Origin: a bacterium
GTDB lineage: Bacteria > Caldisericota > Caldisericia > UBA6126
Length of the DNA stretch: 36,191 nt
Direction of reading: 5' to 3'
Assembly: GCA_021372585.1 (NCBI GenBank)
Contig: JAJFUD010000088.1
Coordinates: 1 to 36,191 of the forward strand
Numbering within the stretch: the stretch's first letter is position 1; every line of letters begins with the position of its first letter. Below the pieces are notes generated by a model, which was not told the DNA's origin, ran no database searches, and saw nothing but the letters and a program-made list of their open reading frames with translations. Shown piece by piece: positions 1 to 36,191 of the stretch. A program made the translations under genes and the position numbers.

Positions 1-17
1 GCCAACTGGCTTCGGAA

Positions 18-53
18 GAGAGTGGGTAAACTTTTTTGTGTAAACCCTCTTTT
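18..53 (+). terminator. possible terminator of a gene upstream of the window
   Basis: Positions 18-27 can pair with 44-53 with one mismatch and some G-U pairs, and the 3' arm runs into a T-rich stretch (48-57). It could end a plus-strand gene lying left of the window. The stem is imperfect, so this is weak. Confidence 0.25.
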
Positions 54-100
54 TCTTAGATTGTGCGAAATTCTTTTATTCATTTATCGACCTTGTATTC

Positions 101-128
101 CCTCAAACAGGTTTGAACTTCGTCCCGC
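101..128. repeat. left copy of 28-bp direct repeat flanking hicBA
   Basis: This copy matches 724-751 at 26 of 28 positions; the differences are T/C at copy position 14 and G/A at position 27. The two copies bracket the hicBA module about 620 bp apart. On the minus strand both copies would read G-T-K-F-(K/E)-P-V-stop, so they may be duplicated ends of a coding region or a recombination site. They do not fold as a tRNA T-arm. Confidence 0.7.
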
Positions 129-166
129 TAAATGGAACACTTTTTCTGGATTGATCTTGATTTCTT

Positions 167-193
167 TTGTTTAGAATAAAACTCAATTATAAT
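167..193 (+). promoter_or_regulatory. probable hicBA promoter
   Basis: A perfect TATAAT lies at 188-193. The -35 region is poor: TTGTTT at 167-172 with 15-bp spacing, or TTTTGT at 165-170 with 17-bp spacing. Transcription would start near 200, leaving a leader of about 30 nt that contains the AAGGGAGA ribosome-binding site of hicB. HicB-type antitoxins usually repress this promoter, but I see no clear palindromic operator. Confidence 0.45.
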
Positions 194-232
194 AATGAAA
201 GTAGATGAGAACGTCTATACAAGGGAGAGAAG

Positions 233-454
233 ATGAAAGAGTTAAATTACATTGTCTGGAGAGAAGATGATTGTTACATATCTCAATGCTTGAATGTTGA
301 AGTGGCTTCTTTCGGGAAAACTATCGAAGAAGCTATTAAAAACTTAGTTGAAGCGGTGGAATTATATTTAGAAGATGAAAAGATTGAGTTTCAGAATATT
401 GAAGATGTATTAGTGGGAAGCAAGCGATTACCAATCTCCTTACCTAATGCCTAA
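233..454 (+). CDS. hicB: HicB-family antitoxin
   Basis: This 73-residue protein has the HicB partial RNase H-like fold pattern. An N-terminal strand (Y-I-V-W-R-E-D-D) is followed by C-L-N-V-E-V-A-S-F-G-K-T, then the typical helix T-I-E-E-A-I-K-N-L-V-E-A-V-E-L-Y-L-E. In the family, HicB binds and neutralises the HicA mRNA interferase, and longer forms repress the operon through a C-terminal DNA-binding domain. This copy is short and has no recognisable HTH or ribbon-helix-helix tail, so autoregulation may be weak or shared with another factor. A good AAGGGAGA ribosome-binding site precedes the ATG. The gene overlaps hicA by 8 bp, which implies translational coupling. The antitoxin-first order is a common arrangement. 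Confidence 0.85.
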   Translation: MKELNYIVWREDDCYISQCLNVEVASFGKTIEEAIKNLVEAVELYLEDEKIEFQNIEDVLVGSKRLPISLPNA

Positions 455-671
455 TCGCTATTCTTCTTTTGAGATTGAAACAGTTCTGGTAAAGTTAAGA
501 TTCCATATAACCTCACAAAAGGGATCACATAAGAAATACAAAACGGATACCGGTCTGATCTGTATATTGCCAGCCAATCGAAAAGAGATACCTGTCGGTA
601 CTTTTCGGTCTATCCTGAAGCAAATGCAGATTTCAAATGAAGAATTTAAAGATCTTTTAAATTCAAAATAA
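447..671 (+). CDS. hicA: HicA-family mRNA interferase toxin
   Basis: This 74-residue protein has the double-stranded-RNA-binding-like HicA fold. The conserved active-site motif G-S-H-K-K-Y is present at about residues 26-31, including the catalytic histidine. Downstream are the I-P-V-G-T-F-R-S-I-L-K-Q-M segment and the C-terminal helix S-N-E-E-F-K-D-L-L seen across the family. HicA cleaves mRNA when released from HicB. Its start lies inside the end of hicB, so it is translated by coupling. The reading frame is full length and intact, so the toxin is probably functional. Confidence 0.87.
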   Translation: MPNRYSSFEIETVLVKLRFHITSQKGSHKKYKTDTGLICILPANRKEIPVGTFRSILKQMQISNEEFKDLLNSK

Positions 672-723
672 GCTTTTACCATGTGTTCATGGTTTGATTT
701 ATAAATTTTTGAATTGTAAGATT

Positions 724-751
724 CCTCAAACAGGTTCGAACTTCGTCCCAC
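724..751. repeat. right copy of 28-bp direct repeat flanking hicBA
   Basis: This is the partner of 101-128, starting 52 bp after the hicA stop codon. The core contains the palindrome GTTCGAAC at 734-741, which the left copy has as GTTTGAAC. It may mark the boundary of an inserted toxin-antitoxin cassette. Confidence 0.7.
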
Positions 752-828
752 CAACCCCGTTTAATGCGGTTTTTACTCCTCTAGGAAAATCTTGCTATAC
801 CAGATTTTTGGTCTACCTGCATAAGCTC

Positions 829-864
829 CTGATACAAATTCACCCCCCTATGCAACTGTATCAG
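829..864. repeat. 8-bp inverted repeat
   Basis: CTGATACA at 829-836 and TGTATCAG at 857-864 are perfect inverted arms around a 20-nt loop containing C6. No poly-T follows, so this is not a standard terminator. The role is unknown. Confidence 0.5.
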
Positions 865-994
865 AAATGAGGTCAGAACTGGCTGGATAAGACAAGATAA
901 AAAAATAGTATTTACCTTGAAAATTTCCCTTATTTTTTCTTGACAAAATATTTTTCTACCTTACGGTTATTTTTATGTACAGGAAGACAATAAT

Positions 995-1021
995 ACCGAT
1001 ACCACCGATACTACCGATACT
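995..1021 (+). repeat. three tandem 9-bp units (ACCGATACY)
   Basis: Three adjacent units read ACCGATACC, ACCGATACT and ACCGATACT. A small ORF starting at 975 translates them as repeated I-P-(I/P)-type residues. They could be slippage repeats or a small iteron-like protein-binding site. Confidence 0.7.
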
Positions 1022-1027
1022 TATACC

Positions 1028-1277
1028 ATGAATATCGGAGACCAACTGACCAAATCGATAAAGAAAGGACTAAAAAACAGGGCACGATCGAGGAAGAGGA
1101 GTTCTGTAATGCCGATAACGGTTTTAGGAGGGCAACATGAAAAGGAAGATTCTGACAAGTGAGCGTGTACACATTTTTTTGTGCTTCCTTATTTCATCAA
1201 GGGTATTTGATCCTGATGGTTTGGGTTTTGGTCTCATACTCAATGGTTGCGTCAAGGTTTTCTATCATAAAGCGTAG
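1028..1277 (+). pseudogene. possible remnant of a two-ORF junction
   Basis: ORF 1028-1162 (44 codons, very basic) reads through a purine-rich, coding-like stretch. A second ATG at 1137 has a strong TAGGAGGG ribosome-binding site and begins M-K-R-K-I-L-T-S-E-R-V. That ORF overlaps the first by 26 bp, as adjacent operon genes often do. It reads only about 10-20 plausible codons before crossing antisense into the 3' end of the gene ending at 1197, and stops at 1277. I read this as the end of one lost gene and the beginning of another, cut by a rearrangement. Neither fragment is recognisable. Confidence 0.35.
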
Positions 1278-3881
1278 GGGTAAAAAGGTTCGACCATCCT
1301 GGATAAAAGCGGGAGTATCTAACTTAATCCAGTCATTATCGATACGTGCTATAGGCTTGTCTATATAAAACTCAATCCTTTTATAACCGGTATCCAGTAA
1401 AACGATTTTGGCTTTTTCATCGTAGATTACCTTTATCCGATTATTAAAAACAACTTCAGCGATCAATCGAATACCTACAAACGTCAGACCATTTTTGCGG
1501 ATTGGGATGGATGCTTTTTCAATGGTAATCACTTCATCATTTAATTTTGCTTGATCAGATCCAATCTTAATTTCTAACGTATTTCCAATCGCATGGACAT
1601 TCACTTGAATTTCCTGGTTTAAATCCGGATATTCGGGAAAGGTAAAGTGAAGATAAGCGGTATTCATTTGCCAAGCTTTCAAACGGTTTGCTTTTATTGT
1701 AAAAGAAATCTTTTTATCGGATAACTTCCCGGTTTTTGTATCACATCGTAAAAAATTCTCAGTTCTAAGTTCAAAAGATAAATCTTTTGGATAAGTAGTA
1801 TGGAAGTTTACTTCAAAAACCTGGTCCTTAAATATGGAACACTGATCTATTTTGATGGTTTCAGACTCCCATATGATTTCTGGCAACGGATCAGGTTTGA
1901 ATGAGTCTCGGATAGGAATGATATGGTAACGGCAATTGAATAAATCCGATACATAAATATGATTATTTTTGATTTTTGCCCGAATAGGAACATAAAATTG
2001 GTTTGGTTTCTCTGAATAATCTTCTTTAGTCCGACAAAATACCACTTCTCCTTTTTCGCCAATCTTTTCAATCACTTCTCCCGTTCTATTGATATGCCAT
2101 AAACAGCACTGAATCGTATCAGTCAGGAGAAATGTTCCATCTGGATATAGGGAAAGGGAGGAATAAAAACTGCTTTCGCTCTTTGGTAGTATTATTTTCT
2201 CAAGAAAATCGTTTGTTTCCCTTGAATAAACTAATATTTCCTGATTCACAGCATCCAAAAAGAAGTATTCTTCGCTTGTTAAACCAAATCCAATATAGAA
2301 GGGGGTATGATTTGAGTCAATTTCCGGAGAGTTCTTAAAAGAAATAGTATACAAATGTTGTCTGTCCTCTGGATGAATTTCAAAGCTCATAAGATTGGGA
2401 GAGTTGGCTATATTCTGGGCACTATCTAAAACATAGACTTTTTCTTTATCAACAAGTAGATTTGCGAAATTACGTTCATGTATCGTCGATTTATACTGGT
2501 CTATATCAATCAATTCATAGAAACCAGACTCCCCAATTTTTTGGATATGAATATAACCGCTGTCAAATTCGGTGCATATTAAATTTTGATTTTCATCGAT
2601 CTCCATGTCACGCATAGAAAGCCCAATGTTAGAGTAACTATTATAATGCTTTCCAAACTGATTAAACTGATTAATTATCTCATGACCTTCTAACGTTGTC
2701 TGAATCAATGCTCCGTCATTGTTTATCCCGAAAGCAATGGAATTGAAAACTTGCCCTCTTTCTAGGCTGGATCTACCAATATTTACGATTTGATTACCTT
2801 GATAACAGAGAATTTGATATCCCAAACCAACACCAATATCTTTGTGAAGACCGATCATGAGATCCTGGTTAAAGACAAAATCCAGCCAAGGTTCATTATA
2901 ATTCCCTACACTCTTTTTAGATTCATTTACAATATAGATTTCATCTCCAATTTTTCCATACCGCAGGATGACAATAGAATAATCCCACATTTCCGTATCC
3001 AGATTGTATTCAAAACAATCTGTCAACAAGTAATTTGGTGCCTTGAAGGAGAGAATTCTTCCACTTAAACTACTTCTCAGACGTGATAAATCGATTCGAT
3101 TGATCATGGATATCCTGTTGCCGGCTTGGTCAAAAAAATAGAGCTCAATTAAGTCATCCCATTCCTCCTGTTTATTGGTTAAGACAATCATATCAAGGTC
3201 GGGAAGAACAGCAAACTCGTCTGTTTGGAGTGATACTGCTCCTGATTGTAGCATGACTTCAGATAGAATTTTGCCTGTAAGATCCATCTTGATCAACGTA
3301 TACTTGGAGCCTAAGTCAGAGTCAGCATCAGCAATTTCAGTTTTAACCAGGAATAGTATATCTTGTGCAATTTGAAACGAATAAGAATCACCACCCGATA
3401 CAAGTATGGTTCGGACTACTTTTTCAGAGATAGGGTCTACTACATAAATTTTGTTCTTAGATTGGGTATAGTGAAGTTGGATATAAAGAAGTCCTTTGGA
3501 ATCTGATTCCATGCTTGTATGAAGCCCACCCCATGACATAAAATCAGAATTTCTCGGTATTCCTTGTAGGCATTGTGCAGTAAAATCATCAACTGAGGTG
3601 CTTTTGAAAACATCTAACCAGGAAATTTCATCTAATAGTAAAATATCTATCGGAAATCTCCTGATAAAGTTTTTATTGCTAAGGTGGAAGACTGAAATTC
3701 CGAATTGATCCAGAACATACAATTGGTTATTATATATTTCCAATCCATAGGGAGCATACAAATAACCTGGCAATGGCCCATATCCTGCAATCACATGATT
3801 AGCTGGAGCTTCAGTTGAAGTAGTATTTGCTGGTAACGCAAAACATATCATTATCAAAAACAATAGTAGTGTTTTTTTCAT
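1197..3881 (-). CDS. secreted beta-propeller-like protein with C-terminal stalk domain
   Basis: This 894-residue protein begins with a clear signal peptide (M-K-K-T-L-L-L-F-L-I-M-I-C-F-A-L-P-A). A long region of repeated short beta motifs follows (for example L-E-I-Y-N-N-Q-L-Y-V-L-D-Q-F-G-I), resembling NHL or similar propeller blades from about residue 35 to 640. The last 130 residues form a stalk (copper amine oxidase N-terminal-like) domain with the hallmark D-G-R-T-F-L-P-L-R-F-M-I-E. It is the second gene of a two-gene operon: its ATG overlaps the upstream TGA as ATGA (3878-3881), and its GGGAGGTG ribosome-binding site lies within the upstream gene's last codons. Its partner has the same architecture. 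The likely location is the cell surface or outside the cell. I cannot tell whether the propeller binds a ligand or is structural. No catalytic motif is visible. Confidence 0.75.
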   Translation of the reverse strand: MKKTLLLFLIMICFALPANTTSTEAPANHVIAGYGPLPGYLYAPYGLEIYNNQLYVLDQFGISVFHLSNKNFIRRFPIDILLLDEISWLDVFKSTSVDDFTAQCLQGIPRNSDFMSWGGLHTSMESDSKGLLYIQLHYTQSKNKIYVVDPISEKVVRTILVSGGDSYSFQIAQDILFLVKTEIADADSDLGSKYTLIKMDLTGKILSEVMLQSGAVSLQTDEFAVLPDLDMIVLTNKQEEWDDLIELYFFDQAGNRISMINRIDLSRLRSSLSGRILSFKAPNYLLTDCFEYNLDTEMWDYSIVILRYGKIGDEIYIVNESKKSVGNYNEPWLDFVFNQDLMIGLHKDIGVGLGYQILCYQGNQIVNIGRSSLERGQVFNSIAFGINNDGALIQTTLEGHEIINQFNQFGKHYNSYSNIGLSMRDMEIDENQNLICTEFDSGYIHIQKIGESGFYELIDIDQYKSTIHERNFANLLVDKEKVYVLDSAQNIANSPNLMSFEIHPEDRQHLYTISFKNSPEIDSNHTPFYIGFGLTSEEYFFLDAVNQEILVYSRETNDFLEKIILPKSESSFYSSLSLYPDGTFLLTDTIQCCLWHINRTGEVIEKIGEKGEVVFCRTKEDYSEKPNQFYVPIRAKIKNNHIYVSDLFNCRYHIIPIRDSFKPDPLPEIIWESETIKIDQCSIFKDQVFEVNFHTTYPKDLSFELRTENFLRCDTKTGKLSDKKISFTIKANRLKAWQMNTAYLHFTFPEYPDLNQEIQVNVHAIGNTLEIKIGSDQAKLNDEVITIEKASIPIRKNGLTFVGIRLIAEVVFNNRIKVIYDEKAKIVLLDTGYKRIEFYIDKPIARIDNDWIKLDTPAFIQDGRTFLPLRFMIENLDATIEYETKTQTIRIKYP

Positions 3882-6667
3882 TTTTCACCTCCCGGGTCCG
3901 GGATATTCCTTAAGATAATCGTAACCTTTTGGCTTTTACTTTCCCAATACACTTGTGCTCCAAATGTTTCGGACAGGAATCGAATCGGAACTAAAGTACG
4001 GTTATTCAACAGCAAAGGGGGTGCATCCAAAATCAATGTTTCTGCCTGAACCCTCTCTCCGGTTTTGATTCTTTTTTCAACCTTATCGGAAGTCAACCAC
4101 ATGTAGATCGTAATACGATCATAGACGATGGATATCTTTTGTTCTTGCTGGTTCCAGTCTACGTTTGCACCAAATGCTTCGGATATAAACCGAACAGGAA
4201 CCAAAGTACGTTTTTTTATTATCATTGGAGGGGCTTCTAATACTTTTTTTTGGCCATCCACTATCGCCTCCGGTTTATTAATCCAAAGCTCCAGGATGAT
4301 AGGATTATTTCTACTGATAACCAATTGTTTTTTGGTTTGTAAACCAATTCTATTGGTAGCGGTAATTTCTATAGTATTCGTAAGATGCTTTAAACTCAGC
4401 TGATAAACGTATCTTCTTTTATTCTCTCTGTCTTCTGATACCGAATTACCATCTATGGTCACCGATTGGATTCCTGTTTCTTTATCATACGCTTCTACGA
4501 TAATGATAACGCTGCTCACTTCCACTTCTGTATTATCCGCAGGAGAAACGATGGTAAGCTCCGGAGGGGTTTTATCAATCGGAAAATCACTTTTTGTGGT
4601 ATCGAATTTGGTAATAAATAAATCGTTTGCACCAACTCGCTTCTGGCTGTTATTTCTCTCCATCACTGGAAAATCATCACTCCAAGTATAACCCGTTACA
4701 TAAACATATCCCTCCGGATCAATACAAGAAGAAGAGGCAGCATCTTCAGAATTTCCTCCCAGATACGTAGAATAGATAAGGGTAGTGCCCAAATTATTGA
4801 GTTTGGTGATAAAAGCATCGTATGAATCTTGGTTGAATATCCGGTATGCACTACTCGTAACCGGGAAATCTGTACTGGTAGTGTATCCGGTGATGTAAGT
4901 GTTGCCATCTTTATCCACGGAGAATCCATTCGCTTTATCTTCTGAACTGCCACCCAGATAAGTTGAAAAGATTAAAGAAGAACTGGTTATATCCAGTTTA
5001 GCAATAAAACAATCCCCTCTTGTATTATTCGAACTGACGGCTATCTGAAAAGCACCTGGAGTAACAGGTAAATCATAACTATCGGTAATGCCACAGATAT
5101 ATACAATTCCCTTTGAATCCACTTCTATCCTATAACCTTTTTCATCTGAACTTCCCCCAAAATAAGAAGAATAGAGCAATTTGCTTCCGGTAGAATTCAC
5201 CTTCGATATAAAAGAATCGTCGCCATATCCTTGTAAGCTTTTTTGATAAGCATCTGATGAGACTGGGAAGTCAGGACTGTTGGTTTCACCGGTCACATAG
5301 GCATTGCCATCTTTATCCACTTCAATGTCATAAGATCTGTCTTCTTTTGATCCTCCTAAAAATGTAGAGTATCGTAGATGTTGACCGGTTGAGTCCACTT
5401 TGGATACAAAAATGGTTGTTTTTCCCTTGTTGGTTTTTTGATAAGCATCAGTGGAAACCGGGAAATCTTTGCTTGTGCAAATTCCAGTGATATAAACATT
5501 ACCATCATGATCAATAGCAATGGCTTGGGCATATTCATATTCACTGCCTCCCATAAAAGTGGAATAAACCAGGATAGATCCGTTTGCATCAAATTTGCTG
5601 ACAAAGCCATCCGATCCCCCTCCTTTGTGAGAAGTCTGATAAGCCTCTTTCGTAATGGGGAAATCGTAGCTTTGGGTTTCTCCCGTAATATATATACAGT
5701 TCTCCCGGTCCACTTGAATTCCGTTAATCATGTCATATTCAGATCCACCAAAATAAGTTGAGTAAACCAGAGCTTTACCTTCTGGATTCAGTTTTACAAT
5801 AAATCCATCTTCTTGATAATTAGCGCCTTTTTCTCCCTGATAGGGGTCAGGAGTGACCGGGAAATCATAACTTCTTGTAAAACCACACACGTAAATGTTC
5901 TTATCGAAATCTATCGAAATATCTGTTGGTTGGTCCTCATCAGAACCACCGATTAAAGTCGAGTATACCAGAGGATCAATTACGATTGTATGATCACGCC
6001 TTTCCGGGATACCATTAAAAGAAAGAATACTGTTATGGACAGTAAAATGAGATGGGATATTTTGCTTGGTCACAATATCATAAACTGTTAAATTCGTATC
6101 CATAACATCTCCATGGCTTGTTGCCATCTGGAGAGAGGTTTTATGCGATATCAATTCAGCACCATTTACTTTAATTTGTAAATCACTGATATTCGCTTCC
6201 GGGGCAATATAATATTCGTATTTCAAACCTTCTGGAGAGAAGAAATAAGCCAGGTCGATTCCGCTCCATAAATTGGAATAGTAAATCTTGGAAAAGTGAC
6301 TGCAATTGGAAGCCCATTTCTTTGAATTGTTACCGATGAAGTAATTACTGTAATGAGGTAAAATACCCTTACCGGAAACATTTGGTACAAGCGGATGAAC
6401 AAATGATAGGGTTATTGAATTATAGGAAATGGAATCCTTGGTAAAAACGATTTTTCCGAAACTGGTTTCCCCGGCAAAAAGGATGGGTGGATCCCATTGA
6501 CCCTTATTTTCTGTAAAGAAATGAGACTGGTTCAAAATGATCTTGGCGTTTTCCCGGGACAACGTTAACATGCTTTGATTAGTCGTAAATGACAAAGATT
6601 GGCTTTGATGAGAGAGTAGAATTAGATGTAACACCATCATAACAATCAACAATTTTCTGACAAACAT
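3878..6667 (-). CDS. secreted SBBP seven-bladed propeller protein with stalk domain
   Basis: This 929-residue protein has a signal peptide (residues 1-26). A region typical of SBBP-repeat proteins follows (F-F-T-E-N-K-G-Q-W-D-P, from about residue 50). Seven tandem SBBP repeats of about 65 residues run from about 233 to 690, each carrying L-(V/I)-Y-S-T-(Y/F)-x-G-G-S and a following D-F-P-V motif. Seven copies would close one complete propeller. Next come an Ig-like segment (about 700-790) and a stalk domain (about 795-925) with two R-T-L-V-P-(V/I)-R-F motifs. Its start is supported by a GGAGGT ribosome-binding site. It is the first gene of the operon with the downstream stalk protein. A surface adhesion or scaffold role is an inference from the domains. 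Confidence 0.85.
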   Translation of the reverse strand: MFVRKLLIVMMVLHLILLSHQSQSLSFTTNQSMLTLSRENAKIILNQSHFFTENKGQWDPPILFAGETSFGKIVFTKDSISYNSITLSFVHPLVPNVSGKGILPHYSNYFIGNNSKKWASNCSHFSKIYYSNLWSGIDLAYFFSPEGLKYEYYIAPEANISDLQIKVNGAELISHKTSLQMATSHGDVMDTNLTVYDIVTKQNIPSHFTVHNSILSFNGIPERRDHTIVIDPLVYSTLIGGSDEDQPTDISIDFDKNIYVCGFTRSYDFPVTPDPYQGEKGANYQEDGFIVKLNPEGKALVYSTYFGGSEYDMINGIQVDRENCIYITGETQSYDFPITKEAYQTSHKGGGSDGFVSKFDANGSILVYSTFMGGSEYEYAQAIAIDHDGNVYITGICTSKDFPVSTDAYQKTNKGKTTIFVSKVDSTGQHLRYSTFLGGSKEDRSYDIEVDKDGNAYVTGETNSPDFPVSSDAYQKSLQGYGDDSFISKVNSTGSKLLYSSYFGGSSDEKGYRIEVDSKGIVYICGITDSYDLPVTPGAFQIAVSSNNTRGDCFIAKLDITSSSLIFSTYLGGSSEDKANGFSVDKDGNTYITGYTTSTDFPVTSSAYRIFNQDSYDAFITKLNNLGTTLIYSTYLGGNSEDAASSSCIDPEGYVYVTGYTWSDDFPVMERNNSQKRVGANDLFITKFDTTKSDFPIDKTPPELTIVSPADNTEVEVSSVIIIVEAYDKETGIQSVTIDGNSVSEDRENKRRYVYQLSLKHLTNTIEITATNRIGLQTKKQLVISRNNPIILELWINKPEAIVDGQKKVLEAPPMIIKKRTLVPVRFISEAFGANVDWNQQEQKISIVYDRITIYMWLTSDKVEKRIKTGERVQAETLILDAPPLLLNNRTLVPIRFLSETFGAQVYWESKSQKVTIILRNIPDPGGEK

Positions 6668-6716
6668 GCTCTACCTCCAATAAAGGCAGTCTTTTTATTG
6701 ACTAACTCAATAAAAG

Positions 6717-6757
6717 ATAATAATTAATATTAAACCTGTATTCTGGTTAAAAACAAT
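6717..6757 (-). promoter_or_regulatory. probable promoter of the propeller/stalk operon
   Basis: Read on the minus strand, the segment has TTTTTAACCAG, then ACAGG, then TATTAT at 6722-6717. The TTAACCAG-to-hexamer distance (28 bp) equals that in the two potassium-module promoters. The other three TTTAC-type sites are missing. The leader to the ATG at 6667 would be about 43 nt. Confidence 0.4.
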
Positions 6758-6903
6758 TTTTAATGCTATTATCTTATTTTTGATGATATTTACCAAATAA
6801 CTTAATCCAATTCATAGTTTATAAACTTGTTACAATATGGTTTTTTAAAACGGTTTTGTAAATAAAAGCTCATTATTAAAAGAGGTTTCACCCTTATCCT
6901 ATA

Positions 6904-6971
6904 TTTTTACGCAATTTTTACGGATATACCCTTTTTTTTAACCAGTAATTTACATGACATAAGCATATAAT
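6904..6971 (+). promoter_or_regulatory. promoter with four-site operator for the trkH unit (element copy 1)
   Basis: TTTAC-type sites start at 6906 (TTTAC), 6917 (TTTAC), 6938 (TTAAC) and 6949 (TTTAC), and TATAAT starts at 6966. The pairs are 11 bp apart, one helical turn, as expected for tandem binding by OmpR/PhoB-family regulators. The last site lies where a -35 box would be, and no good -35 is present, which suggests activator-dependent transcription. The same offsets (0, 11, 32, 43, and -10 at 60) recur at 9227-9292. KdpE, encoded downstream, is the natural candidate regulator. Confidence 0.65.
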
Positions 6972-7047
6972 GCTTCGTTATGATATTGACAGACAGCGTA
7001 AATAGTATGAAAAGTAAGGTTATAAAACGGTTTAGAAGGGGTCAGAG

Positions 7048-7161
7048 ATGAAGCATTTCTTTCAAGTTACAGTATCCATTATGACCGAAATGGGTTTCTG
7101 GGTCATCTATCTGGCAATACTACTATGCCTGTTGTTTATTTTGAGGTTGTTATTGGTATGA
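7048..7161 (+). CDS. 37-residue membrane microprotein preceding TrkH (KdpF-like position)
   Basis: This small ORF encodes a short amphipathic start (M-K-H-F-F-Q-V-T-V-S-I-M-T-E-M-G) followed by one hydrophobic helix (about residues 17-37: F-W-V-I-Y-L-A-I-L-L-C-L-L-F-I-L-R-L-L-L-V). An AAGGGG ribosome-binding site sits 6 nt before the ATG, and the promoter -10 lies about 75 bp upstream. Its TGA overlaps the most plausible trkH ATG as ATGA (7158-7161), so the two are probably translationally coupled. KdpF, a roughly 30-residue single-helix peptide, stabilises the KdpFABC K+ pump. By position and form this peptide could do the same for TrkH, but no sequence homology is claimed. It is too short for most gene finders. 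Confidence 0.6.
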   Translation: MKHFFQVTVSIMTEMGFWVIYLAILLCLLFILRLLLV

Positions 7162-8666
7162 TTCCAGAAATTCGATCTGAGGACTGGTCGACAATATTTC
7201 ATTTTTCCGGATCAGTCTTTAGTTTTTTAGGCGCAACGCTTCTTATTCCTTTAATGGTAGCTCTATTTGCTTCAGAATGGCGCAGTGCTGTGAATTTTTT
7301 CTTTACCTTTGCTCTGTTGCTTTCATTGGGGACTTTTTTATACACTCGCTTCCGTCCAATAAGAGAGGCAAATTGGCTACATGGCATGTGTATTAGCGCT
7401 TTTTCCTGGATTGTCTCGATGTTTATTCTTGCATTACCTTATTATTTTAGTCAGCACTTTCTTTCGTATACCGATGCCTGCTTTGATGTGATGAGCGGTA
7501 TGACGACGACAGGTTTGGTTTTGATTCAGGACATAGACCACTTGCCTATCTCTTTGAATATCTGGAGACATATGCTCACCTTTATCGGGGGGCAGGGAAT
7601 CATCATCATCGCAGTCGCTTTCATTCCGTCTATCGGTTTGAATTTCAAAGCGATGGTGGGGGAAGGGAAAGAGGAGAGATTGTTGCCGAATGTAAAACAG
7701 ACCGGACGCTATATTTGGATAATCAGCCTGCTGTATTTAGTGGTTGGAACGGTGATTCTATTTATCATCGGATTAATAATCGGATTTACCCCCGGTTGGT
7801 CTTTATTTCATGCTGTTTCCATGTTTATGTCTACCTGGAGTACGGGTGGGTTTGCTCCACAATCATTGAATGCACTGTATTATCATAACCTTCCTTATGA
7901 AATTGCAATGACGATCTTTTCAATCGTGGGATCCATGAATTTTGGTTTGCATTATTATGTCTGGTACAAGAAACGCAAGGCGTTGATTGAAGACATTGAA
8001 ACCAAGTCCTTTCTGATAACTCTTACTGTGCTGTTTTTAGTGATGGCAACCTACTTAATGCGGCAGGGAATCTATCCTAACCTGATAGCCTTGTTCCGAA
8101 AACTTGTGTTTAATCTCATTTCAGGCCATACAACCACCGGTACGCAGACTATATATTCAGTTCAGTTTATCAATTTGTGGTCCCCGATGGTTTTAATCGG
8201 CATCATTATCGCGATGGCAATCGGTGGGTCCAGCGCTTCCACTGCGGGTGGTTTTAAAGGCATCAGAATGGGTATACTTTTCCATTCGATCGTTCAGGAT
8301 ATCAAACAGTATTTTATGCCTTCGACAAGTGTCAACGTCCCTTTCTTTCAACATATCGGTAAGCAGATTTTATCTGATAAGATCATTAAATCCGCCATGA
8401 CGGTTGTGTTGTTTTATATCTTTTTCTACACTTTTGGTGCCGTACTTGGTGTTGCTTATGGTTATCCAGTCAACCAAGCGATTTTTGATTCGGTGTCTGC
8501 CGGATCGAACACAGGTTTAAGTGCAGGTTTGGTAAGTGTGTCGATGCCTTTTGTCATGAAAGTGTATTATATTCTCTCTATGTTCTTAGGCAGAGTTGAA
8601 TTCTTTTCTGGTTTAGTGTTGATGACATTTATTTATCGGTATGTATTACAGTTGGTGAAAAGATGA
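7158..8666 (+). CDS. trkH: TrkH/KtrB-family potassium uptake channel subunit
   Basis: This 502-residue polytopic membrane protein has the four pore-loop repeats of the TrkH/KtrB superfamily. Selectivity-filter glycines occur in M-T-T-T-G-L (about residue 114), S-T-G-G-F (about 227), H-T-T-T-G-T (about 323) and S-N-T-G-L-S (about 450). The subunit carries K+ (or Na+-coupled K+) uptake, normally gated by a cytoplasmic RCK protein (TrkA/KtrA) that is not encoded in this window. I place the start at ATG 7158 because it overlaps the stop of the upstream microprotein. A longer in-frame start at 7125 lies within that microprotein and lacks its own ribosome-binding site. It overlaps the next gene as ATGA (8663-8666). 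The linked kdpDE genes support a role in regulated K+ uptake. Confidence 0.92.
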   Translation: MIPEIRSEDWSTIFHFSGSVFSFLGATLLIPLMVALFASEWRSAVNFFFTFALLLSLGTFLYTRFRPIREANWLHGMCISAFSWIVSMFILALPYYFSQHFLSYTDACFDVMSGMTTTGLVLIQDIDHLPISLNIWRHMLTFIGGQGIIIIAVAFIPSIGLNFKAMVGEGKEERLLPNVKQTGRYIWIISLLYLVVGTVILFIIGLIIGFTPGWSLFHAVSMFMSTWSTGGFAPQSLNALYYHNLPYEIAMTIFSIVGSMNFGLHYYVWYKKRKALIEDIETKSFLITLTVLFLVMATYLMRQGIYPNLIALFRKLVFNLISGHTTTGTQTIYSVQFINLWSPMVLIGIIIAMAIGGSSASTAGGFKGIRMGILFHSIVQDIKQYFMPSTSVNVPFFQHIGKQILSDKIIKSAMTVVLFYIFFYTFGAVLGVAYGYPVNQAIFDSVSAGSNTGLSAGLVSVSMPFVMKVYYILSMFLGRVEFFSGLVLMTFIYRYVLQLVKR

Positions 8667-9205
8667 AAGCCTCTATTCTCTTTTTCTGTCTTATCTTTGT
8701 TTTTGTATTGACACTGAAACCTGTATTTTCAACCACTGAATCCCAGATTAATCCAAACAAGAAGCCTCTTGTCATCAGCGAATTGTTACAAAACCATTCT
8801 TATTGGGATCAACGAGTGATTAGTCTTACCGGAGAAGTGATCGGTCAACCGCTCTTTGCGCAGGATCTGGCTTGTATCCATCTTCTGGATCAAGAGGGCA
8901 ACGCTATCGGTGTTTGGATGGAAAAAGTGTATTTATCCCAAATTAGCTATTATGGTAGGTATCGGATAAAAGGTGATATGGTGAATGTAGAGGGTACTTT
9001 TAACCTGATTTGTTCTTCTCATTCGGGGGATACGGATATACATGCGAGCAAAATCACTATTATTCAGCAAGGGAAGGTAGTTTCATCGGATAAACCGGTC
9101 TGGAGCCTTTTCATAATTGGATGGATTTTGTTACTCTATCCGGGAGCATTAGTTTTGTCTAATCAGATTAAGAAAAATAAACTGCGTAAGCAATCAAGCA
9201 AATAA
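8663..9205 (+). CDS. membrane-anchored extracytoplasmic OB-fold-like protein coupled to TrkH
   Basis: This 180-residue protein has an N-terminal signal or anchor helix (about residues 4-23) and a C-terminal transmembrane helix (about 146-166) followed by a basic tail. The middle (about 50-135) reads like an OB-fold of the tRNA_anti-like type: V-I-S-L-T-G-E-V-I-G, then H-L-L-D-Q-E-G-N-A-I-G-V-W, then Y-R-I-K-G-D-M-V-N-V-E-G-T-F. That places the OB domain outside the cytoplasmic membrane. The start overlaps trkH by 4 bp, so its dose is tied to the channel. The function is unknown. It could be an accessory subunit or an envelope sensor. The gene is followed by a second regulated promoter. Confidence 0.6.
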   Translation: MKASILFFCLIFVFVLTLKPVFSTTESQINPNKKPLVISELLQNHSYWDQRVISLTGEVIGQPLFAQDLACIHLLDQEGNAIGVWMEKVYLSQISYYGRYRIKGDMVNVEGTFNLICSSHSGDTDIHASKITIIQQGKVVSSDKPVWSLFIIGWILLLYPGALVLSNQIKKNKLRKQSSK

Positions 9206-9224
9206 AATAACAATACCATAAGAA

Positions 9225-9292
9225 TATTTACGAAATATTTACTGTATTGAAACTTTTTTTAACCAGCAATTTACAGGATAAATCCCTATAAT
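9225..9292 (+). promoter_or_regulatory. promoter with four-site operator for the zinc-ribbon/kdpDE unit (element copy 2)
   Basis: TTTAC-type sites start at 9227 (TTTAC), 9238 (TTTAC), 9259 (TTAAC) and 9270 (TTTAC), and TATAAT starts at 9287. Spacing is identical to the copy at 6906-6971. The long shared string from the T-run through AACCAG(C/T)AATTTACA, plus a shared TATAATGC, rules out simple AT-rich coincidence. A leader of about 30 nt leads to the ATG at 9331. Confidence 0.65.
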
Positions 9293-9330
9293 GCACTTTA
9301 GTAAAGGGGTGTTCAGAAAAGAGAAGGAAA

Positions 9331-9564
9331 ATGAGACAAGAGGCGGCTGGTAAGATTTTAACAAAAAGGTGTCAGTATTGTGATGAGTGGTTGGAGGAGG
9401 ATGCTCCTTATTGTCTTAATTGCGGACGGTCCTTTTTGATTGATTCAAGCAATCCTTATCTGGATTTTTTGCATTTTCTATTTTATCTCTCGCTATTTCT
9501 GCTTCTGTTGATTCTTCTCTTTGTTTGGCTGAAACAATGCCCTGATTCACATTTTATGAGATAA
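9331..9564 (+). CDS. zinc-ribbon single-pass membrane peptide
   Basis: This 77-residue protein has a two-knuckle zinc ribbon at residues 14-33 (C-Q-Y-C and C-L-N-C-G-R), like the zinc-ribbon domain often seen at the N-terminus of bacterial membrane or regulatory proteins. A strongly hydrophobic helix follows (about residues 47-68). A GAGAAGGA ribosome-binding site precedes the ATG. It lies between the regulated promoter and kdpD, so it may be expressed under K+ control. The cytoplasmic ribbon could mediate protein contacts near the sensor or channel, but that is inference. Confidence 0.6.
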   Translation: MRQEAAGKILTKRCQYCDEWLEEDAPYCLNCGRSFLIDSSNPYLDFLHFLFYLSLFLLLLILLFVWLKQCPDSHFMR

Positions 9565-9581
9565 AAATCCATCTATTCCAA

Positions 9582-9611
9582 TTGTTGTTGAGTCATTATT
9601 TGATTTATAAT
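9582..9611 (+). promoter_or_regulatory. possible internal kdpDE promoter
   Basis: TTGTTG (9582-9587) and TATAAT (9606-9611) are separated by 18 bp, 40 bp before the proposed kdpD TTG start. This would give basal kdpDE expression independent of the regulated promoter at 9225-9292. Confidence 0.4.
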
Positions 9612-9650
9612 AGCCATAACATTTGTATATTGTCTAATAAAGGGGATAGG

Positions 9651-12290
9651 TTGAACGATATCACGGAAAAACCGGAAGACTTTTTAAATGAGCCAAAAGG
9701 CATACTAACCATTTTTATTGGTGCTACCGCTGGTGTTGGTAAAACTTTTGCTATGTTGGAAACAGCCCAGGAAAAATTATCCGAAAACAAAGAAGTCGTG
9801 ATTGGCTGGTTGGATAGCCATGGCAGAAAAGAGATCGAATCGGTTGCAGAAGGCATTCCAGTGATTGAGCCAATGAGCATAAAATATCTTGAGAATGAAT
9901 ACAAAACGCTTGATTTGGATAGAATTCTGAAGGAAAAACCGGACATTGTTGTGATTGATGAGTTGGCTTATTCCAATATTCCAGGTTTGAGAAATAAAAA
10001 AAGGTATCAAGATGTAGAGGAATGTTTAAAGCATGGGATAGATGTGTATACTACCTTGAATATTCATCAATTGGAAAGCTTGAATGATATAGTCACTGAA
10101 ATTACTGAAACCCAGGTTCAAGAAACAGTACCTGATCATTTCTTGAATGATGCGCAGATCCAACTGGTGGATATCGATCCGGACACATTGATTCAGAGAC
10201 TCCATGATGGGAAAGTTTTTACGCCTGATTTATCACAAGAAACCATACGCCATATTTTCCGACCGGGAAATATTAATGCACTTCGGGAAATAACCCTTCG
10301 ATATGCAGCTAAACAAGTCGACAAAGAGATGAGTTCATATAGAAATACCCATTCGATCGAGGAAACCTGGAGAACTGGCGAAAAGGTACTCGTTTATATT
10401 GATTCTTATGCTTACTCGATTCATTTATTACGAACTGCAAAAAACTTGGCAGACAGCTTAAAAGGAGACTTAATCGTCGCTTTACGTCAACCTCCTTCCT
10501 ATATTCTCAGTGAAAAAATGAAAACAGTCATCTCGAAAGCGAATCAGGTCGCTGAAGAATTGGGAGCTGAGATTATCACAGTTTCTTCCGATAAAATTCT
10601 GGATTCATTGGTTCAAATCATCAAAAGAAAGAACATTACCCAATTGGTGATCGGAAAATATCGTAACCGATTCAGATGGTTATCTTTTTTTAAAGAGCCT
10701 TTTGAAAACTCATTAATTAATAATTTAAACAGCACAAGAGTCCATTTAATTCCGTTTAAAAAAGAAGAGAGCGAACAATCGTTCTTTCATTTTAGATTCA
10801 TCAATTCGATTCATCTGATCCCATTGTTGTCTCATATTCTATTAGTGGTTATCCTGACCATCATCTGCAAAATCTTTGTTGAAGACCTTGGATTAATAAA
10901 TATATCTACCTTATTTGTCATCCCGTTGCTCCTGTCTTCTTTATGGGGGTATCAGAATTCGATTATTGTCACAGTTGTTAGTATTCTGTTATACGATTTT
11001 TTCTTTATTGCTCCGCATAACACCTTTATTATTAGTGATTCCCGGTATTTAATTAGTTTGTTTATATTTCTGTTTATCGCCTTTATATCAGGCTACATTT
11101 CTATTCTTTTCCAAAAAAAGGCTGATTTAGTGGAAGAGAACCACTTCCAGATCAATTCCCTGTTTTCTTTAAGCAAAGACATTGCGTTGGATAACAATAT
11201 TGATTCGGTCTTAAAAAAGATTATTTTTGAGATAGCTGAATTCACGGAAGCAAAGGTGGCGATATTGTTACCAGATGCAACTAACCATCTCATCATTCAG
11301 GGATCAAATGATGAAAAGCTTCGTCTTGAAATAGAAAAAAAAGAAATAGCTGTAGCCACGTGGACTTATCAAAACAAGCAAATGGCAGGAAAGGGAACCA
11401 ATACTCTTGGCAACTCATCCAATTTATTTTTCCCCATTATATCTACTGATAATATTTTTGGCGTATTTGCTATCAGCGTTTCATGGGATACTTTTAAAAA
11501 AGACCCTATAATGAAACGATACCTGGAAGCGATTTCGCATCTGACAGCTATTGCTATTCACCGACATCAACTCACAGAAAAAGAAAGCGAGAGCATAGCA
11601 ATGGTCGAATCACAAAAATTGCAGAAAGCTTTGTTTGATTCGATATCCCATGATCTGAACACACCTCTCACCTCGATAATTGGCGCCTCCGGCAGCTTGT
11701 TGGATGAGGGCGATCTTTACTCGAAAAAGGACAGAAAAGAGCTTTTGTTATCCATACAACAAGATGCGAACGACATGCACCGATTGGTTCAAAATTTATT
11801 GGATATGGCACATCTGGATAACCGCGTCATTCAGATAAAAAAAGAGTATGCCGATATGGCCGACATTGTGGATTTCTGTATTAGAAAGATGAAGCATCTC
11901 GGTAGGCGACAGATTGTTCGGTTGATAGATGATACTTTGCCCTCTATTCAGGTAGATACAGCTTTGATAGAACAAGTGATCACCAACCTGTTGGATAATG
12001 CTATCAAATATTCTCCTGAAGATTCCAGGATTGTGATTAAAGCCTATCTAGAGCATGATAGATTATTCTTTTCCATGGAAGATGAGGGAATTGGGATTCC
12101 TCCTGAAGATGTCGATTTAGTTTTTACAAAATTCTATCGATCGAATCAGGCAAAAACCAAAAGAGGCTCCGGTTTAGGACTTTCCATATGCAAAGGGATC
12201 GTGGAAGCCCATGGTGGCAAGATTTGGGTGATTAGGGGACGCTCAAAAGGAACTTGTATAGTCTTCTACATCCCTTATAACAGAAGGTGA
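9651..12290 (+). CDS. kdpD: KdpD-type osmosensitive K+ sensor histidine kinase
   Basis: This protein has 879 residues from a TTG start, close to the family's roughly 890. Domain order: N-terminal KdpD domain with the Walker-like G-A-T-A-G-V-G-K-T (residues 24-32) and V-V-I-D-E-L-A-Y; a universal-stress-like domain (about 255-385); four transmembrane helices of the DUF4118 type (about 405-510); a GAF-like domain (about 530-650); HisKA with phospho-acceptor His667 in S-I-S-H-D-L-N-T-P-L-T; and HATPase with N-L-L-D-N-A-I-K-Y-S and G-S-G-L-G-L-S. I prefer TTG 9651 over an upstream in-frame TTG (9582) because AAGGGGA lies just before it and the residues after it fit the family N-terminus. It phosphorylates KdpE under K+ limitation or osmotic upshift. 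It is followed 9 bp later by kdpE. Confidence 0.93.
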   Translation: MNDITEKPEDFLNEPKGILTIFIGATAGVGKTFAMLETAQEKLSENKEVVIGWLDSHGRKEIESVAEGIPVIEPMSIKYLENEYKTLDLDRILKEKPDIVVIDELAYSNIPGLRNKKRYQDVEECLKHGIDVYTTLNIHQLESLNDIVTEITETQVQETVPDHFLNDAQIQLVDIDPDTLIQRLHDGKVFTPDLSQETIRHIFRPGNINALREITLRYAAKQVDKEMSSYRNTHSIEETWRTGEKVLVYIDSYAYSIHLLRTAKNLADSLKGDLIVALRQPPSYILSEKMKTVISKANQVAEELGAEIITVSSDKILDSLVQIIKRKNITQLVIGKYRNRFRWLSFFKEPFENSLINNLNSTRVHLIPFKKEESEQSFFHFRFINSIHLIPLLSHILLVVILTIICKIFVEDLGLINISTLFVIPLLLSSLWGYQNSIIVTVVSILLYDFFFIAPHNTFIISDSRYLISLFIFLFIAFISGYISILFQKKADLVEENHFQINSLFSLSKDIALDNNIDSVLKKIIFEIAEFTEAKVAILLPDATNHLIIQGSNDEKLRLEIEKKEIAVATWTYQNKQMAGKGTNTLGNSSNLFFPIISTDNIFGVFAISVSWDTFKKDPIMKRYLEAISHLTAIAIHRHQLTEKESESIAMVESQKLQKALFDSISHDLNTPLTSIIGASGSLLDEGDLYSKKDRKELLLSIQQDANDMHRLVQNLLDMAHLDNRVIQIKKEYADMADIVDFCIRKMKHLGRRQIVRLIDDTLPSIQVDTALIEQVITNLLDNAIKYSPEDSRIVIKAYLEHDRLFFSMEDEGIGIPPEDVDLVFTKFYRSNQAKTKRGSGLGLSICKGIVEAHGGKIWVIRGRSKGTCIVFYIPYNRR

Positions 12291-12299
12291 GGAGGGTAG

Positions 12300-12983
12300 A
12301 TGGAAAATAAAAAGACGAGAATTCTGGTGATTGATGATGAGCCTCAAATTCGAAAACTACTCTCTATTGCATTAAATGCTCATGATTTTCACATAGAAAC
12401 AGCAGAGAACGGGATGCTGGGAATACAAGCTGTTGCCTGTTTTAAACCTGACCTGGTGTTGTTGGATTTGAGCTTACCGGATATAGATGGAGTCGATGTA
12501 ATAAAAAGAATTAGGGAGTGGTCTCAGGTTCCGATACTGATTTTATCCGTTCGCAGCAGCGATGAAGATAAAGTTGAAGCTTTAGATGCCGGTGCTGATG
12601 ATTATTTGATAAAACCATTTAGCATGAATGAACTTTTTGCCAGGATTCGTGCTGCCCTTCGACATATCGCTAAGACCTATGACGATTCAGTTCTGGAATG
12701 CAATGGTATCAAAATGGATTTCTTAAAAAGACAGGTTTTTGTTGAAAACCTTGAAGTAAAGCTGACTCCTACAGAATATGAAATTTTGAAAACCCTTTTG
12801 ATGAATTTTGAAAAGGTAGTCACACAGAAACAACTATTACAGACCGTATGGGGTTCTTCCTATCATCTGGAAACTCATTATCTGAGGATTTATCTACGAA
12901 AACTTCGTAAGAAGATTGAAGAGGATCCATCCAATCCAAAACATCTGATCACAGAATCCGGTATCGGTTATCGGTTGATTTAA
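12300..12983 (+). CDS. kdpE: KdpE-type OmpR-family response regulator
   Basis: This 227-residue protein has a receiver domain with Asp12/Asp13, phospho-acceptor Asp56 in L-L-D-L-S-L-P-D, and the conserved Lys in L-I-K-P-F. A C-terminal winged-helix (trans_reg_C) domain follows, with L-T-P-T-E-Y-E-I-L and the L-R-I-Y-L-R-K-L-R-K-K-I-E recognition region. It is the cognate regulator of the adjacent KdpD; GGAGGG precedes the ATG. OmpR-family regulators bind tandem direct repeats at about 11-bp period, matching the sites at 6906-6953 and 9227-9274. It is probably both the activator of the trkH unit and an autoregulator. A strong hairpin ends the unit at 13033-13071. Confidence 0.92.
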   Translation: MENKKTRILVIDDEPQIRKLLSIALNAHDFHIETAENGMLGIQAVACFKPDLVLLDLSLPDIDGVDVIKRIREWSQVPILILSVRSSDEDKVEALDAGADDYLIKPFSMNELFARIRAALRHIAKTYDDSVLECNGIKMDFLKRQVFVENLEVKLTPTEYEILKTLLMNFEKVVTQKQLLQTVWGSSYHLETHYLRIYLRKLRKKIEEDPSNPKHLITESGIGYRLI

Positions 12984-13032
12984 TTTTTTACATAAGCTTA
13001 AAGCGCTTGAAAGGACATGGGTTATGATACAT

Positions 13033-13071
13033 AAAAAAAATAAATTGGGACTGTCCCAATTTATTTTTTTT
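13033..13071. terminator. strong bidirectional terminator after kdpE
   Basis: A perfect 18-bp stem (13033-13050 with 13054-13071) with a 3-nt loop carries A8 on one side and T8 on the other. It ends the potassium module and insulates the next plus-strand gene. Confidence 0.9.
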
Positions 13072-13154
13072 AAAAGGGTAGGAATACCTTCTTTTCCTTG
13101 GGAATCACTGTAATAGACCTAAAAAGCGAAACGTGATTTTTTATCCTGAATACG

Positions 13155-13160
13155 TATAAT
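13155..13160 (+). promoter_or_regulatory. -10 box of a leaderless transcript
   Basis: TATAAT ends 8 nt before the ATG at 13169, and no ribosome-binding site is present. A transcript starting the usual 6-8 nt downstream would begin at or just before the start codon. No good -35 box is seen. Confidence 0.5.
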
Positions 13161-13168
13161 ACAATCAT

Positions 13169-13642
13169 ATGCATGTAGCACATGAACTTAAAGTAATTTG
13201 GATGGCGATGATTCCTGTTATCGAGCTTCGTGGTGCTATCCCTTACGGCATCCTTCGTGAAATCAACCCTTGGATGTCCTTTTTTTTGGCTTGGTTTGGA
13301 AGCACCGTCATCATCGCACCAGTGTACTATTTCTTTATACCTTGTATGAATTGGTTGGAGAGAATTCCAAAGATCGGTTCGGTATTTCAACGTTTCCGAG
13401 AACGAGTGATTCGAAAAAGCCATAAACTCGGTAAGGTTGAATTTTTTGGATTGATAGTATTTGTCGGGGTGCCTTTACCTGGAACCGGTGCTTGGACAGG
13501 AACGATGATCGCGAGTGTATTAAAAATACCTTTTCTTCGCTCTTTTATCGCTATTACTTTGGGTAACGTCATGGCAGGTATGATCATAACGATCATATAT
13601 TATATCAGCCACGGTACGGTAAAACTTTTTTCTTCTCTGTGA
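13169..13642 (+). CDS. COG2426 (Sm_multidrug_ex) small membrane protein
   Basis: This 157-residue membrane protein carries the family signature E-L-R-G-A-I-P-Y-G (residues 19-27), a hallmark G-V-P-L-P-G-T-G-A-W-T-G segment, and four or more hydrophobic helices. The family is labelled 'putative small multidrug export protein', but a drug-export role is not well established. The start has no Shine-Dalgarno and follows a TATAAT by 8 nt, so it is probably a leaderless mRNA. It stands between the kdpE terminator and the helicase gene, which has its own -10. Confidence 0.85.
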   Translation: MHVAHELKVIWMAMIPVIELRGAIPYGILREINPWMSFFLAWFGSTVIIAPVYYFFIPCMNWLERIPKIGSVFQRFRERVIRKSHKLGKVEFFGLIVFVGVPLPGTGAWTGTMIASVLKIPFLRSFIAITLGNVMAGMIITIIYYISHGTVKLFSSL

Positions 13643-13660
13643 TCCATTTTTTTTAGGATC
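13641..13660 (+). terminator. weak hairpin after the COG2426 gene
   Basis: GATCC (13641-13645) pairs with GGATC (13656-13660) around a T-rich loop, followed by TTTCTGT. The stem is only 5 bp, so termination would be inefficient at best. Confidence 0.3.
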
Positions 13661-13666
13661 TTTCTG

Positions 13667-13672
13667 TACAAT
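13667..13672 (+). promoter_or_regulatory. -10 box of a second leaderless transcript
   Basis: TACAAT (13667-13672) ends 6 nt before the helicase ATG at 13679, with no ribosome-binding site between. This again suggests that transcription starts at the initiation codon. Confidence 0.45.
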
Positions 13673-13678
13673 TACTTT

Positions 13679-14956
13679 ATGGAAAATCTGGAAATTTTGT
13701 ATCATCGAATTGAGGATTCCAATGATTCTTTTCTTATCACCGGTCAGGCTGGTGCGGGAAAAAGTTCATTAGTTCGTATCATCAAAGCGTATTCAAAACG
13801 TAATACGGTGCTATTGGCATCAACAGGTGTGGCTGCACAGTTGATAAATGGAACGACTTTACATTCTTTCTTTGGGTTTCAGCCTGGAATCACAGAGGAT
13901 ATGATTAGAAAAATGAAGATCTCGAAGAAAAAAGAGTTGATCTTGTCTGGCATCGATACATTCGTGATCGATGAAGTTTCGATGATTCGTGCCGATTGGT
14001 TGGATTGTGTGGAAGCTTACCTTCATCAATTCGGGAAAAATCCCCGTAAACCTTTTGGCGGGTACCAGCTGGTTCTGAGCGGAGACCTGTTTCAGTTACC
14101 TCCCGTAGTTCAACCCTCAGAGGAGACTATTTTTCATTCTTTTTACGAAACACCGTTCTTTTTTAGTGCCCATAGCTATCCATCTCTTTGTTACCAGGTC
14201 CTGTATCTCCATGATAACCTCAGGCAAACAGATAAAGAGACGATAACCTTATTACATCAAATCAGAGAGGGAGAGATCACGAAAGAATTAATACGGTTGG
14301 TAAATGAACATGTATCTCCCATGGAATACCGGGAGGAAGATTTTTGTATCGTTTTGACTGCAACTCATGAAAAAGAGAACCGGGTGAATGAGGAAAGGCT
14401 CTCTTTATTGAGCTCTCCCACCAGGACTTTTTCTGCTTTTGTAGAAGGGAATTATCCTGTTAAACAATATCCGACCCAAAAACAGCTTTCTCTTGCAATC
14501 GGAGCACAAGTTATGTTTGTAACTAATGATACATCAGGAAGATATGTGAACGGGACATTGGGTATCGTTGAGGACATTCTGGATAACGCGGAGAATCCAA
14601 TTATTTCCATTCGGTTAGAGGGTAATGTTATGGTTCGTCTGGAAAGGGAAGTTTTTCAATATAGGAGAATTCAATGGGATAATGTTTCTCAAAGGATAAG
14701 TTCGGAAGTGATAGGAAGGTTTATCCAGTTTCCGGTTCGACTTGCTTGGGCGATTACCATTCATAAAAGTCAGGGAAAAACATTTCAGAACATCCATATC
14801 GACCTTGGAAGAGGCGCTTTTGCTGAAGGACAAGTGTATGTCGCGTTAAGTCGGTGCCGATCTTTTGAGGATGTTACTTTACAAGTACCGCTTCAGGAAT
14901 CCGACCTTTTGGTGAACCCTAAAGTACAGGAATTTTACCGGCAGCTTATCGTTTAA
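13679..14956 (+). CDS. PIF1-like SF1B DNA helicase
   Basis: This 425-residue protein carries the superfamily 1B motifs in order. Walker A is G-Q-A-G-A-G-K-S-S (22-30). Motif Ia follows in L-L-A-S-T-G-V-A-A. Walker B is F-V-I-D-E-V-S-M (about 96-103). Motif III is L-S-G-D-L-F-Q-L-P-P-V. The C-terminal motifs are H-K-S-Q-G-K-T-F (about 361) and Y-V-A-L-S-R-C-R-S (about 386). H-K-S-Q-G-K-T and the V-A-L-S-R signature are typical of PIF1/RecD-type 5'-to-3' helicases. It would unwind DNA, possibly G-quadruplexes or recombination intermediates. It is a short core version without extra domains. The start is supported by the adjacent -10 and the immediate Walker A position. PIF1-like proteins are common in bacteria, so nothing here points to a plasmid. 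Confidence 0.88.
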   Translation: MENLEILYHRIEDSNDSFLITGQAGAGKSSLVRIIKAYSKRNTVLLASTGVAAQLINGTTLHSFFGFQPGITEDMIRKMKISKKKELILSGIDTFVIDEVSMIRADWLDCVEAYLHQFGKNPRKPFGGYQLVLSGDLFQLPPVVQPSEETIFHSFYETPFFFSAHSYPSLCYQVLYLHDNLRQTDKETITLLHQIREGEITKELIRLVNEHVSPMEYREEDFCIVLTATHEKENRVNEERLSLLSSPTRTFSAFVEGNYPVKQYPTQKQLSLAIGAQVMFVTNDTSGRYVNGTLGIVEDILDNAENPIISIRLEGNVMVRLEREVFQYRRIQWDNVSQRISSEVIGRFIQFPVRLAWAITIHKSQGKTFQNIHIDLGRGAFAEGQVYVALSRCRSFEDVTLQVPLQESDLLVNPKVQEFYRQLIV

Positions 14957-14969
14957 GGTTATTTTTGCA

Positions 14970-14975
14970 TATAAT
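14970..14975 (+). promoter_or_regulatory. -10 box of the PrcB-domain gene
   Basis: TATAAT at 14970-14975 predicts a start near 14982. That leaves about 22 nt of leader with AAAGGAAG before ATG 15004 and excludes an upstream in-frame start at 14965. Confidence 0.5.
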
Positions 14976-15003
14976 AGAAGAAATGTCACTGAAAGGAAGC
15001 AAC

Positions 15004-15465
15004 ATGAAAATAAGGATTTTGTTGTGGGTATTGATTGTTATTCTTTTAGGAGTCGCTGTCTGGTTATTCTTAAAGCCTTCCGGTGAAAAGGGAAATAAGA
15101 ATAGTGTCGCCTTTACGGTTGCTACTGTTCCGAATCCAAATGCGGAGTTCCCGATTAAAAAAGTTATCACTAACGATGCAGAGTATCAAGAATTCTTTGG
15201 AGTCGCTTCTTCCGGAATCGATTTTACGATGGACAACTTGGCGGTGATTTGTTTAGGAAAAGCAAATACCGGCGGGTACAGCGTCGAGATCACCTCTATC
15301 ACAAAATACGAAAACCAGATTTTTATACATGTTAAAGACATCTCCCCCGGAAAAAATTGTATTCTGATACAAGTGATTAATTATCCCTTCTCAGCAGTCA
15401 CTTTTGAAAAATCAGAACTACCTATCGATTGGAAAATTGATTCCATCATGGAAGATTGCCCTTAA
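15004..15465 (+). CDS. membrane-anchored PrcB-domain protein
   Basis: This 153-residue protein starts at ATG 15004, chosen because AAAGGAAG precedes it and a TATAAT lies at 14970. An N-terminal signal anchor (about residues 4-21) is followed by a PrcB C-terminal-type domain. That domain shows L-A-V-I-C-L-G-K-A-N-T-G-G-Y-S-V-E-I and, later, S-P-G-K-N-C-I-L-I-Q-V-I-N-Y-P-F, the latter corresponding to the P-G..Q..T-x-P-(Y/F) stretch of the family. PrcB was described as a partner of a secreted protease in Treponema, but most members are uncharacterised. No protease gene is adjacent; the nearest is the subtilase at 28170-30896. It is probably an extracytoplasmic binding protein. Confidence 0.7.
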   Translation: MKIRILLWVLIVILLGVAVWLFLKPSGEKGNKNSVAFTVATVPNPNAEFPIKKVITNDAEYQEFFGVASSGIDFTMDNLAVICLGKANTGGYSVEITSITKYENQIFIHVKDISPGKNCILIQVINYPFSAVTFEKSELPIDWKIDSIMEDCP

Positions 15466-15472
15466 ACCTTTC

Positions 15473-15500
15473 TTGAAGAGAAGCTATTTTTTAGTACAAT
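15473..15500 (+). promoter_or_regulatory. promoter of the rpsB operon
   Basis: TTGAAG (15473-15478) and TACAAT (15495-15500) are separated by 16 bp. Transcription near 15507 would give a leader of about 92 nt with strong secondary structure. Confidence 0.65.
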
Positions 15501-15506
15501 AGTACA

Positions 15507-15598
15507 AGATAAAACCACGCACACTTTTCTTAAGTGGTGGAAGCTGAGTGCTTCTATACAGAAAAGTGGAGGGTTAACCACTTATTTGGAGGTATGTT
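15507..15598 (+). ncRNA. rpsB leader RNA with pseudoknot potential
   Basis: Three helices can form: A 15522-15530 with 15560-15568 (9 bp), B 15531-15538 with 15577-15584 (8 bp), and C 15540-15544 with 15550-15554 (5 bp). A and B are interleaved, so together they make an H-type pseudoknot with C inside. Helix B ends 3 nt before the GGAGGT ribosome-binding site (15588-15593), so folding could control translation. In E. coli, S2 represses rpsB-tsf through its own leader. A similar autogenous role here is inferred. Confidence 0.6.
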
Positions 15599-16405
15599 TT
15601 GGGTATTATTAACATGAAGAGCCTATTAGAGGCAGGTGTGCATTTCGGTCATCAGACCAAGCGATGGAATCCTAAGATGAAAGATTTCATCTTCACTGCA
15701 CGTAACGGGATTCATATTATTGATTTACGGCAATCTGCAGAAAGAGCAGAGATGGCTTACAATTTCGTCAGAGAAACAGCGGCAAAAGGGGGGAAATTTC
15801 TTTTAGTTGGCACCAAGAAACAATCCCAGGATATTGTCAAAGAAGAAGCTATCAGAAGCGGACAATATTACATTAACCAGAGATGGTTCGGCGGTACATT
15901 GACGAACTTTGCCACCATTCGAAGCCGTATCGATTTTTTACAGAAACTGAAAGAGCAAGAAGAGTCCGGTTTTTTGCAGAAGCTTCCTATTAAGGAACAG
16001 GCAAAACTGTTGAAAGAAAAAAACAGACTAGAAAAGTTCCTGACCGGTATTCTGGATATGACAGAGTTACCAGCAGCTGTTTTTATAACGGACACCCATA
16101 AAGAGCATTTGGCGATTATGGAAGCAAAAAGGTTGAGAATTCCAACCATTGCGATTGTAGATACGAATTGTGACCCGACTGAGTTGGATTATCCACTACC
16201 GGGAAATGACGACGCGATCAGATCGATTCGGTTTTTTACCTCATTGATTTCCGATGCCATTTTAGAAGGAAAAGAAGGATTTCAGTCATCCGAAGAGGAA
16301 CCAGCTCAAGATGCATCAGTGGATCCTGTTCAACCAATCGCTTCAGAACCAATCTCTGAAATTGTTGAAGAAACTGCCGTAGAGGACATTAAACCAGAAG
16401 TCTAA
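15599..16405 (+). CDS. rpsB: 30S ribosomal protein S2
   Basis: This 268-residue protein starts at TTG with GGAGGT 5 nt upstream. The N-terminus [18 protein letters not shown] matches the universal S2 start (M-x-x-I-x-M-K-x-L-L-E-A-G), which settles the TTG over the internal ATG at 15614. Also visible are R-W-N-P-K-M, the coiled-coil hairpin (about 105-145) and W-F-G-G-T-L-T-N. The C-terminus has an acidic Ser/Glu-rich tail of about 40 residues beyond the conserved fold. It is the first gene of the operon with tsf, preceded by the structured leader. Confidence 0.97.
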
Positions 16406-16434
16406 GTTTTGTTTATTGTTGGAGGAGTTAGCAA

Positions 16435-17031
16435 ATGAATATTTCTATGGATCTTATAAAAGAACTAAGGGAGAAAACTTCAGCTGGTATCAGTGATTGC
16501 AAAAAGGCTTTGGAAGCCTGTGGTTGTGATATGGAAAAAGCAGTCGATGAGCTCAGGAAAAAGGGATTAGCCACTGCACAGAAAAAAGCAGGCAGGTCTA
16601 CCAATCAGGGTGTTATCGAGGTTTATTTGCATCATGATCACCAGTTGGGAGTAATGCTCGAGTTAAACTGCGAAACGGATTTTGTGGCAAGTACTAAAGA
16701 ATTTCGTGATTTAGCGAAGAAAATTGCAATGCAAATCGCGCTAGATGCTCCTTTGTATGTGGATAAAGATTCTGTTCCCGTCGATCTTGTTGAGGCCGAA
16801 AAAAAGCTTTACAAAGAACAGCTTCAACAAGAAAAAAAGCCAGAACATGTGATCGAAAAAATATTAGAGGGTAAGCTGGAAGCTTTTTTCAAATCGGTTT
16901 GTTTATTAGATTTACCAACTATGGCTGACCCAAAGCTAACGGTCCGTGATTTGATTCACGAAGCAGTGGGTAAATTGCAAGAAAACATTTCTGTGAAGCG
17001 CTTTAAAAGGTTTAAACTAGGAGAAGAATAA
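16435..17031 (+). CDS. tsf: elongation factor Ts
   Basis: This 198-residue protein is the nucleotide exchange factor for EF-Tu. The N-terminal UBA-like domain is clear (L-I-K-E-L-R-E-K-T-S-A-G-I-S-D-C-K-K-A-L-E), followed by A-Q-K-K-A-G-R and the core L-E-L-N-C-E-T-D-F-V-A. It is the short form, like that of Thermus (about 196), lacking the second core subdomain found in the roughly 280-residue E. coli protein. GGAGGAG precedes the ATG. It follows rpsB by 29 bp and precedes pyrH by 3 bp. Confidence 0.97.
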   Translation: MNISMDLIKELREKTSAGISDCKKALEACGCDMEKAVDELRKKGLATAQKKAGRSTNQGVIEVYLHHDHQLGVMLELNCETDFVASTKEFRDLAKKIAMQIALDAPLYVDKDSVPVDLVEAEKKLYKEQLQQEKKPEHVIEKILEGKLEAFFKSVCLLDLPTMADPKLTVRDLIHEAVGKLQENISVKRFKRFKLGEE

Positions 17032-17034
17032 ACT

Positions 17035-17775
17035 ATGCCGGAAGATTCCGTTGCCAGTAAACCCAGATTTAAGCGTATCTTATTAAAGTTATCCGGAGAA
17101 GCTTTTCAGGGGAAGAAAGAATTTGGAATCGACATTGATTATTTAAAAGAATTATCCGGTTATCTCAAGCAGATCCATGAGTTAAATGTTGAGATGGGGA
17201 TAGTCGTTGGTGGCGGAAATTTCTGGAGAGGAAGGGACGCCACCTCCCTTGGGATGGACCAAGCTACAGCTGACTATATCGGCATGACAGGTACGATTAT
17301 GAATGCTTTAGCTCTTCAAGCTTCTCTGGAAAGTATCCAAACACAAGTGCGTGTTTTAAGCGCTATCCAAGTTCAGCAATTAGCGGAACCTTATATCAGA
17401 AGAAGAGCTATTCGTCATATTGAAAAAGGTAGGATAGTTGTATTTGCCGGAGGAACAGGAAGCCCTTTCTTTTCTACTGATACTTGTGCAGCGCTCAGGG
17501 CTGCTGAAATCAATGCTGATGTTGTATTGAAGGCAACGAATGTTGATCATATTTATAGTGAAGATCCAAAAATTAATAAACATGCTATCCGATATAAGGT
17601 ACTCGATTACACAGAATTATTAACAAAAGACCTTAAAGTAATCGATTCTACAGCCGTCTCATTATGCAGAGAAAAAAAACTGCCACTGATAGTTTTTTCC
17701 ATTAAAGAACCGGAAAACTTAGTGAAGGTATTGTTTGATGAGAACCTGGGAACTTCAGTCAAAGAAAACCGATGA
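17035..17775 (+). CDS. pyrH: UMP kinase
   Basis: This 246-residue hexameric amino-acid-kinase-family enzyme converts UMP + ATP to UDP + ADP. Visible motifs are R-I-L-L-K-L-S-G-E-A-F (residues about 14-24), V-V-G-G-G-N-F-W-R-G, the active-site stretch D-Y-I-G-M-T-G-T-I-M-N-A, and F-A-G-G-T-G-S-P-F-F-S-T-D. Its AGGAGAAG ribosome-binding site lies in the last codons of tsf. It is followed by frr with its own GAGGAGGT. Confidence 0.97.
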   Translation: MPEDSVASKPRFKRILLKLSGEAFQGKKEFGIDIDYLKELSGYLKQIHELNVEMGIVVGGGNFWRGRDATSLGMDQATADYIGMTGTIMNALALQASLESIQTQVRVLSAIQVQQLAEPYIRRRAIRHIEKGRIVVFAGGTGSPFFSTDTCAALRAAEINADVVLKATNVDHIYSEDPKINKHAIRYKVLDYTELLTKDLKVIDSTAVSLCREKKLPLIVFSIKEPENLVKVLFDENLGTSVKENR

Positions 17776-17785
17776 GGAGGTAGCA

Positions 17786-18349
17786 ATGACGGAAAAAGAG
17801 AAGATTATCCATGAGACGAATGAACGAATGAACAAATCTTTTCTGTCTTTAACGGAATCATTTTTAACGGTGAGAGCAGGCAAGGTTAGTCCTTCTATTT
17901 TAACCAAGATGTCTGTGGAGAGTTTCGGGGGACATGTTTTTCTGAACCAGCTTGGTAATGTTTTTGCGCAGGATGCGAAAACTCTGGTGATTGAACCTTG
18001 GGATAAAGATTCTTTAAAGGATATCGAAAAAGCGATTATGAAATCCAATATCGGTGTCATGCCTGTGAATGATGGACGGGTGATTCGCCTCAATTTTCCT
18101 CCTCTGACTGAAGAGCGGAGAAATGATTTGGTCAAGGTAATTCATCATTATGGTGAAGATGCAAAAGTTGCAGTACGAAACATTAGAAGAGATGCAAATG
18201 AACACATTAAGAAACTTGAAAAAGACAAGGCAATATCGGAGGATGAAAAGAAACGAGCTGAAGAAGAAATTCAGAAATTAACTGATCAATATATTCAAAA
18301 GATTGATGATGAAACTAAACACAAAGAAAAAGATATTCGGGATATCTGA
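17786..18349 (+). CDS. frr: ribosome recycling factor
   Basis: This 187-residue protein starts at ATG 17786, chosen over upstream in-frame codons because GAGGAGGT lies immediately before it and M-T-E-K-E-K fits the family length (185). It has the three-helix bundle with R-A-G-K-V-S-P-S-I-L (domain I) and the characteristic I-R-L-N-F-P-P-L-T-E-E-R-R and V-A-V-R-N-I-R-R-D-A-N segments. With EF-G it splits post-termination ribosomes. Its last 44 bp overlap the start of uppS. Confidence 0.96.
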   Translation: MTEKEKIIHETNERMNKSFLSLTESFLTVRAGKVSPSILTKMSVESFGGHVFLNQLGNVFAQDAKTLVIEPWDKDSLKDIEKAIMKSNIGVMPVNDGRVIRLNFPPLTEERRNDLVKVIHHYGEDAKVAVRNIRRDANEHIKKLEKDKAISEDEKKRAEEEIQKLTDQYIQKIDDETKHKEKDIRDI

Positions 18350-19037
18350 TCGACCTTCAATTGAGCATGTTGCTATTATAATGGATGGAAATGGACGTTG
18401 GGCAAATAAACGTGGATTAAACAGAATTGAAGGGCACCGTGCTTCCAAGAAGGCTATCAGAGAGTCGATCAAAGCATGTATAAACCATAAAATCCCATTT
18501 TTATCCCTGTTTGCCTTTTCTACCGACAATTGGAAAAGACCAAAAAAAGAAATTACCCAGCTATTCGATATTTTTTCTGATTTTTTAATTCAGGAAATCC
18601 CTGATTTGATAAAGCAGGATGTCAAGATTGTTGTCTCCGGTTCTTTGGAAAAGTTTCCTGAAAAAATGCAAAATGCTATCACCACTACCATTCAAAAAAC
18701 GTCTCAAAATAAGACCTTAACTGTTAACATCTGTTTGGATTACTCAGGAAAATCGGAGATCGTTAAGGCAGTTCAATCAATTATCAAAGAACGGATTCTT
18801 CCGGAAAACATTGATGAAGTAGAATTGGAAAGACATTTCATGCTTCCCGGATTTCCTCCGGTCGATTTAATGATTAGAACATCGGGAGAGCAACGAATCA
18901 GTAATTTTATGCTATGGCAAATTGCCTATGCAGAATTGTATTTTACCCCGGTATTATGGCCTGATTTTACCGTAGAGGTGTTCGATCAAGCCATTTGGGA
19001 TTTTAGTTTAAGAAATCGAAGATACGGAGGGTTGTAA
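18306..19037 (+). CDS. uppS: undecaprenyl diphosphate synthase (cis-prenyltransferase)
   Basis: This 243-residue enzyme makes the C55 carrier lipid for the cell wall. The hallmark H-V-A-I-I-M-D-G-N-G-R-W-A (residues 21-33, catalytic Asp27) is present, along with F-S-T-D-N-W-K-R-P and the C-terminal D-L-M-I-R-T-S-G-E-Q-R-I-S-N-F-M-L-W-Q. No Shine-Dalgarno is visible, and the double ATG (18306/18309) lies inside the frr 3' end, so translation is probably coupled to frr. The next gene follows without a gap. Confidence 0.95.
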   Translation: MMKLNTKKKIFGISDRPSIEHVAIIMDGNGRWANKRGLNRIEGHRASKKAIRESIKACINHKIPFLSLFAFSTDNWKRPKKEITQLFDIFSDFLIQEIPDLIKQDVKIVVSGSLEKFPEKMQNAITTTIQKTSQNKTLTVNICLDYSGKSEIVKAVQSIIKERILPENIDEVELERHFMLPGFPPVDLMIRTSGEQRISNFMLWQIAYAELYFTPVLWPDFTVEVFDQAIWDFSLRNRRYGGL

Positions 19038-19856
19038 TTGGACAAAAACCTTCAAACCCGTTTATTAGTCGGTTTCTTTGGAATTGTTATTATTCTCTTT
19101 GCAAATTTTATACATCTACATTCCTTTATTGTGGTGTTTTTGTTTTTTTGGAGTTTATCAGTATTGGAACTAATACAAGTTATTGATTCAGATGGAATGT
19201 ACCGATTGTTCATGTTGATGTTCTGCTTGCTATTAGGAATAGTATGTTCTGGTTATGGAAAAATCGTATCCTATGAAATGGTCATTTTAATGTGGTTATG
19301 TTCTGTCTTTGCTATCATGGGGATCTTGCACTTCAATATGGTTCATTGTAAATGTTTTCAAAAAACAGGGAGTTTTATAAAAGCGATTTTCTTCCCGGTT
19401 TATGTGACAATTCCTTATATTTTGCTTGTGATGATTCGATCAGGTAATAGAGGATCGTTTTGGATTCTCTTTATGCTGCTAACTGCATGGGTATTAGATA
19501 TTTTTTCCTATTTTACAGGGATGTTAATTGGGAAGCATAAGATTGCCCCAAAAATATCCCCTAAAAAAACTGTGGAAGGGTTTGTGGGGGGGTTGATATT
19601 TTCAGGATTCTTCATCTATATCTACTTGAAAGCTTTCACGACAATATCATTGTTTCCTGTCTTAGTCATCTCTTTCACTCTGCCAATAGCCGGGTTTTTA
19701 GGCGATTTATTTGAATCTTTCATCAAGAGGAGCGCAGGAATTAAAGACTCAGGTGACTTGTTAAGCGGGCATGGTGGTTTTTTAGATCGCTTTGACAGTC
19801 TATTGTTTATTGTCATATTGTTTGCTTTTTACCAACACGTTTTGCTTTGGTTATGA
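19038..19856 (+). CDS. cdsA: phosphatidate cytidylyltransferase
   Basis: This 272-residue membrane enzyme makes CDP-diacylglycerol. It has about eight transmembrane helices and the CdsA C-terminal signature S-x(8)-D-x-K-D...G-G-x-x-D-R-x-D, visible as K-R-S-A-G-I-K-D-S-G-D-L-L and G-H-G-G-F-L-D-R-F-D. The S-P-K-K-T-V-E-G-F-V-G-G motif is also typical. It starts with TTG directly after the uppS stop, with GGAGGG at the end of uppS serving as its ribosome-binding site. It overlaps dxr as ATGA. Confidence 0.95.
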   Translation: MDKNLQTRLLVGFFGIVIILFANFIHLHSFIVVFLFFWSLSVLELIQVIDSDGMYRLFMLMFCLLLGIVCSGYGKIVSYEMVILMWLCSVFAIMGILHFNMVHCKCFQKTGSFIKAIFFPVYVTIPYILLVMIRSGNRGSFWILFMLLTAWVLDIFSYFTGMLIGKHKIAPKISPKKTVEGFVGGLIFSGFFIYIYLKAFTTISLFPVLVISFTLPIAGFLGDLFESFIKRSAGIKDSGDLLSGHGGFLDRFDSLLFIVILFAFYQHVLLWL

Positions 19857-21022
19857 AAAAGTCTGTTGCGATCATTGGATGTACCGGATCGATTGGTACA
19901 CAAACCATTGATGTTATCTCTCACCATAGGGATGTTTTTGATCTAAAGCTAATCACCTGCCATCATAACTTAGAAAAAGCTAAAGAATCTACCACTGCTT
20001 TCCCGGATGTGCTGATTGGACTGCATGATCAATTGCAAGCATCCCTGTTCAATCAGGATATATTGATTGGGGACCAAGCTATCATCGACTGGATCATCTC
20101 AAAAAAAATCCAGGTGGTGGTCATCGCATCCTCATCAATAGGAACTATATCATTAGTTTTAAGCATATTGCCTTATGTTGAGCGTGTCGCTCTGTCATCC
20201 AAAGAAGTTATTATCCTAGCTGGCAGTTTACAATTCATCACCCCTGAATGGAAAGAAAAGGTCTTACCTGTCGATAGTGAACATGTAGCGATACATCAAT
20301 TGTTACGGTATGCAGACAGAGAGAACATTCATCAAGTCATATTAACAGCTTCTGGTGGTCCTTTTTATTCACAAACACCGACTCCGGATCTGTTAAAAAT
20401 AACACCTTCTCAAGCCTTAAAACATCCTACCTGGCAGATGGGGAAAAAAGTGACCATTGATTCTGCCACCATGGCAAATAAAGGGATTGAACTTTTAGAA
20501 GCACATTATTTGTTTGGTTTTTCAACTGAAACATTAAATGTTGTCATTCATCCGCAATCTATGATCCACGCTATGTTACAGCTTAAGGGTGGATCTGTTA
20601 TCACGCAAATGGCTTATCCAGACATGCGTTTCCCGATTGCCTACGCTCTTTTTTATCCTGAGTTACCTTCCTTGCCCTACATCAAACCGATTGAAATGGA
20701 TGCTTTTCCTGATTGTTCTTTTATTCAAACTCAGGCAACCAGCATCCCGATTATATCATTAGCCTTGGAATGCTTGCAAGGATCAAGTCTGAAACCATTA
20801 TTTTATATGATGGCCGATGAATTAGCTGTAGAAGCTTTTCTTAACCATAAAATCCGATTTATTGAAATCGCTGACTTTTTACGCTTTTGTGTCATAGAGT
20901 TAGAAAAAATATACTCTATGCAGAACTTTCAGGTACATCAGGCAGAAGTGCCGAATTTTATTAGTGATGTAATGCAAAATACTCGACGAATGTTGATTCA
21001 ATTTAAGAAACAGGTGGAATAG
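19853..21022 (+). CDS. dxr: 1-deoxy-D-xylulose 5-phosphate reductoisomerase
   Basis: This 389-residue protein is the committed enzyme of the non-mevalonate isoprenoid pathway (DXP to MEP with NADPH). The NADPH-binding G-C-T-G-S-I-G-T-Q-T is at about residues 9-18. Metal and substrate residues appear in V-D-S-E-H-V-A-I, T-A-S-G-G-P-F and H-P-T-W-Q-M-G-K-K-V-T-I-D-S-A-T-M-A-N-K-G-I-E. The family segment usually written A-N-K-E-S reads S-S-K-E-V here, a mild divergence that keeps K-E. I use ATG 19853, which overlaps the cdsA stop (ATGA). It supplies precursors to uppS in the same operon. Confidence 0.95.
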   Translation: MKKSVAIIGCTGSIGTQTIDVISHHRDVFDLKLITCHHNLEKAKESTTAFPDVLIGLHDQLQASLFNQDILIGDQAIIDWIISKKIQVVVIASSSIGTISLVLSILPYVERVALSSKEVIILAGSLQFITPEWKEKVLPVDSEHVAIHQLLRYADRENIHQVILTASGGPFYSQTPTPDLLKITPSQALKHPTWQMGKKVTIDSATMANKGIELLEAHYLFGFSTETLNVVIHPQSMIHAMLQLKGGSVITQMAYPDMRFPIAYALFYPELPSLPYIKPIEMDAFPDCSFIQTQATSIPIISLALECLQGSSLKPLFYMMADELAVEAFLNHKIRFIEIADFLRFCVIELEKIYSMQNFQVHQAEVPNFISDVMQNTRRMLIQFKKQVE

Positions 21023-22060
21023 ATGACTTACTTATTTTCTTTCTTGGCGATTAATCTTATTATTTTTTTACATGAACTGGGGCACTATTTAGTAGCAAAA
21101 CGTACTGGCATGAAGGTAGAGCGTTTTGGAATCGGAATGGGTCCCGTTATCAAAATTGGAAAATTGAAATTTGCTTTTCAACGCGGGGAGACAGAATATT
21201 GCTTATGCTGGCTTCCAATAGGGGGCTTTTGCCAGATTAAAGGAGAAGAGGAGGATACTACAGAACCTGATTCCTATAATGCTAAACCTCCTTTATCCAA
21301 ATTTATGGTTGCTTTTGCAGGTCCATTCACCAATATTCTGACTACTGTATTGGTGCTGATTATACTTTTTATGGGTGCAGGAGATCCATCCTATTTTGCT
21401 CAAGTTCAAGAACTTAAGGAAGGGATGCCTGCAATTGAAGCAGGTTTTCAGCCTAATGATATCATCGTCGGCGTAAACGGTAAAAACGAGGTCGAGTGGT
21501 CTCAAATTCAAGCGACTATCTCAAACAATATCGACCAGCCAATTCAATTGATTGTAAAGAGAGGCAGCGAGGAACTGACTATTCCGGTTACCCCTGTTTT
21601 ATCAGAAGGGAGAGGTATTATCGGTGTGCTCGTGAGTGGATACCCGAAACAATTAGCTGTCGGTGAATCTATTGTGCACACTTTTCGAAAAATGGGGCAG
21701 TTCTTTCAACAATTTCTCCTTTTTATCGGAAGAGCTTTTACGGGCAATATTAATCAAAGCGAAGTCGGCGGAATTATCTCGATATACAAAGTTGCAGAGC
21801 AGAGCGCAAAAGAATCCATTAGTTCTTTTTTCTTTTTTATCGCTTTTTTAAGTTTAAATCTGGGTGTATTGAACTTATTTCCCTTCCCACCCTTGGATGG
21901 TGGAAAAATTATATTTGCTTTATTCGAAGCGATATTCAGGAAAAAAATCAATAAAAAAGCGGAAATATGGATTAACCTGGTTGGATTTGTGATTTTAATG
22001 GGTTTAATGATTTACGTAAACTTTCTGGATATTAAGAACCTGATCATCAATCGGTTGTAA
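21023..22060 (+). CDS. rseP: RseP-type site-2 zinc metalloprotease
   Basis: This 345-residue protein is a membrane-embedded M50 protease. The zinc motif H17-E-L-G-H21 is in the first helix. A single PDZ domain (about residues 125-200; A-G-F-Q-P-N-D-I-I-V-G-V-N-G) and the distal zinc ligand motif L-F-P-F-P-P-L-D-G-G-K follow. A single PDZ is typical of the Gram-positive RasP/YluC type, while E. coli RseP has two. It cleaves membrane-bound regulators within the bilayer. The ATG directly follows the dxr stop. It is the last gene of the operon, closed by a strong terminator. Confidence 0.94.
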   Translation: MTYLFSFLAINLIIFLHELGHYLVAKRTGMKVERFGIGMGPVIKIGKLKFAFQRGETEYCLCWLPIGGFCQIKGEEEDTTEPDSYNAKPPLSKFMVAFAGPFTNILTTVLVLIILFMGAGDPSYFAQVQELKEGMPAIEAGFQPNDIIVGVNGKNEVEWSQIQATISNNIDQPIQLIVKRGSEELTIPVTPVLSEGRGIIGVLVSGYPKQLAVGESIVHTFRKMGQFFQQFLLFIGRAFTGNINQSEVGGIISIYKVAEQSAKESISSFFFFIAFLSLNLGVLNLFPFPPLDGGKIIFALFEAIFRKKINKKAEIWINLVGFVILMGLMIYVNFLDIKNLIINRL

Positions 22061-22073
22061 TTCTCTTAAAAAG

Positions 22074-22112
22074 AAAAAAATCCCGGGGTTTTAGTCTCCC
22101 CGGGATTTTTTT
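22074..22112. terminator. strong terminator after rseP, usable from both strands
   Basis: A 15-bp perfect stem (22074-22088 with 22098-22112) has a GC-rich core TCCCGGGG/CCCCGGGA flanked by A7 and T7, with a 9-nt loop. It ends the rpsB-rseP operon and also the convergent ATPase gene (stop at 22124). Confidence 0.95.
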
Positions 22113-22123
22113 ATGGATACGGT

Positions 22124-23473
22124 TTAGATATTATCTAAGCTGTAAAGCACAACTGTTTCAGTTTTTTTCTTAGCTTCTTTCTCAAGCTCTTTTGAGAAAC
22201 CTGATTTGGAAAAGATCAGATAATTATCTCTCCGAATTCTTCTGGGAACAGCAACAAAATGGGATTCTTGGATAAGAGAGTGTAAATCAGCCGGGGTTGC
22301 AGGGGTATCTTTCCAGAAAACACTGCCAAACAGGACATCTCTTTCACCGAGGGCTAACAGCTCTATAAATCTGTCTTTCTCCCACCAATTACTAACGGTA
22401 TAAGTATCAAATATCTCGTTTTTGCCCTTTAGTTCTTCCTGAATAATATTGATCATAGTTTTCTTCATGAGATTAGGATAATCAATTTTCATCTGTTCAA
22501 TAATGGAGTCGGTTTTATTTAACATAAGGGCTTCTTGATTTGAATAAACATACCTAAACCAAAACCGATAGAACGGTTCGATAATGCGGTATTTACCTTT
22601 TCTGGATTTATCAGGATTCTCATCAGTGCCAGGTAGAATCCTGTCAATCAGATCTAATTCACGTAATCTGTCTAAGAAGGAGGTCAAGTTATGAGTTCTC
22701 AAGCCTAACCTTTTTGCTAATAAACCAATTTTGGCTTCTTCTTGAGACAAGACCTGCATGATGGAAAAATAGGTAGTTGGATCGTGAAAATCATAGTTTA
22801 GCATAATACGAGGATCCAGATAAGCGACAATGGTGGGGCTGGAAAGAAAATACCGGACATTTTCAAATATGTCTTTATTCTTGTCGAGCAATTTGTAGAA
22901 TTTTGGTACACCACCTGTAATAGCATAAAATGAAACAATCGTCTCAATCGGAAGACCGGAAAACTGCTTTTTAAATTCTGAGAACGACATAGAGTCAATG
23001 GTATGTGTTTTTATTTCAGTGGGTTTCATGAGGGCGGTCATTCTCTCTTTGATCATTTCCATTTCAGGTCTGGAGGACCCAGAAGCAAGCAAAAGAATAT
23101 TGTTTTTAGCACCTGTTTTTAACCAAGCTTCTTGAATAATGGTCAATACGGAAGTACAAGATTTTACAAGGTTTTGAAAATCATCAAAAGCAACAATCAT
23201 TTTTTTATCAGGATTCGGATTTTGGAAGGCAAGTTCAAAAAACTTTTCCCAGGAAATGTCTTGTGAAATTTTCGATTTATTTGTGTTGTTCATTGAGCGA
23301 ACAAATCTGGGAAGCTGTATTTTATCGTGTTGTAAGTCACAACGAAAATACAAAGATGTATCATTTAAAAGCCCTTTTAGCAAAGTAGTCTTGCCAGATC
23401 CTATTTTACCAGTTATTAACACAACAGATGATTTTTTTCCTTCTAAGAATCTACTTAAACTTAAATCATTCAT
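22124..23473 (-). CDS. AAA ATPase of the COG1672/DUF234 group
   Basis: This 449-residue protein has Walker A G-K-I-G-S-G-K-T-T-L at about residues 22-31. Walker B is M-I-V-A-F-D-D-F-Q, with D-D in place of D-E. A sensor-like L-L-L-A-S-G-S-S follows. A winged-helix segment and a C-terminal DUF234 domain then start at R-K-G-K-Y-R-I-I-E-P-F-Y-R-F-W. DUF234 is usually a PD-(D/E)xK-type nuclease fold, with I-D-x-V-A and G-E-x-K-W. Here these read F-I-E-L-L-A-L and G-S-V-F-W, so the E-x-K is lost and nuclease activity is unlikely. I start at 23473 because AAGGGAGGA lies just upstream; an in-frame codon at 23494 precedes that site. These ATPases are common in archaea and anaerobes and their role is unknown. 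The gene stands alone after an AT-rich gap. Confidence 0.8.
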   Translation of the reverse strand: MNDLSLSRFLEGKKSSVVLITGKIGSGKTTLLKGLLNDTSLYFRCDLQHDKIQLPRFVRSMNNTNKSKISQDISWEKFFELAFQNPNPDKKMIVAFDDFQNLVKSCTSVLTIIQEAWLKTGAKNNILLLASGSSRPEMEMIKERMTALMKPTEIKTHTIDSMSFSEFKKQFSGLPIETIVSFYAITGGVPKFYKLLDKNKDIFENVRYFLSSPTIVAYLDPRIMLNYDFHDPTTYFSIMQVLSQEEAKIGLLAKRLGLRTHNLTSFLDRLRELDLIDRILPGTDENPDKSRKGKYRIIEPFYRFWFRYVYSNQEALMLNKTDSIIEQMKIDYPNLMKKTMINIIQEELKGKNEIFDTYTVSNWWEKDRFIELLALGERDVLFGSVFWKDTPATPADLHSLIQESHFVAVPRRIRRDNYLIFSKSGFSKELEKEAKKKTETVVLYSLDNI

Positions 23474-23740
23474 ACGATTCCTCCCTTTTTTCAAAATAAC
23501 TGTGTTTTACTAAGTTTAAAAATTCCTGTTTCATTTATGGTTATTAAGTATATGGAAAAAAATAAAAAATTAAATACAAAGATGATTTTTTTTCATTTTT
23601 TTCTTGGATACCGTTAATTAAAAATTTTACATTTTAGCAGTAAAAAATAATAACGTAAAAATATTATATAAAAAAAGAAAAGCAGAATATCAAATAAAAA
23701 AATAACTATAATTATTTAAGCAAAAATGTACAAAAACGTT
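23474..23740. other. very AT-rich intergenic region
   Basis: These 267 bp have long A and T runs and little G or C between the aldolase stop and the ATPase start. They presumably hold the ATPase promoter on the minus strand, but I cannot pick one -10 with confidence in such composition. No terminator stem, repeat array or small gene stands out. Confidence 0.5.
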
Positions 23741-24595
23741 TCACGCTCTGTTTGAGGAACCAAAGAGATTGATTCTATTTTTCACTTCTTTTTTTACAGT
23801 TAGGATGATTTCGTTGGTAAGCTCTTTGTGGTGATGAAAGTGTGTTTTATCTTGATAATGATCCAGTAAGCATCGGTTGACTTGATTAATGATTCGAGTA
23901 GCAACATTTATTTTACAGATACCATTTTCAATGGCAGATTGAATGGATGAATCGATCACTCCACTGGAACCATGCAAAACAAGGGGAATCTTGAGTGAAT
24001 GATGCAGATCTTGTAGAAGAGGTATATTTAATTGAATATTGGGAGTGTTAACACCATGGATATTGCCTACAGATACTGCTAAGGCATCTATTTTTGTTTT
24101 TTCCGTAAATCGAGCGGCTTCTTCTACATCAGTAGCTTTGCTTTGCGGGTACGTTTTCTTGGATAAGTCTTCTTCATCTTTGCCTACTATTCCAATCTCA
24201 GCCTCTACCGATATTCCATGTAAATGAGCTAAATTTACCAGAGAAGAGGTAATATTAACGTTCTCTTCAAAAGAAAGCAAAGAGCCATCATACATAACCG
24301 AGGAAAATCCTAAACAAAAGACCTTTGCAACCGTATTAAAATCCTTCCCATGGTCTAAATGCAGACAAACCGGTACTGATGAAGCGATAGCTAACTTTTT
24401 ACAAGCAGATATGATTGGAGCAAAGCGATATATCTGTAAGATCGAAGGAGAGATTTGTAGTATAACGGGTGATTTTAATTCTTCAGCTGCTTCTACGATA
24501 CCGATAGCATATTCAAGATTGATTACATTAAAGGAACCAACAGCATATTTCTCTTTTCGTGCCGGTATTAATACATCAGATAAGGAAACTAACAT
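23741..24595 (-). CDS. class II (zinc) aldolase, fructose-bisphosphate/tagatose-bisphosphate type
   Basis: This 284-residue TIM-barrel enzyme has catalytic Asp81 and zinc ligand His82 in L-H-L-D-H-G, V-E-A-E-I-G-I-V-G-K, and further zinc histidines in V-G-N-I-H-G (about 178) and L-H-G-S-S-G (about 208). The length matches GatY/KbaY and the shorter FbaA forms. Fructose-1,6-bisphosphate is the likeliest substrate, but tagatose-bisphosphate cannot be excluded. It follows the peptidase by 10 bp without a clear ribosome-binding site and appears to end the vor-peptidase operon. Confidence 0.88.
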   Translation of the reverse strand: MLVSLSDVLIPARKEKYAVGSFNVINLEYAIGIVEAAEELKSPVILQISPSILQIYRFAPIISACKKLAIASSVPVCLHLDHGKDFNTVAKVFCLGFSSVMYDGSLLSFEENVNITSSLVNLAHLHGISVEAEIGIVGKDEEDLSKKTYPQSKATDVEEAARFTEKTKIDALAVSVGNIHGVNTPNIQLNIPLLQDLHHSLKIPLVLHGSSGVIDSSIQSAIENGICKINVATRIINQVNRCLLDHYQDKTHFHHHKELTNEIILTVKKEVKNRINLFGSSNRA

Positions 24596-24605
24596 GTAGT
24601 ATTAA

Positions 24606-25724
24606 CTATTTCCCGCATGCAAAGTTGGTGAGAAACTGAATTAACCATCGGGAAGTCAGAGGAAGATTTACCAGATCGATATACTCTGCATGGGTATGAG
24701 CTTTCATCATTCCACAGGAGAGAACAACACATTGCATGCCGGGAATCTTCTCATTATAAATATTCGCATCGGATCCCCCACCGCTTCCTACAATAGACGG
24801 ATGAAGACCAATACTCTGAGCACTGCTATATAGCGATTGGATAAGATTGCAGTTCGGATCCAGATGATAAGCTGTATAAGGTTTATGAGAATGAAAATCT
24901 ATTTTATATCCTTCTGTGTTATTCTTTTCAAAAATAGAAGTAATATAAGAAGAGATAACTTGGAGTTTTGGTTCATTTCTGGACCTTACCTCCCCATTCA
25001 GGAAACATTTCTCAGCAACGATATTGGTAGCTTTCCCACCTTTTATTTCCCCGATATTGGAGGTTGTTTCGGAGTCAATTCTTCCAAAAGGCAATTCTGT
25101 AATTATTTTAGAAGCTAACAGAATAGCACTTTTACCTTTTTCAGGTTCCATTCCTGCATGAGCTGGTGTTCCATGGATCGTTGCCTCAAAGGAAAAATGA
25201 GAAGGAGCGCTATGAGTAATAATACCGGCATCACCGTCGCTATCCAGTACAATCCCTCTTCTGGCTGTGATTAACTCAACAGGGAAATCTTTTGATCCTA
25301 AAAGATGAATTTCTTCTTCAATGCTGAAGATTATCTCGATTGCAGGATGAGGTAATTTATCTTCCAATAGGGTTGTAATTACTTCCTGAATGATCGCGAT
25401 ACCGGACTTATCATCAGCACCAAGAATGGTGCTTCCATCGGTAGACACCCTTCCGTTGGCATGCTGGATTTGGATCCCTTCTGTTGGCTCAATGGTGTCT
25501 AAATGGGCTGATAATAATATTGTTTCCGAGGATTGAGACTGATAAGCCGGAACCTTGACCATTAAATTGCATTTACTGTGGCTGATGGAAGCGTTTTCGA
25601 TTACTTCCAAGCCCAGATTTCGAAAATAGGAAGATAAATAATCTGCCAAAGGCTTCTCTTTTGAGGAAGGAACGTTGATCTGCAATAAACGTAAAAACTC
25701 GTTCTCTACCCTTTTTTCGTTCAT
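24606..25724 (-). CDS. M20-family peptidase T-like aminopeptidase
   Basis: This 372-residue metallopeptidase has the M20 zinc-site motifs L-S-A-H-L-D-T, I-L-G-A-D-D-K-S-G and F-S-I-E-E-E. A lid/dimerisation domain follows (about 180-290), then the C-terminal H-T-H-A-E-Y zinc histidine region. The PepT/PepT2 branch removes N-terminal residues from tripeptides. Peptides so released could feed amino-acid fermentation through the adjacent 2-oxoacid:ferredoxin oxidoreductase. It starts 7 bp after the gamma subunit gene, with no obvious Shine-Dalgarno. Confidence 0.85.
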   Translation of the reverse strand: MNEKRVENEFLRLLQINVPSSKEKPLADYLSSYFRNLGLEVIENASISHSKCNLMVKVPAYQSQSSETILLSAHLDTIEPTEGIQIQHANGRVSTDGSTILGADDKSGIAIIQEVITTLLEDKLPHPAIEIIFSIEEEIHLLGSKDFPVELITARRGIVLDSDGDAGIITHSAPSHFSFEATIHGTPAHAGMEPEKGKSAILLASKIITELPFGRIDSETTSNIGEIKGGKATNIVAEKCFLNGEVRSRNEPKLQVISSYITSIFEKNNTEGYKIDFHSHKPYTAYHLDPNCNLIQSLYSSAQSIGLHPSIVGSGGGSDANIYNEKIPGMQCVVLSCGMMKAHTHAEYIDLVNLPLTSRWLIQFLTNFACGK

Positions 25725-25731
25725 GTGCAGT

Positions 25732-26265
25732 CTAAGCTTTCTCGAAACCGGCTTTTAATGCAGAAAGATTTATCTGGACAACTTTTTCCCCTTTTGAGGC
25801 GAATTTCTTTTGAATCGATTTTTCAGCTACTGCATAAGCAGAGAATTGACTGATTTTCAATAAACCCCCCAGCATAACTATATTGGCAGCGACATTCGCT
25901 CCGGCTTTTTCGGCAAGATCGTTCGCTTCTATATAATGAACTTGTATATCGGTCCTGGTTGATTTCTCAGAGACCAGTGAAGAATTCACATATAAATGAC
26001 CGCCCTTTTTCACTAGGGGTTCAAATTTTGTAAATGAAGGATTATTCATGACGATAATGTGCTCATGTTCATTTAAAATGGGTGATCCGATAGGATTGTC
26101 TCCGATGATCACAGTACAATTGGCAGTACCCCCTCTCATGGCAGGCCCGTAAGAAGGGAAAAACAAAGCGTACTTGTTCTCATCGACAGCAGATAATGCA
26201 ACCAATTGCCCGATCATTAAAACGCCCTGACCACCAAATCCGGCAGCAAGTAATTCCATTTCCAT
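25732..26265 (-). CDS. 2-oxoacid:ferredoxin oxidoreductase gamma subunit
   Basis: This 177-residue protein has the N-terminal G-F-G-G-Q-G-V-L-M-I-G-Q-L and the stretch S-Y-G-P-A-M-R-G-G-T-A-N-C typical of KorC/VorC-type gamma subunits. It forms the catalytic complex with the two subunits encoded just upstream. The ATG overlaps the beta-subunit stop as TAATG (26265), with GGAGGG before it. Confidence 0.93.
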   Translation of the reverse strand: MEMELLAAGFGGQGVLMIGQLVALSAVDENKYALFFPSYGPAMRGGTANCTVIIGDNPIGSPILNEHEHIIVMNNPSFTKFEPLVKKGGHLYVNSSLVSEKSTRTDIQVHYIEANDLAEKAGANVAANIVMLGGLLKISQFSAYAVAEKSIQKKFASKGEKVVQINLSALKAGFEKA

Positions 26266-27020
26266 TATAATCCCTCCACTACTTTAAATTCTCCTAAAGG
26301 ATAGTATGGTATGGTTTCATCATCAATCCTTTTCAAGGATTGTACAGGTGAAAAACCCCAGTTGGTTGGACATGTTGAAAGTATCTCGACCAGGGAAAAG
26401 CCTAATCCTTTCATCTGGGCTGTAAAAGCTTTTTTAATCGCTCTTTTCGTTCCCAAGACAGCCTTTGGTGAGTTGACTGCCGTTCTGGCGATATAGGCAG
26501 GACCATTTAATTGTGAGAGCATTTCACTGATTCTAATTGGATTGCCCTCTCTAGATGCTTCTCTGCCATAAGGAGAGGTTTCGGTTTTCCATCCAATGAG
26601 TGTCGTGGGAGCCATCTGACCGCCTGTCATACCATAAATGCCGTTATTCACGAAAATCGTAGTTATTTTCTCGCCTCTGTTAGCCGCATGGACAATTTCA
26701 GCTGTACCTATCGAAGCCAAGTCCCCATCTCCCTGATAAGTGACGACAAATAAATCAGGATTGGATCGTTTTACTCCGGTTGCCACAGCCGGTGCTCTGC
26801 CATGAGAAGCTTGTATAGTATCCAGTTCAAAATAATCCACCGATAAAGTAGCACACCCAACCGGTATCACGAGAACAGTTTTTTCAGCTAACTGTAGTTC
26901 TTCAAGACATTCTGCCACTAAACGATGAATAATACCGTGTGTGCAACCGGGGCAAAAATTTCTTTGTATTGGTGTTAAAATGGGAGAAGGTTTAAAGATT
27001 TGTTTTAATTCAGGTGACAT
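26265..27020 (-). CDS. 2-oxoacid:ferredoxin oxidoreductase beta (TPP-binding) subunit
   Basis: This 251-residue protein starts with M-S-P-E-L-K at 27020. It overlaps the alpha-subunit stop as TAATG, with GGGAGGG upstream, which is preferred to an in-frame codon at 27035. It has N-F-C-P-G-C-T-H-G and the TPP-binding G-D-G-D-L-A-S-I-G...N-N-G-I-Y-G-M-T-G-G-Q segment. TPP-dependent decarboxylation of a 2-oxoacid with CoA acylation occurs here. Whether the substrate is 2-oxoisovalerate or 2-oxoglutarate cannot be read from the sequence. Confidence 0.93.
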   Translation of the reverse strand: MSPELKQIFKPSPILTPIQRNFCPGCTHGIIHRLVAECLEELQLAEKTVLVIPVGCATLSVDYFELDTIQASHGRAPAVATGVKRSNPDLFVVTYQGDGDLASIGTAEIVHAANRGEKITTIFVNNGIYGMTGGQMAPTTLIGWKTETSPYGREASREGNPIRISEMLSQLNGPAYIARTAVNSPKAVLGTKRAIKKAFTAQMKGLGFSLVEILSTCPTNWGFSPVQSLKRIDDETIPYYPLGEFKVVEGL

Positions 27021-28090
27021 TATTTTCCCTCCCAATGAATTGTGTTGATTATATCAATAATTTCTTTAGGACTCGGTACGTTTCCACCCATCCTACCGTA
27101 AAAATGAACAGGTTTTACGCCGTTGACGGAGATTTTTACATCCTCCACCATCTGACCGGCACTTAACTCCACTACCAAAAAACCTTTTGTAGTTGATTTT
27201 TGAGCTAATTGCTGGAGAATTTTCTCTGGAAAAGGCCATAACGAAATTGGTCTGAGAAGTCCGACAGAGTATTTCTCACTTCGAAGGATATCGACAACTG
27301 CCTTACAGATTCTTCCTGTCGTTCCATAGGCAACTAATATCACTTCCGCATCATCTGCAAAATATGATTCATATCTGACTTCTTTTTCTTTAACGATCCT
27401 ATATTTGTCCTGGATTTGATGATTGATCGCTTCTAGTCTGTCATAATCAAGATCAAAAGAAGAAACCAAATTTTTCTTTCTGTGGTTAATCCCGGTGGCT
27501 GCCCAAGGTTTCGCAGGTAAAGACGCGAGGTCCTTCTCTCTGTGAAATTCAACTGCTTCCATTATCTGACCTAACAAACCGTCTGTTAGAACCATGGCGG
27601 GATTTCTGTACTCATCCGCTAACTCAAAAGCATCATAAATCAGATCGATTTGTTCCTGAAGGTTCATGGGAGCTAGCGTAATTAAATGATAGTCACCATT
27701 TCCGCCTGGTTTAACTGATTGGAAATAATCGCCCTGTGCAGGGCCGATATTTCCTAATCCAGGCCCTCCTCGCATGACATTAACAAGTACGACAGGTAAT
27801 TGTGCACCCGCAATATAAGAGATGCCTTCCTGCATTAAACTGATTCCGGGGCTAGAAGAACTAGTCATAACCCGGTGGCCTGATGCAGCCGCTCCATAGA
27901 GCATATTAATAGCTGCAACTTCGCTTTCTGCCTGTACAAAAACGCCTCCTACTTCGGGTAAGCGTTTAGCCATATAAGATGGAGCTTCATTCTGGGGTGT
28001 GATGGGATATCCGAAAAAAAGCCTGCAACCAGCTTTTATTGCAGATTCACCCAGAACCTCCGCTCCTTTCATCAGTATTTTTTCACCCAT
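27020..28090 (-). CDS. vorB: 2-oxoacid:ferredoxin oxidoreductase alpha subunit (VorB type)
   Basis: This 356-residue protein opens with K-G-A-E-V-L-G-E-S-A-I-K-A-G-C, then F-G-Y-P-I-T-P-Q-N-E and S-S-S-S-P-G-I-S-L-M-Q-E-G. It closely resembles the subunit annotated as 3-methyl-2-oxobutanoate dehydrogenase VorB in Clostridia-like genomes. It is the first gene of a promoter-led operon: alpha-beta-gamma-peptidase-aldolase. In many clusters a small 4Fe-4S ferredoxin-like delta subunit precedes it; none is present here. The complex reduces ferredoxin during oxidative decarboxylation of branched-chain or other 2-oxoacids. Confidence 0.93.
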   Translation of the reverse strand: MGEKILMKGAEVLGESAIKAGCRLFFGYPITPQNEAPSYMAKRLPEVGGVFVQAESEVAAINMLYGAAASGHRVMTSSSSPGISLMQEGISYIAGAQLPVVLVNVMRGGPGLGNIGPAQGDYFQSVKPGGNGDYHLITLAPMNLQEQIDLIYDAFELADEYRNPAMVLTDGLLGQIMEAVEFHREKDLASLPAKPWAATGINHRKKNLVSSFDLDYDRLEAINHQIQDKYRIVKEKEVRYESYFADDAEVILVAYGTTGRICKAVVDILRSEKYSVGLLRPISLWPFPEKILQQLAQKSTTKGFLVVELSAGQMVEDVKISVNGVKPVHFYGRMGGNVPSPKEIIDIINTIHWEGK

Positions 28091-28124
28091 TTTTTACCTC
28101 TTTCAAAGTTAGGTTCTTTTCTTT

Positions 28125-28153
28125 ATTATAGAACAAAACTGTTAATTTCACAA
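28125..28153 (-). promoter_or_regulatory. promoter of the vor operon
   Basis: On the minus strand, TTGTGA (28153-28148) and TATAAT (28130-28125) are separated by exactly 17 bp. Transcription would start near 28118, with AGAGGT before the ATG at 28090. This is the best sigma-70-type promoter in the window. Confidence 0.8.
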
Positions 28154-28169
28154 AAATCTTCTTTTCTAC

Positions 28170-30896
28170 TCATTTTAACCGTTTTTTTATACGATAAGTA
28201 TTTCCTGCGATATCTTGAGCAGTAAACGCGATAAAACCAAATTCTGATTCAGGCTGAATCTCAAAGGAAAATGTACCATCCGGATTAACATCAATCAAAT
28301 CTGCTTCATCATAATCTAACTCATACATTAAGAATAAACCAAACTCTCCGTGGTTGTCTTGAATTTTACCAGATCCTTTAATCTCATTGGTGGAAGGTTT
28401 ATATTCCATTAAAAGGGTAATCGAGGGAGGAACGCGGTCAACCAGTAGTTTTGCTGATTTACCTTGTATCCAATTTTCTTTGTGATCAGGTTGAGTTCCC
28501 TTTTTTAACAAATACGGCACTAATGTATAAAAATTGTCCTCAAGTGAGTTTCCCTGCACTTCTCCTGTGACGAGCACCTGAAAATAACCAGCGCTGTTCT
28601 CATATTGACCGTAGTCTATCACACCTACCCGGTCGGTTTGTTGATCGTTCCAGAGATCAACCTGATACCCATTTGTGCTGAAGCTGGAAAGAAAATAGAA
28701 GTAGTTCGAATCACTATTACCGTCGAAATTGGGCGAAATCGCTAAGGTTGGAAAACAGAAGCTGATAGGATTTGGATCTAATACTTCTTGTGAACCAGCC
28801 GATATCAAACCAGGAATATGCAGGTAAGCTTTTCCATCTGCATAACCGATTAAGTTGAACTCCAACCATTGGGCGTCCTTTTCTTTGTACGTAAAATCTG
28901 AAATGATGAGTTCTTTTTCGATTGTTTTTGATTCTAAGGCATTTAAAGCTGTAACTTCTTCATCGAGTCGAAAAGAGATTGGTATGCCTTGATAGGTAAC
29001 ATTTATTTTCCATGATAAGGTGATGTTCTCTTCTTTCTTGTTGTGGCATTGAAAGGTTAATCTGACCTTTGACTTGGTTGTTTTGTCCAATTCAGATATT
29101 ACTAAGGTTGATGGTTGAATGGTGACAGACCCTTCGTATGCATTCAGTACATTTAGCTTTCCTGCCCCTTGCCTTAACCAGGAATAAGGCTTATGAGTGT
29201 ATGGATTGACCACTACATCAGAGTAATTAATGAGCAGGGATCGTATATCATTGTTACTGTATTCTGGGAAAGCTTGCTTTAATAAAGCAGCCGCACCGCT
29301 GACATGCGGGGCTGACATCGAAGTTCCGCTGGCATAAGCATATCCTCCGTATAGTGAGGAGGATAAAATACTGGTTCCGGGAGCACAGAGATCAGGTTTA
29401 AAAACACCGTCGGGAGTGGGTCCTTCTGATGAAAAATCAGAGATAACTGTACATTTCATCTTTGTTTCAAATCGAATTTTGATTTCCGGATCGTCTTTGA
29501 GAATGTTTTTTAACGACTGCCCTGCTTCCTGGCTGATGGACATCGAAGGAATATTCTCTGTATCAGGGTTGAGAAAACCTGTGAACCATCCTTTAGTAAA
29601 ATTATAAATAATGATTCCAGCGGCTCCAAACTGCTTTGCTACCGCATTTTTTTCTGCAAATGTGTTTCCACCACGTTTCAAACAGACTATTTTTCCGGTC
29701 ACATCCTTGTCTTTATAATCCAATTCTTTGCCTTCATTATCAAAAAAACAAACCGCTATCGGTTCATGTGAAAAGGAGGGAGAATTTTGGAATAACTTTC
29801 CCGGAAATTGGTATAACTCCCCTTTGTAATTAAAAGAAAATCCAAATTTGTTGGTTTCATCGATAGATCCGACAGAAAGCACATCTTTTCCTGATGAAGG
29901 AGCATTAATGGGGTAAATATTATAATTCTGGTCCTTTTCTCCTTCATTGCCAGCTGATGCAACCACTATAATTCCCTGATCGAAAATTCTTTGGCACGCC
30001 AGAGAGAGAAAATCATCGCTCCATCCGAAAAAACGTCCTAAACTAAGGTTGATAACATCGCACCCATCGATGACTGCCTGATCTAAAGCAAGTAATATCG
30101 CATCACTGCCGGTGCTTTTATTGTTGTTTGTGAATACTTTGTATGAGATTAAATTTGCCTGAGGAGCGACTCCTTTACCGATCTGATCTCCGGAGGCAAT
30201 ACCTGCTTGACCATATCCTGCAATGATGCCTGCAACATGAGTACCATGAAATGAGATGGCAGAATCGTAAGAGATAGCATTCATTTCCGCAAAATCATAT
30301 CCACTGATCACTTTATAAAAAGAGCCATCCGGTTTCTTTCCGATACCACCACCCATATCACCGTGCCAGTATTCGATTCCTGTGTCGATGACGCCGATTT
30401 TTATCTGATTACCCAAAATTGGAATTCCGTTTGGTGCTGTTTTCTTCCAAACTTCCGGAGCCATAATCGAAGGTACCGAGATATTTCTTTGAAGATAATA
30501 CTCGTTCACACAATAAATACCATTGACTTCAGGATGTTGACGAATTTTCTCAAGTAATGGCAATGAGGGGGACTCAATAATCATAGCATTTGATACAGCG
30601 TACAATTGACCTATCCATTTCAGATTCAGTTCTTTGGATTTCCATAGATTCCAAAGCTTGGTGTGTTGTTTAGATAGAATTTGCTTCTGATGGAAAGTAG
30701 TTTTGAAAGCATTTTTATTTTCAGGAGTTTTTAATTCTATAATGTATCGATTCAGATAAGTGTTAGAGAATTGTTCAGGGGCTGTCAACTTAGATTGATC
30801 AAAAGCCAAAATGGTTGCGAGAGGGAAATAGACCAAGGTTGCCACTAATAAAAGAACGGGCAACATTTGTTTAAAAGATATCTTTCTAAGTTTCAT
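28170..30896 (-). CDS. secreted subtilisin-like serine protease (S8) with PA domain
   Basis: This protein has about 908 residues. A signal peptide (about 10-32) is followed by an inhibitor I9-like propeptide (about 50-135). The S8 catalytic domain has Asp171 in V-I-D-T-G-I-E, His217 in H-G-T-H-V-A-G, the oxyanion Asn317 in S-A-G-N-E-G and Ser526 in G-T-S-M-S-A-P-H. A PA domain is inserted at about 360-475. C-terminal Fn3-like and beta-rich domains follow from about 600. The layout matches Vpr/lactocepin-type cell-envelope proteases. It has no LPXTG or S-layer anchor. I use ATG 30896 because AGGAGA is 6 nt from it; an adjacent in-frame ATG at 30899 is only 3 nt away. It would release peptides outside the cell that PepT-like and Vor enzymes could use. 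Confidence 0.92.
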   Translation of the reverse strand: MKLRKISFKQMLPVLLLVATLVYFPLATILAFDQSKLTAPEQFSNTYLNRYIIELKTPENKNAFKTTFHQKQILSKQHTKLWNLWKSKELNLKWIGQLYAVSNAMIIESPSLPLLEKIRQHPEVNGIYCVNEYYLQRNISVPSIMAPEVWKKTAPNGIPILGNQIKIGVIDTGIEYWHGDMGGGIGKKPDGSFYKVISGYDFAEMNAISYDSAISFHGTHVAGIIAGYGQAGIASGDQIGKGVAPQANLISYKVFTNNNKSTGSDAILLALDQAVIDGCDVINLSLGRFFGWSDDFLSLACQRIFDQGIIVVASAGNEGEKDQNYNIYPINAPSSGKDVLSVGSIDETNKFGFSFNYKGELYQFPGKLFQNSPSFSHEPIAVCFFDNEGKELDYKDKDVTGKIVCLKRGGNTFAEKNAVAKQFGAAGIIIYNFTKGWFTGFLNPDTENIPSMSISQEAGQSLKNILKDDPEIKIRFETKMKCTVISDFSSEGPTPDGVFKPDLCAPGTSILSSSLYGGYAYASGTSMSAPHVSGAAALLKQAFPEYSNNDIRSLLINYSDVVVNPYTHKPYSWLRQGAGKLNVLNAYEGSVTIQPSTLVISELDKTTKSKVRLTFQCHNKKEENITLSWKINVTYQGIPISFRLDEEVTALNALESKTIEKELIISDFTYKEKDAQWLEFNLIGYADGKAYLHIPGLISAGSQEVLDPNPISFCFPTLAISPNFDGNSDSNYFYFLSSFSTNGYQVDLWNDQQTDRVGVIDYGQYENSAGYFQVLVTGEVQGNSLEDNFYTLVPYLLKKGTQPDHKENWIQGKSAKLLVDRVPPSITLLMEYKPSTNEIKGSGKIQDNHGEFGLFLMYELDYDEADLIDVNPDGTFSFEIQPESEFGFIAFTAQDIAGNTYRIKKRLK

Positions 30897-30908
30897 CATA
30901 GTCTCCTA

Positions 30909-30936
30909 TTGCAAGCGTAGTATTTTTTTTTACTAT
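30909..30936 (+). promoter_or_regulatory. leaderless promoter of the phosphoesterase, overlapping the divergent protease promoter
   Basis: TTGCAA (30909-30914) and TACTAT (30931-30936) are 16 bp apart, and ATG 30943 follows after 6 nt with no ribosome-binding site. On the minus strand TACAAT (30940-30935) overlaps it and could be the -10 of the protease gene. The two promoters would then compete for the same sequence. Confidence 0.45.
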
Positions 30937-30942
30937 TGTAAC

Positions 30943-31863
30943 ATGAAAATTTATGCTATTTCGGATATTCATGCTGATAACCAAAAATATCGTACAGTGT
31001 TTGACTTGCCTAGGCTTATCCAAGCAAAAATAGACAAGGATACCGAAAAATCCATTCTGATTATTTGCGGGGATGTTGCACAAAATATACTTGTATTTCA
31101 TCATTTTCTAAAAATGTTTAAGAAAATGCCTATTCCGAAATTGTTTGTTGCTGGAAATCATGATTTATGGGTAGAAAACGGTAGCGACTCTCTGATGAAA
31201 TACCTGGTTTTAATAAAAGAGGCATGCTATGATGCCGGTTTCCATTATTTAGACCAAGAACCTTTTATTGATGAAAAAATTGGTTTTGTAGGAAATATCG
31301 GTTGGTATGATTATTCCTTTAAATCCCCTCATACTGTTATACCCGAAGGAATTCAATTGATTAAAGGCAACACCTCCCATTACATTCAATGGGAAGACCT
31401 GCATGATGAAGATTATGAATTAAAAACGCTTTTAGGCGAGATGGATAATAACTTATTCAACATAACAACTTGGAATGATAAGTATTATATTCACTGGAGC
31501 TTTTCAGATAAGGAATTTACTCAACGGTGTCTATACCAAATACAAAAACATCTTGCCCAAGTGAGAAAAAAGATCAATCATCTTGTCTTTTGCAGCCATC
31601 ATATACATTTTCAGGAAGGTATTTTGCATAAAAATAAGGTCCAGTGGGACTTTAATAATGCTTTTATGGGATCTCGGGAAATCGGGAAAACAATACTGAA
31701 TGAAGAAAAATTAAGGCTTTACTTATTTGGTCATTCTCATGAATCAGGAAAGTTCACTTTAAAAAATAATATTCCTGCTTTTAATGTCAGTTATCAACCG
31801 AAGAATAACTTCACCTGCATTCAGATAAACAATATTGACGGAAGTGTATCACTAATAAGTTAA
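30943..31863 (+). CDS. calcineurin-like metallophosphoesterase
   Basis: This 306-residue protein has the five metallophosphoesterase motifs: S-D-I-H-A-D (residues 7-12), C-G-D-V-A (about 42-46), G-N-H-D (about 66-69), C-S-H-H (about 220) and G-H-S-H-E (about 268). These bind two metals. The substrate is not predictable. Family members act on phosphoproteins, cyclic nucleotides, diadenosine polyphosphates or nucleic acids. It appears leaderless, diverges from the protease gene and converges on yqeY, with the two stop codons sharing TTAA (31860-31863). Confidence 0.88.
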   Translation: MKIYAISDIHADNQKYRTVFDLPRLIQAKIDKDTEKSILIICGDVAQNILVFHHFLKMFKKMPIPKLFVAGNHDLWVENGSDSLMKYLVLIKEACYDAGFHYLDQEPFIDEKIGFVGNIGWYDYSFKSPHTVIPEGIQLIKGNTSHYIQWEDLHDEDYELKTLLGEMDNNLFNITTWNDKYYIHWSFSDKEFTQRCLYQIQKHLAQVRKKINHLVFCSHHIHFQEGILHKNKVQWDFNNAFMGSREIGKTILNEEKLRLYLFGHSHESGKFTLKNNIPAFNVSYQPKNNFTCIQINNIDGSVSLIS

Positions 31864-32318
31864 GGAAGTTTTTGGATGAGGATCTCCAGTTCCTTTTTAA
31901 TTAATTCTCCGTCTGCCTTTCCTTTTAAGGTGACCATGGCTTCTTTCATCATTTTTCCAAAATTCTTGGCTTCCTCCGGTGGAAAGGAGGATAGCACTTT
32001 GGTAAGCTCATCAACCACTGATTCCCTTGACATTTGTGCTGGCAAAAATCTATTTAAGATTTCTAACTCAGCACGTTCTTTATCCGCTAATTCTTTTCGA
32101 TTTGCTTGGTCATACTGCTCAATAGATTCTTTGTGCTTTTTCACTTCCGCTTTGATAACATCTAGAATGATATCGTCATTCATCTCTTTTTGTTGGGCTT
32201 TTAAATCAATTTGCTTGTATTGAATGGCTGATTTCAATAAACCAAGTACTGAAGTAGTCAAAGCATCTTTACTTTTAAAAGCGGTAATATACTGTTTTTG
32301 GATCTCTTCAAGCAACAT
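31860..32318 (-). CDS. yqeY: GatB/YqeY-domain protein
   Basis: This 152-residue protein has the whole YqeY pattern: the start L-L-E-E-I-Q-K-Q-Y-I-T-A-F-K-S-K-D, then I-K-A-E-V-K-K-H-K-E-S-I-E-Q-Y, then E-I-L-N-R-F-L-P-A-Q-M, then a final G-K-A-D-G-E-L-I-K segment. The domain resembles the tail of the amidotransferase subunit GatB and is thought to bind tRNA, but the role is unsettled. AAGGAGGA precedes the ATG. It is the last gene of the minus-strand series and ends against the convergent phosphoesterase. Confidence 0.95.
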   Translation of the reverse strand: MLLEEIQKQYITAFKSKDALTTSVLGLLKSAIQYKQIDLKAQQKEMNDDIILDVIKAEVKKHKESIEQYDQANRKELADKERAELEILNRFLPAQMSRESVVDELTKVLSSFPPEEAKNFGKMMKEAMVTLKGKADGELIKKELEILIQKLP

Positions 32319-32347
32319 TTTTTCCTCCTTTGGAAATAGGCAATAAA

Positions 32348-32923
32348 TTAAGTATGTCCTGGTTCATTGGTTTCCCCTTTTGGTTTTTTTTGAAGTTGTT
32401 TGGGGTGAACCGGATCACAAATATCACATCCCTGGCAGTTTATTTTTCCAAATTTTATCTGGAAAAATCCCATCACAATCGCAATAATAATAATATAAGG
32501 GAAACTTTTTAGGATGGCAATAAAATCTGATTTTTTGGGGGAAAGAAAAAAAGCAAAAAAGATTAACGCCAGGAATGCAGAAATCGAAGAAACGATCACC
32601 AAAACAAAACGGTTCATTCTATTTCTGAAAATGGTCAGCACAAGCACAAAGATCGCACTGACAGGAATAGAAGTGTAATTTAGGAAACACGGCACGACAA
32701 AAGCATAGAGAAGAGAGCTGATGACCGAAATATAGAATAATTGTCGCTGGTTGAGATGATACTGGCTCGTTATGAAGGATAGAAACAATACAGGTCTGAT
32801 TAAGCATCCAAGAAATGGCAACAAAGTATCCACGATGGGACCGGTGAGAATATAAAAAACAAATCCAACAGCACCGAACAATGCAATTCTGGTTAATTCG
32901 TTCAAAGTGATCTGTGATTTCAT
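32348..32923 (-). CDS. unrecognised membrane protein with C-terminal CxxCxxC motif
   Basis: This 191-residue protein has about five or six transmembrane helices (residues about 10-155). A cytoplasmic-looking tail follows with the cysteine cluster N-C-Q-G-C-D-I-C-D (about 164-172) and a Pro/Lys-rich end. The cluster could hold a metal or Fe-S centre. The overall shape recalls small transporter S-components, but I do not recognise the family. Its ATG overlaps the upstream stop as ATGA, so it is coupled to the rhodanese-like protein. Confidence 0.55.
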   Translation of the reverse strand: MKSQITLNELTRIALFGAVGFVFYILTGPIVDTLLPFLGCLIRPVLFLSFITSQYHLNQRQLFYISVISSLLYAFVVPCFLNYTSIPVSAIFVLVLTIFRNRMNRFVLVIVSSISAFLALIFFAFFLSPKKSDFIAILKSFPYIIIIAIVMGFFQIKFGKINCQGCDICDPVHPKQLQKKPKGETNEPGHT

Positions 32924-33600
32924 GGTGTTGTGGAGCCTTTGCTATTAGTCTTCAGCAGAGTCATAACTCGGTATACTCTTTTATATCCATTTCGAACTAA
33001 GGTTTCAGAGGCGATTTTGGTTTCCAGATAACTGGAACCCAGTACAAAAATGGAGTCATCTTTAGGATATTGGTCTAAATGGTTTACCAGATCAAAAAGA
33101 GAAATGACGTGAAAAGGTACCGGTAAATTCGGGCTAACATCGATGGTTTCCTGAATGAGAATGAAATGTTTTTTTAGATCAGGTTGATTGTTTAACAATG
33201 AGTACATGCCCGACAGCGAGAGCTGTTTTGGATAAAAATAAGGTTCTGTTTGGTCTTCTTCACAGGGCTCTGTTTCGTAGCAGGAAGAACAATTCACTGA
33301 GAGCGGATATCTTGGGTTAAAATACAGCAATAAATTGTTTGAAAATGGATAGCTGGAAACATGATTCAGAAATGAGGTTATACTTGAATCAAACCAAGTG
33401 ATTTCTGTGCCGGGATCTAAAAAAGTGTTTTTGGTTTCTTGTCGGATAATGGTTTGTAACTCATCAGGATTTGGACAAGAGTTGTATAGGTCATTGGACC
33501 TGGCGCTTCGAAGAAACATTAAAAAAACAATCAGGATAAAAACAAACAGAACAACTAAATCAGAAAACACTACTCGCTTTTTCGAATTATTGGTTACCAT
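32920..33600 (-). CDS. membrane-anchored protein with rhodanese-like C-terminus
   Basis: This protein has about 226 residues. An N-terminal anchor (about residues 12-29) is followed by an extracytoplasmic region with a C-S-S-C...C pattern (about 105-115). The C-terminal part looks like the last half of a rhodanese domain (H-V-I-S-L-F-D-L-V-N-H-L, then S-I-F-V-L-G-S-S-Y-L-E-T, then L-V-R-N-G-Y-K-R-V-Y-R-V). The usual active-site cysteine of the C-x-S-G loop is absent (L-G-S-S-Y), so sulfur transfer is unlikely. The start may be ATG 33600, or an in-frame TTG (33603) 7 nt from GGAGG. That GGAGG lies in a hairpin stem (33609-33653). It is translated coupled to the next membrane protein. Confidence 0.55.
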   Translation of the reverse strand: MVTNNSKKRVVFSDLVVLFVFILIVFLMFLRSARSNDLYNSCPNPDELQTIIRQETKNTFLDPGTEITWFDSSITSFLNHVSSYPFSNNLLLYFNPRYPLSVNCSSCYETEPCEEDQTEPYFYPKQLSLSGMYSLLNNQPDLKKHFILIQETIDVSPNLPVPFHVISLFDLVNHLDQYPKDDSIFVLGSSYLETKIASETLVRNGYKRVYRVMTLLKTNSKGSTTP

Positions 33601-33605
33601 CAATG

Positions 33606-33653
33606 AAAAACCTCCGCACCTTTACAAGTAAACTGCATAAAAGCGCAGAGGTT
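33606..33653 (-). terminator. hairpin that may end the NHL gene and hide the next ribosome-binding site
   Basis: On the minus strand, 33653-33645 pairs with 33617-33609 (9 bp with one G-U) around a 27-nt loop and is followed by a short U run (33610-33606). The 3' arm contains the GGAGG (33615-33611) of the downstream gene. It could be a partial terminator, a translational switch, or both. Confidence 0.45.
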
Positions 33654-33677
33654 CAAATTTCTAATGTATTCTAGTCT

Positions 33678-35057
33678 CTATTGGGGATAGATAACCGTAA
33701 CCGCTCCGGCACCGTACCGTAAATCTTTGGGATTCCAGTCCACTTTAGCCCCTAAGGCTTCGGAAACAAAACGAATCGGGACGAAAGTTCTGCCTTTTTT
33801 AATCATAGGCGGAACGTCCAATTTTACTGTTTTTCCGTTTACTTTCGCTTCTAATTTGCCTATCCATAATTCAACTGTTTTGGAGCCGAGTCTGATGGTA
33901 ATTTTTTGAGTTTTTGGTTCCCACTCTACTTTTGCGCCTAATCCCTCGGAGATCGCGCGAATAGGGACCAGAGTTCTTCCGGACTGAATAAACGGTGGGA
34001 CGTCGATCGCTTTGACGACATCGTTGACTGTCATAATGTATTTGTTGATGAAGACACGAACGATTTGTCTGACAGTTTCCTGAGGGGTAATCAGGTTTTT
34101 AATGGTTAGTACATTTTTTCCGGATTGGTCAAATTTGAAAGCCTGGTTCAATTCAATATCCGTTACCCAGATGAAGTTATCTGCATCAATGGTCATGGCG
34201 GAAGGTTTTTTCATCCCGGTCAGGTTGATCGCTTTCAGGAATTTCCCGTCAGGAGAGAACATATGCACTTTCAAGTTCCCTCTGTCTAAAACATACAACT
34301 TATTACCTTGACTGGCAAGGAAATCTACACCGACATCACAAGGTTGGTTAAAATTATTCTTGATCTCTTTCAGGAAGTTCCCTTTCAAATCATAAGAAGT
34401 GATTCTGTTATTACCGGTATCTGCCACCCATAAAATGGATTTTTTATCATAAGTCATGCCTTCTGGAAGATTTAATGCACCAGCACCTGATCCGGCTCCG
34501 CCAAAATCTCTAACCCAGGTGCCATCACGTGGGTCCTTGATACCTCCCGGTGGTGGAGTCCAATGGGAGACTTTGCTTCCTTTTCTGTCTAGCAAGGCTT
34601 GAGACTTTATTTCATCCACTTCAGTCATCGCAACGTCCCACATCTCAACCAGCTGACCTTTTGCATTACCTGGATTACCGTTTTTGTGATGGGTATGACC
34701 ATTCAGTTCGTAAATATAAGAATGACCGGTGATCGCATCTGCAACGCCGATTACGTCGGTTAAGCGACAGGTTACGATATCCACCACTTTTTTCAGAACC
34801 CATTTTTCACCGCTGGCGTGAGTAGAGGTGGTTGGAATAATAACGCTGAGAAATAATCCGTCATTGGTATATTTAATCACGCGGTTTTTGACGGGATCTG
34901 CCACGTAAATATAGTAACCGAAAGAATTCGTATAAATACCGATCTTTTCTGCTACAGCTGCTTTTAAGTCTGATTTCGGTTTAACTGTAGTAAAGCTTAG
35001 CAGCAAGCCAATTACCGTAATGGACATAATGATTTTTCTGTTATGAAGTAACTTCAT
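33678..35057 (-). CDS. secreted NHL-propeller protein with stalk domain
   Basis: This 459-residue protein has a signal peptide (about residues 10-33) and NHL-type repeats (about 35-320; for example I-Y-V-A-D-P-V-K-N-R-V-I-K-Y and L-W-V-A-D-T-G-N-N-R-I-T-S-Y). A stalk domain follows (about 335-459) with two G-R-T-(L/F)-V-P-I-R motifs. It is the third stalk protein in the window and the shortest. It follows the heme lipoprotein gene by 28 bp with no terminator between, so both are probably co-transcribed. A surface-exposed partner or scaffold for that lipoprotein is a plausible guess. Confidence 0.85.
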   Translation of the reverse strand: MKLLHNRKIIMSITVIGLLLSFTTVKPKSDLKAAVAEKIGIYTNSFGYYIYVADPVKNRVIKYTNDGLFLSVIIPTTSTHASGEKWVLKKVVDIVTCRLTDVIGVADAITGHSYIYELNGHTHHKNGNPGNAKGQLVEMWDVAMTEVDEIKSQALLDRKGSKVSHWTPPPGGIKDPRDGTWVRDFGGAGSGAGALNLPEGMTYDKKSILWVADTGNNRITSYDLKGNFLKEIKNNFNQPCDVGVDFLASQGNKLYVLDRGNLKVHMFSPDGKFLKAINLTGMKKPSAMTIDADNFIWVTDIELNQAFKFDQSGKNVLTIKNLITPQETVRQIVRVFINKYIMTVNDVVKAIDVPPFIQSGRTLVPIRAISEGLGAKVEWEPKTQKITIRLGSKTVELWIGKLEAKVNGKTVKLDVPPMIKKGRTFVPIRFVSEALGAKVDWNPKDLRYGAGAVTVIYPQ

Positions 35058-35085
35058 AAGGGTAAACTCCTTTACTTAAATTAAT

Positions 35086-36078
35086 CTATTCTGCAGCCGC
35101 ATTCTTACCAACTAATCGTAGCGTAGCGCCAACTAACATGGTAAGATGGCTATCTCGGTCATTGTTCTGATGGAACGAAGCTCCGAACAAAATATCTTTC
35201 CATCCATTTTCTTCGACTTCAAATGAATATAAATCATCTTTGTTGGATGGGAATCTGGGTCTGGCAAGCTCGAGAATGTAAGTAGCGCCGTCAATGTTTC
35301 CTTTTGCTTTAATAATACCGGCATCTCCGGAAGCAGGCGTGTCAGTTATGATGTATAGAGGAGCTTTGTCTCCGGTAATTTGATCCTTTGGAGCGTATTC
35401 GGTTTCAGAAATGTTATGAATAAATCCATATTCACCGGGAAGCTGTTTCCAGGTGATTTTGTTGTTGAAATAGGCATCATCAGAAGTCACCCCGTCCGGT
35501 AAGGGTTCGATCACATAACTGGCCATGATCCCTTTTTGGTCGGTAACGCCCGGGTTCCACACCCATAATTCTGCATAATCTCCGGCGGTTTCAGGGGCCA
35601 TGTATCTGCGGTCCACATCGTCTGCCTGGTCATGGCACAAGGTTGTGCAGCCGGTTGTGGCAAAATCTGTAATACGGTTAACATCCCAAATCATGGAAAA
35701 ACCATCTGAAACAAATTCCCAAGTCCATTTGCCGTCTTTTTTGACCCAGGATCCGGTCGAGCTCATTGGCTCTCCATCGGCATCAAGCCATTTCACGAGA
35801 AAATAAATATTCTCGTCGTCATAGCTGGTCTTGACTTCAAATGTCTGTCCGTCTTCAATGGCGATAGTGGTGGGTTCCATGGTGGTCCACAATTCATCCG
35901 TGTCCAAACCGTCTAAAGCGGGTTTTAACTCTGAATACCGTGACTCAACAACCTCTGCAGTCTGATTTTCCGGTTTTTTTGATCCGGTATTACCACCCTT
36001 GCTACAATTTAGGTTTGAGAGAGACATCAAAACTAAGCCGGTGATTAAAAAGAAAATAAAACTACTTTTTTTAGACAT
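35086..36078 (-). CDS. c-heme lipoprotein of the ethylbenzene dehydrogenase-related family
   Basis: This 330-residue protein has an N-terminal signal ending in L-S-N-L-N-C25, consistent with a lipoprotein although the lipobox is atypical. A Gly/Lys/Pro-rich linker follows. The domain starting at L-D-G-L-D-T-D-E-L-W resembles the heme-binding gamma-subunit-like domain of ethylbenzene dehydrogenase. It contains C144-T-T-L-C148-H149, a CxxxCH c-type heme motif seen in related proteins. The function would be electron transfer outside the membrane. AAGGGGA precedes the ATG. No dehydrogenase catalytic subunit is in the window. Confidence 0.85.
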   Translation of the reverse strand: MSKKSSFIFFLITGLVLMSLSNLNCSKGGNTGSKKPENQTAEVVESRYSELKPALDGLDTDELWTTMEPTTIAIEDGQTFEVKTSYDDENIYFLVKWLDADGEPMSSTGSWVKKDGKWTWEFVSDGFSMIWDVNRITDFATTGCTTLCHDQADDVDRRYMAPETAGDYAELWVWNPGVTDQKGIMASYVIEPLPDGVTSDDAYFNNKITWKQLPGEYGFIHNISETEYAPKDQITGDKAPLYIITDTPASGDAGIIKAKGNIDGATYILELARPRFPSNKDDLYSFEVEENGWKDILFGASFHQNNDRDSHLTMLVGATLRLVGKNAAAE

Positions 36079-36146
36079 TTACAATTCCCCTTTCATCAAA
36101 TCAAATAAGAACGTTTTGTAATTAAGTTCATTTTCTTATATTAACG

Positions 36147-36191
36147 CTAACCGGTATAAACGAGTTCAATTCTACCTTCTACTTCACGGTC
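36147..36191 (-). CDS. possible 3' end of a CDS cut by the window edge
   Basis: The minus-strand frame from the window edge reads D-R-E-V-E-G-R-I-E-L-V-Y-T-G and then TAG at 36149-36147. The residue composition looks coding. It would be the gene upstream of the heme lipoprotein, 68 bp away. Too short to identify. Confidence 0.35.
   Translation of the reverse strand, partial: DREVEGRIELVYTG

Follow-up and report, generated by a model that had tools for sequence, protein, structure and literature searches.

Trk is usually described as a constitutive system and Kdp as an inducible pump (PMC3610689). In E. coli, KdpE recognizes the site TTTATA-N5-TTTACA, which consists of two half-sites with an 11-bp step and has a footprint from -72 to -50; R193, R200, and T215 of E. 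coli KdpE matter for DNA binding, as shown by mutation (PMC3264566). In this study, we analyzed a 36,191-nucleotide stretch of DNA (the window) from a 1.88-Mb, 97.7%-complete Caldisericota genome, in which a trkH unit is followed by a unit containing kdpD and kdpE. KdpA was not found in this genome, and the canonical arrangement of kdpFABC under KdpDE was therefore not found.

Proposed operators at the trkH and kdpDE promoters

A preliminary description of this DNA had proposed that the promoters of the two units share a four-site operator with identical geometry. On re-reading of the sequence, the coordinates it had given for all eight half-sites and both TATAAT boxes were correct, and the shared geometry was confirmed: the half-sites lie at offsets of 0, 11, 32, and 43 and TATAAT lies at 60 in both promoters. 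The elements are as follows.

6906..6922, + strand: distal KdpE-type pair of the trkH promoter, TTTACG-N5-TTTACG (half-sites 6906-6911 and 6917-6922); from sequence, invariant in the sister species, with the E. coli spacing
6938..6954, + strand: proximal KdpE-type pair of the trkH promoter, TTAACC-N5-TTTACA (half-sites 6938-6943 and 6949-6954); from sequence, invariant in the sister species
6966..6971, + strand: -10 box (TATAAT) for trkH, beginning 17 bp after the first base of the fourth half-site; unchanged in the sister species
9227..9243, + strand: distal KdpE-type pair of the kdpDE promoter, TTTACG-N5-TTTACT (half-sites 9227-9232 and 9238-9243); from sequence, invariant in the sister species
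9259..9275, + strand: proximal KdpE-type pair of the kdpDE promoter, TTAACC-N5-TTTACA (half-sites 9259-9264 and 9270-9275); from sequence, invariant in the sister species
9287..9292, + strand: -10 box (TATAAT) for kdpDE; from sequence

When the last T of TATAAT was taken as -7, the distal pair was predicted to span -72 to -56, the proximal pair -40 to -24, and the fourth half-site about -29 to -24. The first half-site lies 60 bp upstream of the -10 box in the window (predicted at about -72), and 59 bp upstream in E. coli. In the trkH promoter, the proximal pair follows the distal pair by 32 bp and straddles the -35 position. Both promoters have a perfect TATAAT and no -35 box, which suggests that they are activator-dependent. 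The earlier proposal that the last site replaces the -35 box was not upheld, since only 11 bp separate the fourth half-site from the -10 box and this half-site would lie downstream of -35, the position straddled by the proximal pair. The segment TATACCCTTTTTTTT (~6924-6938) was also considered as an E. coli-like S1 and was rejected because it is changed in the sister species. No RNA element was detected in the window with Rfam.

The two operators differ from each other at 1 of the 30 positions in the half-sites and -10 boxes and at 17 of the 36 other positions, and their likeness extends past the half-sites (TTTTTTTAACCAG). The two may have arisen by duplication of a single promoter, in which case they would not be independent. 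Conservation was then assessed against one genome of the same genus (G001), the sister species, in which both operators were present at matching positions with respect to the genes. In each promoter, none of the 30 positions in the half-sites and -10 box had changed, compared with 7 of 36 elsewhere in the same 66 bp, and the DNA between the pairs had drifted in sequence while its length remained fixed. The well-conserved block of the trkH promoter starts at the first half-site, and the alignment is poor further upstream. By sequence comparison, these results indicate that the conservation pattern is the footprint of a bound element.

We scanned the whole 1.88-Mb genome for TTTAC-N6-TTTAC-N16-TTAAC-N6-TTTAC, the four-site part of a search pattern suggested in the preliminary description. 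Two matches were obtained, before the trkH and kdpDE units only, with no copies at unrelated genes, and the reversed-pattern control of the four-site motif gave none genome-wide. The relaxed pattern TTWAC-N6-TTTAC-N12-TATAAT, covering the proximal pair and the -10 box, was also free of mismatches only at these two promoters, and its matches with 2 mismatches were at or below the control level. The operator was not found at the second trkH of the genome (contig C56), at its two TrkA-type genes (C86, C2), or at trkH of the other Caldisericota families examined. The detectable regulon, as read from the sequence, is therefore the trkH and kdpDE promoters only. This narrows the TrkH regulon proposed earlier: the two promoters belong to it by their operators, but the second trkH and the TrkA-type genes do not. 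As judged by position only, the operator would target K+ uptake genes.

The same geometry at kdp promoters of other bacteria

kdpA loci were sampled from KdpE-bearing genomes, and paired 11-bp repeats upstream of kdpA were scored at all 47 pair-to-pair distances. The distance of 32 bp had been set beforehand by the window, and 33 bp was added after the result for Paenibacillus. A distance of 32/33 bp was the best in 18.5 of 34 upstream regions, against 1.4 expected if all distances were equal. In the non-redundant set, in which near-identical Paenibacillus were collapsed, it was the best in 12.5 of 28 (1.2 expected). None of the coding-sequence controls from the same kdpA loci had 32/33 bp as the best distance. 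Clear cases were found in Bacillota, including Paenibacillus and others (L165, L166-L169, L171, L179), Bacteroidota (L163, L164, L203), Ignavibacteriales (L173), and Acidobacteriales (L207). Among Pseudomonadota, E. coli (L129) was a further clear case, with weaker ones in L162 and L170. Weak 32/33-bp matches near the null (L195, L197, L198, L206) were left out of the examples.

In E. coli, the footprinted pair is followed at 32 bp by a degenerate second pair, TTTGCG-N5-TTTGCA, of which no description was found in the open-access papers searched. The first E. coli half-site was placed at about -71, which fits the published footprint. Both pairs are near consensus in the kdp promoters of Bacillota and Bacteroidota. 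In most cases examined, the -10 element starts 16-17 bp after the beginning of the fourth half-site. The element at this place is of the sigma-70 type, except in Bacteroidota, where it reads TAnnTTTG, which we take to be the known -7 motif of that group. The architecture was missing from several KdpE-bearing genomes (e.g. L174-L176, L178, L205), and the KdpE motif of M. smegmatis differs (PMC5401905). Together, the four-half-site layout looks like an old and widespread, though not universal, KdpE promoter architecture, and the window operator looks like this layout with a well-preserved proximal pair.

We consider it probable from these comparisons that the KdpE operator generally comprises four half-sites for two dimers, with a pair spacing of 32-33 bp and a fixed distance to the -10 element, in at least six phyla, and that the Caldisericota lineage studied here has come to have the complete element upstream of both trkH and kdpDE, so that TrkH serves as the inducible transporter in a Kdp-type circuit. 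Where kdpFABC is absent from a genome, this geometry would serve as a signature with which KdpE targets could be searched for; for E. coli, the prediction is an additional, promoter-proximal site for KdpE. A trkH-kdpD-kdpE locus was also found in a Spirochaetota MAG (L071), where the DNA before trkH has half-sites at offsets of 0, 11, and 32. This single genome suggests that the pairing of trkH with kdpDE arose more than once.

Other features were observed at the sampled kdpA loci. In Paenibacillus (L166 1-82), the operator lies ~790 bp upstream of kdpA and a c-di-AMP riboswitch is present in the same kdp locus, so that two K+-related controls may be stacked there. In L195, L198, L206, and L208, for example in Acidobacteriota, the best distance upstream of kdpA was 20-22 bp, which may point to a variant KdpE operator with contiguous repeats.

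Genes of the two units

The genes of the trkH unit and the kdpDE unit are as follows.

7048..7161, + strand: single-span membrane peptide of 37 aa, encoded at the head of the trkH unit (translation); overlaps the trkH start and is conserved in the sister species
7158..8666, + strand: TrkH potassium transporter (Pfam TrkH, 5.5e-36; TIGR00933, 2.1e-61, below the cut-off of that model)
8663..9205, + strand: 180-aa exported or membrane protein after trkH, with homologues beside trkH in relatives
9331..9564, + strand: protein of 77 aa encoded at the head of the kdpDE unit, with one membrane span and a zinc-ribbon-like motif of four cysteines (translation)
9651..12290, + strand: KdpD sensor kinase (Pfam KdpD, 5.9e-78), with KdpD N-terminal domain, DUF4118, GAF, HisKA, and HATPase
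12300..12983, + strand: KdpE response regulator, proposed binder of both operators (profile matches, tree, DNA-contact residues)

The window KdpE grouped with E. coli KdpE in the tree with a clade support of 100/97, apart from PhoB, and none of the other OmpR-family regulators of its own genome on the tree fell inside the KdpE clade. Its best NCBIfam match was KdpE at 248 bits, below the curated cut-off of 325 for that model. The equivalents of R193, R200, and T215 (E. coli numbering) are all kept in the alignment. The window half-sites and their 11-bp step equal those of E. coli KdpE, a TTTAYA-like direct repeat with a 5-bp spacer. Together with the recurrence of the geometry at kdpFABC elsewhere, the half-site, clade, and contact residues support in silico the earlier reading of a KdpE-type operator. 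Outside the genus, the nearest relatives of the window KdpE are KdpEs of Bacillota (~53% identity), whereas among regulators of its own class and phylum that are not KdpE the highest identity is ~40%, which suggests that KdpE was transferred into this genus.

The Pfam domains of KdpD (PF02702, PF13493, PF00512, PF02518) are complete, and kdpD is present as a single copy in the genome. Its reading frame is open from 9582, and the start is probably the TTG at 9651 behind AAAGGGG. After kdpE, an inverted repeat followed by a T-run (13041-13071, AAATTGGGACTGTCCCAATTTATTTTTTTT) looks by eye like an intrinsic terminator. The 77-aa zinc-ribbon-like protein is possibly an accessory sensor.

The 180-aa protein had no Pfam or NCBIfam match. 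Its homologues lie beside trkH across Caldisericota at 27-41% identity, and at 73% in the sister species. The other Caldisericota found have this TrkH unit, TrkH with the downstream protein, without adjacent kdpDE; the regulator therefore seems to have been added to a pre-existing transporter unit. The exported, membrane-anchored 180-aa protein may be a partner of TrkH. In the Caldisericota genomes examined, trkH is also preceded by a small single-span membrane peptide (~30-40 aa) that has a conserved Glu close to where the span begins, as in L130 (the second TrkH of the window's own genome), L132, L133, L134, L135, L136, and L138. The position of this peptide resembles that of KdpF before KdpA, and it may be an accessory microprotein of TrkH.

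Proposed mechanism and comparison with known systems

We consider it likely, at a probability of about 0.88, that the two elements are KdpE operators through which KdpDE activates the TrkH unit and its own genes under K+ limitation, replacing control of the Kdp pump. For this reading we infer that KdpE binds, that it activates and does not repress, and that K+ is the signal, with activation at low K+ taken from the family. Under K+ limitation, KdpD would phosphorylate KdpE, and KdpE-P would bind each operator as two tandem pairs at about -72 to -56 and about -40 to -24. With the pairs 32 bp apart, or about three turns of the helix, the two dimers would be bound to the same face of the DNA. The proximal pair, straddling the missing -35 box, would help RNA polymerase to start at TATAAT in the manner of PhoB at the pho box. 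The first transcript would encode the 37-aa membrane peptide, TrkH, and the 180-aa exported protein, and the second the 77-aa zinc-ribbon membrane protein and KdpDE. As kdpDE lies inside the second transcript, positive autoregulation would result. In the absence of kdpA from the genome, the KdpDE system would control a TrkH-type transporter instead of the Kdp pump; a Kdp sensor circuit thus seems to govern a TrkH transporter where KdpA is lacking.

It is improbable that a different regulator of the OmpR/PhoB family, for example a PhoB-like one, binds the operators. Besides KdpE, the genome encodes at least four OmpR-family regulators, and direct repeats of 11 bp characterize this family in general, but none of those placed on the tree lies inside the KdpE clade, the half-site is of the E. 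coli KdpE type, and one operator would drive kdpDE itself. The geometry also recurs at kdpFABC in genomes that were chosen by their KdpE. That A+T-rich promoter DNA produced the likeness by chance, or that one copy is a recent duplicate with no role in regulation, is highly implausible. The region is A+T-rich and the two copies are similar; nevertheless, the full five-element pattern is expected ~3e-8 times per genome in random DNA of the same composition, an expectation for a pattern picked after being seen, and reversed patterns gave no match. The independent evidence is the conservation, and the selective retention of the half-sites in a second species contradicts both versions of this explanation.

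Somewhat less remote, though still unlikely, is that KdpE mainly represses, or that only one pair is used, the second being either a remnant of promoter duplication or an element for a sigma factor. The E. coli footprint spans the distal pair only, the proximal pair there is degenerate (TTTGCG/TTTGCA), and a pair overlapping the -35 region could also seat a repressor. On the other hand, neither pair has changed between the two species while the intervening DNA has drifted without a change in length, the kdp promoters of Bacillota and Bacteroidota have two near-consensus pairs, and a perfect TATAAT without a -35 box is typical of activated promoters. Activation by KdpE, which would occupy the proximal pair as well, is the preferred reading.

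Among the systems compared, the Spirochaetota locus L071 is like the window in having trkH followed by a KdpD-like kinase and KdpE. Unlike in the window, its kinase has no N-terminal KdpD domain, its fourth half-site is poor, and no -10 element lies at offset 60. The pho box of PhoB has 11-bp direct repeats, of which the proximal one ends ~10-11 bp before the -10 element, and its -35 box is missing. The window operators share the 11-bp direct repeats and have a proximal pair straddling an absent -35 box, a position that the pho box straddles too, but the half-site is TTTACA rather than CTGTCAT, and the regulators belong to different clades. The kdpFABC promoters of Paenibacillus, Bacteroidota, and Ignavibacteriota likewise combine two 11-bp pairs at a spacing of 32-33 bp with a -10 element that starts 16-17 bp from the beginning of half-site four; those operators precede the Kdp pump, whereas the window genome has no KdpA. 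With the E. coli kdpFABC operator, the window operators share the 6-bp half-site, the 11-bp step, and a -10 distance of 59-60 bp; KdpE is the binder in E. coli and the proposed binder here. Unlike the single E. coli operator before kdpFABC, the window has two, in tandem units, with a proximal pair near consensus and with trkH and kdpDE as the putative targets.

Follow-up and report, generated by a model that had tools for sequence, protein, structure and literature searches.

A small membrane peptide encoded beside one subfamily of TrkH potassium channels

A 37-codon reading frame that ends on the start codon of a trkH gene in a Caldisericia bacterium encodes a real protein under selection, and its product belongs to a peptide family that marks one TrkH subfamily across several phyla. 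The frame lies in a 36,191-nt stretch of DNA (hereafter the window, meaning this whole stretch) from a genome assembly of 1.88 Mb in 104 contigs that is 97.7% complete. We regard it as rather likely that the product is a real single-pass inner-membrane protein, serving as a dedicated small subunit, or at least as a lasting accessory protein, of these TrkHs. The Trk and Ktr systems are known as two-part machines: TrkH or KtrB forms the membrane channel, and TrkA or KtrA the RCK ring that works with it. Structures of TrkH/TrkA have been solved.

The small reading frame (smORF) and the sites and genes that follow it in the window are listed below.

7036..7041, + strand: smORF ribosome-binding site AAGGGG, ending 6 nt short of the ATG (sequence)
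7048..7161, + strand: smORF, single-pass membrane microprotein of 37 aa (ORF, purifying selection, conserved family)
7158..7161, + strand: ATGA overlap of the smORF stop with the trkH start (sequence)
7158..8666, + strand: trkH, 502 aa, smORF-linked TrkH subfamily (PF02386, alignment of relatives, structural match, tree)
8663..9205, + strand: 180-aa extracytoplasmic OB-fold membrane protein (AlphaFold pLDDT 92.3; Foldseek OB-fold matches)
9331..9564, + strand: 77-aa protein with a zinc-ribbon-like start and a hydrophobic helix (ORF; Zn_ribbon Pfam matches weak, below cut-off)
9582..12290, + strand: kdpD-like K+ sensor kinase, start codon tentative (PF02702, 5.9e-78)
12300..12983, + strand: kdpE-like response regulator (NF007820, 6e-74, below the equivalog cut-off)

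The smORF and trkH genes in the window

The smORF runs from an ATG at 7048 to a TGA at 7159-7161, and its 37-aa product is MKHFFQVTVSIMTEMGFWVIYLAILLCLLFILRLLLV. The earlier note had described here a short ORF with an AAGGGG site, one hydrophobic helix and a stop overlapping the trkH start, and all of these were seen at 7048-7161. Its statement that the peptide is "fused" to trkH was wrong: the overlap with the trkH ATG (7158-7160) comprises four bases and the two genes are read in different frames. Upstream of the smORF lies a long gene on the opposite (-) strand (3878-6667). It is one of two large minus-strand genes in the 1197-6667 region, the second with repeats like those of SBBP beta-propellers; both end in domains that may resemble the copper-amine-oxidase N-type. 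A promoter and terminator scan of 6650-7200 found promoter-like sites no more numerous than in shuffled sequences. An RNA element at the smORF was ruled out, with no Rfam match at the gathering threshold anywhere in the window.

The comparison of synonymous with non-synonymous change that the earlier note had proposed favours a coding gene. In the closest relative (G001, same genus) the smORF is intact and shows 10 synonymous and 2 non-synonymous differences, which gives a dN/dS of 0.04 and a binomial probability of 1e-5 for at least 10 of 12 changes being synonymous; the two other frames of the same pair give dN/dS values of 1.1 and 3.5. The second smORF copy in the window's own genome gives 0.21, of the same sign. 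Other groups likewise show purifying selection in the true frame and in no other: dN/dS is 0.27 in 11 Cryosericum-type loci and 0.12 in three f6 loci, and the pN/pS values are 0.25 (four close Omnitrophota), 0.45 (ten Omnitrophota), 0.35 (three Acidimicrobiia) and 0.62 (five far-apart Bacillota). The N-terminal tail of the Cryosericum-type peptides (codons -48 to -31) is under no clear constraint, with a ratio of 0.94, and the helix is the conserved part. We concluded that the smORF at 7048-7161 encodes a real protein under selection.

The trkH product falls within the TrkH family by PF02386 (6e-36; 124.4 bits against a cut-off of 27, scanned from 7125) and scores 208.1 bits with the narrower subfamily model TIGR00933, under its cut-off of 331.15. 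As the earlier note had proposed, the start of trkH is 7158 and not 7125. With the 7158 version, the alignment to the TrkH proteins of relatives begins at residue 1-2 and does not run through the 7125 start, and the orthologue in G001 lacks an in-frame start corresponding to 7125. In a structural alignment, residue 8 of the window TrkH model pairs with residue 2 of Vibrio TrkH (6v4k), so nothing in this match calls for the 11 residues that a start at 7125 would add. The AlphaFold model (mean pLDDT 82.8) matches 6v4k over 446 aligned residues (VIA Z 36.8, rmsd 2.7; model 8-496 with chain 2-483) and by this match has the whole TrkH fold, with the D0 helices at the N-terminus; most KtrB rows in the structural comparison begin only near model residue 65-75. 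The model also matches KdpA, with a Z of about 20. Since TrkH is complete from 7158 without the peptide, the peptide is an extra helix and no missing piece of the channel, and the idea that the smORF is a split-off TrkH helix was ruled out. The G001 trkH gene (L003, G001:C187) carries an in-frame TAG beside an intact smORF, and is either a pseudogene or an assembly error.

Distribution of the peptide and its TrkH subfamily

The Caldisericia sample comprised 41 genomes, in which close relatives of the window TrkH were taken at E <= 1e-20. Some TrkH-family gene is present in 41/41 genomes and the subfamily TrkH in 23; the smORF profile A1 matches the same 23 at E <= 1e-6, with no discordant genome. 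The 18 others have no smORF at that threshold (best match E = 0.008) and are a fair control because they contain other TrkH/KtrB-family genes. As A1 was built from Caldisericia members, only the absence in these 18 genomes counts as independent. Wherever the start of a subfamily trkH is visible in the 23 genomes (25 of 25 loci) a smORF with the Glu precedes it, the smORFs having been chosen by eye from the ORF listing and not by a Glu rule. A1 gave one false positive in the window's own genome, a stretch in a larger multi-pass ORF (G000:C31, E = 1.4e-4), so weak matches inside long ORFs are no evidence. The same genome has a second smORF-trkH-OB set (L191, G000:C56:8000-22000) with a more distant TrkH, at which no adjacent trkA or kdpDE was seen.

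For the distribution beyond the class, genome contigs were scanned with a TrkH alignment and the best 80 loci were taken (L032-L111). A peptide with the Glu is present in 67 of them: in 64 close upstream of trkH, and in L045, L079 and L038 as detected by profile. Three loci have a helix without Glu (L090, L103 and L105), two are cut by a contig end (L080 and L084), and in eight no peptide was seen (L088, L093, L097, L101, L102, L109, L110 and L111). The small ORF upstream of trkH is thus conserved in relatives, as the earlier note had asked to be checked, both in Caldisericia and in 67 of these 80 loci. Across loci the peptides at trkH are 32-60 aa long, with a single helix and a G-x-x-x-E motif. 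By record title the 80 loci come from Caldisericia/Cryosericum, Omnitrophota, Actinomycetota and Bacillota, and from one MAG each under the labels Treponema, Gammaproteobacteria and Acholeplasmataceae. Isolates occur among the Bacillota, and cultured carriers of the peptide are Anaerocolumna sedimenticola, Clostridium tagluense, [Clostridium] fimetarium and Anaerobium acetethylicum (loci L045, L046, L054 and L058). The Acholeplasmataceae-labelled MAG sits within the Bacillota branch of the TrkH tree and its label may therefore be wrong. A control pattern (Glu followed by a hydrophobic helix, a stop near the start codon, and G/A/S at E-4) was found at 55/78 trkH starts, compared with 3/547 other ORF starts and 2/3041 random positions in the same best 80 loci.

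A second profile, A3, consists of 61 rows: the 64 close-upstream peptides and the window peptide, minus near copies (L064, L066, L098 and L107). Used alone on 117 Omnitrophota genomes, some of which may equal or be close to the sources of A3 rows, it gave 24 matches at E <= 1e-3, and every one of them (24/24) has its end between -31 and +9 nt relative to the start of a subfamily trkH. Just three clear matches were obtained in 148 Clostridia genomes, so the family is patchy in Clostridia; most matches there at E 0.01-0.1 look like stretches inside long ORFs. TrkH matches in a plasmid collection come from 193 records, each below 60% identity (about 28% for the 15 listed), and no subfamily member is evident among them.

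In a tree of 110 TrkH proteins, from which the truncated loci L080 and L084 were left out, all 84 rows with a smORF and Glu fall in one clade of 94 (SH-aLRT 93). The other ten rows of this clade comprise five with a Glu-less helix and five without a peptide, and the classical TrkH rows are without a peptide in 16 of 16 cases. The peptide label changes 3 times on the tree, against 23.5 times when shuffled. Genomes with two TrkH genes have the peptide beside one and none beside the classical TrkH/KtrB paralogue. The subfamily also has diagnostic residues, for example N134, H138, Q146, Y242 and H324 in window TrkH numbering, from a comparison that left out 13 short TrkH fragments and duplicate loci. 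The peptide therefore marks one TrkH subfamily across several phyla. The earlier note had under-called the breadth, the family being cross-phylum and tied to a single TrkH subfamily. A Glu-less single-helix ORF occupies the same place in L090, L103, L105, L128 and L138 (Actinomycetota and others). No TrkH column changed together with Glu loss in all four Glu-less lineages; a few columns (152, 459 and 463) did so in three, and one Glu-less clade has a Glu at position 464 in 5/5 members, both patterns being confounded by shared descent.

Relation to KdpF and other small membrane proteins

KdpF is the nearest counterpart among known systems, being a single-pass peptide of about 30 aa whose gene lies directly before, and overlaps, the gene of an SKT-superfamily K+ protein. 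The size and single helix of the smORF product fit this description, and its partner TrkH shares the KdpA fold (Z 20). The kdpF/kdpA overlap in E. coli is one base, and the smORF/trkH overlap is four. The differences lie in sequence and in the partner. When the 61 members were scanned singly, none matched PF09604 or an NCBIfam KdpF model at E <= 1, while the positive control, E. coli KdpF, matched PF09604 at 1e-6; homology of the smORF product to KdpF was rejected for lack of a match. The new family is defined by a conserved Glu towards the N-end of the helix. Its partner, a TrkH channel, comes with no P-type ATPase, and the smORF lies beside trkH and not with kdpA, kdpB or kdpC. The peptide would be an analogue of the KdpF of the related KdpA, apparently of separate origin. 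What the earlier note had called a KdpF-like accessory peptide holds as an analogy in the kind of peptide, the gene position and the KdpA fold, and fails as an identification with KdpF by sequence. KdpF is suggested to be a structural chaperone that stabilises its complex (PMC12629597), transporter function is described as not requiring it, and it bound KdpD in a two-hybrid test with no clear regulatory effect (PMC3618439).

Searches of Pfam and NCBIfam with the peptide gave single-member matches only (best E 0.077 and 0.013, respectively), none of them convincing, and the PDB gave a best E of 1 with no family match. MgrB, SafA and oxidase subunit IIa are likewise small peptides of the membrane whose target is a large membrane protein (PMC3618439, PMC3128077), but no sequence relation to the smORF product was found in Pfam, NCBIfam or the PDB. 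With the classical TrkH-TrkA and KtrB-KtrA systems (Vibrio TrkHA, 6v4k and 3pjz; B. subtilis KtrAB) the window locus shares a full TrkH, with trkA as the usual neighbour in the family; it differs in that the classical loci examined are without a peptide, and the TrkHs linked to a smORF make up a clade apart, with diagnostic residues. In titles and abstract beginnings of open-licence PubMed Central papers, we found no paper on a small TrkH-linked peptide. A small membrane partner of an SKT K+ protein is a known kind of protein; this family and its partner are undescribed in the literature searched.

Gene neighbourhood and possible role of the peptide

The gene row in the window is smORF - trkH - 180-aa protein - 77-aa zinc-ribbon protein - kdpD - kdpE. 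The 180-aa protein, whose gene start overlaps the trkH end, again as ATGA (8663-8666), has a signal-like N-helix, an OB-fold and a C-terminal helix, with relatives that carry a C-x-EHGG-x-x-DIHA-type motif. It has no Pfam family, and homologues are encoded in 67 of the best 80 trkH loci. This OB-fold protein is a second uncharacterised partner of these TrkHs. KdpA is absent from the window's genome at its 97.7% completeness, so KdpDE stand in the trkH row without a Kdp pump and probably control the Trk system.

Across loci the usual order is trkA - trkA - smORF - trkH - OB-fold protein, and in L038 and L079 the peptide is encoded ahead of the OB gene instead of trkH but still follows trkA. On this evidence the true partner might be the TrkA ring, or the peptide might be a transient insertion or assembly factor, or a protease adaptor, for TrkH; operon linkage also suits a TrkA partner or a transient assembly factor. 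We consider such a role unlikely. Neither smORF-trkH copy in the window's genome adjoins trkA, the two trkA genes being on other contigs, and the occurrence of the peptide goes with that of the TrkH subfamily, whereas genes of TrkA_N type are found in 14/14 control genomes.

The kdpDE genes downstream raise the question of whether the peptide modulates the KdpD kinase, in the way of other small membrane modulators of kinases, or serves as its sensor, its adjacency to trkH being incidental. Among the best 80 loci, KdpD- or KdpE-like proteins are encoded within 3 kb of trkH in 12 and 14 matches, respectively, and the two-hybrid binding of KdpF to KdpD points the same way, without a clear regulatory effect. 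Most of the 80 loci have no KdpD match nearby, and only 7/23 smORF-bearing Caldisericia genomes have a KdpD over the cut-off. A modulator specific to KdpD is rejected by the other 16, and action on KdpD in general is very unlikely.

It is also highly improbable that translation of the smORF is all that matters, with ribosomes that finish at the ATGA restarting on trkH and the peptide itself inert. An ATGA or a spacing of a few nt is common in the family, and the ribosome-binding site that trkH itself has for its 7158 start is weak (GAGG, 14-17 nt upstream), as such a leader ORF would predict. Against it, the amino acids themselves are kept, as shown by dN/dS in the window pair (0.04) and by pN/pS in far-apart Bacillota (no higher than ~0.6), the Glu persists across phyla, and the peptide is retained where it is not next to trkH. 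Besides L038 and L079, where it precedes the OB gene, this is so in Anaerocolumna sedimenticola (L045, near 2752-2995), where ~240 nt separate the smORF from trkH and almost none do in relatives. These three layouts indicate that tight coupling of the peptide to trkH is not obligatory. Finally, A+T-rich DNA readily yields short hydrophobic ORFs, but the control counts (55/78 against 3/547 and 2/3041), the selection tests and the blind search (24/24) make a chance or mechanical ORF without a product a negligible prospect.

We thus return to the reading of a small subunit or lasting accessory protein of TrkH. The window smORF fits the family definition of a G-x-x-x-E motif and one hydrophobic helix beside the TrkH subfamily, and its profile match has E = 2e-6, the window being one of the 61 rows of that profile. 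At window position 10, A3 has Gly in 52 rows and Ser in 5, the window itself having Ser; position 14 (E14 in the window) is Glu in 61/61, partly by construction because the choice of rows required Glu; and positions 18, 25 and 29 are frequently small. The small residues and the Glu would fall on one helix face, judging from their spacing of near 4, 4, 7 and 4. The N flank carries more positive charge than the C flank in 44/64 peptides, equal charge in 16 and less in 4, which predicts an N-in orientation and places the Glu near the cytoplasmic edge.

From these features we infer a possible arrangement in which the short basic N-tail lies in the cytoplasm, one helix crosses the membrane and the C-end is outside. 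The helix face (G/S10, E14, A/V18, A/G25 and C/A/S/T29 in window numbering) would pack into a groove of TrkH, and the peptide may stabilise the channel or set the way it couples to the TrkA ring in the cytoplasm, in a role like the one that KdpF may have for its pump. The ten subfamily TrkH rows that do without the Glu form, five with the Glu-less helix and five with no peptide, weigh against this subunit reading, as does the patchy occurrence in Clostridia.

A bolder proposal, which we put forward tentatively and consider doubtful, is that the peptide is an unrecognised, widespread third subunit of the TrkH subfamily in three-part complexes, with its membrane Glu taking part in gating or ion coupling, and that small K+-channel subunits arose repeatedly. 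The Glu might then, for instance, form a switch between TrkH and the TrkA ring that works by protonation or through a salt bridge. A conserved transmembrane peptide specific to one subfamily suggests that a component of the channel machinery may have gone unnoticed because its gene is so short. It would add to KdpF a second case, apparently independent, in which a tiny peptide accompanies a K+ protein of the SKT fold, and the peptide with its single conserved Glu offers a directly testable handle on these channels.
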